Positions 1-64,000 of a DNA stretch of 64,000 nt are shown in pieces. Source of the DNA: a virus; the IMG/VR virus record IMGVR_UViG_3300042484_000849, positions 1 to 64,000 of that record; one strand, written 5' to 3'. Positions within the stretch are counted from its first letter, which is position 1; the number at the start of each line of letters is the position of its first letter. The translations under genes and the position numbers were made by a program. The notes beneath the pieces were generated by a model. It did not search any database and was not told the DNA's origin. It saw only the letters and a program-made list of their open reading frames with translations.

Positions 1-10
1 CTTTTTGTAC

Positions 11-16
11 TATAAT
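11..16 (+). promoter_or_regulatory. -10 box upstream of structured RNA and tRNA-Cys
   Basis: TATAAT preceded by TAC. The -35 would lie outside the window. Predicted start of transcription is near base 23, just before the long stem at 35-121. Confidence 0.4.
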
Positions 17-34
17 TACCGCCGGGGGACGCAG

Positions 35-121
35 AGCATATTGAAGCACATTAAAGATAGGGTCGTAGCGGTTCATTGAACTTTAGTACATACCAAGGTA
101 GTTAGTGTGTTTCAATATGCT
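35..121 (+). ncRNA. Structured RNA upstream of tRNA-Cys
   Basis: Bases 35-50 pair with 106-121 in an uninterrupted 16-bp helix containing one G-U pair. Inside it, 51-56 can pair with 81-86, 71-74 with 78-81, and 91-94 with 97-100. It ends 6 nt before tRNA-Cys, so it may be part of the same transcript: a processing guide, a stable small RNA like the T4 species 1 and 2 RNAs, or a leader. No start codon with a ribosome site is visible. It does not fold as a tRNA or tmRNA that I recognise. Confidence 0.5.
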
Positions 122-126
122 TTTAT

Positions 127-202
127 GTAGGTGTGTACCGAATGGTTAGGTAGCGGATTGCAAATCCGTGCTATGCAGGTTCGACTCCTGTCACCTACTC
201 CA
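127..202 (+). tRNA. tRNA-Cys (GCA)
   Basis: Acceptor GTAGGTG pairs with CACCTAC. The anticodon loop reads GCA, the discriminator is U73 (a Cys identity base) and CCA is encoded at 200-202. First gene of an eight-member tRNA array. Confidence 0.95.
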
Positions 203-309
203 AATATATAGACTTATTGTGTAATAAGAATAGTCTAATAATGTAAAGAGAATGTGCTTTGAAGCCTTCACAAAACGGTAAATATTAGTTTGTGAAAGGA
301 AACAAAAAC

Positions 310-549
310 ATGGAAAAAATGAACAACGCATTCGATATTGCTGGTGGATTTCTAGGTCATGTAGTTGACATGGGAGTTAAGTTATTAGCAGTAGGCGTAA
401 TCTTACAAATCATTTTCGGAGCGGCAGTGCCATTCATTGGTTTAGACATTTTAGGTAATGTTCTAAAGTTTGTGACAGCATTGGGTAGTCAAGGTCTAGT
501 AGGTCTTGTGGCTCTAGGAGTTTTATTCTGGGCATTTGATAGGAAATAA
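310..549 (+). CDS. Small two-helix membrane protein
   Basis: The 79-residue product has two hydrophobic segments (about residues 23-45 and 54-76) rich in Gly, Val, Leu and Ile, then a short FDRK tail, suggesting an inner-membrane hairpin. The ATG at 310 is preferred over an upstream GTG because AAGGAAA lies 9 nt before it. It stands alone between tRNA-Cys and a strong terminator. The family is not recognised; size and form would fit a holin or a membrane modifier, but nothing proves it. Confidence 0.75.
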   Translation: MEKMNNAFDIAGGFLGHVVDMGVKLLAVGVILQIIFGAAVPFIGLDILGNVLKFVTALGSQGLVGLVALGVLFWAFDRK

Positions 550-572
550 AACTTTCACACACTCACTTTAAG

Positions 573-595
573 GCCCGGCAACCCCGGGCTTTATT
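573..595 (+). terminator. Rho-independent terminator
   Basis: GCCCGG / CCGGGC hairpin (573-578 with 584-589) followed by TTTATTG. It separates the + strand gene from the convergent minus-strand gene ending at 591. Confidence 0.75.
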
Positions 596-1028
596 GTTTA
601 GGTGTCACACTTAGTGATACCCTAGGATTATCTTTTTGTAATCCAAATACACCGTGAAACATGTCAGTTTTAATACTGTGCCATGTACGTAATGGTAATA
701 TTTCTGATTGTAATATCTTTTTACTGTCGTCAAATATTACGGTCTTAACATTACTACCGCCTAATACCAGTAAATAGTTATATGCTAATTTCCTATTACC
801 CATATCTTTATGTATAGGTATACCTGAATAGATTATTTGATATTGTGCAACAAAGTTAAATGAAAGGTTCTTTTCAAGCCAGTCTTGTAATTGGTTACTA
901 ACAGGTCTTCCTTGAAAAAAATCTTGCTTAACAATACTATTTATTCGTGTGCTATTAATAATATTTTCAATTGGATCTAGTAACTCATTGGGTATACTAG
1001 GAAAGTTTATATATTCTATATAGTTCAT
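591..1028 (-). CDS. 2OG-Fe(II) oxygenase-like protein, paralogue 3
   Basis: The 145-residue protein has an H73-x-D75 pair, a distal H125 and R136 in a PRVSLSV strand. This is the facial triad plus 2-oxoglutarate-binding arginine layout of double-stranded beta-helix oxygenases. It is the last of three tandem, strongly diverged genes with the same residue layout, and its start overlaps the previous stop. The substrate is unknown. The family call is inferred from the residue pattern only; a non-catalytic cupin-like role remains possible. Confidence 0.55.
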   Translation of the reverse strand: MNYIEYINFPSIPNELLDPIENIINSTRINSIVKQDFFQGRPVSNQLQDWLEKNLSFNFVAQYQIIYSGIPIHKDMGNRKLAYNYLLVLGGSNVKTVIFDDSKKILQSEILPLRTWHSIKTDMFHGVFGLQKDNPRVSLSVTPKQ

Positions 1029-1570
1029 TGGAATAAGTGTGATAAATCAAGGTCATTTCGTAAACGTATTAGTAATGTAATACGTGGTTTTGTATTCTTA
1101 TTTACCACATTATGTGGTTCTTGTACGTTAATAACATTCGGTGTTAACATTTCAAGTTGGTCAACAACTACACAGTCTGCAGGATCAAACCTGTAATAGT
1201 TTATAAGAGTATCATATAACTTGTATACTTCTTTTTTAGGCTCTTTATCAGTCTTATAAAAATTAACAAAAGTATTTTCACAGTTTAGTATTGGTATATT
1301 AAAACTATGAGTAAATGTATTACTATCTAAATGTATATGTGTTCCATTAGTAGTACCAATGATATAAAATCCTATACTAAAGACATAGGGTGTCCAGTTG
1401 AGTTTATCTAACTCTGCTTTTAACTCAGGTATATTTAAGAAAAGATTTAGATTATCAGGTATATAAAACAATGATTCTTTTTTAAAAAGTTCTCTTTTAG
1501 GAAAAAGCTCAAATACTTTTTCTTGTATAGTTTTTAAGTTTTCTATAGGTACAGAAACATAATACTTCAT
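1025..1570 (-). CDS. 2OG-Fe(II) oxygenase-like protein, paralogue 2
   Basis: The 181-residue protein shows H80-x-D82 (in THIHLDS), H153 in EPHNVVN and R163 in PRITLLI, matching the Fe(II) and 2-oxoglutarate ligands of DSBH oxygenases. The PHNV-N-x(5)-PR segment closely resembles that of the upstream paralogue at 1567-2112 (PHNVINYSEPR). It overlaps both neighbours by 4 nt, so the trio is one translationally coupled unit. Likely role is hydroxylation of a protein or small molecule; the target is not predictable. Confidence 0.6.
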   Translation of the reverse strand: MKYYVSVPIENLKTIQEKVFELFPKRELFKKESLFYIPDNLNLFLNIPELKAELDKLNWTPYVFSIGFYIIGTTNGTHIHLDSNTFTHSFNIPILNCENTFVNFYKTDKEPKKEVYKLYDTLINYYRFDPADCVVVDQLEMLTPNVINVQEPHNVVNKNTKPRITLLIRLRNDLDLSHLFQ

Positions 1571-2112
1571 AATGAAACTTCTACATATTTATTGAATATG
1601 CAGATTGATTCTTTCATTGTAAGTCGTTCACCATTTTGTTTAACTAACACTATACTAAGACACCATCTAGGTTCTGAATAGTTAATAACATTATGCGGTA
1701 TACCAGCTTGTATAATGCTAGGAAACTTAACTGATTGTTTATCAGTAATTTCAACTTCATGTAAAGCATAACTGATGTACCTAGTATTAATAGGTGTTTT
1801 GCTAATAGATTTTACAATGTTGTCTTTTGGTTTATACCACATCATTAAACTATCTTTGCCATCGAATATATAGTTTAGTTTGGTATAATCACCCCCTACT
1901 ACATCAATGTGTATCCCGGTTATTGTATGGGGTTTAGTGTAGAATAGTTCAGCCAATATAACTTTTAAATCTAATCTATCTATTAATGATATTAAATTAG
2001 GATTAATATCTGATATTGGAATTCGTGTATGACGATCAGGTCCGTATGATTTTATATCTATATCTTCTTTAAGAGGATTTAGAGATAAGTTTATATCAAA
2101 GCAGTTTGTCAT
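1567..2112 (-). CDS. 2OG-Fe(II) oxygenase-like protein, paralogue 1
   Basis: The 181-residue protein has H68-x-D70 (GIHID), H140 in IPHNVIN and R149 in EPRWCLS, again the HxD...H...R pattern of Fe(II)/2-oxoglutarate oxygenases. The open frame extends upstream through the opposite strand of tRNA-Gly, so that longer start is rejected. The ATG at 2112 lies 9 nt after the end of a late-type ATAAATA motif, so the mRNA would have almost no leader. First gene of the three-gene unit. Confidence 0.6.
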   Translation of the reverse strand: MTNCFDINLSLNPLKEDIDIKSYGPDRHTRIPISDINPNLISLIDRLDLKVILAELFYTKPHTITGIHIDVVGGDYTKLNYIFDGKDSLMMWYKPKDNIVKSISKTPINTRYISYALHEVEITDKQSVKFPSIIQAGIPHNVINYSEPRWCLSIVLVKQNGERLTMKESICIFNKYVEVSL

Positions 2113-2119
2113 ATAAATA

Positions 2120-2127
2120 GTATTTAT
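2120..2127 (-). promoter_or_regulatory. Late-type promoter ATAAATAC
   Basis: Minus-strand ATAAATAC ends 9 nt before the ATG at 2112 and abuts the divergent tRNA-Gly. It resembles the T4 late -10 element TATAAATA. Confidence 0.5.
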
Positions 2128-2201
2128 GCGGGGTTCGTATAGTGGTAATACCTTAGCCTTCCAAGCTAATGCTGACAGTTCGATTCTGTTACCCCGCTCC
2201 A
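2128..2201 (+). tRNA. tRNA-Gly (TCC)
   Basis: Acceptor GCGGGGT pairs with ACCCCGC. The anticodon stem TTAGC/GCTAA encloses loop CTTCCAA with anticodon TCC. Encoded CCA at 2199-2201. Confidence 0.95.
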
Positions 2202-2261
2202 AGTTATCCAAAGTAGTAGACAGATAAATAGTTTTCTGTTACAATCAGTATTGAAATAAAT

Positions 2262-2346
2262 GCCCTGGTGGCGAAATTGGTAGACGCACCAGATTTAGGT
2301 TCTGGCGTAGAAATATGTGTCGGTTCGAGTCCGACCTAGGGCACCA
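2262..2346 (+). tRNA. tRNA-Leu (TAG)
   Basis: Acceptor GCCCTGG pairs with CTAGGGC. Stem CCAGA/TCTGG encloses loop TTTAGGT with anticodon TAG. A long variable arm, A73 and encoded CCA fit a class II leucine tRNA. Confidence 0.95.
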
Positions 2347-2355
2347 AAAGTATTT

Positions 2356-2431
2356 GGGGGTGTAGCTCAGTTGGGAGAGCGGTTGCTTTGCAAGCAATAG
2401 GTCGCAGGTTCGATCCCTGTCTCCTCCACCA
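2356..2431 (+). tRNA. tRNA-Ala (TGC)
   Basis: Stem GTTGC/GCAAT encloses loop TTTGCAA with anticodon TGC. A73 and CCA are encoded. The acceptor helix GGGGGTG/CTCCTCC includes a G-U pair at 3-70 (an Ala identity element) and one T-T mismatch at pair 6-67. Confidence 0.9.
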
Positions 2432-2437
2432 AGATAG

Positions 2438-2512
2438 CGCGGGGTAGAGAAGCGGTAACTCACCAGGCTCATAACCTGAAGATCGGCGGTTCGATTCCGT
2501 CCCCCGCAACCA
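2438..2512 (+). tRNA. Initiator tRNA-fMet (CAT)
   Basis: The CAT anticodon sits in loop CTCATAA. Acceptor CGCGGGG faces CCCCGCA, giving an unpaired C1-A72, the hallmark that lets formylase act and keeps the tRNA out of elongation. The D stem has A11-U24, another initiator feature. CCA is encoded. In the anticodon stem the usual run of three G-C pairs is reduced to A-U, G-C, G-C (pairs 29-41 to 31-39), an unusual variation. This is an initiator, not an elongator or Ile-tRNA. Confidence 0.9.
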
Positions 2513-2526
2513 ATTAGGAGAATTAT

Positions 2527-2676
2527 ATGCCAATGTATGAAACAACAGTTAGAACACCACAAGGTGAAAAGAAAGAAAAAATCTTTGCACCTAATGTACA
2601 AGAAGCTAAAAAGCTTTTTGAACAAACATATGGTCCTAGAAATGTTCCATTCATACCGCATGTAATACCAAGTTAA
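2527..2676 (+). CDS. Small basic orphan protein in tRNA array
   Basis: A 49-residue protein beginning MPMYETTVRTPQ, with many Lys and Glu and a Pro-rich end (PFIPHVIPS). AGGAG lies 6 nt before ATG. It sits between tRNA-fMet and tRNA-Pro on the same transcript. Family not recognised. Confidence 0.65.
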   Translation: MPMYETTVRTPQGEKKEKIFAPNVQEAKKLFEQTYGPRNVPFIPHVIPS

Positions 2677-2682
2677 GTTTAT

Positions 2683-2756
2683 CTCGGTATGGTGAAATGG
2701 TATCACTGAACGTTTGGGACGTTCGAGCGTAGGTTCGATTCCTGCTACCGAGACCA
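2683..2756 (+). tRNA. tRNA-Pro (TGG)
   Basis: Acceptor CTCGGTA pairs with TACCGAG. Stem GAACG/CGTTC encloses loop TTTGGGA with anticodon TGG. A73 and CCA are encoded. Confidence 0.95.
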
Positions 2757-2781
2757 ATCATTTTTTAAAAGAGGAAATAGT

Positions 2782-2952
2782 ATGACATGTAGAGGTTATG
2801 ATTCACGGGCAGTTAAACTTCCCAAAGCAGTTAAACGTGCGGCAACACTTATACGTGATGCACATGTACGTGGAGCTTTTATTCGTAGTTTTGTAGAGAT
2901 TGAGAAAAGCAACTTACGTAGCCCTTCTTCTCGTAAGGATAATAGCAAATGA
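2782..2952 (+). CDS. Small basic orphan protein
   Basis: A 56-residue, Arg/Lys-rich protein beginning MTCRGYDSRAV, predicted mostly helical. GAGGAAA precedes the ATG. Its TGA overlaps the next gene's ATG. The high positive charge would suit nucleic-acid or ribosome binding, which is inference only. Confidence 0.65.
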   Translation: MTCRGYDSRAVKLPKAVKRAATLIRDAHVRGAFIRSFVEIEKSNLRSPSSRKDNSK

Positions 2953-3128
2953 CTAAAGGTAGCTTGCCAAGACCATACAGTGTTGATTTAAATACATTTG
3001 ACAATAACTGGAACAATATTTTTCGCAAGCCTGATCCAAGAGTAGTTGAGGATCAAAAGAATGAAGATGAAGCATTTGAACAAATTGCTAGTCAAACAGA
3101 AGTTAAAGACAGTAATCAAGGTGGTTAA
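2949..3128 (+). CDS. Small orphan protein
   Basis: A 59-residue polar protein with an acidic C-terminal half (VVEDQKNEDEAFEQIA). It begins in an ATGA overlap with the preceding gene and ends 5 nt before tRNA-Val. Not recognised. Confidence 0.6.
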   Translation: MTKGSLPRPYSVDLNTFDNNWNNIFRKPDPRVVEDQKNEDEAFEQIASQTEVKDSNQGG

Positions 3129-3133
3129 ATATC

Positions 3134-3208
3134 GGATCGTTAGCACAGCGGTAGTGCGGCGCCCTTACAAGGCGTAGGTCGTAGGTTCAATCCCTACACG
3201 ATCCACCA
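3134..3208 (+). tRNA. tRNA-Val (TAC)
   Basis: Acceptor GGATCGT pairs with ACGATCC. Stem GCGCC/GGCGT encloses loop CTTACAA with anticodon TAC. A73 and CCA are encoded. Confidence 0.95.
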
Positions 3209-3223
3209 AACAAAGGAGTAATT

Positions 3224-3364
3224 ATGAGCAAAAGTGAAGATGTAATTAATAGAGCATACGGACACATTGTAAAAGAAGTTAATCCTATAATTAGTTTTGA
3301 TATCATTGTGTTCCGAGGGTTCAAATACTATTGGTATAAGTTGATTAGAAAAGTAACAAGATAA
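3224..3364 (+). CDS. Small orphan protein
   Basis: A 46-residue protein beginning MSKSEDVINRAYG, with an aromatic C-terminal stretch (FKYYWYKLIRKVTR). AAGGAG lies 6 nt before ATG. It directly precedes the omega gene by 9 nt and is probably co-transcribed with it. Not recognised. Confidence 0.65.
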   Translation: MSKSEDVINRAYGHIVKEVNPIISFDIIVFRGFKYYWYKLIRKVTR

Positions 3365-3373
3365 AGGAAAAAT

Positions 3374-3595
3374 ATGTCACAAAGCAGAGCAAGATATACA
3401 AGTGAAGAAGCCGCACTTATGGTTGGTAGTAGATTTGATTTAGTTCTTATTGCCTCACAGCGGGTAAGAGAATTAAAGCGTGGACATCGTTCATTGCTTA
3501 ATACTAAAGCAGGACCAATGGTAACTGCATTAGAAGAAATTGAAGCTGGCTTGATTGGTAGAGAATATCTCAAACGTATTAGAAAGAATTTGTAA
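3374..3595 (+). CDS. rpoZ: RNA polymerase omega subunit homologue
   Basis: A 73-residue protein containing the omega core: VGSRFDLVLIASQRVREL at about 17-34, then VTALEEIEAGLIGREYL near 50-66. These match bacterial RpoZ segments around NRFDLVL and VIALREIEEGLI. Omega clamps the beta-prime C-terminus and assists RNA polymerase assembly. The phage copy lacks the long acidic C-terminal tail of E. coli omega. It lies inside the tRNA array with AAGGAAA before its ATG. Likely role, by inference, is replacement of host omega to bias polymerase towards phage promoters. An omega-like phage regulator is the main alternative. Confidence 0.85.
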   Translation: MSQSRARYTSEEAALMVGSRFDLVLIASQRVRELKRGHRSLLNTKAGPMVTALEEIEAGLIGREYLKRIRKNL

Positions 3596-3600
3596 ATAAT

Positions 3601-3675
3601 ATCTCCCTAGTGTCAGCGGCAGCACATCGGTCTCCAAAACCGCAAGGCAAGGTTCAAATCCTTGGGGGGATGCCA
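3601..3675 (+). tRNA. tRNA-Trp (CCA)
   Basis: Acceptor ATCTCCC pairs with GGGGGAT. Stem TCGGT/ACCGC encloses loop CTCCAAA with anticodon CCA. G73, a Trp identity base, is followed by encoded CCA. Last tRNA of the array. Confidence 0.93.
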
Positions 3676-3689
3676 AATAAAGGAATGTT

Positions 3690-4274
3690 ATGCCCTCAGT
3701 ATTTTTAGTATCGGATACACACTTCGGGCATGCCGGAGTATGTCATTTCACACGTAACGATGGTGTTACAAAATTACGCCCATGGACTGATCCAGATGAG
3801 ATGGATGAAGAAATGGTTAAACGATGGAATGAAACAGTTAGACCAAATGATAAAGTATATCATTTGGGTGATGTTGTTATCAATAGAAAATCATTAAAGA
3901 TTATGTCTCGCTTGAACGGTGACAAAGTATTGATTCGTGGTAACCACGATATCTTCCGTGATGATGAGTATAGAGAATATTTCCGTGAATTACGTGCTTA
4001 TCATGTTATGAATGGAATGATATTAAGTCATATACCTATTCATACTGAATCGTTAGGACGTTTTGGTACTAATATTCACGGACACTTACACGCTAATCGT
4101 GTAATGATGGACCCTATAGGCAAGTATGGCATTCCTATAATTGATACTCGTTATCATTGTGTATGTGTAGAACATACAGACTATAGACCTATACTGTTTG
4201 AAGATGTTATCAAACGTATTGAAAGTGAAGGTGGTAGTGTGGGATTTAAGAACGGTAATGGACCTACAATGTGA
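3690..4274 (+). CDS. Metallophosphoesterase
   Basis: A 194-residue calcineurin-like phosphoesterase. All metal-ligand blocks are visible in order: SDTHFGH (D9, H11), HLGDVV, RGNHD, SHIPIH and HGHLHAN. The size fits the short YfcE/MPE-like single-domain form. These enzymes hydrolyse phosphomono- or diesters with two metal ions; the substrate here is unknown. It has its own ribosome site (AAGGAA) after tRNA-Trp and ends at a strong terminator. It is one of three phosphoesterase-fold genes in the window. Confidence 0.85.
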   Translation: MPSVFLVSDTHFGHAGVCHFTRNDGVTKLRPWTDPDEMDEEMVKRWNETVRPNDKVYHLGDVVINRKSLKIMSRLNGDKVLIRGNHDIFRDDEYREYFRELRAYHVMNGMILSHIPIHTESLGRFGTNIHGHLHANRVMMDPIGKYGIPIIDTRYHCVCVEHTDYRPILFEDVIKRIESEGGSVGFKNGNGPTM

Positions 4275-4302
4275 AAATAGACCCTTCGGGGTCTATTTTT
4301 TT
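4274..4302. terminator. Bidirectional rho-independent terminator
   Basis: AATAGACCC TTCG GGGTCTATT hairpin flanked by A and T runs. It serves the phosphoesterase gene and, on the other strand, the gene ending at 4308. Confidence 0.85.
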
Positions 4303-4307
4303 GGCTA

Positions 4308-5537
4308 TCATCTGACTATTTGATTGTTAGAATAATCTTGTAGATACATACGACCACGCGGTACTCTATTCTTTATAGCATATTTTTCTAGGTCTTGCAT
4401 AGCTTGTTGTTGTGTTTTATTTACTACTGTTGCAACTTGTCTTCCTGCATTATAAATTTTCCAATCACTTATACGTGGCCCTTCAGGCTCAGTAGGTTGT
4501 GTTGCTTGTGTAGCTTGAGTTGGTTCTGGTTGAGCTGGTTGATTTACAAATTCATCGTCATCGGGTGGTAGATTTTTTCCCGGAGCACCCGGTACTGATT
4601 TATAACTTTCAGGGAATTTAGCTATTATTTGTTTGGCAGCTTCTCTAACATCATATCCATCAGGTGGACTAATTTCTTTACTACCGGCTTTTACTTCACC
4701 TGCTTTAGTAAGCATACCTTTAACAATTTCTTTCAATAAGCCGGGAAATCTTTTAGAAAATTCACGATCGGCACCTGTTCTATTATATCTTTGATCTTGT
4801 GTACTATTAACTAGTTGACTAGTTGGTGCATGTAATTGCCACTTTCCATTTTTATTATCAATGTTTTGTTTATCAATGATACTAATGATAGGACCATCAG
4901 GAGCATAATTATTAAACCAATTCAATCCACTAGAACCTCCTGTACAGAAATTACTCATGTGTCCTGTTTGATTGTTAAATGTATAACAAGCACCATAGTT
5001 CAATGGCATGATAACATGAAATCTATCGTTATCTAATAATACAATTTCTTTTCTGTTACGTTTATGCTTCTCTAATGCTTCGGCATCTTTAATTCTTCTT
5101 AGAGTATTACGATACTCATCTTTTTCCATTGCCTGTTGTAACGCCCGTATACTAGGAAATTTATTAAAGTCTTGATCTGGTTTCTTTAATAAACCACGTG
5201 TGCTTAATGCTTGCCAAGCACCTAGTGCGTCTCCGCCCTCACCATTCAAATCTTCATAATCTATGGCGTGATTATTATATAGTTTTAATAACCAACTATC
5301 AAACTTACCTTCTTTACTTAAATCACCATACTCATTTTTCGCTAGTGTTTGATTAACTAATTTACTCCATGATTGAACATAATCAGCAACAGTAGGTCTT
5401 GGACCCATATCTGCTATTTCATTTTTTGGAAATGTCCTATCATGTCTGACAGCTATAGCTAACATTTTTGCTAGCTTTGGGTCTTTCATTATATTAGTGC
5501 TGATATCAGCTTCTGTTAAAAAGTGTATTGCTCTCAT
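4308..5537 (-). CDS. Phage protein with CTGG...FNNYAPDGP motif
   Basis: A 409-residue protein. Its central segment (about 170-230) has an aromatic-rich pattern HVIMPLNYGACYTF, NFCTGG, NWFNNYAPDGPIISII and KWQLHAP. I recall this style (GTKWCTA...Y...GPLYII) from uncharacterised T4-like and cyanophage proteins. After a Pro/Thr/Gln-rich linker (about 325-352) comes a small C-terminal domain. Its TAA overlaps nothing downstream, but its start overlaps the stop of the 5537-6442 gene. A virion or internal protein is plausible because such proteins sit near structural genes; function unknown. Confidence 0.7.
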   Translation of the reverse strand: MRAIHFLTEADISTNIMKDPKLAKMLAIAVRHDRTFPKNEIADMGPRPTVADYVQSWSKLVNQTLAKNEYGDLSKEGKFDSWLLKLYNNHAIDYEDLNGEGGDALGAWQALSTRGLLKKPDQDFNKFPSIRALQQAMEKDEYRNTLRRIKDAEALEKHKRNRKEIVLLDNDRFHVIMPLNYGACYTFNNQTGHMSNFCTGGSSGLNWFNNYAPDGPIISIIDKQNIDNKNGKWQLHAPTSQLVNSTQDQRYNRTGADREFSKRFPGLLKEIVKGMLTKAGEVKAGSKEISPPDGYDVREAAKQIIAKFPESYKSVPGAPGKNLPPDDDEFVNQPAQPEPTQATQATQPTEPEGPRISDWKIYNAGRQVATVVNKTQQQAMQDLEKYAIKNRVPRGRMYLQDYSNNQIVR

Positions 5538-6442
5538 TATACTAAACTCCTTTTTAGATAAGCGAGAACAGCACTTAATTTCTGTCTATCTCCGTTAGCT
5601 ATATCTGACAACACTTTTGTAGTACCATCGTTTTTTTCTGAGGATAAACTATTATCACGATATCTATAACCGCTAGTTACATTACCTGTTAATTCTGGAT
5701 AGTAATATCTTGCTGTTAAAACTATACTATTGTTTACAGCATTATTAAGTAATTCAGTCATGGCACCATTATCTAAAGCTTCAATTGCCTGATCAATTAA
5801 TTTTACCTGATCAATTTTCTTATCTACTTTGTGATGAGCATCATTTTTTGCCATACTAGCAATAACACCATTAATATCAGCTTTAGAAGCAATTAGTATT
5901 TTCTTAAAAAGTGGTTTGAACCGTTTGGTTAATTTATTTGTAGTAGTAAAGCCTGCAGGCTCTGGTTTATTACTAGCACGATCCTGTCGTAATTGTTTAG
6001 AGTACTCACTATCCATAAAGTAAAATTTTCTAGCATCACCTACAATCTTTTTTAACAAACTATTAGCGTCGGTAACATTGTCTGCAAAGGAAGAATATAC
6101 CATATTTCCTTCATCAGGATCAGGTTTACCGTTACTAGCAAATATTTGATATGAACCAGACCTTGATGCCCTGCTACGATAAGCATCATTGGATACCATA
6201 AATCTTACTGCACCAAATCCTTTATTACCTGCTATTAATAACCATGTTCCCGGTTTATCTTTTAGATCAGTCCATTTAGGTCTAACTGCAGGTTCAGGTT
6301 GAACATCGTGTCCTAAAGCTTCTTTAGAATGTAGTTGTTTTAATATTTCCTGTGCGCCCGGCCCATTAAATTGAGCCATAGTTGTACTGGCTTCTGAAAC
6401 TATGCTTTCGCATAATTGCGAAAAATACTTATAATTATCCAT
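5537..6442 (-). CDS. Phage protein, possible virion component
   Basis: A 301-residue protein with an N-terminal helix (MDNYKYFSQLCESIVSEA), a middle domain with Gly/Trp (PGTWLLIAGNKGFGAVRF) and a helical C-terminal third. The N-terminal style is shared with other proteins here (RAIHFLTEADIS; RYTEFTRTLVEAV) and with many T4-like virion proteins. The ATG lies only 6 nt after a late-type ATAAATAC motif, predicting a leaderless late mRNA. It overlaps the 4308-5537 gene by one base. Not otherwise recognised. Confidence 0.65.
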   Translation of the reverse strand: MDNYKYFSQLCESIVSEASTTMAQFNGPGAQEILKQLHSKEALGHDVQPEPAVRPKWTDLKDKPGTWLLIAGNKGFGAVRFMVSNDAYRSRASRSGSYQIFASNGKPDPDEGNMVYSSFADNVTDANSLLKKIVGDARKFYFMDSEYSKQLRQDRASNKPEPAGFTTTNKLTKRFKPLFKKILIASKADINGVIASMAKNDAHHKVDKKIDQVKLIDQAIEALDNGAMTELLNNAVNNSIVLTARYYYPELTGNVTSGYRYRDNSLSSEKNDGTTKVLSDIANGDRQKLSAVLAYLKRSLV

Positions 6443-6446
6443 ATAT

Positions 6447-6454
6447 GTATTTAT
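6447..6454 (-). promoter_or_regulatory. Late-type promoter ATAAATAC
   Basis: The final A of ATAAATA is 6 nt from the ATG at 6442, so transcription would begin at or next to the start codon. Confidence 0.55.
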
Positions 6455-6464
6455 TCTTTTATAA

Positions 6465-7061
6465 TCATTTGGTTCCTATAATCATATAGCGTTTATATCC
6501 ATTAGTAGCATATGGTATGTTTTTTACCCCGGAATATAACAAATTACTCAGTTTAAATTTATCAACCAATTCATCTAAACTATCAGTTGTTTGTTTAATA
6601 AACCAGGGAAATTCTGGATCTTTCATATTAGTAGTTTGGATACATACTAAACTTCCATTTGGAATTGAATTATACCAGTTATTACTATCCATTTGGTCTA
6701 TACTACAATTGATGAAAATACCGTTAGCATGTAGGCTGTAATCATATTTGTTCACATCTTGTATGTGATTATAAACTTTAGGTGATTCATATTTCCACAT
6801 GTCACATACTTTATTAGCATTAGATATTGCGTCTGGATTAATGTCATATCCATGTACAGTATTATAGAATGTAGGTTTTCGAGTAAGTAGCATAAATGCT
6901 AATAGATTATCCCAACATCCTAGAATATGTAAAGAGGGTTTTGTAAGACATTCACGGTATATAGCTGTCTCTAATTCTTCACATAACCATATTTTACTTT
7001 TAATTAATCCATGGTAAAAGGATTCATGTGTATCAAATTTATTTGAATTTGTCATTTTCAT
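6465..7061 (-). CDS. SAM-dependent methyltransferase-like protein
   Basis: A 198-residue Rossmann-like protein. LHILGCWDNLLAFMLL (about 45-60) resembles methyltransferase motif I in degenerate form, VHGYDINPDAISNA carries the acidic motif II residue that holds the SAM ribose, and SLVCIQTTN resembles a later strand. The classic GxGxG loop is not intact (GCWDN), so activity is uncertain. It overlaps the PP-loop gene by 23 nt, suggesting a two-gene modification unit. Confidence 0.55.
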   Translation of the reverse strand: MKMTNSNKFDTHESFYHGLIKSKIWLCEELETAIYRECLTKPSLHILGCWDNLLAFMLLTRKPTFYNTVHGYDINPDAISNANKVCDMWKYESPKVYNHIQDVNKYDYSLHANGIFINCSIDQMDSNNWYNSIPNGSLVCIQTTNMKDPEFPWFIKQTTDSLDELVDKFKLSNLLYSGVKNIPYATNGYKRYMIIGTK

Positions 7062-7986
7062 TGGCTTCTGTATTTAATAGTGTTTTTATGGTATTACCCC
7101 ATTTAATAAATGGAGTAGTGGGTCTTAGTTGTTTAATTAACTCTATTTTATAATTCATTAGATTAAATGAGTTTATTTTATGATGTTCCCATCCATAACT
7201 TCTTAATCTGGGTTCTAATTCAGGATACATTGTTTGATACATGCGTGATTTAAAGTTAGATACAGATTCACCACTTACATGATTATCCAAATGTATCTGT
7301 ACTAGTTTACACGTAGATTCTAAACTGTATCCAATCATATTACCAATTCCGTGTATACCGTTATCTTTCATAAACCGTTCATAACTAGAAAACTCTAATC
7401 TTGAGGGTGATAAAACTTTGTCTTCCTTTTGAGCGTGTACCCAAGGCCAATCCCCACCGATAATTGGGAAATAACTACATTGCTCAAGTAACCATAAATG
7501 TGTTGCTACATGAGGTTCTATGATATAATAAGGTGACAAATATGATAGATGATTCCCGTTCTGAAAAAATTTATCTGCATCCAATTCAATCAATTTATGA
7601 GTTATATCATTTTCTCTACAAAACTTTTCTGCATAATACAAATCATGGGTATTAATGATTAACCCTTCTATTTTAATAACTAACGTTATTGCTATTATTG
7701 GTATACTGTTTTTAACACAGGATAATAATACCAATTCACTATCCAATCCACCACTATATAATATCTCTACATATTTGGTTTGTCTATTTGTTAAATGTTC
7801 ATTGAATATGTCAGTAATATTACGATTAGGTTCAAATGGAACATCCAATAATTCTGTGGTGAATTTATGAGAATTTCCCCCTAATTCTAGGGTACATTTC
7901 TTAAAATCATTTAATCCAACATTCCACTCAATAATATTTCCCATGACAATATTTAGTGGATAAAAAAAGTCGCTAAATAATAGCAT
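7039..7986 (-). CDS. PP-loop ATP pyrophosphatase, asparagine synthetase/QueC-like
   Basis: A 315-residue protein with the PP-loop SGGLDS at 78-83 in EILYSGGLDSELVLLS, the adenylating motif of asparagine synthetases, QueC and tRNA thiolation enzymes. Downstream IIGGDWPWV could form the second substrate loop. It has no N-terminal glutaminase domain (no Cys2). The start could be M1 at 7986 or M15 at 7944; neither has a clear ribosome site. Paired with the methyltransferase-like gene, it may adenylate a carboxylate or a nucleobase. Substrate not predictable. Confidence 0.65.
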   Translation of the reverse strand: MLLFSDFFYPLNIVMGNIIEWNVGLNDFKKCTLELGGNSHKFTTELLDVPFEPNRNITDIFNEHLTNRQTKYVEILYSGGLDSELVLLSCVKNSIPIIAITLVIKIEGLIINTHDLYYAEKFCRENDITHKLIELDADKFFQNGNHLSYLSPYYIIEPHVATHLWLLEQCSYFPIIGGDWPWVHAQKEDKVLSPSRLEFSSYERFMKDNGIHGIGNMIGYSLESTCKLVQIHLDNHVSGESVSNFKSRMYQTMYPELEPRLRSYGWEHHKINSFNLMNYKIELIKQLRPTTPFIKWGNTIKTLLNTEANENDKFK

Positions 7987-8032
7987 ATTTTAAATTTATG
8001 CTAAATACGAATAACACTACCCTGAGGCTAAA

Positions 8033-8533
8033 ATGCTACATTTCATCAAAGATATCACACACAAACTATTAGAATTTATTAAAGACGACCCAGTAAGACC
8101 TGAAATATCAGCCGATTTTCGTGTTAGTAATGGTAGATTAGTTGCCGCATTAACTGATGAATCAGCAGATAATCCGGATGCTATGGTATGTGTTAGTTTC
8201 CATGATTTTATTCCAGAAAATGTAAAAGATTTAGATAATACTACACAAGTACCAACAACCGCAGTATTCTATACTATATGGAGTTATAAAGCCGGTAAAG
8301 GTGCTGAATTATTATATAGGGCAGTTAAGGGAATTCAGGAACAATATCCAAGTGTTACTAGATTTGTAACATTAAGTCCTAAAACTAATATGGCTAGGAG
8401 ATTTCATTTACGTAATGGAGCTATTGTTTTTAGAGAGAATATAGAAACAATTAATTATGAATATACACCGATAGTAAATACAGATAATAACTCGGAGAAT
8501 AATAATGAGCAAAGAGAATCTATTAATAGTTAA
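8033..8533 (+). CDS. GNAT-like acetyltransferase
   Basis: A 166-residue protein. The TTAVFYTIWSYKAGKGAELLYRAVKGIQ segment (about 80-107, a beta bulge, a Lys/Gly loop and a helix) and RFVTLSPKTNMARRFHLRNGA resemble the acetyl-CoA loop and the N-x-A-x-x-F element of GNAT proteins common in T4-like phages. The acceptor is unknown. GAGG precedes the ATG, and CTAAATAC lies 25 nt upstream (8001-8008). The C-terminal 10 codons overlap the next gene. Confidence 0.6.
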   Translation: MLHFIKDITHKLLEFIKDDPVRPEISADFRVSNGRLVAALTDESADNPDAMVCVSFHDFIPENVKDLDNTTQVPTTAVFYTIWSYKAGKGAELLYRAVKGIQEQYPSVTRFVTLSPKTNMARRFHLRNGAIVFRENIETINYEYTPIVNTDNNSENNNEQRESINS

Positions 8534-8798
8534 AGAAGTAGAAGATGAAGATCCGGAAATGTGGCAATTTGAACATAGTGCCATTATCGCATCAGAATTC
8601 ATTAATGATGTTTTATTAAATCAATTAGATAAATTTGAACTTGATAATGACGATGATACTTATATATATGGTATAGCTAGTCATGGATTATTTATTTCAT
8701 TAATATCCCGTTTAGGTGAAATGGGATATACAGAAAAAGAATTACGCAAAGAAATTAAGACTTGGCTTAATACAAGTGTAGGGCAAGTAATTCACTAA
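8505..8798 (+). CDS. Acidic orphan protein
   Basis: A 97-residue acidic protein (DELDNDDDTYIYGI in the middle) with helical ends. It starts 29 nt inside the preceding gene, with GGAG (8494-8497) 7 nt before the ATG, so it is translationally coupled to the GNAT-like gene. Not recognised. Confidence 0.65.
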   Translation: MSKENLLIVKEVEDEDPEMWQFEHSAIIASEFINDVLLNQLDKFELDNDDDTYIYGIASHGLFISLISRLGEMGYTEKELRKEIKTWLNTSVGQVIH

Positions 8799-8862
8799 TA
8801 CTTAAGTATTACATTTTTTACAAACAAAAGTACTCATTTAGCCCCCTCAGGGGCTTCAAAAT

Positions 8863-8909
8863 CGCTAGAATACTCAGGTATACACTCTGATACACTTCTA
8901 GCGGTTTTT
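8863..8909 (+). terminator. Probable terminator with long loop
   Basis: CGCTAGAA (8863-8870) pairs with TTCTAGCG (8896-8903), followed by GTTTTTA. A second hairpin AGCCCC/GGGGCT lies at 8840-8855. Both precede the promoter at 8918. Confidence 0.55.
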
Positions 8910-8917
8910 ACCAATAT

Positions 8918-8946
8918 TTGACAATAAATGGGCTTTGATGTATAAT
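8918..8946 (+). promoter_or_regulatory. Cassette promoter, leaderless
   Basis: TTGACA, 17-bp spacer, TATAAT; the -35 is extended as TTGACAATAAATGG. The ATG of the next gene is only 6 nt beyond TATAAT. Confidence 0.85.
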
Positions 8947-8952
8947 TCATCT

Positions 8953-9291
8953 ATGAACTCAAAAATCGCCCGTAAACGTAGAACAGATCGCAATCAAGTG
9001 ATATACTATATACAAGATACTGTAACACTTGAGTACTACATTGGTTTAACTGCATTGTCATATAAAGGCAATGTGTTTTTGACATTACGCCGTCGTATGC
9101 AAAAACATATGCAACGGGCCATGACTGAGAACAAAACTTGGGGTTTGTCACGTGCCTTGCGTGAGCGTGGTGCTGAACGTTTTGTATTTGGTAAGTTGGA
9201 AGTGATTCGTGGTAAGCGTCCTGCTCATGCACATGAGACAGAATTGATTAACACATTGCAACCAGCATTGAACACATTTGGAGTAAAATAA
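8953..9291 (+). CDS. GIY-YIG family endonuclease-like protein
   Basis: A 112-residue single-domain protein. VIYYIQDTVTLEYYIGLTA carries the two-strand GIY-YIG signature (here YYI...YYIGLT), followed by LTLRRRMQKHM with the helix arginine and HAHETELINTLQP with the catalytic Glu. These nucleases make single-strand nicks in homing or repair. The upstream in-frame ATG lies within the promoter, so ATG 8953 is chosen; that ATG is at the predicted transcription start, making the mRNA leaderless. A TAATG overlap joins it to the next gene. Confidence 0.75.
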   Translation: MNSKIARKRRTDRNQVIYYIQDTVTLEYYIGLTALSYKGNVFLTLRRRMQKHMQRAMTENKTWGLSRALRERGAERFVFGKLEVIRGKRPAHAHETELINTLQPALNTFGVK

Positions 9292-9473
9292 TGAATGAAC
9301 GAATTAAAGAACTGGCCGAACAGGTCTATGGTACACAAGCAACCGACCAAGAACAAAAGTTCGCCGAATTGATTGTTAAGGAATGTATGAATGTATTAGA
9401 TCCAGGTGGTCATCAATTGATAGCACGTTTTCACACAAGACAATGGTTGTCAGAACATTTTGGAGTAAAGTAA
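9291..9473 (+). CDS. Small paralogue family protein (KFAELIVKEC type)
   Basis: A 60-residue protein: MNERIKELAEQVYG, then KFAELIVKECMNVL, ending LSEHFGVK. At least six genes in the window share a KFA-x-L(I/V)(V/I)-x-x-C core, most with a HFG(V/I) end (9473, 10245, 53588, 53811, 61136). I recall such proteins as common uncharacterised phage genes. One helix pair is likely. The ATG overlaps the GIY-YIG stop (TAATG). Confidence 0.7.
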   Translation: MNERIKELAEQVYGTQATDQEQKFAELIVKECMNVLDPGGHQLIARFHTRQWLSEHFGVK

Positions 9474-9685
9474 TGAATCAAAAAATTCAAGATTTGATGT
9501 ATCATTCAGGACTAACTGCACAAGGATGCTGGGATGAAATGGATGAGTATGATAAACAGGTTATTGAAAAGTTTGCCGAATTGATTGTTAAGGAATGTGT
9601 AACAATTATGACTGATGCCAGTGATTCCAAATTGCGTCTTAGTGATGCTATTTGGAATACAAAGATACATTTTGGAGTAGAATGA
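9473..9685 (+). CDS. Small paralogue family protein (KFAELIVKEC type)
   Basis: A 70-residue protein sharing KFAELIVKEC and the HFGVE end with its upstream neighbour. The true ATG (9473) overlaps the upstream TAA; a longer frame beginning at 9383 is rejected because it runs inside the previous gene. Function unknown. Confidence 0.7.
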   Translation: MNQKIQDLMYHSGLTAQGCWDEMDEYDKQVIEKFAELIVKECVTIMTDASDSKLRLSDAIWNTKIHFGVE

Positions 9686-9909
9686 AAGTAAACGATATAT
9701 TGCAATGGATTGGGGCAGTATTCATTATTGTTGGCCATATATGTAATGCAATTGGACCTGATGCACATCCCTACAACATTGTAGCATTTACATTAGGTAC
9801 AATTATGTTTTTGACATGGACGATACGTGTAAAGAACAATCCGCAATTAGTAGTGAACGTGGTAGCAATAGTTACTTGTTTAATTGGATTAGTAAACGCT
9901 TGGAGATAA
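9682..9909 (+). CDS. Small membrane protein
   Basis: A 75-residue protein with three short hydrophobic segments (about 8-24, 32-48, 56-72) and few charges, probably inner-membrane. It starts in an ATGA overlap (9682) with the preceding gene. Family not recognised. Confidence 0.65.
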   Translation: MKVNDILQWIGAVFIIVGHICNAIGPDAHPYNIVAFTLGTIMFLTWTIRVKNNPQLVVNVVAIVTCLIGLVNAWR

Positions 9910-9910
9910 A

Positions 9911-10219
9911 ATGAACAAATTGGTTAGAGATGGAATGGTTGCTGTATTATACAGCCCGGGATTTGGTGCAGGATGGTCCACTTGGAACCCTACAATGCCT
10001 GAACTTATTTTTGAACCTGCCATAGCACAATTTGTATTGGACGAAAAATTTGATGAACTACGAACATATGTGGCATTGAAGTATCCTGAAATATACGATG
10101 GTGGTCTGATGGACTTAGAAGTTGCTTGGGTACCTGAAGGCATTGAGTTTAAAATCAATGAGTATGATGGAGCCGAATCGGTTGAAGCAAAAGAAGATAT
10201 AGATTGGTTTACGGCATAA
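9911..10219 (+). CDS. Conserved small phage protein
   Basis: A 102-residue acidic protein with the N-terminal signature VAVLYSPGFGAGWSTWN, which I recall from many unrelated phages as an uncharacterised family. The start lies 2 nt after the previous stop. The C-terminal half is Glu/Asp-rich. Function unknown. Confidence 0.7.
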   Translation: MNKLVRDGMVAVLYSPGFGAGWSTWNPTMPELIFEPAIAQFVLDEKFDELRTYVALKYPEIYDGGLMDLEVAWVPEGIEFKINEYDGAESVEAKEDIDWFTA

Positions 10220-10244
10220 GTAATGTATTATTGAGGACTGATTA

Positions 10245-10481
10245 ATGAATAAAAAGATTAAAGACCTTGCCAAAGAGGCCGGCTTTGTTACTTGGGCTAA
10301 TGAACCACATGGTCCGGGTAAAGGTAATATTGATTGGTCTAGTTCCTATGATAAAGAACTAGACAAGTTTTATGAATTGGTAGTGCGTGAATGTGCCAAA
10401 GAAGTTAAAGATGTATATAAGCAAGGTGGCGGTACTTATGCTGAAACTATTTTGAAAAAAATGAATGTTAAAATCAAATGA
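10245..10481 (+). CDS. Small paralogue family protein
   Basis: A 78-residue protein: MNKKIKDLAKEAGF, then DKFYELVVRECAKEV, a diverged copy of the KFAELIVKEC core. It ends KKMNVKIK and lacks the HFGV end. GAGGACTG precedes the ATG. Function unknown. Confidence 0.65.
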   Translation: MNKKIKDLAKEAGFVTWANEPHGPGKGNIDWSSSYDKELDKFYELVVRECAKEVKDVYKQGGGTYAETILKKMNVKIK

Positions 10482-10600
10482 TACTTTATATAACTAATAA
10501 AGCTCGTACGGTCTTTTTACCCTACGAAGAAGGTATGATTGAATGGTTACAAGAAAAGTATCCCTTCAGTCAATATAGAATAGAAAAATATGAAAAGTAA
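10478..10600 (+). CDS. Small orphan protein
   Basis: A 40-residue protein, MILYITNKARTVFL..., ending QYRIEKYEK. It starts in an ATGA overlap with the preceding gene and overlaps the next by 11 nt. Its place in a continuous coupled chain supports it being real. Confidence 0.55.
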   Translation: MILYITNKARTVFLPYEEGMIEWLQEKYPFSQYRIEKYEK

Positions 10601-10787
10601 AGAAGAAATCATAACTGAGATGTGCTATGCATATAGACAGGATTATGATTTAAATAAAGATCCAAATAGTCCATCATGGTGTGCAGGAATGACACCAGAA
10701 GAACGTAAGGGATTGTATAACACCATGCTTCAAATTTATGAGAATAATATTGAACCATTACTTAAACAAAACGGAGAAAAGAAATGA
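10590..10787 (+). CDS. Small orphan protein
   Basis: A 65-residue polar protein (MKSKEEIITEMCYAYRQ) with a PSWCAGMTPEERKGLY middle. It is coupled to both neighbours by short overlaps. Not recognised. Confidence 0.6.
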   Translation: MKSKEEIITEMCYAYRQDYDLNKDPNSPSWCAGMTPEERKGLYNTMLQIYENNIEPLLKQNGEKK

Positions 10788-10948
10788 CAGAAGATAACAG
10801 AGTTGAAATTGAATTGAACTTAGATGAACATGAAATCTATCAGTTAGCTATGCAAGCACACAAACGTGATATCACACTAAATAAGATGATAGAGAGTATT
10901 CTACAAGAGGTTATTGACAAACATAAAGTCAACGGAACACTTGAGTAA
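10784..10948 (+). CDS. Ribbon-helix-helix-like small protein
   Basis: A 54-residue protein: an acidic strand (NRVEIELNLDEHE), then two helices (IYQLAMQAHKRD, TLNKMIESILQEVIDKH). This strand-helix-helix layout matches Arc/CopG-type dimers, though the strand lacks the usual basic DNA-contact residues. It starts in an ATGA overlap. Confidence 0.5.
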   Translation: MTEDNRVEIELNLDEHEIYQLAMQAHKRDITLNKMIESILQEVIDKHKVNGTLE

Positions 10949-10975
10949 AACGTTATATAAGTATAGGAGATAGTT

Positions 10976-11272
10976 ATGAAAAAAATTCTAGTAGCATTAT
11001 CGCTTTTAGCATTGACTGGTACAGCAATGGCACAACATCACGGGCATGGTTTCCGCCATCATGGCCATCATCGTGGTCCAAGTATGGGTTGGTGGGTAGC
11101 CCCTGTAGTAGTAGGAGCAATTAGTTATGAATTGGGCCGTCAACAAGTTATTGTTCAACAACAACCGATAATTGTTCAGCAACAAACTGTACAAGCACAA
11201 ACATGTACAGATTGGAAAGAAGTTCACACATCTGATGGTAAAATATACAGAGAACGAACTTGCACCCAGTGA
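10976..11272 (+). CDS. Exported His-rich protein
   Basis: A 98-residue protein with a clear Sec signal (MKKILVALSLLALTGTAMA, cut before Q). Next comes a His/Gly/Arg-rich region (about 21-35, ten His), a hydrophobic Trp/Val/Gly stretch, a Gln/Val repeat (VIVQQQPIIVQQQTVQ) and two Cys in the tail. The periplasm is the likely location; metal binding through the His cluster is inferred. AGGAGA precedes the ATG. Confidence 0.7.
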   Translation: MKKILVALSLLALTGTAMAQHHGHGFRHHGHHRGPSMGWWVAPVVVGAISYELGRQQVIVQQQPIIVQQQTVQAQTCTDWKEVHTSDGKIYRERTCTQ

Positions 11273-11282
11273 CCAAAATGTC

Positions 11283-11311
11283 TTGTATGATAGCGTTCAC
11301 CGTGCTATAAT
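11283..11311 (+). promoter_or_regulatory. Sigma70-type promoter, leaderless
   Basis: TTGTAT, 17-bp spacer, TATAAT. The next ATG (11318) is 6 nt beyond the -10. Confidence 0.7.
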
Positions 11312-11317
11312 AGATAC

Positions 11318-11605
11318 ATGAACGATATTTTTTATGGAATTTTTAATTGGATCAAAGATGATTACCGTACTCATCCTTTTAGGTTTGGCATTGAGTTGCT
11401 TGCTTGGGGCATTTCAATTGGCTGTTCGATTACCATGGCTTTCACAGTCCCCAATCCGCCTTTACTTGCTTTGTACCCTATTTGGATCATCGGCTGTGGT
11501 CTCTATGCTTGGGCTAGTTTTACTAGGAAATCTTTTGGGATGTTGGCTAACTACTTGCTACTTGTAACAATTGATAGTGTAGGATTAATAAGGATGTTAA
11601 CGTGA
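11318..11605 (+). CDS. Conserved phage membrane protein
   Basis: A 95-residue protein with three hydrophobic segments (about 22-43, 47-67, 73-92) and the signature MAFTVPNPPLL. I recall this as a widespread uncharacterised phage membrane protein. The ATG coincides with the predicted transcription start of the promoter at 11283-11311, so the mRNA should be leaderless. Overlaps the next gene by 4 nt. Confidence 0.7.
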   Translation: MNDIFYGIFNWIKDDYRTHPFRFGIELLAWGISIGCSITMAFTVPNPPLLALYPIWIIGCGLYAWASFTRKSFGMLANYLLLVTIDSVGLIRMLT

Positions 11606-11979
11606 TAAACAAATTAGAACAATATAAAAAATACTTTGCCTTTACAGGTACTAGTACTCGTAGCGAATATTGGGGTGTATATTTAATTAGTTGGGTCCTA
11701 CTAGGTCTTACTAGTTCATTGGCTTTCATGATATTTGTACTAAGTTTACCCTTCACTATTGTAGTAATAGGACTACTTGGATGGATTATTTCATTAGCAA
11801 TATTATGTGTAGGTAGTGTATTATCATGTTGGTTATGGATTGCAACTACAATTAGGCGTTGTAATGATGCCGGAATCAATCCTTGGTTTGCTATTACTGT
11901 ACTGTTACCCCCACCTTTTGGCACTGTCCCCGTCGTTGTATTTGGGTGCTTGAACCAGGATACAACTGCCAAAAGTTGA
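11602..11979 (+). CDS. DUF805-like membrane protein
   Basis: A 125-residue membrane protein. YFAFTGTSTRSEYW at the N-terminus and ATTIRRCNDAGINPWFAIT near the end match the DUF805 pattern (F-x-G-R-x-x-R-x-E-(Y/F)-W; RRLHDxGxSGW), with about three membrane segments between. The role of DUF805 proteins is unknown. Its stop TGA lies inside the -35 box of the next promoter. Confidence 0.75.
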   Translation: MINKLEQYKKYFAFTGTSTRSEYWGVYLISWVLLGLTSSLAFMIFVLSLPFTIVVIGLLGWIISLAILCVGSVLSCWLWIATTIRRCNDAGINPWFAITVLLPPPFGTVPVVVFGCLNQDTTAKS

Positions 11980-12005
11980 CATAAATACGTTTCCTATGCT
12001 ATAAT
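11976..12005 (+). promoter_or_regulatory. Sigma70-type promoter, leaderless
   Basis: TTGACA, 18-bp spacer, TATAAT. ATG 12013 follows 7 nt beyond the -10. The upstream gene's TGA (11977-11979) is part of TTGACA. Confidence 0.75.
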
Positions 12006-12012
12006 ACGTATT

Positions 12013-12171
12013 ATGAAACGAAAAATCTTATCATTCACTATTGAACAGCCCAAACATCGGGCTCATAAAGTGTTGTTTTCTAGCAACACTCCGTTCAAAC
12101 CTAAGGTCGTATTATCCAAAAAAGGTATGTACGTTCGTAAACCCAAGCATCCAAACAGCACCGAAATTTGA
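12013..12171 (+). CDS. Small basic orphan protein, leaderless
   Basis: A 52-residue, strongly basic protein (MKRKILSFTIEQPKHRAHK..., KKGMYVRKPKHPN). Transcription is predicted to start at its ATG, with no room for a ribosome site. Its TGA lies in the -35 box of the next promoter. Charge suggests nucleic-acid binding; not recognised. Confidence 0.6.
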   Translation: MKRKILSFTIEQPKHRAHKVLFSSNTPFKPKVVLSKKGMYVRKPKHPNSTEI

Positions 12172-12196
12172 CAATAAATCGTTTCGGTGTTACAAT
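12168..12196 (+). promoter_or_regulatory. Cassette promoter
   Basis: TTGACA, 17 bp, TACAAT, with the AATAAAT extension after the -35. Confidence 0.8.
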
Positions 12197-12228
12197 ACTT
12201 ATATTGAAACTTAGAAAGGAAACTCAAT

Positions 12229-12468
12229 ATGTCAGAAAAAACTGAAGCAGTCGCACAGACCGCAAAAGAATTGGCACTCGCCGCAATCGCCGGATCCGCA
12301 ACTATCTATTTGCTTACACTCATTCCAGTGTCAGCAGTACCTTACATTGGAATTACATTCTGTATTGCTATGTTGGCTTATGTGATGTACACCATCAATC
12401 TTGGCCGTATCCAGTATCGCAAGCATCTGGAAGACATGGAAAATTCAATTAAAAACATCAAACAATAA
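12229..12468 (+). CDS. Small membrane protein
   Basis: A 79-residue protein: a polar, Ala/Glu-rich N-terminal helix, two membrane segments (about 17-33 and 36-56), then a charged, helical tail (YRKHLEDMENSIKNIKQ). AAAGGAAA lies before the ATG, behind its own promoter. Probable early inner-membrane protein; not recognised. Confidence 0.65.
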   Translation: MSEKTEAVAQTAKELALAAIAGSATIYLLTLIPVSAVPYIGITFCIAMLAYVMYTINLGRIQYRKHLEDMENSIKNIKQ

Positions 12469-12472
12469 AAAC

Positions 12473-12501
12473 TTGACAATAAATGGTTTTGGGTCTATAA
12501 T
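12473..12501 (+). promoter_or_regulatory. Cassette promoter
   Basis: TTGACAATAAATGG with TATAAT 17 bp after TTGACA; then the leader TCTTATTCAGTCAAAAGGAG, nearly the same as that at 37916. Confidence 0.9.
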
Positions 12502-12530
12502 AGAGTCTTATTCAGTCAAAAGGAGTTCTT

Positions 12531-12818
12531 ATGAACATCAAGCAAATTAATACTGCTATCATGCAGGGTGATCTTACTAATGAAGAATTGAACAGCATTA
12601 ATGATGCTATTCGTTTTGCCCGTGCCCAACTAGTGGTACGAAACAAATCGGCATTGACAATAGGATCCAATGTGAAATTTACTAGTTCAACCCGTGGTAC
12701 AATCTCTGGTGTTGTAAAGAAAATCAATCGTAAGTTTATTATTGTTGATTCCTCAAAGCCAGGTTCATTCATTAATAGTGTTTGGAGAGTGCCCGCTAAC
12801 ATGTTGGAGGTTGTATGA
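12531..12818 (+). CDS. Conserved small phage protein with SH3-like centre
   Basis: A 95-residue protein. The N-terminus is helical (MNIKQINTAIMQGDLTNEEL); the middle (IGSNVKFTSSTRGTISGVVKKI) resembles a small beta-barrel of KOW/SH3 type, followed by WRVPANMLEVV. I recall this arrangement from many phage genomes. AAAGGAG precedes the ATG. Function unknown; nucleic-acid or ribosome contact is speculative. Confidence 0.65.
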   Translation: MNIKQINTAIMQGDLTNEELNSINDAIRFARAQLVVRNKSALTIGSNVKFTSSTRGTISGVVKKINRKFIIVDSSKPGSFINSVWRVPANMLEVV

Positions 12819-12988
12819 GTTATTTTGTAGGAATTGTGATTGTCATTGCCCTCGTAGCAATTGGCCCGTTATTGACTATTTGGTCATTGAATGTGTTGTT
12901 CCCAATCTTAGCTATTAAGTACTCATTAGAGTCCTGGTTAGCTATAGTGATTTTGGGTGGTTTATTTAATATTAGGAAAGCAAAATGA
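12815..12988 (+). CDS. Small conserved membrane protein
   Basis: A 57-residue protein, almost entirely hydrophobic with two membrane helices, containing GPLLTIWSLNVLFPIL, a pattern I recall from many phages. Coupled to both neighbours by ATGA overlaps. Confidence 0.65.
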   Translation: MSYFVGIVIVIALVAIGPLLTIWSLNVLFPILAIKYSLESWLAIVILGGLFNIRKAK

Positions 12989-13146
12989 GTGATTTAGAAA
13001 TTGATATCATGGAAATGTTGGAGAAAGGTACACATCCTGCTACCATCTCCGCTGTACTAGATGTGCCTGTAACTTGGGTCTATGACGTGTCCGATTCCGT
13101 TAAGAATAGGGAAGTGTTTAGCCCGTTCAAAACAGTAAACTCCTAA
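12985..13146 (+). CDS. Small helix-turn-helix-like protein
   Basis: A 53-residue protein. The segment MLEKGTHPATISAVLDVPVTWVYDVSD reads like a short helix-turn-helix (helix, turn at DVPV, recognition helix). It starts in an ATGA overlap. Possibly a small regulator; DNA binding is inferred. Confidence 0.5.
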   Translation: MSDLEIDIMEMLEKGTHPATISAVLDVPVTWVYDVSDSVKNREVFSPFKTVNS

Positions 13147-13148
13147 AT

Positions 13149-13177
13149 TTGACAATAAATGGTCTTTCTGCTACAAT
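13149..13177 (+). promoter_or_regulatory. Cassette promoter
   Basis: TTGACAATAAATGG, TACAAT after a 17-bp spacer, then leader CTTAGACAGTTAAATAAAGG. Confidence 0.9.
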
Positions 13178-13209
13178 AGATACTTAGACAGTTAAATAAA
13201 GGACTAGAA

Positions 13210-13341
13210 ATGTACAAAGCAAATGGCTATTTATTTCGTAATGTAGAAGCACTAGGTGAGTACTTAAAGATTCATTCTGGCAAAAATATTGTTGTCACCT
13301 ACGTCACTGAGTATTTTCTCGGTGACCCAATGGAACAATAA
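13210..13341 (+). CDS. Small orphan protein
   Basis: A 43-residue protein (MYKANGYLFRNVEALGEYL...). AAAGGA lies before ATG, behind a consensus cassette promoter. A dedicated promoter supports it being real. Not recognised. Confidence 0.6.
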   Translation: MYKANGYLFRNVEALGEYLKIHSGKNIVVTYVTEYFLGDPMEQ

Positions 13342-13342
13342 T

Positions 13343-13371
13343 TTGACATTAAATGGATTTGGTGCTATAAT
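13343..13371 (+). promoter_or_regulatory. Cassette promoter
   Basis: TTGACATTAAATGG, TATAAT after 17 bp, then leader AATCTTAAACAGTAAAGAAA. Confidence 0.9.
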
Positions 13372-13403
13372 AGAATCTTAAACAGTAAAGAAAAGGAAAC
13401 AAA

Positions 13404-13820
13404 ATGGCTTACATGAATCAGGAACGCAAACAAAAAATTGCTCAAGCACTCAAGCCAATCTTGGCTAAGTACAAGGTTAAGGGCTCACTGAGTGTCCGTA
13501 ATCACATGACCATTTCGTTGACCCTCAAATCGGGTGTTATTGACTTTATTGGAAATAGCAACAAGGTCTGTGGCAATGATTTTTATCAGGTACAACGAGG
13601 TTTCAAACCCAACACAAATGGTTACGATCAGGTAAATCAATATTGGTTTCAGGATCACTACGATGGTGTTGCTAAGGAATTCTTAACCGAGGCTTTTGTA
13701 GCATTAAAAGCGGCCGATTGGTTTGACGAATCAGACGCAATGACAGACTATTTTAATACAGCATACTATGTTGACGTTAATATTGGTAAATGGAATAAAT
13801 CTTACATTTTGGAGAAATAA
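13404..13820 (+). CDS. Conserved phage/plasmid protein of unknown function
   Basis: A 138-residue protein. The N-terminus (MNQERKQKIAQALKPILAKY) and VKGSLSVRNHMTISLTLKSG, with the late YYVDVNIGKWNKSY, match a family I recall from many phages and plasmids, usually unannotated. It has its own cassette promoter and AAAGGAAA site. Likely early and cytosolic; function unknown. Confidence 0.75.
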   Translation: MAYMNQERKQKIAQALKPILAKYKVKGSLSVRNHMTISLTLKSGVIDFIGNSNKVCGNDFYQVQRGFKPNTNGYDQVNQYWFQDHYDGVAKEFLTEAFVALKAADWFDESDAMTDYFNTAYYVDVNIGKWNKSYILEK

Positions 13821-13823
13821 ATT

Positions 13824-14297
13824 ATGGTTAAAATTAAAATGAAACCAATCAAGGGTTTTAAAGACTATCATATCACAGAAACCGGAGAACTGTATTCTAC
13901 TAAGCGAGGAGCACCTACCAAGCTTAAGCCGAATGTCTTTCAGGGATATGAACGGGTTAAACTGTCATCAGTTGAGGGTGGTATTCATAATACTACTATT
14001 CATCGGCTAGTGGCAGAAACATATTTGAGAAAGCCTAAAAATAAAAATATTGTCAATCATATTGATGGTGTTAAGAACAACAACAATGTCTCTAATTTAG
14101 AATGGACTGACCATCGTGGCAATATGAAGCACTATGGTGAGAAACTAGAAAAGGGATATCGTGCTAAACGAGGCAAGGTTAAACAGGACCTTGAAAAAGC
14201 CAAGCAAACTATTCTGAATTTGGCTTATGACTTGTATTCTAAAACACAAACTCCTGAGGAGTTTGTAAAGTTGTATGGTGCTACCCACAACTTGTAA
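13824..14297 (+). CDS. HNH homing endonuclease with NUMOD4-like domain
   Basis: A 157-residue protein. The N-terminal KPIKGFKDYHITETGELYS fits NUMOD4; the HNH core follows as HRLVAETYL, KNIVNHIDGVKNNNNVSNLEW, with the His of VNHIDG, the Asn of NNVSNLEW and the conserved Trp. It lies 4 nt after the preceding gene and shares its promoter, so it looks like a free-standing homing gene inserted into this array. No intron or intein was seen beside it. Confidence 0.85.
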   Translation: MVKIKMKPIKGFKDYHITETGELYSTKRGAPTKLKPNVFQGYERVKLSSVEGGIHNTTIHRLVAETYLRKPKNKNIVNHIDGVKNNNNVSNLEWTDHRGNMKHYGEKLEKGYRAKRGKVKQDLEKAKQTILNLAYDLYSKTQTPEEFVKLYGATHNL

Positions 14298-14317
14298 AAT
14301 AATGGGTAACACAATGG

Positions 14318-14346
14318 TTGACAATAAATGGCTATTGTGTTATCAT
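14318..14346 (+). promoter_or_regulatory. Cassette promoter, diverged
   Basis: TTGACAATAAATGG, 17 bp, TATCAT. The leader of about 55 nt differs from the other cassettes and contains AAAGGAAA before ATG 14407. Confidence 0.75.
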
Positions 14347-14406
14347 TATAACAGTGCTGAGTGATATCAGTACATTTTTAACTTAGCTTTTAATTAAAGG
14401 AAACAT

Positions 14407-14796
14407 ATGGCTAATTCTAATCAAACTTTCAAAGTCGCTGGTATTACTATTCACAATGGTAACGCTAAAGTTCGTTTCACCGATGACATGGTCCGTCGTA
14501 TCAAGCAATTCACTAAAGGTGGTGCTAGTCGTGTGGAATTTGTTGAACTACCTTCAGAAATGACAAAAGTAGAAGCATTAAAATATCTTGCTACTCTATC
14601 TGAGTTTGCTAGTGCAAGTGATCAGGCAACTATTGCTGATACACTTGAAGATAAAACTAAAGAAGCAAGTAAAGGTGAAGTTAAAGTAAAAGCTTCTAAA
14701 ACAAAGCCTAGTATTGATGTTATCAAAGCACGTGCTAAAAAAGCAAAAGTGTCCGCAGAAGATATTCTTGCGGCAGTTGAAGACGCTCCACTCTAA
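14407..14796 (+). CDS. Small phage protein with Lys-rich C-terminal half
   Basis: A 129-residue protein: a beta-rich N-terminal half (FKVAGITIHNGNAKVRFTDD), a helical middle, then a Lys/Ala/Ser-rich linker and a short helical end resembling an H-NS-like or SAP-like tail (DVIKARAKKAKVSAEDILAA). DNA binding is conceivable, but no family is recognised. It has its own promoter. Confidence 0.65.
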   Translation: MANSNQTFKVAGITIHNGNAKVRFTDDMVRRIKQFTKGGASRVEFVELPSEMTKVEALKYLATLSEFASASDQATIADTLEDKTKEASKGEVKVKASKTKPSIDVIKARAKKAKVSAEDILAAVEDAPL

Positions 14797-14801
14797 TTAA
14801 T

Positions 14802-14815
14802 AGGGCTTCGGCCCT
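14802..14815 (+). terminator. Hairpin after gene at 14407
   Basis: AGGGC TTCG GCCCT stem-loop with a UUCG tetraloop but no U-run. It may be a weak terminator or a 3' stability hairpin. Confidence 0.4.
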
Positions 14816-14821
14816 TATACT

Positions 14822-15034
14822 ATGAACTTAAATCTATCTACATTCCGTCGCTCGTTTAACCCTCGTAGAGAATTTAATCCTGCAGATAGAAAAGATTTGC
14901 TAGAATTTAAATTCTTTAAGAAACATGGTAAATGGAAAACAGGGTGTCCTTTCTTTTTAGAGGATCCGTTTGTTGAGATTCCAGCAATGTGTGAAAGTAA
15001 ATTCACAAACTATATGCTAGAGAAGATGAAATAA
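14822..15034 (+). CDS. Small basic orphan protein
   Basis: A 70-residue protein (MNLNLSTFRRSFNPRREFNP...) rich in Arg, Lys and Phe. It begins just past a UUCG hairpin, without an obvious ribosome site, and ends at a strong terminator. KTGCPFFLEDPF is its most distinctive stretch. Not recognised. Confidence 0.55.
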   Translation: MNLNLSTFRRSFNPRREFNPADRKDLLEFKFFKKHGKWKTGCPFFLEDPFVEIPAMCESKFTNYMLEKMK

Positions 15035-15058
15035 AAAAGCCCCTATTGGGGCTTTTTT
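15033..15058. terminator. Bidirectional terminator
   Basis: AAAAAAGCCCC TATT GGGGCTTTTTT. It separates the + strand early block from the minus-strand fibre genes. Confidence 0.9.
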
Positions 15059-15060
15059 AA

Positions 15061-15909
15061 TTATAAATCACCTGTGTTTGTTGAAGGGAAGGCTCTGGTA
15101 ATGCCAGAAGTGCCAGCCCAAATGATACGTACTGCACCTCCTCCGTCTGTTCCAAAAGAAGAGCCAACACCACCACCGCCATAATTGCCACCAACTAGAA
15201 GGCTAGCACCAATAGTTCCATTACTGCCGGGATTACCATTTACTCCGGGAGCACCACCAGTACCACTTGAGGCTTCTCCAAATATTCCTGTGCCTCCACC
15301 TGAAGCGCCGTTTGTACTTCCACTTCCAGGATACCCGCCACCACCACCAGCGCCACCACCAGCACCAGAAGCTCCAGAAGCTCCTGCATTTCCACCAGCA
15401 CCGCCAGCACCTGAATATCCACCAGCACCGCCGCCACCTGCTCTTGAAACTGAACCAAGTATAACCGTACCACTTGCCCCACCTGCCCCGCCAGTGCCAT
15501 AAATAACTACTCCGCCGGCCGCGGCAGTTCCTATAACTGAACCAGTAGCTCCTCCACCCGCCATACAACTTGTAGAATTAAAACTACTGTCTCCGCCGTT
15601 TGCGCCACCGAATGACACGCCTACTGCACCGACAACAACCGTATAAGAATTTCCGGGAGCAACTGTAATATTATTAGCGTAAGCTAAAGCACCGCCCGCG
15701 CCCCATTGAAAAGCATTATTTACAGCTACTGCGCCCCCTCCGCCGCCGATACAAACTACAGATACAGAAGTTACACCTGCAGGGGCAACCCAAGAATATG
15801 TCCCGGCTGTTGTATAGGCTTGTTGACCAGCTGGAGCTGGAGATGGACCTGGAGCTGGATTTGCAGCGGCCCCGTTCGTACCTATTATTAGAGCTACCAT
15901 ACCACCCAT
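15061..15909 (-). CDS. Glycine-rich tail fibre/adhesin protein
   Basis: A 282-residue protein. After a short hydrophobic, Ala/Pro-rich N-terminus comes YTTAGTYSWVAPAGVTSVSV, the entry to a glycine-rich domain with many GGGG runs, ending in GGAVRIIWAG. This pattern is known from tail-tip adhesins and bacterial glycine-rich surface domains. A related domain ends the + strand adhesin at 27790-30057. It overlaps the large fibre gene by one base and is likely a host-recognition tip. High Gly gives locally elevated G+C. Confidence 0.75.
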   Translation of the reverse strand: MGGMVALIIGTNGAAANPAPGPSPAPAGQQAYTTAGTYSWVAPAGVTSVSVVCIGGGGGAVAVNNAFQWGAGGALAYANNITVAPGNSYTVVVGAVGVSFGGANGGDSSFNSTSCMAGGGATGSVIGTAAAGGVVIYGTGGAGGASGTVILGSVSRAGGGGAGGYSGAGGAGGNAGASGASGAGGGAGGGGGYPGSGSTNGASGGGTGIFGEASSGTGGAPGVNGNPGSNGTIGASLLVGGNYGGGGVGSSFGTDGGGAVRIIWAGTSGITRAFPSTNTGDL

Positions 15910-18900
15910 TATGCTACTCCTGCACCGCTAATGAACCAAGTATCACTTGCCACCTTCATTAGTGTAGCCATACCATAAGTACCCACAACTCTGTTACCAG
16001 CGGTTGCGTTGCCTCCCATATACAACGTTACACCCGATGTTGCATTAACTAACACATTACCTGCCGCCTGAACAACAATACTAATTGCTGTACCAGTAGC
16101 AAATGCCACGCTAGCGTTAGTTGGAATAGTCAATGTCAAGTTACCAGCGGTAGTTGAGTAGTAATGTTTACCTGCATCAGTTAATGCAAGTGTAGCATTA
16201 GCTGCCGAAATTTGAGGGACATTCAAATAACCGATAGTAAAACCGTTTGTGTTACCTGAGATGTTACCGGTAGTTGAGATGTTGCCACCAATCACATTAC
16301 CGGCAACACTTATTGTGTTACCATATGTAACTTCTTTGCTAGTAGTATTGTAGAACATTACTTGAGCAATATTAGCTACATCATTGCGAACTGGTGCTAC
16401 TGTGAATGTATTGGCTGTAGTTTGATTTAGCTCAGTGCCAGTAGCATTTAATATGATTGAGTTGCTAGCTTGGTTGGTACCACCAGCAGCAAAACCAACA
16501 GCCACTGCTGAAGCACCTTGATTAGCGTAACCTGCACTTGCACCAATAGCTACTGCTTGAGTACCTTGAGTATTATAACCAGTACTTGCACCAATAGCTA
16601 GTGCATAAGTGCCCTGTGAAGTATAACCAGCAGTGAATCCAATGGCAACTGATAGACCACCTTGAGCATTTGAACCAGCTTCTCGACCAACGCCTACAGA
16701 ATATCCACCTTGCGCGGTGTTCCCAGCTGCAAACCCAATGGCTATTGAACCGGCACCTTGTGATGTATTACCAGCACCTTGACCAAATGCCACAGCATCA
16801 TCAACAGTATCTTTTATTACTGCACCGTTTGTGAGTGTGATGATGCCAGTGCTGATGTTGCCGCCAGTCACATTACCAGTAACACTTAATGTTCCTGCTA
16901 CATTTACGCCAGTTGAAGTAATTACTACTTCATTTGGTGCACCTACTGCTGACAAAGAGATGTTACCGTTACTAGTAATAGTGATGTTTGAGTTACCATT
17001 CTGTAACAAACCGCTATTGATAGTAGTAATGTTACCGGTAGTAATAATTGCAGTTGCAGTACCTAAGTTACCAACATTTGCATTACCTGTAACAGATAGA
17101 CTTGTTAGTGTACCAACACTAGTAATATTAGGTTGTGCATTTGTGTACACTGTACCTGATACTAATGCGTTACCTACTTGCCCTGACACATTACCACCAG
17201 CTAAGCCAGTCAATGCTTGTCCATTACCTATGATATTACCAACGGATACATTACCGGTTGTAGTAATAGTATTGCTACCATAACTAGCCAATAATGTTAC
17301 AACATTACTATCACCGTACACACCGCCGGCTGGAGCCGATGCAAAGACACCATTACCGTAAAGAATATTGCTTGCGTTACCGTCTTTGTTTATTGTAGCA
17401 ATATTACCAATACCACTTACATTAGCTACTGCAACACTGTTAGCCGTTGCGGCAAATGATACTGCACCTGATACATTAGCACCGGCTACGGCATTTGCTG
17501 TGGTAGCAAATGATACTGCACCTGATACATTAGCACCTGCCACTGCGTTTGCTGATGCGGCAGATGTTGCTGAAGCCACAGTGCCACTTACATTAGCACC
17601 GGCTACGGCATTCGCTGTGGTAGCAAATGATACTGCACCAGACACATTAGCACCGGCTACGGCATTCGCTGTGGTAGCAAATGATACTGCACCAGACACA
17701 TTACCGCCGGCAATGCCGGTCAATGCTTGTCCATTACCTATGATATTACCAACACTTACATTTCCTGTAGTAGTAATAGTATTACTGCCGTATGAGGCTA
17801 AAAATGTTGCTACATTACTATCACCATATGAGACAGCAACAGATGCGGCCGCAAATACACCATTACCATATAATATTTGTGATGAATTGCCATTTAAGTT
17901 AATGGTAGAGATATTACCAATACCTGATACGTTTGCTACTGCTACGCTATTAGCAGTTGTTGCGTATGTGACAGCACCAGATACATTAGCACCGGCCACT
18001 GCGTTAGCTGTAGCGGCATAAGTTACTTGCCCTGTTACATTAGCACCAGCTAAGCCAGTTAATGCTTGTCCATTACCAATTATATTACCAACTGATACAT
18101 TACCAGTTGTAGTCATTGTATTACTGCCATAACTTGCTAAGAATGTTGCGACATTACTGTTACCATAACCTCCACCAGCCGGAGCCGATGCAAAGACACC
18201 ATTACCATATAATATGTTACTTAAATTACCATCTAAATTAATTGAAGCAATATTTCCTACTCCGGATACATTAGCTAATGCTACTGCAAAAGCCGTATTA
18301 GCAACATTGGCATTAGGTACAAAACCAGATACATTAGCACCAACCAATGAACTTAATCCACTAGCGTTACCGGTAAATACACCTGTATTAGCAGTAAATG
18401 CCGGTGCAGTAACAGTACCACTAGAATTCAAGGATGTTAATGTACCAACACTTGTGATATTACCTTGTGCGGCTGTTGTTACTGTACCTGCAGTAGTTGC
18501 ACTTGTTGCCGCACCTGTTAACGCACCTGTAAATGTAGTTGCACTCACGTTACCAAATGTGCCATTACCAGTAACTGCTAATGCACCGGTCGTTTTGTTG
18601 AAAGTAAATGCAGAGTTACCACCAAAAGCACCGGCATCATTAAATTGAACTTGGGTGTTAGCACCGCCGGGTGATCCGTTTCCTCCACCGCCCCCGGCTG
18701 CCCAACTTAAATTACCAGTTCCGTCTGTTTGTAAATATTGTCCACCTGTACCACCTGTAATTATTAAATTACTCACAGCACCAAGATTAGCTATAGTAGA
18801 AACATTTAATATGGTTAATGATGCTAATCCAGCAGAACTTATACCACTAGTGTATACAGTACCCGTAACAGTTACATTGCCGGCACCTACTGTACCTGTA

Positions 18901-19295
18901 AATGTTGGTAAAAAGTTAGCAACGTCATCGTTGGTATATTCATTTCCTGAATAGGTGTTAACGTTATATGAATTTACTGTTTGATTAACTGCACTAACAG
19001 AGATAGCTTTATTGCTATTAAATACAGTTACAACATCGGCTGGTTCATTATTAGTTGCTGATGTAATAGTTAATGATGCTCCTGAAACTGTTTGTGTAGC
19101 TTGATTATAGGTTATTGTGTCACCAGACACTTGTGGAGCAATACTTCTAGCTATTGCCGTTCCACCTGAGGTTGCTGAACCTGTACTAGCAGAAACTGTA
19201 GGGGGACTTGTTCTTGCTACTGAGGGTTTTTGTGTTTCTAATGATCTTAATACAGACGGATCAGCTCCACCGATCATTGGGGGTGTTGTTGCCAT
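15909..19295 (-). CDS. Large repetitive tail fibre with YadA-like head repeats
   Basis: A 1128-residue protein, almost free of Cys. It consists of: an N-terminal region (to about 200) before a Gly-rich hinge (AAGGGGGNGSPGG); long NVSG / ATTANAV / ITTTGNVSVGNIIGNGQAL modules repeated several times (about 200-760); about seven 14-16-residue YadA/Hep-Hag-type repeats of the AIGFAAG...QG kind (about 830-940); and a beta-rich C-terminus. YadA-type repeats form left-handed trimeric beta-rolls, so a trimeric fibre is likely. DNA-level repeats suggest variation by recombination. A late-type motif lies upstream at 19322. Confidence 0.85.
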   Translation of the reverse strand: MATTPPMIGGADPSVLRSLETQKPSVARTSPPTVSASTGSATSGGTAIARSIAPQVSGDTITYNQATQTVSGASLTITSATNNEPADVVTVFNSNKAISVSAVNQTVNSYNVNTYSGNEYTNDDVANFLPTFTGTVGAGNVTVTGTVYTSGISSAGLASLTILNVSTIANLGAVSNLIITGGTGGQYLQTDGTGNLSWAAGGGGGNGSPGGANTQVQFNDAGAFGGNSAFTFNKTTGALAVTGNGTFGNVSATTFTGALTGAATSATTAGTVTTAAQGNITSVGTLTSLNSSGTVTAPAFTANTGVFTGNASGLSSLVGANVSGFVPNANVANTAFAVALANVSGVGNIASINLDGNLSNILYGNGVFASAPAGGGYGNSNVATFLASYGSNTMTTTGNVSVGNIIGNGQALTGLAGANVTGQVTYAATANAVAGANVSGAVTYATTANSVAVANVSGIGNISTINLNGNSSQILYGNGVFAAASVAVSYGDSNVATFLASYGSNTITTTGNVSVGNIIGNGQALTGIAGGNVSGAVSFATTANAVAGANVSGAVSFATTANAVAGANVSGTVASATSAASANAVAGANVSGAVSFATTANAVAGANVSGAVSFAATANSVAVANVSGIGNIATINKDGNASNILYGNGVFASAPAGGVYGDSNVVTLLASYGSNTITTTGNVSVGNIIGNGQALTGLAGGNVSGQVGNALVSGTVYTNAQPNITSVGTLTSLSVTGNANVGNLGTATAIITTGNITTINSGLLQNGNSNITITSNGNISLSAVGAPNEVVITSTGVNVAGTLSVTGNVTGGNISTGIITLTNGAVIKDTVDDAVAFGQGAGNTSQGAGSIAIGFAAGNTAQGGYSVGVGREAGSNAQGGLSVAIGFTAGYTSQGTYALAIGASTGYNTQGTQAVAIGASAGYANQGASAVAVGFAAGGTNQASNSIILNATGTELNQTTANTFTVAPVRNDVANIAQVMFYNTTSKEVTYGNTISVAGNVIGGNISTTGNISGNTNGFTIGYLNVPQISAANATLALTDAGKHYYSTTAGNLTLTIPTNASVAFATGTAISIVVQAAGNVLVNATSGVTLYMGGNATAGNRVVGTYGMATLMKVASDTWFISGAGVA
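16490..16800 (-). repeat. YadA-like head repeat block within fibre gene
   Basis: Coding repeats of the form (S/A)(V/I)A(I/V)G-x-x-AG-x(3)QG, about seven units with diverged DNA. Confidence 0.7.
17200..18260 (-). repeat. Long direct repeats within fibre gene
   Basis: The segment coding for GNVSVGNIIGNGQAL, with its flanks (through the ILYGNGVFA segment), occurs three times (around 17200-17420, 17740-17900 and 18080-18260). A related copy lies in the second fibre gene near 22060-22160. Confidence 0.7.
17430..17710 (-). repeat. 54-bp tandem repeats within fibre gene
   Basis: About five units of 54 bp coding for an 18-residue ANVSGAVSFATTANAVAG module. Two adjacent copies (about 17600-17705) are nearly identical; a more diverged unit lies in the middle. 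Confidence 0.8.
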
Positions 19296-19321
19296 TAATG
19301 GTCCTTTAATTGTTATACTAC

Positions 19322-19328
19322 TATTTAT
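19322..19328 (-). promoter_or_regulatory. Late-type promoter ATAAATA
   Basis: Preceded by TATA on the minus strand. It lies about 27 nt before the large fibre gene's ATG (19295), with AAAGGAC between them. Confidence 0.5.
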
Positions 19329-19341
19329 TATAATTTAGAAG

Positions 19342-20175
19342 TTATGGATTGTTAACCGACTTAATGATCCAATAATCACTGCTCATATTAGGTTTGATAA
19401 CATCAAATGGCATGTAGAAGTAACCCTTATCTCCCCAATAAGGTCCCCAACTGTTTCTGACAATAAAGACTTTCTTACGCTTATCATATCCAACAAGCAA
19501 CACAGCATGACCACCTAATAGCTTTTCACGTTTTGTATTTGGATAGGGCATTCTACCTGTTCTAGCAACAGTAGATGACATAAAACTTTGATAAACATGA
19601 AAGCCTATTATAACTGGATAACCATTTGTTAATGCGTCAATACATCCATTAAAATCATTTACTCTTTCGTATCGTGTTACTTTACGATTCAATGCGTCAA
19701 TCTTTGCTTCATTGATTGGTTCTAGTCTAAATTTTCTAATGTTGTACGGCCAATAAGTTTCTAAACTAGCACCATAGTGATTTGTTGCTTTTATACCATC
19801 ACGTATATAAGCACCACTATCATAGTTAACAGTACCCAATAATAGTCGTTCATAGTAATAGATAAACAATCTACTAACATCTGTTGGTTTACCATTACGT
19901 TTGTTTAGTAATTCAATAGCACCCGCAATAGCTTGTCCAGTACAACTTCCCAGATTACCTTGATTTTCAATTGGACTACAATGACTTCTTAAATCAACAA
20001 AGTTAGGATTTGTATTTGCTGTTACTTGATATTTGTAATCTCTTGTATCTGGTCTATCTGTTTTCCATATTAGGTTATATTTGTCAAGTGTCCTAGGTAT
20101 GACTTTTTTGTCAGCAGGCTTATTAAAGGTATGATCCTCAGTTGTGTTTATTATTGAGCGAGGATCTTGTTTCAT
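19342..20175 (-). CDS. Papain-like cysteine protease (C1 family)
   Basis: A 277-residue protein. The catalytic residues are in place: Q72 and C78 in IENQGNLGSCTGQA, H223 in GGHAVLLVGYD and N241 in VRNSWGPYWGDKGYF. Residues 1-55 form a short polar N-terminal segment; no Sec signal is seen. It lies between two fibre genes on the same strand, so it probably matures a fibre or adhesin, or is carried in the virion to cleave a host surface protein. Both roles are inference. C1 peptidases are uncommon in phages. Confidence 0.85.
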   Translation of the reverse strand: MKQDPRSIINTTEDHTFNKPADKKVIPRTLDKYNLIWKTDRPDTRDYKYQVTANTNPNFVDLRSHCSPIENQGNLGSCTGQAIAGAIELLNKRNGKPTDVSRLFIYYYERLLLGTVNYDSGAYIRDGIKATNHYGASLETYWPYNIRKFRLEPINEAKIDALNRKVTRYERVNDFNGCIDALTNGYPVIIGFHVYQSFMSSTVARTGRMPYPNTKREKLLGGHAVLLVGYDKRKKVFIVRNSWGPYWGDKGYFYMPFDVIKPNMSSDYWIIKSVNNP

Positions 20176-20208
20176 AATAATTCCTTAAATTAATGTGAAC
20201 AGTTAGTT

Positions 20209-22578
20209 TTACAGTTTAGTGTAGCCATAATTAACTACTGCTGTGTTACCACTATTGTTAGTGATACCAAATGTAAACACATTAGCCGTGTTACCTAAAT
20301 AAGTATTAACATTGCTGATTGAACCTACTGTGCCAGTAAACTGATTAGGTATTGATGTAAGCACCAACGCATTCCCAACTGCGTAGTACCAACCATATTG
20401 TTCACCTAGTACCGGTACATTTGTATTTGTAACAACAGCAGTCGCAGTATATGTCACGATACCGTTTGGAATATTACCGTTAACCCAGAGTGCATAAGTT
20501 CCATTCAATGGAACACTAATGTTTACTGTATTGACGCCGGGTTCAAGAGTCCAACTACTTGTTATTTTTGTTGCAACATTAGATAAACCGCCACCGTTAC
20601 CGGTAAAGTTGTTGGCTGAAATATTACCAGACGCACTAATATTGCCACCGGCGATGTTGCCAGTACTTGGTTCAACTGTAGCATAGTTTACATATTTTAG
20701 ATTACCATCATATGTCATTATACTCATTGCACCGGTAGAGGTGATATCTTGTGCTACTGTTGGGGCCGGTACGGCTGAAAATATACCGTTACCATACAAT
20801 ACATTGCTTGAACTGCCATCTAAGTTTGTTGCTACGATATTACCAAATGCACTTGAACCATTAGCAAAGTTGATTGCTACTGTATTGCCTGGTAGTGTTA
20901 AATTACCGGTTTCATCAAAATTCCAAAGCTTCACCGTCCCAACATTACCTGAATCAGATTGTGCTTGTAGTACTACCTTGGCAAGATTGTCGCCGGCTCT
21001 GCTAACAGCAACAGCCGCATACTGAGATGCCGCATCAGGATCTACAGTCCATGCCAGTGCCGCAGAACCACTATTACCTTGTCCTTGAACGCTGAATAGC
21101 TTTCCAGAGTCAGCAATGATTCTAGGATACTGAATGTTCCCGTTATAATCAATTGATACACCAATAGGTAGTGTTAAACTGCCATCTGTGCCAAATGTCC
21201 ACATAGCATTACTACTATTACCATCATTGCTGTTGATCACAACATTGCCGGTGTTGGCCAGTTTGACATACAAGTTATCACTGCCCAAGAACAACTCGGT
21301 TGTATACAAGTTTCCACTTGTCATGTGTATATGGTCACCGTCATTCGCTGTTGGATAAATCAATAACTGTTGATTGGCAGTAGTTCCACCTGTTGGTTTC
21401 AAGGCAATAGCACTACCACTAAGTGATTGGTCTGGAATGTTGGTTTCATAAACAACACTATTCAATGGTAGTGTTAAGTTACCAGTTGTGTCAAAGTTCC
21501 AAGTCTTTGTGCCACTGACATTACCGGCCTGTATAGCCACGTTGCCGCCCTGTAAAACAGCGACATTGGCTTCTTCATCTGTACCTAAAATCAAATTGGC
21601 ACCAGCAGCACCGGCTGCCATATGTATATCCGCGGCCCCGGTCAAGTAAATATTTACATATGCGGCAGCATCAGCAGAGTTTGGTTGCAGATTCAAGTTA
21701 CCTGTGCCAATGATATTAACGTCATTGAATGTAACATTACCTGTATTAGCACCACCTGCTACCGCCGCAAATACTCCGTTGCCGTATAACACATTACTAC
21801 TATTACCAGTTAAATTGATAGTAGCAATATTACCTAAACCTGACACATTTGCGGCTGCAACCGCATATGCTGTATTAGAAACATTAGCATTAGCTACAAA
21901 TCCAGAGACATTAGCACCAGCCACACTAAATGCCGTATTAGCAATATTAGCATTAGCTACGAATCCAGAGACATTGGCACCTGCAACCGCAAATGCTGTA
22001 TTAGAAACATTAGCATTAGCTACAAATCCAGAGACATTGGCACCTGCAATATTAGTCAATGCTTGTCCATTACCAATAATATTTCCAACAGATACATTAC
22101 CTGTAGTTGTTATTGTATTAGAACCAAACGCAGATAATAGTGTTACAACATTACTATTACCATATGTAGTAGTATCACTTGCCCAACTTAAAGTACCGTT
22201 ACCGTTAGTAGATAACAATTGTCCGGCTGTACCACCTGCAATATGTAAGTTAGAAACATTACCTAATGTAACATTTGCAGTAGTTGTAAAATTAACTATA
22301 CCCGTTACATTGCTTACGGTTAATCCAGTTAAATTACCCATGCTTGTTATATTTGGTTGAGCATTAGTTAATACAGTATTTGCTGTTGTTGCAGTAGTAG
22401 CTTTAGCGGCAGAAACATAGTTACCTCCGGCACCTGCTAATACAACATTAGCAATATTACCTAATACTGTTTTTTCTGTAGTAGGAGTACCTGCCATATT
22501 AACTACTGGTATAACTGTAGAGCTAGCTAAGTTTGCACCAATATTTGTTAGTTCTGTAATTTTAATTGTCGTTGTCAT
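20209..22578 (-). CDS. Large repetitive tail fibre protein
   Basis: A 789-residue protein with an N-terminal TTTIKITELTNIGANLAS attachment-like segment. It contains ANVSGFVANANVSNTAFAV repeats (about 180-240), GN-rich beta repeats, WNFDTTGNLTLP and MWTFGTDGSLTLP motifs (repeated shaft units), and a C-terminal domain (about 670-789) with WTLEPGVNTVNISVP. It shares repeat modules with the fibre at 15909-19295, so the two are related. Probably part of the same fibre complex; which is proximal is not clear from sequence. Confidence 0.85.
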   Translation of the reverse strand: MTTTIKITELTNIGANLASSTVIPVVNMAGTPTTEKTVLGNIANVVLAGAGGNYVSAAKATTATTANTVLTNAQPNITSMGNLTGLTVSNVTGIVNFTTTANVTLGNVSNLHIAGGTAGQLLSTNGNGTLSWASDTTTYGNSNVVTLLSAFGSNTITTTGNVSVGNIIGNGQALTNIAGANVSGFVANANVSNTAFAVAGANVSGFVANANIANTAFSVAGANVSGFVANANVSNTAYAVAAANVSGLGNIATINLTGNSSNVLYGNGVFAAVAGGANTGNVTFNDVNIIGTGNLNLQPNSADAAAYVNIYLTGAADIHMAAGAAGANLILGTDEEANVAVLQGGNVAIQAGNVSGTKTWNFDTTGNLTLPLNSVVYETNIPDQSLSGSAIALKPTGGTTANQQLLIYPTANDGDHIHMTSGNLYTTELFLGSDNLYVKLANTGNVVINSNDGNSSNAMWTFGTDGSLTLPIGVSIDYNGNIQYPRIIADSGKLFSVQGQGNSGSAALAWTVDPDAASQYAAVAVSRAGDNLAKVVLQAQSDSGNVGTVKLWNFDETGNLTLPGNTVAINFANGSSAFGNIVATNLDGSSSNVLYGNGIFSAVPAPTVAQDITSTGAMSIMTYDGNLKYVNYATVEPSTGNIAGGNISASGNISANNFTGNGGGLSNVATKITSSWTLEPGVNTVNISVPLNGTYALWVNGNIPNGIVTYTATAVVTNTNVPVLGEQYGWYYAVGNALVLTSIPNQFTGTVGSISNVNTYLGNTANVFTFGITNNSGNTAVVNYGYTKL

Positions 22579-22596
22579 TTTTATTTCCTAATATCT

Positions 22597-23217
22597 TTAA
22601 GCAAATATTGTACCGTTATTACCTATACAAAACCACTTATTTGTTATATATTGTAAGGTGCATCCATCACCGATATTATCAAATGTTATGGTACCTGTAC
22701 CTGAACTTTGCCATCCTGCATTGGTTACGGTGATAACCATATCACCACCGTCAGCCACCATCATAAAAGTTTTTATTTGTCCTGTAGTACCGGCTCCTAA
22801 AGTAGCTGTACTAGCTACAGATGTGCTAAAGTAACTAGCAGTAACTGCTAAGTTTACAGATGACCCTGTTGTTAAATTCTCACTACCACTCAATAATAAT
22901 TGACCAGTTACCGATACATTTGCAGGTAAATCTACAGTCAATGTTCCTGTAGTAGTTAATGGGCTCCCAGTAATAGTTAAATTATTACTAGTTAAAGCTA
23001 CATTGGTCACGCCTGTATTATTTATATTTACCGTACCTGTCGTAGCGTTGGCTGTAATAGTTACGCCATTTCCGGTAAATGTATTGTATGGGCTAGCAGA
23101 CGTAAATAACGTTGCAAAGTTATCTTTTGTCTTATTAAATGCTGTGTATAGGCTGTCGCTACCGGTAGATTCGTTTTGTAATCCAATATTAATTACTTGT
23201 AGTCCTGAAATTGCCAT
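22597..23217 (-). CDS. Tail fibre or fibre-connector protein
   Basis: A 206-residue protein. The N-terminus (ISGLQVINIGLQNESTGSDSLYTAFNKTKDNF) resembles the conserved start of T4-like fibre/baseplate-linker proteins; the rest is Thr/Gly/Asn-rich beta with a C-terminal TNKWFCIGNNGTIF end. First gene of the fibre unit, with a late-type motif at 23235 and an AAGGAT ribosome site. Confidence 0.7.
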   Translation of the reverse strand: MAISGLQVINIGLQNESTGSDSLYTAFNKTKDNFATLFTSASPYNTFTGNGVTITANATTGTVNINNTGVTNVALTSNNLTITGSPLTTTGTLTVDLPANVSVTGQLLLSGSENLTTGSSVNLAVTASYFSTSVASTATLGAGTTGQIKTFMMVADGGDMVITVTNAGWQSSGTGTITFDNIGDGCTLQYITNKWFCIGNNGTIFA

Positions 23218-23234
23218 AATTTAATCCTTATTAT

Positions 23235-23242
23235 GTATTTAT
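23235..23242 (-). promoter_or_regulatory. Late-type promoter ATAAATAC
   Basis: Minus-strand ATAAATAC 18 nt before the ATG at 23217, with AAGGAT between. Fits a late promoter for the fibre unit. Confidence 0.6.
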
Positions 23243-23266
23243 CAATAAGGACTAAATGTAATATCA

Positions 23267-23593
23267 TCAGGTTGGACTAAAACTTGACCCGCATCCGCAT
23301 GTTGTTGCCGCATTAGGATTACTAATTTTGAACTGAGATCCACTCAAATCTTCAACATAATCTATGCTGGCATTCTGTAAATATTGTGCTGAAATACTAT
23401 CTACTAACATACTTAATGATCCTGCAGGTATCTCAAAATCATCTTCATTTTGTTCTTCATCTATGGTAAAACCATACTGCATTCCACTACATCCACCACC
23501 TTGAACAAATACACGAATCCTAGCTTTTGGATTGTTTTCTTCAGCTAAAATATCAGCTATCTTTATAGTAGCATTTTCTGTTATTTCTATCAT
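23267..23593 (-). CDS. A-type iron-sulfur carrier (IscA/ErpA-like)
   Basis: A 108-residue protein with the three conserved cysteines: C35 in [11 protein letters not shown], and C99 and C101 in TTCGCGSSF. The [14 protein letters not shown] and [11 protein letters not shown] blocks are diagnostic of the HesB/IscA family. These proteins bind a [2Fe-2S] or [4Fe-4S] cluster or iron and pass it to apo-proteins. It overlaps the superoxide dismutase gene by 4 nt (ATGA), suggesting joint production, possibly to protect or repair Fe-S clusters during infection. Confidence 0.9.
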
Positions 23594-24144
23594 AAACTCT
23601 TACCCCACCTTGTGTTAATTACATTCCAATTGATGATTTTCCACTGCTCTTTTAGATACTTTTGCTTATCACTGCCATAGTCTAATATCCAAGCGTGTTC
23701 CCATCTATCAACTAATAGCAATATATCATTACGTACTTCATGGTTCTTGATTGTTTTAATCTTACCATCATATGCTAAATATACCCAACCTGATCCCTCT
23801 AACTTCATGAATTCAGTTTCAAACTGTGACTTCATGTTATCATAGTTACCGTAATGTTTGTTGATAAAGCCCATCATAGGACCATTTGGATTGTTTTTGT
23901 TTCTTACTTCACGGAATTGGGGGAATAATGTGTTATGTAAGAAGGCACCCGCATAGTTAAAGTCTTTGTCACCCTCACCCTTGTTATAGCGTTCAGCATA
24001 GCCTTTAGCTAGTTTATCATAATGTAGGTCTAGTGTGTCCTGACTTAATACAGGTTTAACCTCACTCGCAGTGAAGTTTAGTGGTATGATTTCTATATCT
24101 TGAGGTTTAGCCTTGTCCTCAAGTAATTGAATTATATCTCTCAT
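23590..24144 (-). CDS. sodB: Fe/Mn superoxide dismutase
   Basis: A 184-residue protein with all four metal ligands: H41 (LDLHYDKL), H70 (AFLHNTLF), D146 and H150 (VDRWEHAW), then [19 protein letters not shown], typical of the C-terminal Fe/Mn-SOD domain. It converts superoxide to peroxide and oxygen. Size is close to host enzymes (about 190-200). The metal (Fe or Mn) cannot be set from sequence. The ATG lies 6 nt after an ATAAATA motif, so the mRNA is predicted leaderless. The symbol reflects the family only. Confidence 0.9.
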
Positions 24145-24148
24145 ACAT

Positions 24149-24156
24149 GTATTTAT
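24149..24156 (-). promoter_or_regulatory. Late-type promoter ATAAATAC, leaderless
   Basis: The final A of ATAAATA (24150) is 6 nt from the A of ATG (24144). Confidence 0.6.
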
Positions 24157-24177
24157 CGTATGAAAGACTATTGGGGA

Positions 24178-24390
24178 TTATCGTCGGCGCACGATTCGGC
24201 CTTTTGATAAGTCGTATGGACTAAATTCTAATTCTACTGTATCTCCAAGTAGAACTTTAATATCATGCTGGCGCATTTTACCAGAGATATAACCTATTAC
24301 ATTTGTGTTATTTACTTTAACACGAAACATGGCATTAGGTAACACGTCTGTTACCGTACCATCCATTCGTAAACCTTCTTCTTTTGCCAT
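24178..24390 (-). CDS. infA: Translation initiation factor IF-1
   Basis: A 70-residue protein with a complete S1/OB fold: [60 protein letters not shown] and the end RIVRRR. Length matches bacterial IF-1 (71-72). IF-1 binds the 30S A site and supports IF-2 and IF-3 action on initiator tRNA. The frame is open further upstream, but ATG 24390 gives the family length. It is co-oriented with the gene at 24413 behind the promoter at 24841. With the initiator tRNA and bS21 it makes three phage-encoded initiation parts. Confidence 0.92.
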
Positions 24391-24412
24391 GTGTTTTGCT
24401 TTACGCTCCTTT

Positions 24413-24808
24413 TTAATTCCTACGCATTGTGCTAATTGCCTTAGCCTCTTCATCACTAAAGACCGGCACTGCATTACTTTTATGCATAGTGCCAATCCCA
24501 ATAATTTTATTACCCGTATATTGTGGAATATCTTTTGTACGAACAGCACCCTTGTGACCGGTATCTAAACTGTTAATACGTACAGTCTCACGACCTGCAG
24601 GTGCAGATAGTGTGTATTGTAATGGCTCAGCCGCTAATGCTCGTTTGCGCTTTTTGTCATCAGCGTCAACTTCCCATTTTTTCTGTAGTTCTTTCCAATC
24701 GGCATCAAGTTGACGGGCTTTCTGTGCCTCTGCGCTATTGCGAAACTTAATCTTGCCCTTACGTTTACCACCGGTACTAAGCCAGGGTCCTTCTAAATGC
24801 ATGGTCAT
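24413..24808 (-). CDS. Conserved phage protein of unknown function
   Basis: A 131-residue basic protein beginning [21 protein letters not shown] (two ATGs, at 24808 and 24802), with an Ala/Lys-rich helix (about 26-60) and [18 protein letters not shown] near the end. I recall these blocks from many T4-like and other myophage genomes as an unannotated family. First gene of the IF-1 transcript. Confidence 0.75.
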
Positions 24809-24840
24809 GATGTGTATGTCATAGTTATTAAACAGTTTCT

Positions 24841-24869
24841 ATTATAGCGTAATATGGATTATTTGTCAA
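24841..24869 (-). promoter_or_regulatory. Sigma70-type promoter
   Basis: Minus strand TTGACA, 17 bp, TATAAT. It drives the 24413 gene and IF-1, so these are probably made early, unlike the late-promoter SOD gene next to them. Confidence 0.8.
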
Positions 24870-24872
24870 ATC

Positions 24873-25265
24873 TTACTTCTTTAAGATTGACCAAACCTTC
24901 TCTTTTTCTAGTAGTTCTTGCTCTAGTTCTTTATAGCGTTTACCCAATTCTTTTAACTCATCCCATCTATCTTCTAGTTCAGGATGTGGGTGAAGAATAG
25001 CCAATCGTTCGTCAATCTTTTCAAGCATCTCTGATAGATTTTTGCCCTTGATAGTTACTTCACCTTCAAAGTCAGCATCACCGTTAACCTTAAGTGTAGC
25101 CCCTTTTATATTAGGTTCGATTGAAGTAATAGTTGATGTACCATTTAAACCCCAATACAACCCGTTTGAAGTATTATTGGGTACAGTAACTGTGCCTGTA
25201 GTAACTGTACCTACAGTACTGAATGAATCCCCTATCATAGTGTTATTATAATTTGAGTAACTCAT
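24873..25265 (-). CDS. Phage protein with coiled-coil end
   Basis: A 130-residue protein: a Thr/Gly/Asn-rich N-terminal half similar in style to the fibre proteins (STVGTVTTGTVTVPNNTSNGLYWG), then GDADFEGEVTIKGKNLSEML, and a charged coiled-coil C-terminus (KELGKRYKELEQELLEKEK). Overlaps the AbrB-like gene by 4 nt. A small structural accessory is likely; not proven. Confidence 0.65.
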   Translation of the reverse strand: MSYSNYNNTMIGDSFSTVGTVTTGTVTVPNNTSNGLYWGLNGTSTITSIEPNIKGATLKVNGDADFEGEVTIKGKNLSEMLEKIDERLAILHPHPELEDRWDELKELGKRYKELEQELLEKEKVWSILKK

Positions 25266-25447
25266 TTGTTAGCTCGTTTTAAGATGTACTTACCTTTTGA
25301 ATCTATGGCAAATTCAATCTCATCACCCTCACGCCAGCCTAATTCATCTAATAATTTCTGTGGTATAGGCAACATTAAATCACCTGTATCAGGATCTTCA
25401 TGTGTAATTACTTCATAACGAACTAAGTCTTTGCCGGGTTTCTTCAT
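25262..25447 (-). CDS. AbrB/SpoVT-like domain protein
   Basis: A 61-residue protein with a swapped-hairpin AbrB pattern: LMLPIPQKLLDELGWREGDEIEFAIDSKGKYIL, where P-Q-x-L-x-x-L-G-W-x-x-G-D is the diagnostic run. AbrB domains bind DNA as dimers and occur in antitoxins and transition-state regulators. No toxin gene is seen next to it. Confidence 0.75.
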   Translation of the reverse strand: MKKPGKDLVRYEVITHEDPDTGDLMLPIPQKLLDELGWREGDEIEFAIDSKGKYILKRANK

Positions 25448-25455
25448 ATCATTAC

Positions 25456-26013
25456 TTATCTAGTTAGATAGGGAGCATAAATCTTTTCTAATTCATCAAT
25501 AGTATGTTGAGTGTTGTCATCTTCATGCTTAACCGCAATACCACCGGCATTAGTCCAAAGATTCAAATATTTACCGTAATCATCTACTAATACATTTGGT
25601 TCACCATTACTCAATGCGTATTTGTGCTTATGTTGTGTAAAGATAGCGTTTTGTGTAGCATTTGGATTGTGTTCATCTAACCAATCTTTTTTAGCTCCTA
25701 CACTGGCTTCAGCATACGGTCCACGCAATGGAGCACTCAATACAGTGTATGGAATATTGTGTTGATTTAACCATTGTACAACTCTGCCGCCACCCTCTAG
25801 AGGTTGTAGTTCTCTAAAAAACTTATATACTTCTAAGGGGCTACTTGAGGCTAATTCATTGATTGATGTTTCAGTATCAGGAATCTCTTTATAATTACCA
25901 ACATTATGTTTTGCGGCCCAAGCTCCAAAGAAATCAGCTTGTACCCCATCCATATCCAAATATAGATGTGGCATTTTTTTGTTTGTATCTTCCATTAATT
26001 CCTTAATTTTCAT
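25456..26013 (-). CDS. 5'(3')-deoxyribonucleotidase-like HAD hydrolase
   Basis: A 185-residue protein. HAD motif I is LYLDMDGVQADFF (nucleophile D20, acid D22), motif II TVLSAPL, a Lys in VGAKKDWL, and motif IV VLVDDYGKYLNLW with paired Asp. This matches phage and bacterial 5'(3')-deoxyribonucleotidases, which dephosphorylate deoxynucleoside monophosphates. It fits the dCMP deaminase and MazG-like gene elsewhere in the window as nucleotide-pool control. Confidence 0.8.
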   Translation of the reverse strand: MKIKELMEDTNKKMPHLYLDMDGVQADFFGAWAAKHNVGNYKEIPDTETSINELASSSPLEVYKFFRELQPLEGGGRVVQWLNQHNIPYTVLSAPLRGPYAEASVGAKKDWLDEHNPNATQNAIFTQHKHKYALSNGEPNVLVDDYGKYLNLWTNAGGIAVKHEDDNTQHTIDELEKIYAPYLTR

Positions 26014-26020
26014 TTAGTTA

Positions 26021-26557
26021 TTATATCGCAAATGGTATAACAAGCCAAATGCCTTGGGTCAATAACATTGTTCCAAAAATACTGACACCAATACTTCCCC
26101 AAAACATACGCTTGTCTACAGCTAAAATACTAGCGGAAAGTAATACAATCGCTAACTGAAATGCCATTGCGGCAAAAGTTAACCATGGTGTATGCTTTTT
26201 GGCTTCATCACGCTCGGCTTCGATCTTTAATGCTTTAGCCATTAACTCTTTCTTACCCTCACCCTTATCAGGCTCAGATTCATATCTATCAATCTTGGCT
26301 TGTAGTTCTATTCTACGTTTTGGATCTTTGGCATCCTCTAATTGCCCTTCGGCAATAGATTGCTTAATTGACTTAGCTTGATAGAAGTTCCATGTATCGT
26401 TTGCTTTAATAGTATTGGTCAATATCTTACTACTAAACCCACTAGCCATATAAGTTGTAACTGCTAATAGTAATGCAATGACGGTTATGACCCATCCTGC
26501 TCTATCTTTAATTTGTGCTTCACGTTCACTGCGTGATAATGTTTTTTCTTCTGCCAT
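26021..26557 (-). CDS. Membrane protein with coiled-coil loop
   Basis: A 178-residue protein with one N-terminal membrane helix (about 22-42), a charged helical segment of about 75 residues (SIKQSIAEGQLEDAKDPKRR...), and two further membrane helices at the C-terminus (about 122-143, 150-174). I recall DUF4337-like proteins with this TM-coiled coil-TM-TM plan. Probably in the inner membrane; role unknown. AAGGAAA precedes the ATG. Confidence 0.65.
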   Translation of the reverse strand: MAEEKTLSRSEREAQIKDRAGWVITVIALLLAVTTYMASGFSSKILTNTIKANDTWNFYQAKSIKQSIAEGQLEDAKDPKRRIELQAKIDRYESEPDKGEGKKELMAKALKIEAERDEAKKHTPWLTFAAMAFQLAIVLLSASILAVDKRMFWGSIGVSIFGTMLLTQGIWLVIPFAI

Positions 26558-26643
26558 TTTATTTCCTTTGTTATGACTTATGCTATTTGATTGAATTTAA
26601 TCAATTAAATATATATTTATACCCAATCAAAAGGAGTAAGCCA

Positions 26644-26799
26644 ATGAGTTGGTTCAAGCACAAACCCAGACCTAAAACACCCCCAAAATTACATGTACAT
26701 CATACAAGCCCTATAGCAGAAAAGATACTAAAAGAGATAAAACTTGAAGTAACTGGGGTAAAAGCCAAGTTAGCAGAACAAGAAAAAAAGAAAAAATGA
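26644..26799 (+). CDS. Small basic protein
   Basis: A 51-residue Lys/Pro-rich protein (MSWFKHKPRPKTPPKLHVHH...) ending in a Lys-rich helix. AAAGGAG lies before this ATG; a longer frame starting at 26515 lacks one and is rejected. Coupled to the next gene by ATGA. Confidence 0.6.
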   Translation: MSWFKHKPRPKTPPKLHVHHTSPIAEKILKEIKLEVTGVKAKLAEQEKKKK

Positions 26800-26969
26800 A
26801 CAGTAGAGAACTACAGTTAATGTATCAACAATGGTGTCAGGGAAATGATGACTATAATTTTCGTTGGTTAGCTTTTGTTGAGATGGCTGCAAGACATTTC
26901 AAGCAACCAGAAAGTGAAGTACTCAGAGAGTTACAGAAACACTACTGGTTTGTTAAAAATAACAAATAA
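26796..26969 (+). CDS. Small orphan protein
   Basis: A 57-residue helical protein with many Gln and aromatic residues (MNSRELQLMYQQWCQGNDDYNFRW is its opening, positions 1-24, in part). It starts in an ATGA overlap. Not recognised. Confidence 0.6.
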   Translation: MNSRELQLMYQQWCQGNDDYNFRWLAFVEMAARHFKQPESEVLRELQKHYWFVKNNK

Positions 26970-27001
26970 ACCCTAAAAAAATTTACTCACATCATTTAGC
27001 T

Positions 27002-27009
27002 TATAAATA
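27002..27009 (+). promoter_or_regulatory. Late promoter TATAAATA
   Basis: Exact match to the T4 late -10 sequence, 30 nt before the ATG at 27039, with a GAGAGAT site between. Confidence 0.7.
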
Positions 27010-27038
27010 TCTCTATACACAACCTATAGAGAGATAAA

Positions 27039-27704
27039 ATGGCTTCCAATCTAAATTCAGAATTCAACTACCGTTACCAGGTGATCGGTTCAACACCCTG
27101 GGAAAAAATCAAAACACTTCAAGGCTTCTATGTTGGCAGAAAACGTGCCGCAGTACTTGAAGAATGCGCCGAATTAAAATATCAGGCTAAACTTGAAGAA
27201 CTAAAACATTTAAAAACAGTACCCGCATTACCACACATATTGCTTAATTTACAAGCAGAAATCCTTGAATTAGAATCACATTTGGATGATCAAAAACATG
27301 CGTTTGAACTTAATCGTAAAGAGATTAAAATACTAGAAAAATATATGGCTGAACTGTATGCTGAAGTTGAGCCAACTAGATTAAAACATGAAGATGGTAC
27401 TCCCTATACCGATGACGAAATGTTTGAAGCTAATGCTAATTATGAATTTACAGTAACTGTTGGTAGAGAAATACAATCTGAAATTATTGCTTTGGGTAGA
27501 CCTAGTCCAGCTAAACTACTAAATGCAATGAGTAATCCACAAACATTAAATTCATTAATGCAAATTGGTCTTGTTCCGCAAGGCACTGTATTATTAGAAC
27601 AAAAAGATATTATGTTAGAACTTACTAATCAACCGTCTTCCTCTGCTAATGATGAACAGACTACATTAGATGCCCCTCCTGTAACTAAAAAGTCATCAAA
27701 GTGA
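27039..27704 (+). CDS. Probable structural or tail-assembly phage protein
   Basis: A 221-residue protein, mostly helical with a coiled-coil middle (about 70-115), beginning MASNLNSEFNYRYQVIGSTPWEKIKTL in parts, and ending in a disordered Ser/Thr/Asp/Lys tail. The exact late promoter in front and the fibre-like neighbour suggest a virion protein or chaperone. Ends at a strong terminator. Not recognised. Confidence 0.65.
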   Translation: MASNLNSEFNYRYQVIGSTPWEKIKTLQGFYVGRKRAAVLEECAELKYQAKLEELKHLKTVPALPHILLNLQAEILELESHLDDQKHAFELNRKEIKILEKYMAELYAEVEPTRLKHEDGTPYTDDEMFEANANYEFTVTVGREIQSEIIALGRPSPAKLLNAMSNPQTLNSLMQIGLVPQGTVLLEQKDIMLELTNQPSSSANDEQTTLDAPPVTKKSSK

Positions 27705-27727
27705 ACGTAATATAATCACACTCAATT

Positions 27728-27748
27728 AGGCTCTACGGAGCCTTTTTT
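27728..27748 (+). terminator. Rho-independent terminator
   Basis: AGGCTC TACG GAGCCT followed by TTTTT. Confidence 0.9.
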
Positions 27749-27754
27749 ATTGTC

Positions 27755-27762
27755 ATAAATAC
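27755..27762 (+). promoter_or_regulatory. Late-type promoter ATAAATAC
   Basis: ATAAATACT lies 27 nt before the adhesin ATG at 27790, with AAAGGTAA between. Confidence 0.65.
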
Positions 27763-27789
27763 TACTAAACTTACATAAAAGGTAATTAC

Positions 27790-30057
27790 ATGTCTTTATC
27801 TATTGGATCCGGTATCAGTATAGTTGGTGGTATTAGCGTAGTACCCGCTACCGGCACGACTATACCGGATAATCCTATAATAGGCACAGCAACAGCAACA
27901 GGTTCTACAACAGCAACAGTATCATTTACTGCTCCTTTAGATAACGGTGGTTCTACTATATTAAGTTATACAGCAACAAGTAGTCCTGGTGGTTTAACTG
28001 GTACACTAAGTCAAGCAGGATCTGGTACTATTACTGTTACTGGACTAACATCAAGTACAAGTTATACTTTTAGAGTAACTGCAACTAATAGTATTGGAAC
28101 CAGTTCACCTAGTAATTTTAGCAATAGTATTACTACCCTGTCAGGCGCTCCTGTTAATACAGTATCTCCGGTAGTTAGTGGTACAGCTACAGTTGGTCAA
28201 ATATTATCTACTACTGATGGTACTTGGACTGGCTCTCCGTCTATAACATATCAATGGCAACGTGCTGGATCAAATATTTCATTGGCAACAAATAATACAT
28301 ATACGTTAGTAAATGCAGATGCAGGTAATGCTATTCGGTGTGTAGTTACTGGTACAAATGGTTCTGGATCAAATTCGGCAAATTCTAATGCTACATCTAA
28401 TGTATCTGCAATTGCTCCGGGAGCACCAACTATAGGCACAGCCACTACAACAGGTGCTATAACTGCTACCGTAGCATTTACAGCTCCGGCAAGCAATGGT
28501 GGTGCTACAATTTCAAGTTATACAGCAACAAGTAGTCCTGGTAATATAACCGGTACACTAAACCAAGCTGGTAGTGGTACTATTAACATAACCGGTCTAA
28601 CAGCAAGTACAAGTTATACATTTACCGTTATTGCTACCAATAGTGCGGGTAATAGCTCTCCGAGTAGTGCAAGTAATAGTATTGTAACAGACAGTCTTCC
28701 AGTTAATACTGTGGCACCGGTGGTTAGTGGCACAGAAACATTTGGTTCAACATTATCATGTACAACTGGTACTTGGACTGGCACTGCTACAATAACATAT
28801 GCATACCAGTGGCAAAGAAATGGGTCTAATATAGCATTAGCTACAAGTAATACATATGTATTAGTACAAGCTGATGTGTTAAATGTAATTAGGTGCGTAG
28901 TAACCGGTACTAATTCATATGGATCGGCTTCTGCTAATTCTAATTCTACTTTGGATATTTTACCATTAGCACCGGGTGCACCTACAATTGGTACGGCTAA
29001 TGCAACCGGTCCATTATCTGCAACAGTGACATTTACTGCGCCGGCAAGCAACGGTGGTAGAACAATAGAAAGTTATACAGCAACAAGTAGTCCAGGCAAT
29101 ATAACGGGTACATTAAACCAAGCAGGCAGTGGCACAATTTTTATATCTGGATTAAATGCAAATACAAGCTATACATTTACCGTAACTGCTAATAATGGAT
29201 TTTATACAAGTTCTCCGAGTAGCGCAAGTAATAGCATAACAACCGATGCATTGATTATTGAATATCTAGTAGTTGGAGGTGGCGGCGGTGGCGGTGGAGT
29301 TGGCCAAACTGGTATTGGTGCAGGTGGGGGAGGTGCCGGTGGCTATAGAACCGCTACTGGAGTATCTATAACAACCGGAGTTCAATTATCGGTAACAGTT
29401 GGATCCGGAGGCGCCAGGGGATCTTCGCCAACAGTCGGCGGTAATGGAACTGCATCTGTGTTTAATTCGTTATCTGCAGCCGGCGGAGGCGGTGGAGGTA
29501 CTAAATCATCTAGTATCTTTATTGGCACAAATGGAGCAGCAGGCGGTTCTGGTGGCGGCGGATGCGGTGGTTCAGATGGTAATAATAATATTTTTGTAGG
29601 TGGTGCAGGAAATACCCCATCAACTAGTCCATCACAAGGTAATAATGGCGGTAATGGCAAATTCACTGGCCCTGATTTCTCCGGGGGCGGTGGTGGTGGA
29701 GCAGGTGGAGTTGGAGGTACACCAAGTATTACAACAGCTGGAGTTGGAGTTTCAAATTCTATAGGAGGATCTGCAATAACATATTCAACGGGCGGCCGAG
29801 GTGGCTCATATAGTGTTACCGCACTCACCGGCGTTAGTGGGACGGATAATACTGGTAATGGTGGCGGCGGTGCATCTGGTAGTGGAGGAACCGGGTCAAG
29901 TCGTTCTGGCGGTCTAGGCGGTAGCGGTATTGTTATTATTCGTCATGTTGATACGTATCCTACAGCAACAACTACAGGAATAGCAGCCGGATATCCTATA
30001 ACTACTGGCGGGTATGTAATTTATCGCTGGAACAGTTCCGGAAGTATAACTTTCTAA
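27790..30057 (+). CDS. Fibronectin-III/Ig-like repeat adhesin with glycine-rich tip
   Basis: A 755-residue protein. Three fibronectin type III units (about 30-115, 210-300, 395-485) share VSFTAPLDNGGSTILSYTAT-type and GLTSSTSYTFTVTATN-type motifs. They alternate with two Ig-like units (about 120-205, 305-390) with GTWTGSPSITYQWQR and RCVVTGTN. From about 490 a glycine-rich domain with long GGGG runs ends in GGSGIVIIRHVD and a short C-terminal cap. Fn3 and Ig-like repeats decorate many phage tail proteins and bind carbohydrates; this is likely a receptor-binding fibre. Fn3 units 2 and 3 are near copies. Confidence 0.85.
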   Translation: MSLSIGSGISIVGGISVVPATGTTIPDNPIIGTATATGSTTATVSFTAPLDNGGSTILSYTATSSPGGLTGTLSQAGSGTITVTGLTSSTSYTFRVTATNSIGTSSPSNFSNSITTLSGAPVNTVSPVVSGTATVGQILSTTDGTWTGSPSITYQWQRAGSNISLATNNTYTLVNADAGNAIRCVVTGTNGSGSNSANSNATSNVSAIAPGAPTIGTATTTGAITATVAFTAPASNGGATISSYTATSSPGNITGTLNQAGSGTINITGLTASTSYTFTVIATNSAGNSSPSSASNSIVTDSLPVNTVAPVVSGTETFGSTLSCTTGTWTGTATITYAYQWQRNGSNIALATSNTYVLVQADVLNVIRCVVTGTNSYGSASANSNSTLDILPLAPGAPTIGTANATGPLSATVTFTAPASNGGRTIESYTATSSPGNITGTLNQAGSGTIFISGLNANTSYTFTVTANNGFYTSSPSSASNSITTDALIIEYLVVGGGGGGGGVGQTGIGAGGGGAGGYRTATGVSITTGVQLSVTVGSGGARGSSPTVGGNGTASVFNSLSAAGGGGGGTKSSSIFIGTNGAAGGSGGGGCGGSDGNNNIFVGGAGNTPSTSPSQGNNGGNGKFTGPDFSGGGGGGAGGVGGTPSITTAGVGVSNSIGGSAITYSTGGRGGSYSVTALTGVSGTDNTGNGGGGASGSGGTGSSRSGGLGGSGIVIIRHVDTYPTATTTGIAAGYPITTGGYVIYRWNSSGSITF

Positions 30058-30065
30058 ATAGTAAG

Positions 30066-30090
30066 GGTAAATGTGATTAGTACATTTACC
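30066..30090 (+). terminator. Hairpin after adhesin gene
   Basis: GGTAAATGT pairs perfectly with ACATTTACC across a 7-nt loop. No U-run follows, so termination efficiency is doubtful. Confidence 0.4.
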
Positions 30091-30100
30091 TCTATCATGT

Positions 30101-30106
30101 TATAAT
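30101..30106 (+). promoter_or_regulatory. -10 box for the exported-protein/peptidase pair
   Basis: TATAAT with TGT before it and no good -35. TAGGAG follows for the TTG start at 30127. Confidence 0.45.
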
Positions 30107-30126
30107 AAAACGACTAGGAGAATCTT

Positions 30127-30447
30127 TTGAAGTTAACTTATCTATTAATAATTACGTTGTTATTACTACCAATTAAATCATATTCACAACAAATAGAAGA
30201 ATCTATAACAATAGATTTACCCTGTTACAATACAAAAGAAATCTTTAAGAGTATTAGAGAAAAATATAAAGAGTTACCCTTCATGACCGGACAAGTAGCT
30301 GATGAAGCTAGTTCAATAGTAAGTATTTGGTTAAATCCTGTTGATAATAATTGGACTATTCTAGCAACTAAGAAAGACCTTACTTGTGTAGTTGGTATGG
30401 GAACTGATATGAAAATAGTAACTCACAAAAAAGGAACGGATATATGA
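30127..30447 (+). CDS. Exported small protein
   Basis: A 106-residue protein with a Sec signal (KLTYLLIITLLLLPIKSYS, cut before Q). It starts with TTG, supported by TAGGAG 6 nt upstream. The mature part is about 85 residues, contains two Cys (PCYNT, LTCVVG) that could form a disulfide, and is beta-rich. It overlaps the D,D-peptidase gene by ATGA, so the two are likely made together and act in the periplasm. Family not recognised. Confidence 0.7.
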   Translation: MKLTYLLIITLLLLPIKSYSQQIEESITIDLPCYNTKEIFKSIREKYKELPFMTGQVADEASSIVSIWLNPVDNNWTILATKKDLTCVVGMGTDMKIVTHKKGTDI

Positions 30448-31181
30448 TTAAAAAACTTATAGCAATAATAGTATTATCACTATGTGGCACAGCATATGCC
30501 GATCCTAATTTTACTGCCCAAGCTTGGTTAGTAGCTGATAGTAATGGTAAAATACTAGAAGGCTCTAATATGTCTGAAATACGTAGCATTGCTAGTATAA
30601 CTAAACTAATGACTGCTATGGTTGTACTAGACAGCGGACAATCACTAACTGAAGTCATTCCAAAAAAACTATACAATAAACATTTAACAAGAGAAATACT
30701 AATTGATTTGGCAATAGTTAAATCGGATAATAACGCTGCCAAAATGTTATGTGATTACTATCCAGGTGGATATAACAAATGTATTGATGCTATGAATTAT
30801 AAAGCGGCATCATTACAAATGAATAACAGTACTTTTACTGATCCAACAGGTAGATTACATACAAACGTTAGTACAGCACATGATTTGATTAAATTAGTAT
30901 TTGCCGCAAGTACGTATCCATTAATAGTAACAGCAAGTAATATGGATGCTGTACGATGGAGTATCGGTAAGAAGAAAACAGCAGAATTCAGAAACACTAA
31001 TACTCTAGTAGGAAATGGTTATAAATTCTTAGTAAGTAAAACTGGCTTTATCAATAAAGCAGGTGGATGTATTGTTATGATGATGGATACAGCAAATGGA
31101 ATCAGGACCGTAGTCCTGTTGGGTTCAAAGAATACTACAACTCGTATCCCAGAAGCAAAGATGCTATCTATGCTTTATTAA
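30444..31181 (+). CDS. D-alanyl-D-alanine endo/carboxypeptidase (S11, PBP7-like)
   Basis: A 245-residue protein with signal peptide MIKKLIAIIVLSLCGTAYA. All three penicillin-binding motifs are present: S51-I-T-K54, S94-D-N96 and K199-T-G201. Length and motif spacing match PbpG-type endopeptidases without the C-terminal membrane anchor. It would cut peptidoglycan cross-links or terminal D-Ala in the periplasm. In a phage this could assist lysis, remodel the wall during infection or alter the wall against other phages. All three roles are inference. Confidence 0.88.
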   Translation: MIKKLIAIIVLSLCGTAYADPNFTAQAWLVADSNGKILEGSNMSEIRSIASITKLMTAMVVLDSGQSLTEVIPKKLYNKHLTREILIDLAIVKSDNNAAKMLCDYYPGGYNKCIDAMNYKAASLQMNNSTFTDPTGRLHTNVSTAHDLIKLVFAASTYPLIVTASNMDAVRWSIGKKKTAEFRNTNTLVGNGYKFLVSKTGFINKAGGCIVMMMDTANGIRTVVLLGSKNTTTRIPEAKMLSMLY

Positions 31182-31447
31182 TCTTTGGGTCCAAACTTAG
31201 TGATATCTTTCTTAGGAACATAATCAACACCTGGCACTGGACTATAGTCTTTTGTCAAACTAGGTATCATCTCATCACCGTACTTTAATGTAATATAGCT
31301 AAATGTTCCGCTATTAGTAGTTTCTTTCAAACCAATCATTAAATGTCTATGCCATGATATTTTCATATCAACAACCTTTTTAATGTTGTTGTCTGTTAGT
31401 ATATCGGTGAAGTTATTGTTTTCACGGTAAAAAGTATAGTATTTCAT
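31178..31447 (-). CDS. Small orphan protein
   Basis: An 89-residue protein beginning MKYYTFYRENNNFTDIL, with KISWHRHLMIGL and a Tyr/Pro-rich end. ATG 31447 is chosen because it overlaps the upstream stop (ATGA); a TTG start three codons earlier is possible. Not recognised. Confidence 0.6.
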   Translation of the reverse strand: MKYYTFYRENNNFTDILTDNNIKKVVDMKISWHRHLMIGLKETTNSGTFSYITLKYGDEMIPSLTKDYSPVPGVDYVPKKDITKFGPKD

Positions 31448-31644
31448 TTTTTCCAAAGTATAAAGTTTATGTAATCGGGTTCTGTTTCAAAATAGAAATC
31501 ATATAATCCACCCTCACGTCCTGCCGGTATCTGACAATCGTAACCCCAATCATTGGCACAATTACGTTGACACCAATCAATGACAGGTTTTAATTCTCCG
31601 TAACCAATTGTTATTCTAGTTTTGTATTGGGTATCTGGTGACAC
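31444..31644 (-). CDS. Small orphan protein
   Basis: A 66-residue protein with three Cys (VIDWCQRNCANDWGYDCQIP) and an acidic aromatic end. It begins at a GTG inside the end of the dCMP deaminase gene; the start is uncertain, but the frame has no better one. Not recognised. Confidence 0.55.
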   Translation of the reverse strand: MSPDTQYKTRITIGYGELKPVIDWCQRNCANDWGYDCQIPAGREGGLYDFYFETEPDYINFILWKK

Positions 31645-32116
31645 TTACTTTGCCTTGTTCTAAAAATTCTAATCCTTTTGTATCTCTATATGATTCACGG
31701 TAGAACACATTTTTAATACCAGATTGATAGATAGCTTTTGCACAATGTATACAAGGTGCATGTGTAATAAACAATGTAGCATCCTCACTAGATTCTGTAC
31801 TTGCGGACACTTTAGCAATTGCATTCATTTCTGCATGTAATACCTCATCCTTAGTGACTAAACGATATCTACGATTGCTTTCCACATTACTATCATATTC
31901 TTCTAGTGGATATAATTGTCCATCCCAAACATCGCCGGGCATGTATTCTTTGTATTCACACTCGTTAGTCCATCCAGTTGGCATACCATTGTATCCTGTA
32001 CCTAGAATCTTGTTACCTTTAACAATAACAGCACCTACATTTAATCTGATTGCTGAACTTAATTTGCTTGTAAGGTCAGCAATATCCATGTAATAGTCTA
32101 TAAACTTTTGTTTCAT
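31616..32116 (-). CDS. Deoxycytidylate (dCMP) deaminase
   Basis: A 166-residue protein with the zinc/catalytic motifs H94-A-E96 (VLHAEMNAI) and P121-C-x-x-C125 (APCIHC). GAVIVKGNKILGTGYNGMPTGW is the typical N-terminal block of phage dCMP deaminases. It converts dCMP to dUMP for thymidylate synthesis. Between the two motifs is a longer insertion (about 55-88), as in T4 Cd. Overlaps both neighbours, so it is part of a coupled minus-strand transcript. Confidence 0.92.
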   Translation of the reverse strand: MKQKFIDYYMDIADLTSKLSSAIRLNVGAVIVKGNKILGTGYNGMPTGWTNECEYKEYMPGDVWDGQLYPLEEYDSNVESNRRYRLVTKDEVLHAEMNAIAKVSASTESSEDATLFITHAPCIHCAKAIYQSGIKNVFYRESYRDTKGLEFLEQGKVSVTRYPIQN

Positions 32117-32352
32117 TTAACGTAGAATTTTTTAATATGTTCTTTTGCACTATGATCGGCTAGTATACTTAGTACATAGTTTGGTTCGTCATACTTTTTG
32201 CAAAAAGCTTCACCCAGTTTGTAGTCACCTTTAATCTGCTCAAACAGAAACTCTTTGCAAAAATCATCAAATTGTTGTTTACTAATCTTAAAATCTTTTT
32301 TGCCTTTACTTAGAGTTTGTATATCTAGTTGTTGCGCCATTTTATCAAACAT
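32113..32352 (-). CDS. Small orphan protein
   Basis: A 79-residue charged protein (FDKMAQQLDIQTL..., CKEFLFEQIKGDYKLGEAFCKK). ATG 32352 is chosen because the longer frame lies within the upstream gene. The stop overlaps the deaminase start by ATGA. Not recognised. Confidence 0.6.
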   Translation of the reverse strand: MFDKMAQQLDIQTLSKGKKDFKISKQQFDDFCKEFLFEQIKGDYKLGEAFCKKYDEPNYVLSILADHSAKEHIKKFYVK

Positions 32353-32353
32353 A

Positions 32354-32890
32354 TTAATCCCAGAGTGCTCTAAAATATTTACCAAACAGATCCAAACCTT
32401 CTTGGATACGATCTTCATGTAGTTGATGCCCTTCAGCATCATACCAATGGTCATCAGGATTCTTATCAACCATTTGAAATGTATCTTCTACTTTACCTGT
32501 CATAGGATTGGGATATGTTTTATCAGTTTTAATCCAATCATAGTCACTTTTACCATGATGATATTTGTCACCATAATCTTCAAATGCTATTTGTTGAAAG
32601 GCCCAAATCATTTTATCTAATGTTTCATCCCAACGTTTAGCACCTTCATTCCATGCCTCATCGTGTGATTCAATATAGAAATCAAAGCTTTGTTGTGTGC
32701 TATATTCTTCACCACCAACATCTACAAAATCACTAGGGATACCTTGTTTAGTTTGTTTTAGTTGGATTAATGCCGGATAGATAATAGTAGCTAGAGTGTG
32801 GTCTGTACTCCAAGTATCAAATCTATCAATTTGCACATTGATTTTTCTGCGATTACCCTTTCTAGGGTAGTTGCCAATATTTATTTTCAT
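32354..32890 (-). CDS. Conserved phage protein (WSTDHTLA family)
   Basis: A 178-residue acidic, Trp/Tyr-rich protein. DTWSTDHTLATIIYPALIQLKQTKQG (in parts, about 25-50) and RWDETLDKMIWAFQQIAFE are blocks I recall from many T4-like phage genomes; the family has no assigned role. A long acidic His/Asp-rich stretch follows. Function unknown. Confidence 0.75.
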   Translation of the reverse strand: MKINIGNYPRKGNRRKINVQIDRFDTWSTDHTLATIIYPALIQLKQTKQGIPSDFVDVGGEEYSTQQSFDFYIESHDEAWNEGAKRWDETLDKMIWAFQQIAFEDYGDKYHHGKSDYDWIKTDKTYPNPMTGKVEDTFQMVDKNPDDHWYDAEGHQLHEDRIQEGLDLFGKYFRALWD

Positions 32891-33210
32891 ACTTCTTTAT
32901 TTACCTTGCCTTCAATAAATGCAACAAAATGTTCTCCGTGCTTCACTGAAGCATATTCAATTTTCTTGTATTCTTTACTTAGTTGTGCTAGTTGTTCTAA
33001 TGAATTACCTTGGCAAATAAAATCGTTTGATTCACGGTCATATAACAAAATAATATCATCTACTAATCTTGTTTCTAATTTATAAACATTAGATTTGATT
33101 GGTTCTTCAATAATCATTAATTGTAGATTTTTATGTAGTTTATATATTGTATGAAATTTACCCATAAACCATCCCAAAGCTAGGATTAGAATAATATCAA
33201 TTAGTGTCAT
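32887..33210 (-). CDS. Small membrane-anchored protein
   Basis: A 107-residue protein with one N-terminal membrane helix (TLIDIILILALGWFMG) and a soluble domain. The ATG lies 6 nt after an ATAAATA motif that overlaps the stop of the MazG-like gene, predicting a separate leaderless transcript. Not recognised. Confidence 0.6.
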   Translation of the reverse strand: MTLIDIILILALGWFMGKFHTIYKLHKNLQLMIIEEPIKSNVYKLETRLVDDIILLYDRESNDFICQGNSLEQLAQLSKEYKKIEYASVKHGEHFVAFIEGKVNKEV

Positions 33211-33214
33211 AATA

Positions 33215-33496
33215 TTATTTATTAATAGTTAAGTTAGACCATTTCTTTAATTTCTTAAATTTATTCTTTTTGGCCTGATCTAAACCACCAACTGTAATAC
33301 CTATATTATTTTCAGTAATCAATTCAACCATAGCTAATAAGTCACCCAATTCTTCTTCAAGCATTTGGATATTAGTCATTGGTTTGTTTGGTTTCATTTG
33401 ATCTGGACCGAACCTGAAACACTTGCTAACAGCTTGTGTAACTTCGGCACATTCTTCTTGTAAGATTAATAGAATTTCTCTTGTATCTTCGTTCAT
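33215..33496 (-). CDS. MazG-like nucleotide pyrophosphohydrolase
   Basis: A 93-residue all-helical protein with LQEECAEVTQAVSKCFRFG and LEEELGDLLAMVELI, the E-E-x-x-E...E-x-x-D metal-binding layout of the MazG/dUTPase-like superfamily. These enzymes split nucleoside triphosphates to monophosphate and pyrophosphate and limit odd nucleotides or (p)ppGpp. It lies near dCMP deaminase and overlaps the 33493 gene by 4 nt. Confidence 0.8.
   Translation of the reverse strand: MNEDTREILLILQEECAEVTQAVSKCFRFGPDQMKPNKPMTNIQMLEEELGDLLAMVELITENNIGITVGGLDQAKKNKFKKLKKWSNLTINK
33216..33222 (-). promoter_or_regulatory. Late-type promoter ATAAATA, leaderless
   Basis: The final A (33216) is 6 nt from the ATG at 33210. 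The motif overlaps the stop codon of the gene at 33215-33496. Confidence 0.5.
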
Positions 33497-33723
33497 TTTT
33501 TATTCCATCTAAAGTTGTTTAATTCAGCTACCACTTCATCTAATGATTCCTGTACTTCCCATGTACCATGAGGAGGACAAAAAACATATGTAATATTTTC
33601 AATTATACCATCTTCTTTTTTAGCAAGATTAGGTGTATTGAATACTGTTGAAATCAAATCAATATTGATTGCAATTTTATTGCCTTTGTGTGCGTCACTG
33701 GCATTTGTAAGAGAGATAAACAT
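33493..33723 (-). CDS. Small orphan protein
   Basis: A 76-residue protein (MFISLTNASDAHKGNKIAINIDLI...), probably beta-rich with a helical end; the YVFCPPHGTWEVQESLDEV stretch stands out. It has TAATG coupling upstream and ATGA coupling downstream. Not recognised. Confidence 0.65.
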   Translation of the reverse strand: MFISLTNASDAHKGNKIAINIDLISTVFNTPNLAKKEDGIIENITYVFCPPHGTWEVQESLDEVVAELNNFRWNKK

Positions 33724-33881
33724 TAAATTCCGATCATATTGGTTAAGTGTAAAAAAACAATTGCAAAATTAACTGCAAAAACTAATCCATCCATGTAGTA
33801 CATCCACTTAGGACTATTAGTATAATCTTTGGTTGCTAATATGTAACCAAAAAACAATGTAGCAAAAACACTAATTATCAT
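33723..33881 (-). CDS. Small membrane protein
   Basis: A 52-residue protein with two membrane helices (about 2-17 and 30-48). Joined to both neighbours by TAATG overlaps, which supports it being translated. Not recognised. Confidence 0.65.
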   Translation of the reverse strand: MIISVFATLFFGYILATKDYTNSPKWMYYMDGLVFAVNFAIVFLHLTNMIGI

Positions 33882-34393
33882 TATTGTTTCCTATTAGCTT
33901 TAGACATTACATATTTTTCATGATAGGGTTTCCAATCATTTAAGTAATGGTCGTGTTTAATCCAACGATGTATTCCTTTCTTAGCTTCTACTAAGAAACC
34001 CCATTCACGTTGCTGTGGTCCCATAAAGAACATTGTTGTTGCTGGCTCTTCACCTTCAAGTTCAAGCCAATGATAATCACCTGCATTACGTTTAATAATA
34101 CTACCGGGCCCACGCCATGTTTGAAATTCTGTAAGCAATTTACCATCATCATTGAATACAGGGGTATGCTCCCAATAACCACCCTTCAATACAATAGTCA
34201 TGTAGGGCCAAGGATGGTCATGAAATATAGGATCATCACTACGTACAATCTTATGTAATGTAACATTGAGTGGGAACCAACTACGGTCTTTAAGAAACAA
34301 ATAATAGCGGTGCATGTAATCTAGTCCTGTCCTACGATCAGGAATCAAACGATAACGACCTAACTTATTCATTACTTTGTGAAATAAACTCAT
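33881..34393 (-). CDS. Cupin-fold phage protein
   Basis: A 170-residue protein with a cupin core: FHDHPWPYMTIVLKGGYWEH (metal-binding His pair and strand turn), RGPGSIIKRNAGDYHWLEL (second His) and FFMGPQQREWGFLV. I recall this family from many phages and bacteria without a tested function. The N-terminus (YLFLKDRSWFPLNVTLHKI) is also typical. Likely a metal-dependent sugar- or amino-acid-modifying enzyme or a binding protein. First gene of the unit, with TAGGAGAT before ATG. Confidence 0.75.
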   Translation of the reverse strand: MSLFHKVMNKLGRYRLIPDRRTGLDYMHRYYLFLKDRSWFPLNVTLHKIVRSDDPIFHDHPWPYMTIVLKGGYWEHTPVFNDDGKLLTEFQTWRGPGSIIKRNAGDYHWLELEGEEPATTMFFMGPQQREWGFLVEAKKGIHRWIKHDHYLNDWKPYHEKYVMSKANRKQ

Positions 34394-34459
34394 TACTATC
34401 TCCTATCTGATTGACTATTATAACATACAACTGAATTAAACACAAGTATAAAGGCAGAA

Positions 34460-34485
34460 AAAGGGTGACGAATCACCCTTTATTT
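34460..34485 (-). terminator. Terminator of the winged-helix gene
   Basis: On the minus strand AAAGGGTGA TTCG TCACCC followed by a T-run. It ends the gene at 34503-34763. Confidence 0.85.
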
Positions 34486-34487
34486 AC

Positions 34488-34503
34488 ATCTCAAATTTGA
34501 GAT
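34488..34503. repeat. Perfect 16-bp palindrome
   Basis: ATCTCAAATTTGAGAT is self-complementary. It touches the stop codon of the winged-helix gene and precedes its terminator. It could be a second regulator site. Confidence 0.6.
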
Positions 34504-34763
34504 TAAACTAGACCCATTGCCAAGGCCTTGTAACCAGCGGCTACAACTTCACGACTAGGGGTACCCAAACGATACTTAGTGTATGTACCACCGAGTTTGT
34601 TTGTACGCTTGTTAGCGTAGATTGCCAAACCGCTACGCAAGCGCAAATCGCTTACTGTTGCTGTTGGATTAGCAAATCCAAAACGTTGGGTAATTTGCTT
34701 CGCAGTCATTTCTGCGCCGTTTTCAAATGCCTCAATAAGGCGTGCTTGTTTAGTTAATGTCAT
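34503..34763 (-). CDS. Winged-helix DNA-binding protein, probable autorepressor
   Basis: An 86-residue protein. MTLTKQARLIEAFENGAE, TAKQITQRFGFANPTATVSDLRLRSG is a helix-turn-helix with a recognition helix at about 34-46, followed by a wing-like GGTYTKYRLG. ATG 34763 has AAGGAAA before it; the longer frame runs through the promoter. A perfect palindrome fills its promoter spacer, so the protein likely represses itself. It could also regulate other phage genes. A terminator follows. Confidence 0.75.
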   Translation of the reverse strand: MTLTKQARLIEAFENGAEMTAKQITQRFGFANPTATVSDLRLRSGLAIYANKRTNKLGGTYTKYRLGTPSREVVAAGYKALAMGLV

Positions 34764-34806
34764 TTTATTTTCCTTTAAAAAATCGCTGTTTTCACAACGT
34801 GTTACT

Positions 34807-34835
34807 ATTGTATAACAACTAGTTGTTACATACAA
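34807..34835 (-). promoter_or_regulatory. Promoter with palindromic operator in its spacer
   Basis: Minus strand TTGTAT, 17-bp spacer, TACAAT. The 16-bp perfect palindrome TAACAACTAGTTGTTA (34813-34828) fills the spacer, so a bound dimer would block RNA polymerase. Confidence 0.75.
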
Positions 34836-34859
34836 TATCTTTTGGTCACCTAGTTTAAT

Positions 34860-35708
34860 TTAGATGTCCAAAAACTTTAACTCAAACATATCTGCTTGAG
34901 GGTCAGCACCCTTGTAACCACGAGGATTACATACCACGCGGGTAGTGCCAATATTATAATCAAATGGGTCATGCATATGACCATGAGTCCATAAAGTAAT
35001 TTGTGGATGATCTAAAATGAATTCACTCAATTCACTATGATATCCGCCATTCATTATACTATGTACATTATGCTTGTATCTGTCATGTGTACTCATTGCG
35101 CTAGGTGCATGATGTCCTACAAATACAACTTTTTGATCCTTTAAATCAACCAACACTTGTTTCAAATAACTCAATGTTTGTTGATGACGGTACACAGTAT
35201 GTGCTGGACGTAATTTAGAATATCCATGTTCATCATTACGTATTACCCGATAATCATTCATCATGTCAGCTAATGCATGTAATGTTAGTGGATCACCTTT
35301 ATTACAATCAGTCCACAATGTAGCACCAATAAAGGACACTTCATTGATAACCTTAATATCATTCTCAAGGAAGTAAACATTAGGATAAACTGCACAGGCT
35401 GCACGTAAGTGGTTAATGCTTTCTTTCCATCTTCCGTGATAGAATTCATGATTGCCTGCAATATAAACAACATGAGGAAACTCATTGCTTACTCTACTGA
35501 GGAAAGCACGAAATCTTTGTGCGGCTTTTTGTCTTGTGCCTAATTCAGTATACGATTCATATGGGCTAATTACTGTTGGTGGATGATTATGTAAATCCTC
35601 TGCTAACATAATATCACCGGATAAGATAAGGACCTCAGCACCACCAGTGTTCTTAAGGTCAATATCTTCAAACTCTAAATGTAAATCCGAACAAATTCCT
35701 ATTTTCAT
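34860..35708 (-). CDS. Metallophosphoesterase
   Basis: A 282-residue calcineurin-like phosphoesterase with the full ligand set: CSDLHLEF (D8, H10), LSGDIM, IAGNHEFYHG, VGHHAPS and THGHMHDPFDY. NPRGYKG closes the domain. The size fits larger phage/bacterial MPEs. The substrate is unknown. It overlaps the SWIM-finger gene by 4 nt. It is the intact relative of the degenerate gene at 40971-41663. Confidence 0.87.
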   Translation of the reverse strand: MKIGICSDLHLEFEDIDLKNTGGAEVLILSGDIMLAEDLHNHPPTVISPYESYTELGTRQKAAQRFRAFLSRVSNEFPHVVYIAGNHEFYHGRWKESINHLRAACAVYPNVYFLENDIKVINEVSFIGATLWTDCNKGDPLTLHALADMMNDYRVIRNDEHGYSKLRPAHTVYRHQQTLSYLKQVLVDLKDQKVVFVGHHAPSAMSTHDRYKHNVHSIMNGGYHSELSEFILDHPQITLWTHGHMHDPFDYNIGTTRVVCNPRGYKGADPQADMFELKFLDI

Positions 35709-36037
35709 TTAACTAATTCTGCTATATGTTTACATGTACCACGATACATATATCCTGGGCATGTACAAGTTTTTTCATCAGTATCAATGGAGTAAACATT
35801 ACCTTTACTACCTGACACTTTAATGATTGTACTCTTTTCTTTAATTGCTTTGAAAGGATTTGGCTTTACTGGAGTAAACTTACGACCACGCTTGTCTATT
35901 GTGATCGGGTTTTTGAAATACTGAGGCGTAGTAGAACCAACCTTGATGTATGCAACCATTTTGCTCCCGTCAAGTAAGTATGTATGATTAGCATTGTTGC
36001 TATCATTCCAAACTGTTGTTTCTACTACTGCTTCCAT
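35705..36037 (-). CDS. SWIM-type zinc-finger protein
   Basis: A 110-residue protein. The C-terminal segment GNVYSIDTDEKTCTCPGYMYRGTCKHIAELVK carries C-x-C-x(n)-C-x-H, the SWIM zinc-finger signature that binds DNA or proteins. The N-terminal half holds a basic, Pro/Lys-rich region. Sits 1 nt after the 36039 gene and is coupled to the phosphoesterase downstream. Confidence 0.8.
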   Translation of the reverse strand: MEAVVETTVWNDSNNANHTYLLDGSKMVAYIKVGSTTPQYFKNPITIDKRGRKFTPVKPNPFKAIKEKSTIIKVSGSKGNVYSIDTDEKTCTCPGYMYRGTCKHIAELVK

Positions 36038-36038
36038 A

Positions 36039-36530
36039 TTAAGCTACCTCTGTTTCATCTTGTGCAATACGATCTTCTTCGTCCATAATTGCAGACTCTA
36101 ATGTAACAAAGGCTCCGTCGTGGTCACAAACAAACCAAACAGCTTTGCCATCAATGTTGCGCAGGATATAGTCATATTCCTGATGTTCGCACTTATTAAA
36201 ATAATCATTGATATCATTGTAATAGCGAGCCTCGCAACCTACTTCACCACGATCACGACCATAGAATGTAGTCATGTCTTTGTACAAATGAGAATATTCA
36301 ACCAATGTCATGTCTTCCATATCATAGTGACTGAATGGGTGCTTTGTACCGATCGTTGGACGCAAACTAGAGATATCACCTAAATCAATCAGGTCCCGCA
36401 TTACGAAGGGATTAGAATAGTATTCCATCAACATCTTACCGTTGTGAGCCAAGTAACCATCCCAGTGACAGTATACCTGACCGATAGTACCATCAGCGAA
36501 TTCTAATGAGATTGTAGAACGAGTAGCCAT
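36039..36530 (-). CDS. Conserved phage protein (ATRSTI family)
   Basis: A 163-residue acidic protein beginning MATRSTISLEFADGTIGQVYCHWDGY, a signature (here in part) I recall from many phages and some bacteria. It is rich in Tyr, His and Asp and may bind metal. Behind a consensus cassette promoter, so probably early. Function unknown. Confidence 0.78.
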   Translation of the reverse strand: MATRSTISLEFADGTIGQVYCHWDGYLAHNGKMLMEYYSNPFVMRDLIDLGDISSLRPTIGTKHPFSHYDMEDMTLVEYSHLYKDMTTFYGRDRGEVGCEARYYNDINDYFNKCEHQEYDYILRNIDGKAVWFVCDHDGAFVTLESAIMDEEDRIAQDETEVA

Positions 36531-36564
36531 TTTTTAAGTCCTTTATTTAACTGTCTAAGATTCT

Positions 36565-36593
36565 ATTATATACCCAAAGTGATTTATTGTCAA
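36565..36593 (-). promoter_or_regulatory. Cassette promoter
   Basis: TTGACAATAAAT, 17-bp spacer, TATAAT; leader ATCTTAGACAGTTAAATAAA. The stop TGA of the upstream gene lies within TTGACA. Confidence 0.9.
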
Positions 36594-36868
36594 GCCTCAA
36601 GCCGCTCTATAATCCAACCCTCTTGGACCATATATTGATGAAAATCCCGTGTAGCACGAATCTCGGGAGAGTCGGATGTAGTACCGCACATCTGTAAAGA
36701 CCGTTCACGCATTTCAACAATTTCTGATCCAGTCCAAGTTGCAGTTGGATCAGTCATCATTTCATTGAACATGAATTGTTTCGACCTCTTATCCAATGTA
36801 TTACTGAACGGGTTTAATTGCAAAATAAATCCAGGACCAAGTGAATAAACTGTTTGAAGACTAGCCAT
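36590..36868 (-). CDS. Small early orphan protein
   Basis: A 92-residue protein (MASLQTVYSLGPGFILQLNP...), helical in its second half, with Met-rich stretches. It has its own cassette promoter and AAAGGAG site. Not recognised. Confidence 0.68.
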   Translation of the reverse strand: MASLQTVYSLGPGFILQLNPFSNTLDKRSKQFMFNEMMTDPTATWTGSEIVEMRERSLQMCGTTSDSPEIRATRDFHQYMVQEGWIIERLEA

Positions 36869-36902
36869 TTTAAAACTCCTTTATTTAACTGTCTAAGAAT
36901 AT

Positions 36903-36931
36903 ATTATAGCACAAATGCCATTTATTGTCAA
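36903..36931 (-). promoter_or_regulatory. Cassette promoter
   Basis: TTGACAATAAATGG, 17-bp spacer, TATAAT; leader CTTAGACAGTTAAATAAAGG. Confidence 0.9.
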
Positions 36932-36934
36932 ATT

Positions 36935-37207
36935 TTACACCAAGTCAACTTGGACTTGTTTGTTGCGGAAAGTATGACCTAATCCTGTAGGAACCGTCTC
37001 ATTTTTACGTTTGGCTTCATAACGCAAATACGACAATTTAATCAATGCATCCCAGCAAACTGTACGGGCTGTATTGGTAGCAAACATTTCCGTCATTTGC
37101 TTGATAGTCATATACATACCAACATCGTTTTCGCTTCCATCACCTTTAAAAATTACACGGAATTTTTGTGAGTTTTTGAATCCGTCAATGATAGTTTTTG
37201 TACGCAT
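36935..37207 (-). CDS. Small early orphan protein
   Basis: A 90-residue basic protein (MRTKTIIDGFKNSQKFRVIF...) with a helical middle and TVPTGLGHTFRNKQVQVDLV at the end. Own cassette promoter. Not recognised. Confidence 0.68.
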   Translation of the reverse strand: MRTKTIIDGFKNSQKFRVIFKGDGSENDVGMYMTIKQMTEMFATNTARTVCWDALIKLSYLRYEAKRKNETVPTGLGHTFRNKQVQVDLV

Positions 37208-37240
37208 TTTTTAGTCCTTTTCTTTACTGTTTAAGATTCT

Positions 37241-37269
37241 ATTATAGCAGAATACCCATTTATTGTCAA
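37241..37269 (-). promoter_or_regulatory. Cassette promoter
   Basis: TTGACAATAAATGG, 17-bp spacer, TATAAT; leader AATCTTAAACAGTAAAGAAA, close to the copy at 13343. Confidence 0.9.
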
Positions 37270-37273
37270 ATTT

Positions 37274-37534
37274 TTACATTGACCAGTAAGTCTCTGTTGC
37301 AGGATTACAACAGTGTGGAGTGTCAGCATCAATCTCTATTTCCTTGCCGGTCATCAAGTTTTTGACCGTTTTCTTAGGAAAAACATAGTATGGGTTAAGA
37401 ACCTTGAATGCTTCCAAAGTTTTTGCGGTTTGTGCTAACGGGTTAGTTTCAATGAATTTCATCATTGACAAGAAACCCATACCCAAAAACTCTGCATCTT
37501 TTTGGATAACTTTGATTGCTGTAACTTCTTTCAT
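37274..37534 (-). CDS. Small early orphan protein
   Basis: An 86-residue protein (MKEVTAIKVIQKDAEFLGMG...) with a C-terminal CCNPATETYWSM end that includes adjacent Cys. Own cassette promoter and AAAGGAC site. Not recognised. Confidence 0.68.
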   Translation of the reverse strand: MKEVTAIKVIQKDAEFLGMGFLSMMKFIETNPLAQTAKTLEAFKVLNPYYVFPKKTVKNLMTGKEIEIDADTPHCCNPATETYWSM

Positions 37535-37565
37535 TTGTGTCCTTTAGTTGACTGTTTAAGATTCT

Positions 37566-37594
37566 ATTATATACCCAAAACCATTTATTGTCAA
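37566..37594 (-). promoter_or_regulatory. Cassette promoter
   Basis: TTGACAATAAATGG, 17-bp spacer, TATAAT; leader AATCTTAAACAGTCAACTAA. Confidence 0.9.
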
Positions 37595-37597
37595 ATT

Positions 37598-37885
37598 TTA
37601 ACGTTTGTCGCAATACTCAAAAAGGATCCACTTAGCACGATTGAGGGCTTGACGGGCATCTTCGGCTCGCATATAGTCAATGTCACCGTACTCGGTATTA
37701 ATCATTTCTTGTGCATCAGACATAAGACTAGCGGCCATCATTGCAGGACCTGAGAAGCAAAAAGTACTACTTTGTTCTACAGCCTCACGCATTTGGTCTT
37801 CTGTGCAACCATACATGCGGATTTGACGTTTTTCCTGCTCGTTTGTAGCAATCATTTCACCTATTGTGTCGTAACGTAAACTCAT
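37598..37885 (-). CDS. Small early orphan protein
   Basis: A 95-residue protein (MSLRYDTIGEMIATNEQEK...), mostly helical. The ATG at 37885 is chosen because AAAGGAG precedes it and the promoter lies inside the longer open frame, which would start at 38014. Not recognised. Confidence 0.7.
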   Translation of the reverse strand: MSLRYDTIGEMIATNEQEKRQIRMYGCTEDQMREAVEQSSTFCFSGPAMMAASLMSDAQEMINTEYGDIDYMRAEDARQALNRAKWILFEYCDKR

Positions 37886-37915
37886 TTCTAACTCCTTTTG
37901 ACTGAATAAGACTCT

Positions 37916-37944
37916 ATTATATACCCAAAACCATTTATTGTCAA
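37916..37944 (-). promoter_or_regulatory. Cassette promoter
   Basis: TTGACAATAAATGG, 17-bp spacer, TATAAT; leader TCTTATTCAGTCAAAAGGAG, the twin of the + strand copy at 12473. The upstream gene's TGA lies inside TTGACA. Confidence 0.9.
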
Positions 37945-38207
37945 ATTTGGTATGAGCAATAACCACGAATTTTGCTTTGTTTATTGGTAAAGCTTTCGTT
38001 GAATTTAACTTCATACCCTTTAGCTTTAAGAGCCGTCATTAGTGTTGACAGGTCACAGTCTTCCTCAAGGAAAGCATTAGCACCATTTTGATAACTATAG
38101 GGGGTGATTTTATCAGCGATACCAAGACTGACCAGTCGTGCTTTGGGGAAACGTGCCCAAGCGTGTCCAGGGTCACCGAATACTTTGATAGAAATTTTCT
38201 TAGTCAT
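37941..38207 (-). CDS. Small early orphan protein
   Basis: An 88-residue basic protein (MTKKISIKVFGDPGHAWARF...). The G-x-P-x-H-A-W start is reminiscent of LRAT/papain-like enzymes but too little follows to support that. Own cassette promoter. Function unknown. Confidence 0.68.
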   Translation of the reverse strand: MTKKISIKVFGDPGHAWARFPKARLVSLGIADKITPYSYQNGANAFLEEDCDLSTLMTALKAKGYEVKFNESFTNKQSKIRGYCSYQI

Positions 38208-38239
38208 TTGTAGTCCTTTATTTAACTGTCTAAGATTGT

Positions 38240-38268
38240 ATTATAGACCCAAAATGATTTATTGTCAA
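38240..38268 (-). promoter_or_regulatory. Cassette promoter
   Basis: TTGACAATAAAT, 17-bp spacer, TATAAT; leader AATCTTAGACAGTTAAATAA. Confidence 0.9.
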
Positions 38269-38270
38269 AT

Positions 38271-38867
38271 TTAGGACATGTTGCGTTTTTGCAACAGATT
38301 ATCTGCTAGGCCATACGCTACTGCCTCACTTGCACTCATAAAAAAGTCACGTTCCATGTCTTTTGCAAGCTCCTCAAATGTCTTTCCTACACTATTGTGG
38401 TCAACATAGATTTGTGTTAGTGATTTCTTCATAGCTAGTATTTCTTTAACTTGAATCTCCATATCAGTAGCCTGACCACGGGCACCACCTGAGGGTTGAT
38501 GAATCATATGCCGAGCATTGGGTAGAATACTACGTTTACCTTTTGCACCAGCTTGGCCTAGTAAACTTCCCATTGAACAAGCCTGACCCATAACAATAGT
38601 TTGAACATCTGGTCTAATGAATTGCATACAATCATAGATTGCCATACCAGCTGTTACTGAGCCACCCGGGCTATTGATATAGATGCTGATATCCTTATCT
38701 GAATCTTCACTCTCTAAGTACAGTAGTTGAGCAACGATTAGATTTGCCATTTGGTCATGCACCTCACCTTCAAGTAAAATAACACGATCTTTTAGTAGAC
38801 GGCTGTAAATGTCATAACTACGTTCGCCTTTACTTGTTTGTTCTAATACCATTGGGACTAAGCTCAT
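38271..38867 (-). CDS. clpP: ClpP protease subunit
   Basis: A 198-residue serine peptidase with catalytic S98 (GQACSMGS), H123 ([10 protein letters not shown]) and D174 (MERDFFMSA). The block [16 protein letters not shown] and the overall length match bacterial ClpP, which forms a two-ring tetradecamer fed by a AAA+ unfoldase. There is no long N-terminal propeptide. The gene stands alone behind GAAGGAAA, divergent from 38953, about 6 kb from phage clpX, whose IGF loop is intact, so the two phage proteins may work together or with the host's. Confidence 0.95.
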
Positions 38868-38891
38868 ATTGTTTCCTTCTTTTAAAAATAT

Positions 38892-38920
38892 TTGCGATAA
38901 ATACAGAATGGTGCTATAAT
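38892..38920 (+). promoter_or_regulatory. Sigma70-type promoter
   Basis: TTGCGA, 17-bp spacer, TATAAT, about 33 nt before the 38953 gene. It lies in the divergent region next to clpP. Confidence 0.65.
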
Positions 38921-38952
38921 TAGCACTTCATTAACTATTTGAGATATTATAC

Positions 38953-40026
38953 ATGAGATATACTGAATTTACAAGAACTTTGGTTGAAGCTGTTGACCAA
39001 ATTAAAACTGTTACCAAGCACGATGTGGAACAGACATTGCGTAAAGCTGGGTATGAAGATTTCAAAGTTAACGGTAATAAAATCAACGTTTTGGTTCAGA
39101 TTCCCTCTGGGCAACAAGAAAACGAGTTCCGTGTGTCTATGTTAGAAGAAATATTAACAATACTAAAGAAAGTATACGGAAATCAAGTATCATTCAGTAA
39201 TGATCCGGGACTGAGTAGTTTGGGTGGGGTTGTGTTTGATGATGGTCCGGTATCAGTTGTTGTTAAAGATATTGGTAAACAAGGTAACAACAGTGCAGGT
39301 GTTGGTAACGAATTAGAAATGGCTGGTTTAATAGCATCTGTGATTCAAAAATATACGACGGCAAACATTACATTTGTTGATCCACGTGGTAAGAAAATGA
39401 CTATTAAAAATTGTACAAACGTTGACGTTAAGGGTCGTGACACCGCAGATAGAAAAAAAGCTGACGTTGTGTTGTCTAGTGATAAAGGTAGTCTACCTAT
39501 TAGTATTAAAAAACTTAATGCTGATATGTGGGAAAGTGCTGATACTATGATTGGTTCAAGGGCCCGTGTTATTCTTGACAAACTAGTTAAAGAAGGTTTA
39601 GTTAAATTAAAAAAGATTGGCGAAAGAAAAACCAGATCTGGGTCAGTTCCTGTATACGCTTTATCTAAAGAGATTGTTATGGAGCCAACTGAAGAAGAAG
39701 CACTAAGTGCTGTGTTCGGTAATGACTTAAACCCTAAGGGCGGAATTGTTGTTCAAACGTTTAAGCCAGAGCATTTTGTACAAGACGGTCCTACAGTAAC
39801 TATTGATTGCCACGCGGTTATTACTAATGCTTCAGAGATTCCAGAAAGTCATTTAATGGTTTGGTTACTGCGTAATGACAGCACACGCAATGGCGGAACA
39901 TTGGGTGTTGCGGGCATTCGTCCATTAGGTGTAACATTATCACGTGGTATCGGTAAGAAGGGTACAAAAGACGTTATCTTGGTAGATCAGTACGGTAACG
40001 TAGTAGATAATCCAAATATCAAGTAA
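38953..40026 (+). CDS. Probable phage protein with nuclease-like core
   Basis: A 357-residue protein. Segment NELEMAGLIASVI (about 117-129), then VDVKGRDTADRKKADVVLSSDKGSLPISIKK (about 155-187, in parts) has the E...D-x(n)-(I)-x-K order seen in PD-(D/E)xK nuclease folds. The rest includes a basic middle and a beta-rich C-terminal domain (MVWLLRNDSTRNGGTLGVAGIRP). The N-terminal RYTEFTRTLVEAV resembles other proteins in the window. The nuclease assignment is tentative; a structural protein is the alternative. Confidence 0.5.
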   Translation: MRYTEFTRTLVEAVDQIKTVTKHDVEQTLRKAGYEDFKVNGNKINVLVQIPSGQQENEFRVSMLEEILTILKKVYGNQVSFSNDPGLSSLGGVVFDDGPVSVVVKDIGKQGNNSAGVGNELEMAGLIASVIQKYTTANITFVDPRGKKMTIKNCTNVDVKGRDTADRKKADVVLSSDKGSLPISIKKLNADMWESADTMIGSRARVILDKLVKEGLVKLKKIGERKTRSGSVPVYALSKEIVMEPTEEEALSAVFGNDLNPKGGIVVQTFKPEHFVQDGPTVTIDCHAVITNASEIPESHLMVWLLRNDSTRNGGTLGVAGIRPLGVTLSRGIGKKGTKDVILVDQYGNVVDNPNIK

Positions 40027-40518
40027 TTAGCATTTAGCAAAAGTTTGATGCTTAAGCCAACGCTTTTGGCCATGACCTACTTTTAATGATATCCCGTGTT
40101 TAGCAAGTCTTTCTCTATGTTCATAGAAGCTAGGACCATGACTCATTAGACGTTGTTTACCTTCACGTTCACGTTTTACTCCGTCAATATCCCATTGATA
40201 TTGATGTACCATTTCATGTGCTAGAGTAGTGATTAACCATTGTTTACAGAACCACTTGTCCATAAGACGTATTTTACAATAGGTTTTACGGTATTTAACT
40301 ATATCATAACTAGCATAGCACATACCCCAGTATTTTCTACAACGGCCAATAACCTCAAATTCAGGCATGTCTAGTTTATTGTTAAAACAAGCTTTATTGA
40401 TTAGTTTATATAGTTCTATTACTTCAGCTTCATTGGTTCGATAGCTTAGACGTTTTTGATAACCGATACTTGGTAGCGGTTCACGCATTAGTTTGGAAAG
40501 TTCGGATTTTTTTGTCAT
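40027..40518 (-). CDS. SprT-like zinc metalloprotease
   Basis: A 163-residue protein with H101-E-M-V-H105 in TTLAHEMVHQYQWD and upstream IRLMDKW, typical of the SprT/Spartan family. The third ligand is probably H126 or a nearby His (LMSHGPSFYEH). SprT proteins cleave DNA-bound or crosslinked proteins. The ATG is 5 nt from an ATAAATA motif, predicting a leaderless late mRNA. It ends directly against the convergent 38953 gene. Confidence 0.82.
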   Translation of the reverse strand: MTKKSELSKLMREPLPSIGYQKRLSYRTNEAEVIELYKLINKACFNNKLDMPEFEVIGRCRKYWGMCYASYDIVKYRKTYCKIRLMDKWFCKQWLITTLAHEMVHQYQWDIDGVKREREGKQRLMSHGPSFYEHRERLAKHGISLKVGHGQKRWLKHQTFAKC

Positions 40519-40522
40519 ACTA

Positions 40523-40529
40523 TATTTAT
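40523..40529 (-). promoter_or_regulatory. Late-type promoter ATAAATA, leaderless
   Basis: The final A of ATAAATA (40523) is 5 nt from the A of the ATG at 40518. Confidence 0.55.
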
Positions 40530-40616
40530 TGTAGCAGGACCCTGTAATCTAGCAATATATTAGGAAAAATAACCAATTTATTGTCCTAGAGTAAATATAT
40601 GTTTAGGAGAAATTAA

Positions 40617-40955
40617 ATGGAAATTATTATAGGATTGGTTATTTTGGGCGGCGTAGCTTGGTTCTTTTTCATGCGTGATGGAAAGACAACAGAAGTAGCG
40701 GCACCTTATAAGGTAGAAGCACCTGCTCCGGTAGAAGAGCCAGTTAAGGTTGAGGCACCTAAAGTAGAAGCACTACCTGCTGGAACAGAAGCTTTATCAA
40801 TTGTAGCACCTGCAACAAAAGCCATGGCACCGGCTAAGCCTAGAGCGGCCGCTAAACCTAAGGCACCTGCTAAAACAGCTGCCAAAGCACCAGCTAAAGC
40901 CCCGGCAAAAACTGCTAAAGCCCCTGCTAAGCCAAAAGTGTCAGTAGCAAAATAA
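40617..40955 (+). CDS. Membrane-anchored Ala/Pro/Lys-rich protein
   Basis: A 112-residue protein with one N-terminal membrane helix (IIIGLVILGGVAWFFF), an acidic-Pro region (VEAPAPVEEPVKVEAP), then a basic KAPAKPKAPAKTAAKAPAK-type repeat tail similar to histone H1 or TonB-like linkers. TAGGAG precedes the ATG. It could tether DNA or proteins to the inner membrane; function unknown. Confidence 0.65.
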   Translation: MEIIIGLVILGGVAWFFFMRDGKTTEVAAPYKVEAPAPVEEPVKVEAPKVEALPAGTEALSIVAPATKAMAPAKPRAAAKPKAPAKTAAKAPAKAPAKTAKAPAKPKVSVAK

Positions 40956-40970
40956 CTATTGATTTGATTA

Positions 40971-41663
40971 ATGAAAATAGGATTTGATGTAATTAGTGAC
41001 TTGAATCTTAAGCCCAATGAACTATTTGGGTGGGAAGGAAAAGCGACAAGTCTCTATTGTATTATAGCAGGTAACATCAGTAATGATTTACGTACTATAC
41101 ATCAAATCCTATTACATTTATCACATTTTTATCAAGGTGTGTTCTACACCGCAGGAACATTAGAATATGAAGGTGTGACTAATCTAGCACATCGCACAGA
41201 CGAACTTTTCAACTTATGTAAAAGCATACGCAACGTAGCTTATTTACATAACCATGTAGTCATTATAGATGGTATTGCTATTGTAGGGTCTAATGGTTGG
41301 TTAACTCTAGAGGATAAATATCCTTTACTACCAATTGATGCTATAGAACAGGAACGATATCAAGACATTGGTTATTTAAGTAATGCTATAGAAAAACTTC
41401 AGCTACATCTAGATGTGAAGAAAATCATAGTAGTTAGCCACTCAGCTCCTAGCTATGAATTATTATTTGGAGAAGAACCTGATATAATATATTCAATTCC
41501 TCCACTTAAATTATCACTAATCAAAGACCTAGAAAGTAAAGTAACTCATTGGATATACGGCGATTATGACAAAACTGTTGATATTGTAATTGATGGGATC
41601 AACTACATTAACAACAGTTATTATAAAAGAAACCCGTATTGGGCTAAGAGAATAGAAATTTAA
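40971..41663 (+). CDS. Degenerate metallophosphoesterase (pseudo-enzyme)
   Basis: A 230-residue protein that follows the MPE order found in 34860-35708 but with ligands lost: SDLHL becomes SDLNL, SGD becomes AGN, AGNHEFY becomes AGTLEYE, VGHHAPS becomes VSHSAPS and HGHMHD becomes IYGDYDK. The frame is intact, so this is a kept fold rather than a broken gene. It might bind a nucleotide or a partner, or act as a decoy for the active enzyme. It ends convergently, overlapping clpS by 4 nt. Confidence 0.7.
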   Translation: MKIGFDVISDLNLKPNELFGWEGKATSLYCIIAGNISNDLRTIHQILLHLSHFYQGVFYTAGTLEYEGVTNLAHRTDELFNLCKSIRNVAYLHNHVVIIDGIAIVGSNGWLTLEDKYPLLPIDAIEQERYQDIGYLSNAIEKLQLHLDVKKIIVVSHSAPSYELLFGEEPDIIYSIPPLKLSLIKDLESKVTHWIYGDYDKTVDIVIDGINYINNSYYKRNPYWAKRIEI

Positions 41664-41968
41664 GTAGTCTCGGACTCTACTTTAACTTGTAGAGGGTAGC
41701 CTTGACTACGTGCTAATACCGTTACTTCAATACCTTTTTGTTCGGCAATTTCGTAGGGTAAGACAGCAACAACTGCACTACCATTACTATGAATATTTTC
41801 TGTAATATGTACTGCGGTATCATCAGTATAATTGAAATATTCAATTAAACTACTCACAACAAATTCCATACTGGTTACTTCATCATTCAAATAAATGATT
41901 TTGAATAATGGGGGTTCTACTAAACTCAAGTTTGGTTTAATTGTGGTTTTAATTTCTGTTTTTGCCAT
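41660..41968 (-). CDS. clpS: ClpS N-end rule adaptor
   Basis: A 102-residue protein with FKIIYLNDEVTSMEFV and HITENIHSNGSAVVAVLPYEIAEQK, the ClpS core. Residues that hold the N-degron amine are kept (N28, D29, H60) although the third acid is E30 rather than D. ClpS brings N-degron substrates to ClpA and blocks SsrA substrates there. No clpA lies in the window, so it would act on host ClpAP, or on phage ClpXP in a new way. A long hairpin stands in its leader. Confidence 0.88.
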   Translation of the reverse strand: MAKTEIKTTIKPNLSLVEPPLFKIIYLNDEVTSMEFVVSSLIEYFNYTDDTAVHITENIHSNGSAVVAVLPYEIAEQKGIEVTVLARSQGYPLQVKVESETT

Positions 41969-41985
41969 AGATTTAATTTAGTTGT

Positions 41986-42007
41986 GAGTGCGAGTTTCCC
42001 CGCACTC
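41986..42007 (-). other. 7-bp hairpin in the clpS leader
   Basis: GAGTGCG pairs with CGCACTC, close to the predicted 5' end of the clpS mRNA. It could stabilise the 5' end or end the hsp20 transcript. Confidence 0.5.
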
Positions 42008-42008
42008 T

Positions 42009-42015
42009 TATTTAT
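42009..42015 (-). promoter_or_regulatory. Late-type promoter ATAAATA for clpS
   Basis: Predicted start near 42003, leaving a leader of about 35 nt before the clpS ATG. Confidence 0.5.
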
Positions 42016-42030
42016 AGAAGTTTTATTATA

Positions 42031-42480
42031 TTACTTAGTATAAGTTATTGCAATAGATTTTGGCTTCTTTTCTTCTGGAACTTTGCGTTCTAAATAAACA
42101 GAAAGAATTCCGTTCTTTACTTCAGCATGTATTACTTCTACATGTTCAGCTAATGGGAATGTTTGTGTAAAATCTCTATTACTCAATCCTCTATGTAAAT
42201 ATTCATAGTTGAGCATTTCTTCACGTGCTTTTGATCCAGATATAATTAATGCATTGTTATCTAATTTAATATCTAAATCACTTTCCCCAAAACCAGCCAC
42301 AGCGACCTCAATAGTGACAGTCTCCTCACCTGTTTTAATAACGTTGTGAGGTGGATAATTGGTATTTGTTTGTCCAGCAGTTACCCGTAGTAACTCATCT
42401 AGCATGGAATCAAATCCGATTCCAAATTTGTGAATTGATGGGATATCAATAGCACGAAGGGTTAGTGTTTTTGTTGTCAT
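42031..42480 (-). CDS. Small heat-shock protein (Hsp20/IbpA-like)
   Basis: A 149-residue protein with an alpha-crystallin domain (about 45-130): YPPHNVIKTGEETVTIEVAVAGF, the ALIISGSKA strand, LHRGLSNRDFTQTFPLAEH and NGILSVYLER. The C-terminal tail has the I-x-I-like SIAITYT. These proteins hold unfolding proteins for DnaK. T4-like cyanophages also carry hsp20. Its leader contains a ROSE-type thermometer candidate. Adjacent to dnaK. Confidence 0.92.
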   Translation of the reverse strand: MTTKTLTLRAIDIPSIHKFGIGFDSMLDELLRVTAGQTNTNYPPHNVIKTGEETVTIEVAVAGFGESDLDIKLDNNALIISGSKAREEMLNYEYLHRGLSNRDFTQTFPLAEHVEVIHAEVKNGILSVYLERKVPEEKKPKSIAITYTK

Positions 42481-42483
42481 GTT

Positions 42484-42550
42484 TTTCTCCTAATAAGCAA
42501 GTTTATGACGATATCGGGCCCGCCGAATGCGGCACCCAATGTTGTTTAGA
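42484..42550 (-). promoter_or_regulatory. Candidate ROSE-type RNA thermometer, hsp20 leader
   Basis: On the minus strand UUGCU (42496-42500) and AGGAG (42487-42491) face each other across a 4-nt loop, giving U-A, C-G, G.G, U-A, U-G pairs. ROSE elements are defined by exactly this U(U/C)GCU versus Shine-Dalgarno pairing with a G.G pair. A GCCG CATT CGGC hairpin lies upstream. Confidence 0.6.
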
Positions 42551-44446
42551 TTAAGTTGATTCCTTAACCTCTGCATCTACCACATTGTCGTCAGATTTTT
42601 GTGATTCAGATGTTTCTTTAGCTTTTTGTTCCTCTTCAGATTTAACTTTAGTAATAGGACCAATAGCTTCATATAGTTCTTTGACCTTGTTGTCAATTTC
42701 TTCAACTTCAGACCCAGCTAATGCAACTTCTAGTGCATCAATAGCATTAGATGCTTTTTCTTTTTCTTCTGCTGTAACTTTGTCACCGTATTTTTCATAG
42801 TCTTTACGGAAACTATTTAATGTTGATTCACCGCTATTTTTTGCTTGAATGAATTTAACTTGTTTAGCATCAGCCTCAGCATTTTCTTCAGCATCATTAA
42901 CCATCTGTTGAATTTCTTTTTCAGTTAGTCCTGAATCTGATTTGATAGTGATTTTATTTTCTTTGCCTGTACCTTTGTCTTTGGCACTGACATTAAGAAT
43001 TCCATTAGCATCAATATCTAATGTAACTTCAATCTGAGGAACACCACGCATTGAAGGTGGAATACCCTCTAAATTAAATTCACCTAATATCTTATTGTAT
43101 GTAAACAAATCACGTTCACCTTGTGCAACCTTAATAGTTACAGCTGGTTGATTGTCATCTGCTGTTGAAAACACTTGTGAATGTTTAGTTGGAATAGTTG
43201 TATTCTTCTTAATCAACTTAGTAAACACACCGCCTGATGTTTCAATACCCAAACTTAATGGGGTAACATCAAGTAACAATACATCTGTACGTTCACCGGC
43301 TAACACACTACCTTGAAGTGCCGCACCCGCTGCCACTGCCTCGTCTGGATTAACATCCTTGCGAGGTGCTTTACCGAACAATGATTCAACAATTTCTTGT
43401 ACTTTTGGCATACGTGTCATACCACCAACAAGAATAACTTCGTCAATATCAGATGTAGAAACACCTGCATCAGTCATTGCTTGCTTACATGGTTGAATAC
43501 TACGTTGAATTAATTCATCAACTAATGATTCTAATTTAGCACGACTTAACTTAACATTCAAATGTTTAGGACCATTAGCATCGGCTGTAATATATGGTAA
43601 GTTAACATCTGTTTGTGCTGAACTTGACAATTCAATCTTAGCCTTCTCAGCCGCTTCTTTTAAACGCTGTAGTGCTAGCATATCTTTCTTAAGATCAACC
43701 GCATTGTCTTTCTTAAACTCATCAACCAAATAATCCATGATACGTTGGTCAAAGTCTTCACCACCTAAGAATGTATCACCGTTAGTTGATAATACTTCAA
43801 TTTGAGTTTCGCCCTCAACATCTGCTAATTCAATAATAGATACGTCAAATGTACCACCACCCAAGTCATAGACAGCAATCTTGCGATCCGTTTTATCTTG
43901 TTTATCTACACCGTATGCTAGAGCAGCCGCTGTAGGTTCGTTAATAATACGTAATACTTCTAATCCTGCAATACGTCCTGCATCTTTAGTAGCTTGACGT
44001 TGACTATCATTGAAGTAAGCTGGCACTGTGATAACTGCTTGAGTAACCGTTGTACCCAAATAGTCTTCCGCAGTCTTTTTCATTTTGCGTAGTACTTCAG
44101 CACTAATTTGCGGAGGTGCTAATTTTTTATCTAATACTTCCACCCATGCATCACCATTCTCGTTTTTAACGATTTTATATGGCATTAAATCAATATCTTT
44201 TTGAACAGCGTTTTCTGTGAACTTACGTCCAATTAATCGCTTGGCAGCGTAGATAGTATTTTTGGGATTTGTAACTGATTGACGTTTGGCACTTGCACCT
44301 ACTAGAATCTCATCATTGGCATAGGCAACGATTGAGGGTGTAGTTCTTGCACCTTCACTATTTTCAATTATTTTGGGGATTCCGTTTTCAATAACGGCTA
44401 CACATGAATTTGTGGTACCTAGATCGATACCGATTACTTTGCTCAT
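42551..44446 (-). CDS. dnaK: DnaK (Hsp70) chaperone
   Basis: A 631-residue, full-length Hsp70. The ATPase domain opens with [45 protein letters not shown] and [12 protein letters not shown] follow; the substrate domain has [11 protein letters not shown] and [17 protein letters not shown]; the lid and a polar tail end in DAEVKEST. All nucleotide-binding motifs look intact. Start at 44446 matches the family; an upstream in-frame ATG is rejected. No dnaJ or grpE is in the window, so it would use host co-chaperones. The leader carries a ROSE-like hairpin and a late-type promoter. Confidence 0.96.
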
Positions 44447-44507
44447 AGTTTTCTCCTTTGTAAAGCAAGATTTTTTCTCTATAGACCCGTTAGGCATCTA
44501 CAGAAAA
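44447..44507 (-). promoter_or_regulatory. Candidate ROSE-type RNA thermometer, dnaK leader
   Basis: UUGCUU faces AAGGAG across a 4-nt loop (UUGCU at 44464-44468, AGGAG at 44453-44457) with the same central G.G pair as in the hsp20 leader. An upstream hairpin (TTTTCTGTAGA with TCTATAGAGAAAA) completes a two-hairpin leader. Confidence 0.6.
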
Positions 44508-44515
44508 GTATTTAT
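44508..44515 (-). promoter_or_regulatory. Late-type promoter ATAAATAC for dnaK
   Basis: Preceded by TATA on the minus strand. Predicted start near 44503 yields a leader of about 57 nt. Confidence 0.55.
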
Positions 44516-44554
44516 TATAATAGATTGTGTAAAAAAATATATTATTTAGGGAAA

Positions 44555-44773
44555 TTAGTACAACTTTTTAGGCAATTGCTGGTCACGCAAATATTTGTCC
44601 CAACGTCTTTTAGCTTGACTTTTAGCTAGTTTACGTTTAACAGTAGGTTTCACAAATTCTTGTCGGTCACGGGTTTCTTGTAAAGTACCATAATCTGTAA
44701 TCATTTTCTTGAACTTACGTAAGGCCTTTTCTGTATTTCCGTCATTAACTAAAACTTTTCGTCCTCTAATCAT
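44555..44773 (-). CDS. rpsU: Ribosomal protein bS21
   Basis: A 72-residue basic protein: [41 protein letters not shown], matching bS21 with an altered C-terminus ([13 protein letters not shown]). bS21 sits at the 30S platform beside the anti-Shine-Dalgarno region and affects start-site choice. Phage bS21 homologues are known from large freshwater phages and are thought to exchange into host ribosomes. ATG overlaps the clpX stop (ATGA), so the two are coupled. Confidence 0.93.
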
Positions 44774-45975
44774 ATTGCGGCTTTTGGCTGTAAAATTTGC
44801 TCCTGATTAATATTTATCTTTTTAATGTTATTTTCACGGTACTTCTTAGTGTTATACATATGAGGCATCAAAACCTTTTCAATCTCTGTATGTAAACCAC
44901 GGGCACCGGTCTTTAATTTCATTGTATTTTCGGCTAGTTGTGAGATGGCATCTTCTGTAAAATCTAATTCAATGTCATCTAAACTTAATAGATATTTATA
45001 TTGGTCAATATAGTTGTTTTTAACTTTGGTTAGAACCTGAATCATTTCATCTTTAGTCAAATTATCTACATTAACTGTAGTAGTGAAACGTCCAATGAAT
45101 TCAGGAATCATTCCAAATCGTGTTAAATCATCTGGACTAACCATAGATAAATCACCATCTTTACGTGAGTCCTTAATATCAGCACCAAATCCAATACTAG
45201 TTCCATTTATCCTATTGTTAACAATATCCTTTAATCCAACAAAAGCTCCGCCCGCAATGAACAGAATGTCTTTTGTATTAACTTCAATCATATCACCGCT
45301 AGGATGTTTACGTCCACCACCTGCTGGAATACGACATACAGTACCTTCAACCATCTTCAATAATGCTTGCTGGACGCCTTCACCTGATACGTCACGGGTA
45401 ATACTAGCACCCTCACTCTTACGGGCAATCTTGTCAATCTCATCAACAAACACTATACCACGTTCTGCTAACTTAGGATCTCCCCCGGCAGCGTTGACTA
45501 GCATACTAATCATTGATTCAACATCATCACCTACATATCCGGCTTCTGTTAAACTTGTAGCATCAGCAACAATGAAGGGCACTTTGAGATATTTTGCTAC
45601 TGTTTTAGCAAGCAAGGTTTTACCTGAACCAGTTGGTCCGATCAATAATACATTGCCCTTATGTATCTCTAAATCTTTAGGAGGATTGTTAATACGTTTA
45701 TAGTGATTAGCGATAGCTACACTAAGAACCATTTTAGCATTAATTTGACCAATAATATGTTGGTCTAAGAAATCTTTAATAGTTTCTGGATCATATCTAA
45801 GATGGTCTTTTTCAATGACCTCATCTGAAGTATTATTTTCATCTACCATTAATTGAGTACATAACTCAATACAGTCGCTACAAATAGCAACATCTTCTCC
45901 GACGATTAATTTATTAACGGTATCTTTATGATTACCGCAGAATGAGCAATGACTTAATTTTGTTTCTGTTGACAT
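44770..45975 (-). CDS. clpX: ClpX unfoldase
   Basis: A 401-residue AAA+ protein with every hallmark: N-terminal zinc domain (C10, C13, C32, C35), Walker A GPTGSGKT (113-120), pore loop GYVG (146-149), Walker B VFVDEID (175-181), RKH loop (222-224), ClpP-docking IGF (261-263) and sensor-2 GAR (357-359). The IGF loop means it can dock a ClpP ring, phage or host. Length is slightly below E. coli (424). Coupled to the bS21 gene. The zinc domain normally reads adaptors, so phage substrates or adaptors may be selected. Confidence 0.96.
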
Positions 45976-45988
45976 ATTAATACTTATC

Positions 45989-46996
45989 TTAATTATTTTT
46001 CACACACACTTTTTTAGGTACTACTGATAATTCAATTTTAGATAAATTTTGCATAAAATATGCTAACTTACTATTCTGTTGAATTTTTACCTTAATACTA
46101 GCTTGTTCACTGGCTGTTCTATTAATACCAACGTTAATTGTTTTTACATAATTAATATTATAATAATCCCCCACTCTACTATGTAATTGTTTAGGAACAA
46201 AACATTCACTATATTGTGTTTTATTATATAGGTCTTTAATTTCCATATTAATTCTAACTTCATTCCAATCCATAAAAGAATCTAAAATTTTATTAGGAAT
46301 AACAAATTCGTTAAAGTAATATTTTTCGGACCCTACTCGGATCATAGCAGGATACTGTTGAGCAAATCCTTTTTCTGCCGTCCAAAGTGATGGTTTACCA
46401 TCTGCTACTATTTTTATAGCGTCATTTAATGATGCTACATAATTTGGATTCCAAGATAATGTATAGGGAATAGTTAATGTTAAATTCCTGTATGTATCTA
46501 TCTTAACAATATAATTACTCTGCTTGATATCATATGCCCGTTTAGGATAATCGTTCAATACACTAGCAAGTATCCTATCACCATTTTGTTTGTTCTCTAG
46601 GAAGGATTTATATTGGCTATTATGTTTAGTACCATCAAGATTTTTACTATCCTTACCCTTAGAAAGAATCCTATCACTTATTCTTAATAGGGACAACTTA
46701 ACATCCACTACTACTTGAACCTTATTACCGATGTTTTGTTGTGAGATAATTTTATACTCATCAACAAACGCTGAACTGTAGGCTAGTATTTCATTTTTAA
46801 TAAGTTTGTCATTGTATGATTCACGTTCACTAGCAATTACTACACCTACTTGGTATTCAATTGCTTCCTTAAACGCATTAGTTTTTGCTTCTTCGTAAGT
46901 ATTACCTAGACCGGTAGTACGAATGTAATTATCAGATTTAGAGGTAGAAGCACATGCGGTAAGTATAAAACATACCGCTATCAACAATAAACGCAT
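45989..46996 (-). CDS. Lipoprotein (LPP20/FlgO-like)
   Basis: A 335-residue protein with signal [17 protein letters not shown], whose LTAC lipobox makes C15 the lipidated residue. The next region ([26 protein letters not shown] and VDVKLSL, in parts) resembles the LPP20/FlgO fold of outer-membrane lipoproteins. It lies 2 nt after the second lipoprotein gene, suggesting a pair acting at the envelope. Possible role in superinfection exclusion or surface change is inference. Confidence 0.7.
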
Positions 46997-46998
46997 AA

Positions 46999-47634
46999 TC
47001 AGTTACCGAATTTTTTACGCAATTGATTTGAAACTTTTTCGGATTCTTTATCCCAGCGAATTGTTACAGCTACTTCCTGTGCTCCAACAACTTCTTGTTT
47101 AATTACTTTAAAACCTCGTAAAATACCCTGAGCATTAACCCGAATAGTTTCACTTAATTGATAAGCGGTGTCATTGCTATTTTCACGGATTGAATGATTA
47201 GTGTCTTTTTCAGCATCAGTATCACTCATTGCAACAACTTCTCCTGTTGTTGTGCGAGATTTCATTCTATCGTTTGCTTTTTCAACATTCTTGGCAAGTG
47301 TGTTTTGAACACGTGTACTAGAAACATCTTCCTGAATAAAGTGACGTACACCTGCACGGGCACGATCACCTGCACGAATCAATGCTGTTCGGCGGTTGTT
47401 TTCACTATTGCCATTAGAACTAGCAGTACCTACAGACTCAATACTAATAACCTCACAATTTGATTTGTTTAGTGTGTACCAAGCACAATCAGTTTCAATA
47501 CGAATAGTATCTTGTTTAAATGAGGTGGATAGTTTTTGATTACGAATTTGTTCAAATTCACCCTCACCCCGTTTCATGCCAGAACAGCCCGCTAGTGAAA
47601 GAGCAGTTACTAAAGCTAATAATTTGAAAGTCAT
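46999..47634 (-). CDS. Lipoprotein
   Basis: A 211-residue protein with signal MTFKLLALVTALSLAGCSG; the LAGC lipobox gives C17 after cleavage. ATG 47634 is chosen (GGAG before it); the longer frame would bury the signal. The mature part has two Cys (TDCAWY, KSNCEV), an Arg-rich helical middle and a C-terminal TIRWDKES domain. Paired with 45989-46996. Not otherwise recognised. Confidence 0.72.
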   Translation of the reverse strand: MTFKLLALVTALSLAGCSGMKRGEGEFEQIRNQKLSTSFKQDTIRIETDCAWYTLNKSNCEVISIESVGTASSNGNSENNRRTALIRAGDRARAGVRHFIQEDVSSTRVQNTLAKNVEKANDRMKSRTTTGEVVAMSDTDAEKDTNHSIRENSNDTAYQLSETIRVNAQGILRGFKVIKQEVVGAQEVAVTIRWDKESEKVSNQLRKKFGN

Positions 47635-47663
47635 TTCAATCTCCAATAAGTTAAGATACGTGT

Positions 47664-47692
47664 ATATTAACACACTATCCAATTATTGTCAA
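47664..47692 (-). promoter_or_regulatory. Sigma70-type promoter for the lipoprotein pair
   Basis: TTGACA, 17-bp spacer, TAATAT. Confidence 0.6.
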
Positions 47693-49228
47693 TTATTTTT
47701 GATTCTTTAGGAACAATTCTATCTGTTCTTTTTCAGTTTCGGACAACAAATCCAAATCATATTCGCCCTTTTCTATCTTTTCAACCAAATATTTGATATA
47801 TTTTTGGTTGTGCAGATAGGTATCTGATTGGTCCTTTTGTATCTCAATCCATTTGCGACCATCATACTTGTAAACATGGTTTGGTAATGAATCTACCCTT
47901 ACAAATACGTCTCCTTTATTGGCAACATCTGGAAATTTTATTCCAAAATTTGTACTAATAGTCCGTTGACTGTCAGCCGTTACCATAAATACGTCTGGGC
48001 GTAAACTCTTTAATGCATCCATTTGGTAATGCTTATCCTCAAACATTACATATCCACCTTCTAATTCCTTATAAGGTTTTGATGGTTCAAGTAATACTTC
48101 TGTATCTATTTCTTCAATTGGTTCTTCTTTTGGAGCGACCATTGGCTTAGTATCAAAATGAACAAACGGTTTACTTAAGTAAGGATGTTGTTCTAGTATT
48201 GATTCTTCTTCAAAAGGTCCATCTCTAACATCACATAATTTGTTTGGACAGAATAGACCGATGCCAGTAGCGTTTACCAATTCAGTACCGCACATGTAGC
48301 AGTTAATAGGATGTTTGGGGGTTCCCGCCATTGCAATAATCTGTTTAATCTGTTCATCAGTTAACGGACCATCGTCTTGTTCATATTCAGGTTCAGTGAC
48401 AGTGGGAGTCGATGGTGTTTCATTCCCTAGAGGGCTGTCACCCTCCTCATCTTCTTTTTCTTTATCCCATTCTTTACTTGCATTAGCCGCAAGTACAAGT
48501 GCAATAGCTAATGGATCAAATACAATGACCAATAAAATAATAACCCAACGTACCGCTGCCTCTAACATATTGTTATCAGCATTATCACCGTATATCAATG
48601 CGGCAATGTATTTAATAGGTCCTACTTCAGCTTCAATCTTACGATTCTCTGCCGCAATAGGTGCTCGTTCTTCATTTAGTTTAGCAATTTCTTTTTGAGC
48701 ATCACCTATTTCTTTTTGTAGTTTAGTACGCTCGCCTGCTTGTTGTCTACGAATTTGAACAGCACGTTCAGCACTTGTTTCACTATCACCACGACTCAAT
48801 CGTTGGTCAACTTGATTGTCCATTTGAGTTAATGCTTTACGGGCTAACTCAATGTTGTCTCGTTGTGTTTTAATCTTTTCATCATAGAGGGATAGTTTGG
48901 CTTGACTATCACCGGTGGAGATACCTTGTTCCATATGTGCTTTACTTAAAAAGCCAAAGATACCCATAGAGGTAAGTAATGCCAATGCAACTACTGCAGG
49001 TACTAGATAGAGCTTGAGCATAAAGCCACAACGATTCCAGTACTTGCGTAGCCAAACAATTGTGGTGATCTTTCCTACTTCAAGAATACCCCCCATAATG
49101 ATAACGGGAATAACCGCACCTGCAAAGATAGCGGTTAAGCCGATGATACTATACCAGGCAGCTACTGAACTAAGTGATAGTGCTACTAATAGTGTGAGAT
49201 TTGAGAATGATAAAAAATTAAGGCGCAT
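47693..49228 (-). CDS. Large membrane protein with coiled coil and zinc-ribbon-like segment
   Basis: A 511-residue protein. It has three N-terminal membrane helices (about 8-25, 30-52, 70-95), GILEVGKITTIVWLRKYW between them, a long coiled coil (about 115-200), a fourth membrane helix (about 225-247) and a cytosolic tail. The tail holds CYMCGTELV...FCPNKLC, a zinc-ribbon-like CxxC pair (about 308-328), and a Trp/Asp-rich end. I recall the N-terminal part from T4-like phages as an unassigned membrane family. The ATG is 5 nt from CTAAATA, predicting a leaderless mRNA. Confidence 0.75.
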   Translation of the reverse strand: MRLNFLSFSNLTLLVALSLSSVAAWYSIIGLTAIFAGAVIPVIIMGGILEVGKITTIVWLRKYWNRCGFMLKLYLVPAVVALALLTSMGIFGFLSKAHMEQGISTGDSQAKLSLYDEKIKTQRDNIELARKALTQMDNQVDQRLSRGDSETSAERAVQIRRQQAGERTKLQKEIGDAQKEIAKLNEERAPIAAENRKIEAEVGPIKYIAALIYGDNADNNMLEAAVRWVIILLVIVFDPLAIALVLAANASKEWDKEKEDEEGDSPLGNETPSTPTVTEPEYEQDDGPLTDEQIKQIIAMAGTPKHPINCYMCGTELVNATGIGLFCPNKLCDVRDGPFEEESILEQHPYLSKPFVHFDTKPMVAPKEEPIEEIDTEVLLEPSKPYKELEGGYVMFEDKHYQMDALKSLRPDVFMVTADSQRTISTNFGIKFPDVANKGDVFVRVDSLPNHVYKYDGRKWIEIQKDQSDTYLHNQKYIKYLVEKIEKGEYDLDLLSETEKEQIELFLKNQK

Positions 49229-49235
49229 CTAATAT

Positions 49236-49448
49236 TTAGTCTGGTGTTATATCAAATAAGTGACTATAATAACTAAGGAATTCAGCTACAGGTAAAACAA
49301 GTTTTTGAGGTATATTAGGGCCGCGAGTCACATGATATGTAACTAAATAGTCACCACGATCCTCGTCAGTCTTTTTTACTTGTATTACTTCAATCTTGTT
49401 ACCATCTTCAAATACATAAGACTTACCAATTAAATCAAATGGGTTCAT
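49236..49448 (-). CDS. Small orphan protein
   Basis: A 70-residue protein (MNPFDLIGKSYVFEDGNKIEVIQVKKT...), probably a small beta-barrel. Overlaps the 49445 gene by 4 nt (ATGA). Not recognised. Confidence 0.65.
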   Translation of the reverse strand: MNPFDLIGKSYVFEDGNKIEVIQVKKTDEDRGDYLVTYHVTRGPNIPQKLVLPVAEFLSYYSHLFDITPD

Positions 49449-50686
49449 TTTGTATTATGATATACATCAAACTGCGCCCACTGACCTCGCCAGTTGTCAT
49501 GCTCGCCATCCATACCTTCATCATCAAGTTCATCACCATCATATACTAATCGTGTGATAACACTTGTGCCTTGAATATCCCAATTAAATACTTTAAGTTT
49601 CTTAGGTTCAAACACACCCTCGATACTAGTTTGAATACAAGAGCCTTTACCACCTTGAGTCCACATCAACCAGTAACCCTTACCTAGATGTTCTGGATAT
49701 AGTTCTTCTAATTCTTCAGAGCAATCATAACGACTATCTTCTTCACCGTGTGCGTCACTAAAGAACGATTCTATGTCACCATCATAGATTGTCTCGCCTT
49801 CACTATTCTCAATAGTCATGTGAGTATCGTCTTGGTCAAAGCCCCAGAACGAATGTTTACCTTGATACTCATAGTAAGGCAAATCAAATTGTGCCGCCTT
49901 AGGAGTCTTGTTCTCATCGTAGTCATAGTTCTCATTAAGTGCATCGCTCAAATCATCTTCGTGTTCTTCACTACTCCAATGTTCGTATTGTTGTTTCTTA
50001 ATCTTATGTACGCCGATCTCACGTGTACGACCCCAAACACGAATGGTGTATGTATCTTCGGGATAACTTTCCTGTAGTGAACCATCATCTTCTGTAGTCA
50101 ATGTTTTAAACTCTGCTTTGAGTTCTTCCAATGCTTCTTCTAGTTCAGCTTCATCAACTAGTTCTTCATCTTCTTCCTCAGTTTCCTTAGCCCATCGTGC
50201 TGTACGTTCAGCACTTTCTTTTTCTGCTATGACACCGGCTTCTGTTAACTCAGTGTCACTTTCACAGTACGGGCAAACTTTTCTAGGATCATCAATTTCA
50301 GTTCCGTCTTTAGCTACCCAAGACCATTCAGCATCATAACTCTGACCAGTCCACTTACAATTAGTACATTTGTGAGTATGTGGTGCTGGCTCAGGTTCAC
50401 TATGCCAACTATCTTCATCACCTAGTTCATAGGTAACATCATAACCACCTTTACGATCAGTCCAACAATCATCGTATTGAAATTCCCATTCAATCTCTAC
50501 GTCATTCTCATAGGCATCATTAATAACATCTTCGTAATCAACCTCGCCGTCTACGATTTGCTTTAATTTTTCAGCAATCTCATCCTCATCTAAGTCAGGA
50601 TAAATTTCACTTAATAGTGCTTCATCAATCTCAATAGCATATTGTCTATCATGTTGATGCCATTCGTGTTTAACTATTGTTACCAT
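49445..50686 (-). CDS. Large acidic protein with zinc-binding segment
   Basis: A 413-residue, strongly acidic protein (many EEDED runs). It has one CxxC...CxxC zinc-ribbon-like segment (HKCTNCKW and VCPYCES, about 103-143), an EE-rich helix (about 160-195) and a beta-rich C-terminal half with many Trp, Tyr and Asp (YWLMWTQGGKGSCIQTSIEG). The charge could mimic DNA or bind cations. Family not recognised. AGGAGAA precedes the ATG. Confidence 0.68.
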   Translation of the reverse strand: MVTIVKHEWHQHDRQYAIEIDEALLSEIYPDLDEDEIAEKLKQIVDGEVDYEDVINDAYENDVEIEWEFQYDDCWTDRKGGYDVTYELGDEDSWHSEPEPAPHTHKCTNCKWTGQSYDAEWSWVAKDGTEIDDPRKVCPYCESDTELTEAGVIAEKESAERTARWAKETEEEDEELVDEAELEEALEELKAEFKTLTTEDDGSLQESYPEDTYTIRVWGRTREIGVHKIKKQQYEHWSSEEHEDDLSDALNENYDYDENKTPKAAQFDLPYYEYQGKHSFWGFDQDDTHMTIENSEGETIYDGDIESFFSDAHGEEDSRYDCSEELEELYPEHLGKGYWLMWTQGGKGSCIQTSIEGVFEPKKLKVFNWDIQGTSVITRLVYDGDELDDEGMDGEHDNWRGQWAQFDVYHNTK

Positions 50687-50710
50687 TATGTTCTCCTATA
50701 TTCAATTATA

Positions 50711-52045
50711 TCACTTGTCGTCACGGAAACGAACAAATCTGGGGAAACGCAAACTATATGTTCCATCTTGATTCTGTGTAATCACATCACATAAGACTTC
50801 AGCAGTGCGACCAATGACCAAATTACGGTTAGTCCAATAGTCATCTCTATCAGCATCACTAAAGCCACTACCCACATTGACTGTAATTTCTTTCCCGTCG
50901 TCAACTCCATGACAAACCAGTGCTCCAAGTCTTCCCAAGTTTCTACCAGTACCTTCTTCAACACCTACGACCTCCAAGTCTACAGTTAATGTTGGCTTCC
51001 ATTTCATCCAGTCAGTACTACGCTTACAGATATACGGAGCCTCTAATTCTTTAATCATAATGCCTTCAAATCCTGCATTAACTTGATCCTTAGCATAACG
51101 TTCAAGTTGATCCTTACCTGCGGCTGTATCTAAGTCAACCATAATATGTGGTAATAGTTCAACATTAGGCATAGTGTCAACTACATGCCGAATATGTTCA
51201 AGTATATTAATACGTTTACGTAGTTGAGCATTCCAATGACCTTCACGGAAATCACTTAAAGGAATAATATCAAAGATATTAAACACACTGTCATCCGCTT
51301 GTACATCAGTCTTGCGGCGTGCTTGTCGCATTAGTTCCTGGAATGTATTACCAATCACTTCACCATCTAACACAAATCCATTAATCAATGCGTTCTGATG
51401 TCCTCTAGCAATCTTAACAAAGTTGTTGCTAATCTGTTCTTCAATATGACCAAAGTTATCAAATACTTTACCATTACGACTGAAACAAATAGTAGTTACT
51501 CCCTCACTTGCACTAGGTATAACCATCAACAATACACGTACACCATCCAACTTAGGCTCTAAACGTTTAGTGCCTTTCATCTCAGGACGACCTTCACTAT
51601 TAGTTGCTAGTTGACAACCAAAGATAGGGATTTCATATTCTGTTTTCTTACAGATTTTGTTAATTGTTTTGTCACTAATACCTGCACGTAAATCTCTACG
51701 AATAACAGGAGCACAGAATGTATTCCATTCTATACTATCAAAACGTTCACTGATTTCATTGATAGCATCTAGTGCGGCATTACCTGACAAATCACGTTGT
51801 GATAACATAGTAAGTAATGTATTAAACTCACTCCAAGGATTTTCAGCATCAATGATGCCTGCTGTATCAGGAACTTTTCTTACACCAAACGTCACGTAGG
51901 GATTATAACAAGCTTTAGTCAAACCCAGAAAAATCTGAGCATTAGTGCTACCTAGGACACTTGCCTCAAGCGCCTGTAAAATGATATCTTCTTTATGAAG
52001 GCGGCTATCTGATTCGTTTAATTTATTAATCCAACTTGCACTCAT
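50711..52045 (-). CDS. ATP-dependent DNA ligase
   Basis: A 444-residue protein with catalytic motif K165-L-D-G-V-R170 in LEPKLDGVR. FSRNGKVFDNFGH, FVLDGEVIGN, FEGIMIKEL and DWMKWKP are nucleotidyltransferase motifs III-V, followed by an OB-fold domain (about 350-440). It seals nicks in duplex DNA. T4 gp30 is longer (487). The longer open frame starts inside the upstream gene; ATG 52045 has GGAGAG before it and overlaps the upstream TGA. Confidence 0.93.
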   Translation of the reverse strand: MSASWINKLNESDSRLHKEDIILQALEASVLGSTNAQIFLGLTKACYNPYVTFGVRKVPDTAGIIDAENPWSEFNTLLTMLSQRDLSGNAALDAINEISERFDSIEWNTFCAPVIRRDLRAGISDKTINKICKKTEYEIPIFGCQLATNSEGRPEMKGTKRLEPKLDGVRVLLMVIPSASEGVTTICFSRNGKVFDNFGHIEEQISNNFVKIARGHQNALINGFVLDGEVIGNTFQELMRQARRKTDVQADDSVFNIFDIIPLSDFREGHWNAQLRKRINILEHIRHVVDTMPNVELLPHIMVDLDTAAGKDQLERYAKDQVNAGFEGIMIKELEAPYICKRSTDWMKWKPTLTVDLEVVGVEEGTGRNLGRLGALVCHGVDDGKEITVNVGSGFSDADRDDYWTNRNLVIGRTAEVLCDVITQNQDGTYSLRFPRFVRFRDDK

Positions 52046-52278
52046 AGTTTCTCTCCGCAATGTGGACACAGTCGGGTATTGGCATTACGCATTTCCTTCA
52101 GTGTCTTGTTAAGTTTCTTAGCATCGGCTAGCTGACTTTTAATCATCTTACGATCCCTATCATGTTTGGCCTTGCCTAATTCAGCTTTAAGGTGTAGCTT
52201 CATTTTGTTAAGCCTACCCTCAAAGATTTCAATAAAGCCCGTTATGCCCGGGCCTTTGTCTGCTGGTGTAACATTCAT
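52042..52278 (-). CDS. Small basic protein with C-terminal Cys pair
   Basis: A 78-residue Lys-rich, helical protein ending TRLCPHCGEKL, a half zinc-ribbon (CPHCG). The helical part (LKAELGKAKHDRDRKMIKSQ) is likely a coiled coil. Coupled to the ligase gene by ATGA, so it may be a ligase partner; inference only. Confidence 0.65.
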   Translation of the reverse strand: MNVTPADKGPGITGFIEIFEGRLNKMKLHLKAELGKAKHDRDRKMIKSQLADAKKLNKTLKEMRNANTRLCPHCGEKL

Positions 52279-52281
52279 ATT

Positions 52282-52791
52282 TTATCCTGAGAATGGCCAC
52301 GCTGTTGTTGCTACAAAAGGTGGACGGGGTTTAAGTTCTACTGTTTCAATACTCTCATTATACACGTCCTCGTCAATTTTGTCAACTACAAACGGACCCA
52401 AAATAGTAATAGTATCTTCTTCTACTTCCCATTCGCTATAATCATATAACCAAGCCGCACCACTACGTTCATATTCATCATTTGGGTCACCGTTTGCCCA
52501 AAGTTCTTCAATTTCTTCTTTTTCTTCATCGGTAAAACTGTCATCAAACTCAAAATCTACGGCACAGAGGTCCTCAAGTTCACAACCCCAACCGATAGTA
52601 GGATCTACTGAATGATATCTATCATCACTAAAGGGCAACTCGGATTCATCTTCTACAAAGCCTTGACCCCAGCGATATAGTTCGGTGACACTCCAACCAC
52701 GGATGTTGCCTTGTTCATCTTTGCTGAAAACATCGTAGAATGCTTCAACTGATTTTTTATCAGTGGGTTTGATGCGATATAAGATAGCCAT
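52282..52791 (-). CDS. Acidic orphan protein
   Basis: A 169-residue acidic protein: IKPTDKKSVEAFYDVFSKDEQG at the start, an Asp/Glu-rich centre (FEFDDSFTDEEKEEIEEL), WLYDYSEWEVEEDTITI and a Pro-rich end (VELKPRPPFVATTAWPFSG, in part). Overlaps the next gene by one base. Not recognised. Confidence 0.68.
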   Translation of the reverse strand: MAILYRIKPTDKKSVEAFYDVFSKDEQGNIRGWSVTELYRWGQGFVEDESELPFSDDRYHSVDPTIGWGCELEDLCAVDFEFDDSFTDEEKEEIEELWANGDPNDEYERSGAAWLYDYSEWEVEEDTITILGPFVVDKIDEDVYNESIETVELKPRPPFVATTAWPFSG

Positions 52792-52973
52792 TATTTTGCC
52801 TTACGGTTATTACATTCTTCGGTTACTTCAGTTGGTACATGTTCATATGTACCTAATTTGGAACATTGATACTCTAACACAATATAATCAGGATCATCTG
52901 TGCTTTCCCGTACTAACCACAATATTCCTACAACTACTAGCATTGTTATAATTGTTGTTTTAATAGTATCCAT
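52791..52973 (-). CDS. Small membrane-anchored protein
   Basis: A 60-residue protein with one membrane helix (TIITMLVVVGILWLV) and a tail with two Cys. The ATG at 52973 has AAGGAG before it; the frame extends upstream without support. CTAAATAC lies at 52992-52999. Not recognised. Confidence 0.6.
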   Translation of the reverse strand: MDTIKTTIITMLVVVGILWLVRESTDDPDYIVLEYQCSKLGTYEHVPTEVTEECNNRKAK

Positions 52974-52999
52974 GATGTTACTCCTTACGGAGTATTTAG

Positions 53000-53428
53000 T
53001 TACCAACTGCTATTGTAAAATACTTTTAGTCCTAAGAACACTTCTGCCTTAGCGTTGTTTACAAATTCAAGGTCTTGTTCATAGTAATGATTATCAGATG
53101 GATTACCAAAGAAGAAACCTTCTGTATCTGGAAGTTGACCGTGACGAATGGCTCGTTCAAGGTTATCTAAGTCATCCCATGTTAGTTCTAACTCAATGCC
53201 GTTGAATATAGGCCAACCAACACTTTGCCTTGGACGACCTTTACTAACCCAGAGTTGTTCCATCCAACCATGTAAGTTAGGATGCTTACGCCAATACGCA
53301 ATCTCGTACGGCTTAGTAACTGTATCACTTTCAAAATCATTTGTTGTTCCATTAAACTCTGCATTTTCGTAGAATTCATTGTATTGCCCTCTTTTGCTGG
53401 CAACATAAGCATACATATCTAGTCCCAT
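53000..53428 (-). CDS. Conserved phage protein (GLDMYAY family)
   Basis: A 142-residue protein beginning MGLDMYAYVASKRG and containing EIAYWRKHPNLHGWMEQLW and LPDTEGFFFG. This is a well-conserved family I recall from phages and bacteria, with no tested role. ATG 53428 has GGAGG before it and begins exactly at the family start, so the longer frame is rejected. Confidence 0.82.
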   Translation of the reverse strand: MGLDMYAYVASKRGQYNEFYENAEFNGTTNDFESDTVTKPYEIAYWRKHPNLHGWMEQLWVSKGRPRQSVGWPIFNGIELELTWDDLDNLERAIRHGQLPDTEGFFFGNPSDNHYYEQDLEFVNNAKAEVFLGLKVFYNSSW

Positions 53429-53457
53429 AATATCCTCCACCTTTTTACGTTTATATT

Positions 53458-53586
53458 TCACTTAGCTTGTTCAACAGTTACCTGTTTAACTTTTTCCACA
53501 CCGTTGTCAGCCATTTTAGCAATACCGCTAAAGCCTACAGTTGATACAATAATACCAAGAACAAAACCTATTAATAAATTTGTCAT
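53458..53586 (-). CDS. Small conserved membrane protein
   Basis: A 42-residue protein, MTNLLIGFVLGIIVSTVGFS, with one N-terminal membrane helix and a charged tail (KMADNGVEKVKQVTVEQAK). I recall similar short proteins in many phages. GGAG precedes the ATG. Confidence 0.7.
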   Translation of the reverse strand: MTNLLIGFVLGIIVSTVGFSGIAKMADNGVEKVKQVTVEQAK

Positions 53587-53587
53587 T

Positions 53588-53821
53588 TTAAATCTCCGGA
53601 AATTCATACTTTTGCCAATTTTCAGCATACTCTGTTTCTAAAACAGTTGCCGCATCTGTATAGCCATGATTGACTAATGTTTGAGTACAAGACTCAATAA
53701 CCAACCTAGCAAACTTATCAGGATCAAAATCATGTGCATAGGTAAAAATATTACCGTCCTCATCAATTTCAATATAACCACCTGCTTGCTTAAACATAAT
53801 TTGCATATCTTTATTCATCAC
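53588..53821 (-). CDS. Small paralogue family protein
   Basis: A 77-residue protein: MQIMFKQAGGYIEIDE, then DPDKFARLVIESCTQTL, a KFAELIVKEC-type core, and an aromatic end. Overlaps the next paralogue at 53811 by 11 nt. Function unknown. Confidence 0.68.
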   Translation of the reverse strand: MMNKDMQIMFKQAGGYIEIDEDGNIFTYAHDFDPDKFARLVIESCTQTLVNHGYTDAATVLETEYAENWQKYEFPEI

Positions 53822-54038
53822 TCATCTCCTCAATTCCAAAATGGATTAACAGGTCTCTACCTAACAAAGGACCATGTTCCCACACACTACGGGCATAACG
53901 GTCACATTCTTTGACAATCAGTTTTGCAAACTTTTCAGTATCAAACCGATCAACCATATAATTGTCAAACGCATTAGTACCACGTACTTCACGCACGATA
54001 CATTGTGCCTTTAACTTTTGAATCAATTCTGTATTCAC
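53811..54038 (-). CDS. Small paralogue family protein (KFAELIVKEC type)
   Basis: A 75-residue protein: MNTELIQKLKAQCIV, DTEKFAKLIVKECDRYA and LLIHFGIEE near the end. It shares both signature blocks with 9291, 9473 and 61136. Coupled to the 54035 gene by ATGA. Function unknown. Confidence 0.7.
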   Translation of the reverse strand: MNTELIQKLKAQCIVREVRGTNAFDNYMVDRFDTEKFAKLIVKECDRYARSVWEHGPLLGRDLLIHFGIEEMSDE

Positions 54039-54778
54039 GCAATCACCTTTACACGATTAAGTTGGGTACTGTTATCTCTATGTGCTTTAACAGTACCTTG
54101 AATTTCAAGTACTTTGCCAATATCCAATGCTTCTTTATAAGCAAAGAACACTACTTGGTCATCAGTAGTAATACCAGTAACATAGTTTGTATTCCATTTC
54201 ATTGAAAATACTGATTTCAATACTTCAATAGAAGCATTCACCTTGTCATTAGCTTTACCAATAAAACCACCTGTAGCAAAGTTAATACGTTGATCCGCCG
54301 ATTGACGTACAACACCACGCTCGTAGCATGAAGGCAAACTAGCAATAACAGCAACATCATAATTACCAGTGATAACATCACGATTAGCAATAAGCATTGC
54401 GGTGTTGTCAAAATCACTTAGTTGTTTACCTTGCAGGATCTTGAATGTATATGCTTGATAAAAAGCACGAACCTTTACACCCTGTTCACGATCCTTGTCG
54501 GTGATACCTGATAGGTCTGCTAACAATTGTTCAATAATCATACGATTGGATAGTTTTGTTGTAGCAGGATCTGATTCTGAAACCACGCTCAACTTGATAT
54601 AACTACCATTGATACGTTGAGCCGCACATGCCGCACTCCACACATCATCGGCATTGTAATTCACAACAACCTTTTGAGTTTTGGTTCTTGCACGATAAGG
54701 AGTAGCATCATCCTCGTGACCCATACGTTGAATTTGACGACTAGTCATATTTGATACGTTAGCAAATCCGTACATCAT
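54035..54778 (-). CDS. Orphan phage protein
   Basis: A 247-residue basic protein: VNYNADDVWSAACAAQRINGSYIKLSV (in parts, about 38-64), a helical middle and a beta-rich end (YVTGITTDDQVVFFAYKEAL, VLEIQGTVKAHRDNSTQLNRVKVI). The C-terminal segment looks like a small OB-like barrel, so single-stranded nucleic acid binding is possible but unproven. GAGA site before the ATG. Confidence 0.65.
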   Translation of the reverse strand: MMYGFANVSNMTSRQIQRMGHEDDATPYRARTKTQKVVVNYNADDVWSAACAAQRINGSYIKLSVVSESDPATTKLSNRMIIEQLLADLSGITDKDREQGVKVRAFYQAYTFKILQGKQLSDFDNTAMLIANRDVITGNYDVAVIASLPSCYERGVVRQSADQRINFATGGFIGKANDKVNASIEVLKSVFSMKWNTNYVTGITTDDQVVFFAYKEALDIGKVLEIQGTVKAHRDNSTQLNRVKVIA

Positions 54779-54785
54779 CTTCTCC

Positions 54786-55052
54786 TTAAATTTCAGTTTC
54801 GTATTCGTAAAACTTAACAGATGGATCCAACTGTTTCAATTGTTTAGCGGCAGTCATCAACTCCTTATATCTCCGATTGACCTCTGCGCGGGGAAGTTCA
54901 CCATCGCAGGTCAAGTTCTCAGGGCTAAGAGCAGAATCAATTTGATCTGCCAAACGTTGACGACCTTGGGCAGTAGCAATTTCGTATTGCTCACCTTTGA
55001 AGAAACTGTTCCAGTGATTCTTCTGGTCAATGTATTTTTGCAATGCTTTCAT
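54786..55052 (-). CDS. Small early orphan protein
   Basis: An 88-residue charged helical protein (MKALQKYIDQKNHWNSFFKG...). Behind a cassette promoter with AGGAG site. Not recognised. Confidence 0.66.
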   Translation of the reverse strand: MKALQKYIDQKNHWNSFFKGEQYEIATAQGRQRLADQIDSALSPENLTCDGELPRAEVNRRYKELMTAAKQLKQLDPSVKFYEYETEI

Positions 55053-55086
55053 GTTTAACTCCTATTGTTTAACTGTTTAAGATTCT

Positions 55087-55115
55087 ATTATATACCCAAA
55101 TTGATTTATTGTCAA
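55087..55115 (-). promoter_or_regulatory. Cassette promoter
   Basis: TTGACAATAAAT, 17-bp spacer, TATAAT; leader AATCTTAAACAGTTAAACAA. Confidence 0.9.
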
Positions 55116-55117
55116 AT

Positions 55118-55438
55118 TTAGGAGCCTGTAGTCACAAATAAGATTTCAGGGTCAATTGAGCTTTGTTTGAAAGACTCAATAAAAATGTGATGGTTGTCAC
55201 CACTGTTACTGATAAGAGTATCAGCCGCAATATACAATGACTTCCAAGTATTACCTTCAATAGCAACCTCATGATCACCGGATCCATAAGCCTGATAGAT
55301 AACTTTTGTGACACCTTTGAAAGGATGAGTTTCGTGCAAGGCGTCAACCTCGTAGATTGACCAAACGGCATTCAAACCCAACTCGTCACGTGCTTTATCA
55401 AAATAAGCAAATTTAACATCAAATTCTTGGTCTGTCAT
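55118..55438 (-). CDS. Small early orphan protein
   Basis: A 106-residue acidic protein (TDQEFDVKFAYFDKARDELG at the start) with AVSIYEVDAL-like and VIYQAYGSGDHEVAIEG strands. Own cassette promoter. Not recognised. Confidence 0.66.
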   Translation of the reverse strand: MTDQEFDVKFAYFDKARDELGLNAVWSIYEVDALHETHPFKGVTKVIYQAYGSGDHEVAIEGNTWKSLYIAADTLISNSGDNHHIFIESFKQSSIDPEILFVTTGS

Positions 55439-55470
55439 TTTATGTCCTTTATCTAACTGTCTAAGATTCT

Positions 55471-55499
55471 ATTATAAGCCCAAATCCATTTAATGTCAA
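55471..55499 (-). promoter_or_regulatory. Cassette promoter
   Basis: TTGACATTAAATGG, 17-bp spacer, TATAAT; leader AATCTTAGACAGTTAGATAA. Confidence 0.9.
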
Positions 55500-55501
55500 A
55501 T

Positions 55502-55834
55502 TTATGCGGCTAATTTTTGTTGCATTTTTGCAACATTATCTTGGACCAATTGCTCAAATCCTGATTTAGTAACTGAGTAACCCTGTTCTTTGAGCATCTT
55601 TTTAATGTGGGGTTGAATAAAACCCTTAGACTGTAGGATTTCTAGCGGGGATTCACTTTCCAAACGGGCAAAGTATTCCTCAACTGTAAAGTTCTTTGTA
55701 AGGAATGTAAGGAAACTTGCTTTGCTACCTTTAGCATATTTGAAACGTACTACAAACTTTGTAGTACCGTCAACTGGGTTTGTATAGTCAACATACTCTG
55801 TACCGTAGAAGTTGCCCTTGATGAATTTAGTCAT
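55502..55834 (-). CDS. Small early orphan protein
   Basis: A 110-residue basic protein: beta-rich first half (GNFYGTEYVDYTNPVDGTTK) and a helical second half (ILQSKGFIQPHIKKMLKEQG). Own cassette promoter. Not recognised. Confidence 0.66.
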   Translation of the reverse strand: MTKFIKGNFYGTEYVDYTNPVDGTTKFVVRFKYAKGSKASFLTFLTKNFTVEEYFARLESESPLEILQSKGFIQPHIKKMLKEQGYSVTKSGFEQLVQDNVAKMQQKLAA

Positions 55835-55867
55835 AATTTAGTCCTTTTCTTTACTGTCTATGTATGT

Positions 55868-55896
55868 ATTATATAGCCAAATCCATTTAATGTCAA
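55868..55896 (-). promoter_or_regulatory. Cassette promoter
   Basis: TTGACATTAAATGG, 17-bp spacer, TATAAT; leader ACATAGACAGTAAAGAAAAG. Confidence 0.88.
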
Positions 55897-55907
55897 ATTT
55901 TGGGCAT

Positions 55908-55938
55908 AAAAAAGCCCCGTTTCCGGGGTATTTTTTTT
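55908..55938. terminator. Bidirectional terminator
   Basis: CCCCG TTTC CGGGG hairpin with an A run before and a T run after. It ends the gene at 55944 on the minus strand. Confidence 0.85.
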
Positions 55939-55943
55939 GAATA

Positions 55944-56849
55944 CTAACGTACTACACTTTTATTAGAACCGTCTCCACCACCAAATTTGCTTTCCCAATC
56001 TTTGTCCATTATGACATTATATTTCTTTATATTTGCCATCCAACTAATTAAATCTCGTTCCATTTCTCCTACCTTACCTACATTGTTTGGAACTTTAACT
56101 GTATTGTTAGGTAATAGAATTCTGGATTTAGCATGATGACCTACAATGTTATTAAAATTTATATCTTTATGCCAAATAGGATCTAAGTATTCTATGCCAA
56201 ATCTAGTAGCTACACTTAGTGGTGCAAATTTATAACCACATGATGCTAATGCCGGTCTAAGTAATCCAGTAAGTTGAACATCCTCATTCCAATTATGAAT
56301 CCAGGGTTTAGCTTTCTTCATCGAATCATTTTTTAACATGATAGGTTCAGGACTAGTATGTGTAATTCCTAAAACATTACATGCTTCTAAAAATCTTTTA
56401 CTTCTTAATGAGAATCCGCCGTTTTGTACAACCAATGTATTAGGTTTATCAAGCCAATGAAATTGTAAAAACAAATGTTCAATGTTAGAAGCGTCATTAC
56501 TAAATTGAAATCCACAATGAGTAGGGGGACCAATGTAATCATATTCATAAAATTCTTCAGTGAATTTGTCACCGTTAAGTACCCAACCATCATCTTGAAC
56601 CACTAAACAGTAATCTGTTTTAATAAATGCATATAATGAATGCATCATAAAAACAGTATATTGTTTGTAATTTAGAAAATATATGTGCTTCCATTCTATT
56701 TCATCTGGAAGATTTTCTGGTTTTTCTATTGATAGAAGTAACCCTTTACTGCCGGGTAATTCTTGCATACTTTTCATAATAGAAGGTATGGCAACAGAAC
56801 CATTATTGTGACCAACTACGGACACAATGGTCAATTGATCATGTATCAT
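55944..56849 (-). CDS. Glycosyltransferase-like protein (DUF5672 type)
   Basis: A 301-residue protein. YCLVVQDDGWVLNGDKF carries the Q-D-D-G-x-V core, EYDYIGPPTHCGF and VVQNGGFSLRSKRFLE follow, and EDVQLTG is the acid motif. These blocks match the DUF5672 GT-A-like family found in bacteria, giant viruses and phages. It could glycosylate phage DNA, virion proteins or host surface glycans. One base overlap with the upstream gene. Confidence 0.78.
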   Translation of the reverse strand: MIHDQLTIVSVVGHNNGSVAIPSIMKSMQELPGSKGLLLSIEKPENLPDEIEWKHIYFLNYKQYTVFMMHSLYAFIKTDYCLVVQDDGWVLNGDKFTEEFYEYDYIGPPTHCGFQFSNDASNIEHLFLQFHWLDKPNTLVVQNGGFSLRSKRFLEACNVLGITHTSPEPIMLKNDSMKKAKPWIHNWNEDVQLTGLLRPALASCGYKFAPLSVATRFGIEYLDPIWHKDINFNNIVGHHAKSRILLPNNTVKVPNNVGKVGEMERDLISWMANIKKYNVIMDKDWESKFGGGDGSNKSVVR

Positions 56850-57118
56850 TATTTTTTGCTAGAAGCCTGATTAACAAAGCCGTACATTTTTTCAGCAGTT
56901 TCAAGGATCTTATCTAGACCCGGAAACTCTGGCATGTTTACTTTGTTAACAATTTGTCCGGTTTTTTCATCACGTTCGGCACTGACTTCCCAGCCCATAT
57001 ATTTAGCATGATACTCTTGACCTACTAGGTCTTTAGCCATTGATAAAATATCGGTACGAATTTCGTAACCATTTTTATTGAATTTAACTTCTGGTAGTTT
57101 TGGTGTGTAGTCTGACAT
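56849..57118 (-). CDS. Small orphan protein
   Basis: An 89-residue polar protein (MSDYTPKLPEVKFNKNGYEI...), with AKYMGWEVSAERDEKTGQIV and a helical end. Upstream of the glycosyltransferase-like gene and coupled to it. Not recognised. Confidence 0.65.
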   Translation of the reverse strand: MSDYTPKLPEVKFNKNGYEIRTDILSMAKDLVGQEYHAKYMGWEVSAERDEKTGQIVNKVNMPEFPGLDKILETAEKMYGFVNQASSKK

Positions 57119-57142
57119 TGTGTTTCCTTACTGTGTTAATGT

Positions 57143-57238
57143 TCATACAGTATATATTACTTTTTTAGGTTGTTCAAATCTTTCGGGGAAATTAAGTCGT
57201 TCCCATTCTTCATCTGACACCGGCCACCAAGTAGTCAT
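57143..57238 (-). CDS. Very small Trp-rich protein
   Basis: A 31-residue protein (MTTWWPVSDEEWERLNFPER). Its ATG overlaps the upstream stop (ATGA), which supports translation. Not recognised. Confidence 0.55.
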   Translation of the reverse strand: MTTWWPVSDEEWERLNFPERFEQPKKVIYTV

Positions 57239-57318
57239 TTCATTTTACTTGCTTTGTAGTCTTTGATAGACTGTATTGCCTCTAGTAGGCTGTTGAATAG
57301 TTGTTTAAGTGTGTTCAT
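57235..57318 (-). CDS. Very small helical protein
   Basis: A 27-residue protein (MNTLKQLFNSLLEAIQSIKD), an amphipathic helix similar to tiny ORFs I recall in other phages. It sits between two ATGA overlaps. Confidence 0.6.
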   Translation of the reverse strand: MNTLKQLFNSLLEAIQSIKDYKASKMK

Positions 57319-57482
57319 AGAAATCTCCAATCTGATTGTTTGCGATGGAACTCATGGGTCAATCGCTCAATGTCGCCTGCATCTTTTGGATTTCGGCCAA
57401 CAATATATCTTTCTAACTCTGTTCCGTAGGTATCTGTAGAGAAACCCAGGAACGCTATAAGCATCCCTAGAAGTTTCTTCAT
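57315..57482 (-). CDS. Small protein with signal-like N-terminus
   Basis: A 55-residue protein: MKKLLGMLIAFLGFSTDTYG looks like a short signal or membrane segment, then LERYIVGRNPKDAGDIERLT. The latter block (ERYI(V)-x-N-P-x(2)-A-x-D(I/V)ERL) recurs in phage small proteins I recall. Coupled by ATGA. Confidence 0.62.
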   Translation of the reverse strand: MKKLLGMLIAFLGFSTDTYGTELERYIVGRNPKDAGDIERLTHEFHRKQSDWRFL

Positions 57483-57483
57483 A

Positions 57484-57771
57484 TTACTTAACCTTTGTAG
57501 ATTTAGCAGATTTAGCAGTATTGAAAGCAGGTACTATTGCTTTATACTGGTCAGCTAATTGTGTATAAAAATCTTTGCTTGTGAAAATCATACCCAAAGC
57601 CATTGCTGATTGCATTCCTGCATCTGCGGCTGCTTTTGTGTATTTTGATTGTGCATCAACGAATGTATTCATTGCTGTTTTGATGCCTTCGTGTTGAACT
57701 GTTTGTTCTACGAATTTCTTTTTAAAGTCTGAAACGCCGTCAATAAAGGCGTAAGTTGCTGTGTTAAACAT
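57484..57771 (-). CDS. Small helical protein
   Basis: A 95-residue, Ala/Lys-rich helical protein (ATYAFIDGVSDFKKKFVEQT..., AIVPAFNTAKSAKSTKVK), phasin-like in composition. An ATAAATA motif lies at 57834 and AGGAGA before the ATG, so it is probably late. Function unknown. Confidence 0.65.
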   Translation of the reverse strand: MFNTATYAFIDGVSDFKKKFVEQTVQHEGIKTAMNTFVDAQSKYTKAAADAGMQSAMALGMIFTSKDFYTQLADQYKAIVPAFNTAKSAKSTKVK

Positions 57772-57833
57772 TTTATATCTCCTATGTGTGTGTTTAATAG
57801 TGGGTTTTTATGAAGAACCCCTAACTTCATATA

Positions 57834-57840
57834 TATTTAT
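57834..57840 (-). promoter_or_regulatory. Late-type promoter ATAAATA
   Basis: About 63 nt before the ATG at 57771, giving a leader of about 57 nt with TAGGAG. The motif overlaps the end of the 57837 gene. Confidence 0.5.
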
Positions 57841-58133
57841 GCCTTCTGATAGATTTTTCTATATTTTGACATAGCTAATTCTCTGGCCAGAAACAATCTT
57901 ACCTTGACATAATCAGTTAATTCCTCATCGTTAATTAAAGAAGTTTGAATCTTTAATATAATACGACGGGAATTGACTAATATATCCTCATCACCAATTA
58001 GAACATTATTAGGATCAAGTCCCCAAGTTTTAATTGCAATAAGTCTGTATGGATTACTTCTTAGAAGTTTCGGCTTTTTTATCGTCGGCTTTAGCTGGCT
58101 TGGCGTCACTTTTTGTGTCTGCCTTGGGAGCAT
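57837..58133 (-). CDS. Small basic orphan protein, start uncertain
   Basis: Up to 98 residues: KKPKLLRSNPYRLIAIKTWG, then SLINDEELTDYVKVRLFLAREL. The only ATG (58133) lies 80 nt inside the upstream exported-protein gene. A non-ATG start nearer 58060 is possible but none is convincing. Not recognised. Confidence 0.5.
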   Translation of the reverse strand: MLPRQTQKVTPSQLKPTIKKPKLLRSNPYRLIAIKTWGLDPNNVLIGDEDILVNSRRIILKIQTSLINDEELTDYVKVRLFLARELAMSKYRKIYQKA

Positions 58134-58305
58134 CCTTTTTCTTAGCCAATTTCATTTCTTCTTTTGGTGCTTCTGCTTTAGCAGGTGCAGCCGGTGCTGT
58201 TGCTGCCGGTGCCATTTTGGCAATACCTTCAGGTTGCTTGGCAGCTTGTGCGAAGGCAGAACCAATACTGAAAGAGGCGATGAGTGCGATTGCTAATGTT
58301 TTCAT
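58054..58305 (-). CDS. Exported Ala/Lys-rich protein
   Basis: An 83-residue protein with signal MKTLAIALIASFSIGSAFA (cut before Q). The mature chain has low complexity: Ala/Pro/Lys and acidic repeats (APAKAEAPKEEMKLAKKKDA). Likely periplasmic and disordered. Its composition resembles the membrane-anchored protein at 40617. AAGGAAAC precedes the ATG. Function unknown. Confidence 0.68.
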   Translation of the reverse strand: MKTLAIALIASFSIGSAFAQAAKQPEGIAKMAPAATAPAAPAKAEAPKEEMKLAKKKDAPKADTKSDAKPAKADDKKAETSKK

Positions 58306-58383
58306 TTTAAGTTTCCTTTAAGTTAATGAAGTAGATTTTATAGTCTACATATATATAACGCGGTAGCCAACTGTTTCGTTGAC

Positions 58384-58391
58384 ATAAATAC
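58384..58391 (+). promoter_or_regulatory. Late-type promoter ATAAATAC, leaderless
   Basis: The final A of ATAAATA (58390) is 5 nt from the A of ATG (58395). Confidence 0.6.
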
Positions 58392-58394
58392 ATT

Positions 58395-58877
58395 ATGTTA
58401 TATATATCTTATCAAGGAATCTTTGACGGAAAAGACTATGAAGATGCCAATACCCCCGACCAAATAGGAAGATCATTTAATAATGGTTTCTCTTGTATGG
58501 TTGATGTTTGGCGCATAGATGATACATTGTGTGTTGGACCAGAAGCTGCACCTATCCCAGTTACTGACAAATATCTGCAGGGTAATCGTTTTTGGATTAA
58601 ATGCGGAAATCAAGAAACATATGATTGGTTTACTACACAATCATTAAGACAATATCCAAACTACTTCTATCAACCTAATAGTATGGTCAATGCATTAACT
58701 AGTAGCAATAAGTTATGGACACCCGGTACAGTGCCAGTTAATGATACTAGTATCATTGCGCTTCCTGAAATTAAGGACCGCGGATTACTTAGTACAGTAC
58801 ATTTAAGATGCTACGGAATATGTAGCACCTATTTGAATTTCATTAAACGTATGCGTAATGAGGGTCAGTGGTATTAA
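58395..58877 (+). CDS. GDPD-like protein without catalytic residues
   Basis: A 160-residue protein. It follows the order of a phage glycerophosphodiester phosphodiesterase-like family that I recall with SHRG, EIDVW, HDEP and CHAKN blocks. Here these read ISYQG, MVDVW, GPEAA and IKCGN, so the two His and the Glu of the active site are missing. The frame is intact. Its mRNA is predicted leaderless. It could be a binding protein derived from an enzyme; homology is inferred from short blocks. Confidence 0.55.
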   Translation: MLYISYQGIFDGKDYEDANTPDQIGRSFNNGFSCMVDVWRIDDTLCVGPEAAPIPVTDKYLQGNRFWIKCGNQETYDWFTTQSLRQYPNYFYQPNSMVNALTSSNKLWTPGTVPVNDTSIIALPEIKDRGLLSTVHLRCYGICSTYLNFIKRMRNEGQWY

Positions 58878-59038
58878 CCACCCCTACCCGTTCTACGTAC
58901 AACACTTGAACCACCAAATCCTTTACTAGGCTTAGGGGCTTTTTGTTCTGTTTTCTTTCCATTAATCATTGGTGTATTTTTCTTTTTAGCTTCGTTAGCT
59001 AAATTAATAAATGGATTTGGGTTTTTCTTTTCTGTCAT
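58874..59038 (-). CDS. Small basic orphan protein
   Basis: A 54-residue protein (MTEKKNPNPFINLANEAKKK...), ending in a Gly/Arg-rich tail (KGFGGSSVVRRTGRGG). The ATG overlaps the stop of the upstream gene (ATGA). Disordered and basic, possibly nucleic-acid binding. Confidence 0.6.
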   Translation of the reverse strand: MTEKKNPNPFINLANEAKKKNTPMINGKKTEQKAPKPSKGFGGSSVVRRTGRGG

Positions 59039-59442
59039 TTTTTTACCTTTATACTATCTAAATATTCGTTTACATTTCCATACAGACTTATCATCATGGC
59101 AATTTTACTGTCATAAAATCGTATGTAGGGAAAACTTTTCTTTCCGTCTTTATTTACCCCCATGAAATAGGGGCATTTGATTTTTTTATTAAGTTCTAGT
59201 ATGTAAGCATGATACTGCGTTTCAGGCTGTATTTTAAGTTCGTACTGATAGAATTCTATTTCAGCCGTTCTAAATGCTAAATCACCTACATCAGTCAAAC
59301 GTAGTCCGTCTTGGCGCCCAGTCATCCACCACTTAAAAAGTAGTTTATCTACCGAGCTGTTTTTTTCTTGGAGTAATGAATCAGGAAGTTGAGCCAATAC
59401 AACTTCTGTTATAGTTTCTTTAAGTGTCTTACGCTTACTCAT
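59035..59442 (-). CDS. Conserved phage protein
   Basis: A 135-residue protein: KLLFKWWMTGRQDGLRLTDVGDLAF, then YILELNKKIKCPYFMGV and FYDSKIAMMISLYG. I recall this combination from T4-like phages as an unassigned family. ATG 59442 is chosen over a GTG four codons upstream; it overlaps the previous gene by 8 nt. Function unknown. Confidence 0.75.
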   Translation of the reverse strand: MSKRKTLKETITEVVLAQLPDSLLQEKNSSVDKLLFKWWMTGRQDGLRLTDVGDLAFRTAEIEFYQYELKIQPETQYHAYILELNKKIKCPYFMGVNKDGKKSFPYIRFYDSKIAMMISLYGNVNEYLDSIKVKK

Positions 59443-59728
59443 CTGGGTAGACAACTCTACCGGAATTCATAAACACTACGGTAAACTTATCTGTTTTGAA
59501 TTGTACATTCAATTTACGACATAGATTACGTGCATGTCCTGGGTTACTAAAGCTAGTTTTTTTATACTTAGGTGTTGCTTCGTTATCTAAGTAATGTTGG
59601 CTTTTTAGATTGATAGGTTGGCCGTCATAAAACACAGCCCATATTCCCGCGGCTTCTACAATTTGGTCACATTTGTATGTTACTTTATCTACTAATTCAA
59701 GTAATATTTTAGGTTGTGTTCTACTCAT
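59435..59728 (-). CDS. Small basic orphan protein
   Basis: A 97-residue protein (SRTQPKILLELVDKVTYKCD...), with HARNLCRKLNVQFKTDKFTVVFMNSG near the end (in parts). Coupled to both neighbours. Not recognised. Confidence 0.66.
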   Translation of the reverse strand: MSRTQPKILLELVDKVTYKCDQIVEAAGIWAVFYDGQPINLKSQHYLDNEATPKYKKTSFSNPGHARNLCRKLNVQFKTDKFTVVFMNSGRVVYPDE

Positions 59729-59928
59729 TAAAATCTACCACCATTCATCTCTACTTGAAATACTGGTTCTACTTTGGTTGTATTTTGTAACAATTCATAG
59801 TTATCTGCAAGTAGTTTAGTTAACTCATCACGCAATCCGCGGGCCTCACCTATAGGAATAACCACATCTCTACCCTGTTTGCCTTCAATCAGGGTTATTT
59901 TGTCCACAAATCGCTTAATATGTATCAT
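59728..59928 (-). CDS. Small orphan protein, leaderless
   Basis: A 66-residue protein (MIHIKRFVDKITLIEGKQGR...), with an acidic Leu-rich helix. The ATG lies 5 nt after an ATAAATA motif (59933-59939). Not recognised. Confidence 0.62.
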   Translation of the reverse strand: MIHIKRFVDKITLIEGKQGRDVVIPIGEARGLRDELTKLLADNYELLQNTTKVEPVFQVEMNGGRF

Positions 59929-60389
59929 TAGTTATTTATCATGCTTTTTGCTTCATCTTCTGTTTTAAACGGACCTTGATATGGGTAACGCTCAATAAAG
60001 ATATATTTAGGACAAAAAACTGTTGTTTTTTCACTTCCTTGTTGTATTACAAACCATCCTGCGGCATGATAGCATTTACTTTTAATACCTGTCGTAAACA
60101 AATGTAATTTACGTTTGATATCTAACATGCTATTGAACACTGTGCCTGTCGTGGGATATACCTTAAAGGGTAAATCGTGTTTAGTTTTATCTGCTTTTTG
60201 TACAGTTTCAAACTCAATATTTGTCTTACGTTTAATAGCCGTAGTGTTTTTATAATGGCTTTTATTACCGTTCAATTTAACTTCAAAGCCAGATCCATCG
60301 GCTAATACATTGCCGACTTTTTCTTTGCCATCTGTAACAATCCAAAATTGATTTTTAACTACGGGTTTTGCAATTAGTGTTTTAGTCAT
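59928..60389 (-). CDS. Basic phage protein
   Basis: A 153-residue Lys-rich, beta-rich protein: QFWIVTDGKEKVGNVLADG, KLHLFTTGIKSKCYHAAGWF and a C-terminal YPYQGPFKTEDEAKSMI, a SPOR-like or WGR-like small repeat. ATG 60389 has AGAGGAAT before it; a longer frame at 60416 is rejected. Not recognised. Confidence 0.66.
   Translation of the reverse strand: MTKTLIAKPVVKNQFWIVTDGKEKVGNVLADGSGFEVKLNGNKSHYKNTTAIKRKTNIEFETVQKADKTKHDLPFKVYPTTGTVFNSMLDIKRKLHLFTTGIKSKCYHAAGWFVIQQGSEKTTVFCPKYIFIERYPYQGPFKTEDEAKSMINN
59933..59939 (-). promoter_or_regulatory. Late-type promoter ATAAATA, leaderless
   Basis: The final A (59933) is 5 nt from the ATG at 59928. Confidence 0.5.
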
Positions 60390-60406
60390 TTTTATTCCTC
60401 TGTGTA

Positions 60407-60435
60407 AGTATAACATTATTAAATGTATTTGTCAA
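60407..60435 (-). promoter_or_regulatory. Sigma70-type promoter
   Basis: TTGACA, 17-bp spacer, TATACT, upstream of the 59928-60389 gene. Confidence 0.6.
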
Positions 60436-60703
60436 TCTTTGTACCCAAACTATATAGATATTGGTACTCCTGATATTCTCTTGTAAGTTTTAACGATTCA
60501 TATCGTTTAACTTCCTGTATGCTTTCTAAAAACAGTCTATTTTGATCCAAACGTTTGTCTGATTGTATACTTAATATTTTATCTTTTTCCCGATTATCAT
60601 CCCTTTTAATATCATTTTTCTTTGTTGTTTCAATGATATCTTTTAGCATATTATACCGTAAGGTATAATTAAGTAAGGGAGTGGGTGCGGATACGTTGCT
60701 CAC
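60419..60703 (-). CDS. Small charged helical protein
   Basis: A 94-residue protein rich in Lys, Asp and Arg, predicted helical (DIIETTKKNDIKRDDNREKD). It begins at a GTG overlapping the upstream TGA; an ATG at residue 19 is the alternative. Not recognised. Confidence 0.58.
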   Translation of the reverse strand: MSNVSAPTPLLNYTLRYNMLKDIIETTKKNDIKRDDNREKDKILSIQSDKRLDQNRLFLESIQEVKRYESLKLTREYQEYQYLYSLGTKIDKYI

Positions 60704-60939
60704 GTGAATAACCTTATATCTTTGTGTTTAACAGTTAAAACGTTATATACTACATTTTTGTATTTGATGGGCAAATCTAAATGTACACTAATTCTTGGAC
60801 CTTCAATCTCATTAATTAATGTGTCATTACCCACCGTGCCAACAAAAGGAATCTTATTCCATTTACCTATAACACGGTCACCGATACTATATTTACCCGA
60901 GTATCTATTTGCTTTAAAATATTCTGCTAGTGTTGGCAT
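60700..60939 (-). CDS. Small beta-barrel-like protein
   Basis: A 79-residue basic protein: YSIGDRVIGKWNKIPFVGTVG and RISVHLDLPIKYKNVVYNVL look like a small SH3/KOW-type barrel. Coupled to both neighbours. Not recognised. Confidence 0.64.
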   Translation of the reverse strand: MPTLAEYFKANRYSGKYSIGDRVIGKWNKIPFVGTVGNDTLINEIEGPRISVHLDLPIKYKNVVYNVLTVKHKDIRLFT

Positions 60940-61136
60940 TATAACATAAACTGTTTTAGTACACTATATGCTAAAGACAAATCCTCTACTAGTGGTTCAT
61001 CTAGCATTTTACGATATTCTACAATAATTTCCATAGCATATGCTTGATCCTCATCATCTAATGTATTCCACCACTCATATAATTCATCTGGTGTTTTGTT
61101 TAAAATATATTGTAAATTTTTATAATCTCTTGTCAT
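60939..61136 (-). CDS. Small acidic helical protein
   Basis: A 65-residue protein: ILNKTPDELYEWWNTLDDEDQAYAMEIIVEY (in parts) and VEDLSLAYSVLKQFM. Overlaps its neighbours by one base each. Not recognised. Confidence 0.64.
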   Translation of the reverse strand: MTRDYKNLQYILNKTPDELYEWWNTLDDEDQAYAMEIIVEYRKMLDEPLVEDLSLAYSVLKQFML

Positions 61137-61318
61137 TATTCAACTCCAAAATGTTGTTTAATTAAATCCGAAGCAAGGAATGGTTCCGCAGTATCAGCAA
61201 TATCAGCACATTTCCGAACAATCAATTCGGCGAATTTTTCTGAATTATCAACGTTCATCCATTTACCACTTACGTCGGTCCCTACTTGTTCAATCAATTC
61301 TTTAATTCGTTCACTCAT
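61136..61318 (-). CDS. Small paralogue family protein (KFAELIVKEC type)
   Basis: A 60-residue protein: MSERIKELIEQVGTDV, SEKFAELIVRKCADIAD and the end LIKQHFGVE. Nearly the same layout as 9291-9473 although 52 kb away on the other strand. Coupled to the exonuclease gene by ATGA. Function unknown. Confidence 0.72.
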   Translation of the reverse strand: MSERIKELIEQVGTDVSGKWMNVDNSEKFAELIVRKCADIADTAEPFLASDLIKQHFGVE

Positions 61319-62310
61319 ACTAAACTTCCTTTATAAGGCGCATTCAACCATTTTGCATAATCTGCATTTTCTGAAATCTTTGTAAGTTCATACCGGCCGC
61401 AGAATTTCATAAAGTGAATTCCTACTTGAGGTGTAACTGTTATACGCACACCCGCACGAATGTTTTCATCTACTGATTTTTTAACTTCATCCGGCTGACA
61501 GGTAAGATCAATCAGTACACGATTTCTCTCATAATCATCACGCACCCTATGTTCTACTTGATTATGGTCCAACCAGCGTTGAAGTTGTAGATTGTTCCAC
61601 AAAAATCCTTTTTTTTCTCTATCAGCATAAGCCTCAATCAATCCAACTTTATTCTTACTACCTTTAGTACGCACCCCGGGATAAGCACTGAACACGTTGT
61701 CTGTAGAATCTCCACGCATACATTTTTCAAACAAAATAAATTGTGGGTCACCTAACAGTTTTGGTTCTCCTGTTTTCTTATCTTTGACAATACGACCTTT
61801 GTCATCAAAATAACCCTCAAGTGTAATTAATTGATTAGTAATACCATTATAAATTTTGTTTTTTTCAGAAATTAATTGTATAAAATCTGTATCGCTTGAA
61901 ATTATAAAATTTTCATCTTCTGGATGGAGTGCCACCCAACGTGCAATTAAATCATCAGCTTCTGCATTAGGATCACGAAGGACACTTACGTTAGTCCGCT
62001 CACGCAAAAAAGTTGTAAACTTCTCATACGTTTGCCAAAAAAGGTCGTTTTCTTCTTTCTCTGCTTGAGTTTGTGATTGTGCATCTACAATCCTATTCTT
62101 TTTATAGGGCTCATAATAGGCCTTCCTCCACGATTTTCCCTCCAAGCAGAAGACCACGTGATCAATTCCAAATTTTCTAACAATTTGATTACATGATGCT
62201 AATGTAAGATGTAAGGCCATTGCTACCTTCTCCTCTGGATCACTGTTGCGAGAAGCAACATGCCGTGCCCTGAAGAAAAGATTTGCGGTATCCATAAGTG
62301 CGTATTTCAT
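61315..62310 (-). CDS. 5'-3' exonuclease / flap endonuclease (T4 RNase H-like)
   Basis: A 331-residue protein with the FEN/PIN acidic motifs in order: ALMDTANLFFRARH (D7), AEADDLIARW, SSDTDFIQL and MRGDSTDNV. The helix-hairpin-helix site follows as AYPGVRTKGSKNKVGLIEAY. It removes RNA primers and 5' flaps at lagging-strand junctions, upstream of the phage ligase in function. Own promoter at 62342; the start has no clear ribosome site. Confidence 0.92.
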   Translation of the reverse strand: MKYALMDTANLFFRARHVASRNSDPEEKVAMALHLTLASCNQIVRKFGIDHVVFCLEGKSWRKAYYEPYKKNRIVDAQSQTQAEKEENDLFWQTYEKFTTFLRERTNVSVLRDPNAEADDLIARWVALHPEDENFIISSDTDFIQLISEKNKIYNGITNQLITLEGYFDDKGRIVKDKKTGEPKLLGDPQFILFEKCMRGDSTDNVFSAYPGVRTKGSKNKVGLIEAYADREKKGFLWNNLQLQRWLDHNQVEHRVRDDYERNRVLIDLTCQPDEVKKSVDENIRAGVRITVTPQVGIHFMKFCGRYELTKISENADYAKWLNAPYKGSLV

Positions 62311-62341
62311 TTTTTGTATTTAAGTTGAGTGATATGTGTAG

Positions 62342-62370
62342 ATTATACACATATCACTAATTGTTGTCAA
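62342..62370 (-). promoter_or_regulatory. Sigma70-type promoter for the exonuclease
   Basis: TTGACA, 17-bp spacer, TATAAT. Confidence 0.75.
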
Positions 62371-62371
62371 G

Positions 62372-62797
62372 TTAGATATCTTCCAAATATTTATCAGGGA
62401 AGTTATTGATACCTTCCAATAAAGATTTGATGTTATATCTTGTAATGGGCAAGAACTGTTGTTTCAACCGTTTAATCTTCAGCGGGTGACTTCTGATACG
62501 GTCCTCTACAATATCCTTAACGTATTCAAAATTTACCTCTGTATATTTTGGGTCAACATACTCACTTGGTTTATGACTTCCGTGAGGGTTTTCTAAAAAA
62601 GGAAACAACTGACGAAAAAGGTAGCTTTCACAATTTCTTACATGCTCCTCATAACCTTCAACAGCAAAATAACAATGATGCATATACGCTTCATTATTCC
62701 CTTTAGTGTAAGAAGTAATACGTGATTTAAGATTATTAGATATACCGGGTTTAACCTTGCCGTATATCTCAGCAATATACAATGCCATACTTATCAT
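62372..62797 (-). CDS. GIY-YIG-like (T5orf172/MUG113-type) nuclease domain protein
   Basis: A 141-residue protein. MALYIAEIYGKVKPGISNNLKSRI (residues 4-27, in parts) reads as the Y(I/V)...G-x-K-x-G-(I/V)-S-x-N-x-x-x-R pattern of the T5orf172/GIY-YIG clan, and NCESYLFRQLFPF holds the likely metal-binding Glu. Its ATG overlaps the stop of the DGQHR-like gene (ATGA), so the two work as a coupled pair, possibly a DNA-targeting device. Activity is inferred. Confidence 0.65.
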   Translation of the reverse strand: MISMALYIAEIYGKVKPGISNNLKSRITSYTKGNNEAYMHHCYFAVEGYEEHVRNCESYLFRQLFPFLENPHGSHKPSEYVDPKYTEVNFEYVKDIVEDRIRSHPLKIKRLKQQFLPITRYNIKSLLEGINNFPDKYLEDI

Positions 62798-63993
62798 TTG
62801 AACAACTCCTTCTTAGCAGGTGTCAACTGATTGAACATTTGAGTTCTATTCTCACAATAACGTGTTGTCAGACTCTTTGGCACAAACTGATATGTTCCAC
62901 CTGCTTTTTGATATAGTTGCAACAACAATACCAATGACGCATCACGGGGGCATCCTGAAGGTGCATCCCCAAATGCCTTTATATAATATAAAGGGTATAC
63001 TTGCTGTGTTAGATTCTTAAACTCAGCCCAACCCCCGGCTACTTCTTTTACTAAAGCATTCAAATCACGCATAAATTCTTTAAATTCGGGAGCATTAAAA
63101 TCTGCACCTTCTTTAATAAGTTTCTTACGCAACTCCTGAAACGGAAGCATTTCAATAGAATCAAGAGGTTCTTGAGGCCAGTAAGTATAATGATTCTCAC
63201 CAAAGAAATTGATATCTTCAACATCTAGCTTTTTGATTAAGTTAGAGTGAACAACAGCACCGGCTTTAAATCTATCAGGACTTTCTGGGTGTACCGGTGT
63301 CAAATTATATTTGACAAAAGCATTTTGCTTTCGGTGTGCCATAACATATTTTTCTTGACTACTATTGTCTAAGAGACTACCAAACACATGAATCTTGTGT
63401 GTGTCAAAAGGAATAATTGGCAGTTTATCATCACCGTTAATACCCAAGAAGTGTTCACGTGCAAAACTAAAGTCATTAGTTTCAACGACTTGGCAATTAA
63501 CAGTTACATTCATCCAATCATTCTTATCAACATCATCAAACAAACCTAACATTGCACGAATAGCAATTGCTAATACTGTATGTTGACCATCTGTGATGTA
63601 GTAAGTATTTGTACCTGGCAAACGAATTACGTTAACTGTGGCAGGCCTGCGAGAATCCCATGTAGTGACGATTCTAAACAAATGATCCCAATCAATCTTT
63701 CGTTGAACCGCTAGTGCAGTGAAAAGGTATAGAATTGGAATTTGTTCTAGTCTGGGCATTTGACTATATTTCTGAGGCTTTCCCTTGCACTCATCTTTGT
63801 AGTCATCGGTCTTTAAGATATCCTTCAGTTGTTTGAAGAAATCACTTTTCTTAAAAGTATCTACTAGATTAGTAATACTGTTTTGCTCAATGTAACCGGG
63901 TTTCTGATCCAATTCATTTTTTGGAAGATCCTTTTTAGTTACTGATTTTGAGTTTGATACCCATGCGAATTTAAAAGTTTTAGATTTTGACAT
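62794..63993 (-). CDS. ParB/DGQHR-like domain protein
   Basis: A 399-residue protein. RRPATVNVIRLPGTNTYYITDGQHTVLAIAIRAM (about 115-150, in parts) carries the D-G-Q-H core of ParB-like and DGQHR (DndB-related) domains, which bind nucleotides and act on or at DNA. The C-terminal half is helical with YPLYYIKAFGDAPSGCPRDA. The flanking GIY-YIG-like gene suggests a defence, counter-defence or modification role. Its 5' end is at the window edge, but the start looks complete. Confidence 0.65.
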   Translation of the reverse strand: MSKSKTFKFAWVSNSKSVTKKDLPKNELDQKPGYIEQNSITNLVDTFKKSDFFKQLKDILKTDDYKDECKGKPQKYSQMPRLEQIPILYLFTALAVQRKIDWDHLFRIVTTWDSRRPATVNVIRLPGTNTYYITDGQHTVLAIAIRAMLGLFDDVDKNDWMNVTVNCQVVETNDFSFAREHFLGINGDDKLPIIPFDTHKIHVFGSLLDNSSQEKYVMAHRKQNAFVKYNLTPVHPESPDRFKAGAVVHSNLIKKLDVEDINFFGENHYTYWPQEPLDSIEMLPFQELRKKLIKEGADFNAPEFKEFMRDLNALVKEVAGGWAEFKNLTQQVYPLYYIKAFGDAPSGCPRDASLVLLLQLYQKAGGTYQFVPKSLTTRYCENRTQMFNQLTPAKKELFK

Positions 63994-64000
63994 TGTTTCT

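Follow-up and report, generated by a model that had tools for sequence, protein, structure and literature searches.

Three small genes of a late-type cassette in an uncultured phage encode putative Fe(II)/2-oxoglutarate-dependent oxygenases

Multi-copy 2-oxoglutarate (2OG)-Fe(II) oxygenases are already known from aquatic phages. Cyanophage and pelagiphage genomes carry many small, low-identity members of families PF13640, PF13661, PF13759, and PF05721 (PMC9602691, PMC3037559, PMC11561400), and the cyanophage S-SCSM1 possesses 24 such genes; the viral functions of these genes have not been specifically investigated (PMC9602691). Most phage proteins of a further family, PF05118 (Asp_Arg_Hydrox; Asp/Asn/Pro hydroxylase-type), show an HxD...H...R order of residues. 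Sullivan et al. 2010 reported that sporadic genes occur in a hotspot close to gp5 that has tRNAs (PMC3037559). Late promoters of the T4 type are represented by TATAAATA in T4 and by NATAAATA in S-PM2 (PMC2984593).

We analyzed three genes, designated O1, O2, and O3, in positions 1 to 64,000 (hereafter the window, 64,000 nucleotides) of IMG/VR record IMGVR_UViG_3300042484_000849, which derives from an uncultured phage; the 89.6-kb contig is probably a genome fragment. We assign the products to the class of small Fe(II)/2OG-dependent oxygenases with a probability of about 0.85, and we infer catalysis. Like the cyanophage and pelagiphage enzymes they are small, several to a genome, and of low identity; in contrast, they belong to other sequence families, for which 50,697 isolate phage records contain no relative, and are further members of a known theme in new families.

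Gene layout, conserved residues, and families

The preliminary description had placed three coupled genes at 591 to 2112, and the open reading frames bear out those coordinates. All three lie on the minus strand with 4-nt stop/start overlaps joining O3 to O2 and O2 to O1, and they look like one operon (Table 1). The ATG at 2112 is the likely start of O3 because a TTG start at 2211 would cross tRNA-Gly (2128-2201) and the N termini of homologues fit 2112. The window also encodes a homologue of RpoZ, the RNA polymerase omega subunit, with close copies in three related contigs (L001, L003, and L007), along with a papain-family protease and a D-Ala-D-Ala carboxypeptidase.

Table 1. Positions of the oxygenase-like genes, promoter motifs, tRNA genes, and other genes mentioned in the text
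Feature	Positions	Strand	Description	Basis
O1	591-1028	minus	145 aa; third operon gene; H73-x-D75, H125, R136	ORF
O2	1025-1570	minus	181 aa; second operon gene; H80-x-D82, H153, R163	ORF
O3	1567-2112	minus	181 aa; first operon gene, likely ATG at 2112; H68-x-D70, H140, R149	ORF
ATAAATAC, T4/cyanophage-type late promoter motif	2120-2127	minus	7 nt before the O3 ATG	sequence
TATAAATA	2112-2119	plus	faces tRNA-Gly	sequence
tRNA-Cys	127-202	plus	other border of the operon's slot	ARAGORN
tRNA genes Gly, Leu, Ala, Met, Pro	2128-2756	plus	divergent from the operon	ARAGORN
tRNA Val and Trp	to 3675	plus	continuation of the array	ARAGORN
RpoZ homologue	3374-3595	plus	73 aa; matches a solved omega chain at E 3.5e-9	
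Papain-family protease gene	19342-20175	minus	PF00112	
D-Ala-D-Ala carboxypeptidase gene	30444-31181	plus	PF00768	

The order H-x-D, distal His, Arg, pointed out in the preliminary description, is present in all three proteins and, judged by the invariant columns of the family alignments, lies far beyond chance. In an alignment of 25 O2/O3-type sequences (A6), no columns are invariant except H80, D82, H153, and R163 (O2 numbering), which correspond to the predicted Fe(II)/2-oxoglutarate quartet. In nine O1-type sequences (alignment A7), H73, D75, and H125 (O1 numbering) are invariant and the Arg is aligned in 8 of the 9 rows. The Arg is situated 9 to 11 residues C-terminal to the distal His. 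Overall identity is as low as had been proposed (19% between O2 and O3). The homology of these two proteins was nevertheless detected by phmmer (E about 4e-4), and the O3-family profile finds O2-type proteins with E values down to 5e-11 (among 1118 ORFs). An hhalign comparison of the O1 family with the O2/O3 family gave a probability of 84% at a pairwise E of 8e-6 and brought HxD, H, and R into register. Judged by these comparisons, O1, O2, and O3 are homologous to one another despite their low identity.

Searches of Pfam, PHROG, NCBIfam, and PADLOC yielded no credible model match to O1-O3 and no curated model at threshold; the known and candidate defense systems of PADLOC were among the models without a match. 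In the Pfam scans the three proteins remained below the family cut-offs of PF05118 and of the cyanophage families PF13640, PF13661, PF13759, and PF05721. No relative was obtained by tblastn of the window proteins and distant members against the isolate phage records, or when O2- and O3-family patterns were run in two non-exhaustive scans against genomes of bacteria and archaea, and a sequence search of solved structures returned nothing credible. Relatives of all three were found in IMG/VR contigs, with identities of 71 to 72% (L001) and 46% (L003) for O1, 52 to 62% for O2, and 35 to 56% for O3. O2-O1 pairs recur in L001, L003, L032, and L049/L061, and O3 types stand alone in others; within the window's own record, these profiles detect O1-O3 and no further family member. 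The three families are outside all libraries searched and undescribed, and both the families and the form of the cassette are new.

PF05118 offers the closest candidate for a family connection. When the O2/O3 profile was compared with one of PF05118 proteins from phages, the core aligned with a probability of 88% and a pairwise E of 3e-6, HxD, H, and R included, whereas the comparison for O1 was not significant. The O1-O3 clades are nevertheless separate from the PF05118 proteins in a phylogenetic tree. PF05118 genes occur in records of related phages, but none was found in this record, in which PF13640 was likewise not found.

A single branch of the tree splits off each family, O1, O2, and O3 (SH-aLRT 90, 95, and 99), and every one of the window's three proteins groups with orthologues from other phages. 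The preliminary description had envisaged a triplication with divergence; the tree leads us to reject a recent local one, and the genes are old paralogous subfamilies that separated long before this phage. They are under purifying selection: pN was well below pS in every comparison, and dN/dS was about 0.17 to 0.33 between window genes and relatives with estimable dS, with lower values in several close pairs.

The late-type promoter and the tRNA array

The ATAAATAC motif upstream of O3 and the oppositely oriented TATAAATA together form a near-palindrome (2113-2127) that is possibly a two-way late promoter for the oxygenase operon and the tRNA array. Of twelve copies of the ATAAATAC 8-mer in the 89.6-kb record, nine are found no more than 60 nt ahead of a gene's ATG, compared to 4% of random positions. 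The motif NTAAATA starts 11 to 15 nt before the ATG in 19 of 21 first genes of cassettes, which were taken from relatives that include near-identical ones and are thus partly non-independent, and in none of five downstream genes. Across three records, the motif occurs at this spacing before 24 genes versus about 0.7 expected; by a crude pattern, a Shine-Dalgarno-like site accompanies 2 of these 24 genes and 81 of 164 others. In this record alone, ten genes have the motif about 12 nt before the ATG where 0.43 would be expected, and hardly any of them has a Shine-Dalgarno-like site. The arrangement resembles that of T4 and S-PM2 in that the same motif precedes genes (PMC2984593), but differs in that it often stands only about 12 nt from the ATG and usually lacks an accompanying Shine-Dalgarno-like site. 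Lying immediately ahead of the first ATG, the late-type promoter suggests that the operon is expressed late in infection. From the short spacing, set against the promoter-to-start distance of T4, we infer that late mRNAs of these phages may be leaderless.

The phage carrying the operon is probably tailed and T4-related. The 89.6-kb record contains no match to T4 Gp23 or the T4 portal, so the evidence for this kinship consists of the late promoters together with G008, a related record of 235 kb that possesses both genes. The T4 clamp model also had no match in the record, a result that is uninformative since the model matched nothing elsewhere.

In several relatives, the oxygenase-like genes are located beside Gly, Cys, and Ser tRNAs. 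tRNA genes were present within the fetched DNA of 14 of 17 independent contig groups that carry these genes, a count biased upward because the search began from a tRNA-linked gene; around the relatives in L039, L063, and L076, the DNA fetched was free of tRNA genes. The array slots also harbor GIY-YIG-like and HNH homing endonucleases, radical SAM, methyltransferase-like, and glycosyltransferase-like proteins, as well as 2OG oxygenases that belong to PF13640, PF13759, and PF05118. With so many unrelated insertions, the position marks a general cargo hotspot. Cassettes consisting of a late promoter and one to three oxygenase-like genes occupy accessory slots in the tRNA arrays of other phages. 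Homing-endonuclease-like genes were observed in or beside the arrays of relatives at L003:6466-7080 and L007:2290-2904 (by sequence) and at L007:10215-10543 (HNH_3, Pfam).

Predicted folds and enzyme class

AlphaFold models were of high confidence for O1 (pLDDT 91.6, pTM 0.86) and O2 (pLDDT 93.1, pTM 0.88). The preliminary description held that folds lacking a double-stranded beta-helix would speak against an Fe(II)/2OG oxygenase; both models are predicted to adopt double-stranded beta-helix-type folds of the 2OG-oxygenase type, and O3 would share this fold by its homology with O2. The Fe(II)/2OG reading is thus supported by the quartet in all three proteins and by the predicted fold of two, with the fold of the third covered by homology. 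By secondary structure, these residues occupy the expected strands of the O1 and O2 models: an early core strand carries the HxD, the next-to-last begins with the distal His, and the last begins with the Arg. Foldseek comparison of O2 with the PDB gave AndA as the best match, followed by PHD2 (HIF prolyl hydroxylase 2) and Ofd2, and a viral structure library returned an uncharacterized protein of an uncultured phage (TM 0.84). The top PDB matches of O1 were Psf4, a nucleoside-antibiotic hydroxylase, and OGFOD1, with HppE also present. O1 matched proline 3-hydroxylase type II (1e5r) with a TMq of 0.59 to 0.64 at a sequence identity of only 11 to 12%, so the substrate of O1 is not inferable from that enzyme. 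TM-scores to solved structures were modest (about 0.3 to 0.64), and the matches include non-2OG enzymes of similar fold, among them cupins; support for 2OG as cosubstrate therefore comes mainly from the Arg and from homology. On the proposed mechanism, the H-x-D...H triad of each protein would bind Fe(II), the conserved Arg with which the last core strand begins would hold 2OG, by analogy with known enzymes, and each of O1, O2, and O3 would hydroxylate its own substrate; different substrates for the three are plausible.

The same fold also serves Fe(II) enzymes that do not use 2OG, such as HppE/Psf4-like epoxidases or other cupin oxygenases, and the appearance of Psf4 and HppE among the O1 matches and of cysteine dioxygenases and oxalate decarboxylases among those of O2 lends that assignment some support. 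HppE/Psf4-like epoxidases would be expected to have a metal site without a conserved 2OG-binding Arg; the O1-O3 types conserve an Arg at the predicted 2OG-anchor position. This residue, which is invariant in the 25 O2/O3-type sequences, present in nearly all O1-type sequences, and aligned with the Arg of PF05118 in the profile comparison, is expected of a 2OG anchor, and we regard a 2OG-independent reaction as very improbable.

The preferred assignment to Fe(II)/2OG-dependent oxygenases leaves the target to be considered. Ribosomal proteins and tRNA are substrates of some known 2OG oxygenases, and the preliminary description had raised, from the position of the genes, hydroxylation of such targets. 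Enzymes directed at tRNA, ribosomal proteins, or translation factors might be sited beside the array on which they act, consistent with the tRNA genes in 14 of 17 contig groups. The position loses its force as an argument, and we reject a tRNA-directed function argued from it, because the array slots are full of unrelated cargo, comparable to the hotspot near gp5 (PMC3037559), and because the relatives in L039, L063, and L076 are without tRNA in their fetched flanks; a late promoter is moreover ill-suited to taking over translation early. Nothing relevant on asparaginyl hydroxylases of phages in connection with ribosomes was found in the literature. We consider action on the translation apparatus very improbable. 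The residence of the genes among homing endonucleases in a hotspot, and their varying presence and copy number between phages, could also indicate catalytically dead proteins or passengers kept for the insertion site alone. Since amino-acid change is selected against and the quartet is intact in essentially every copy, we give this explanation scarcely any credence.

Islands of related genes and possible action late in infection

In G008, about seventeen to twenty HxD-H-R genes are located in the first 42 kb, many in tandem, and the presence and copy number of these genes vary between phages. Within positions 1-50000 of this record (L102-L104), oxygenase-like genes were observed beside PP-loop ATPase-like, radical SAM-like, desaturase-like, GNAT-like, and ATP-grasp-like proteins, only some of which were checked against family models, the rest being named from sequence. 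The region resembles a dense, biosynthesis-like island. In a separate contig, a tryptophan-halogenase-like gene (L062:1805-2977; PF04820, E 3e-22) directly adjoins an O1-type oxygenase gene.

O1-O3 might represent the small end of a late tailoring system by which such phages would chemically modify a peptide, a lipid, or part of the virion. This reading, which we consider doubtful, draws on the islands of up to about twenty oxygenases in uncultured relatives, of which at least one is T4-like, and on the island partners (PP-loop ATPase-like, radical SAM, desaturase-like, and ATP-grasp-like proteins, with a tryptophan-halogenase-like protein in one case).

In the preferred reading of O1-O3 as three hydroxylases with separate substrates, the nearest relatives are Asp/Asn/Pro hydroxylases; a protein side chain, a free amino acid, or a peptide that is made or needed late is, on that basis, a possible, tentatively held guess for the class of substrate.

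2OG oxygenases are common yet unexplained accessory genes of aquatic phages, and the three additional families add to this puzzle. The position of the motif predicts leaderless late messages in these phages, and the late-promoter cassettes provide a testable clue that the enzymes may act late in infection.
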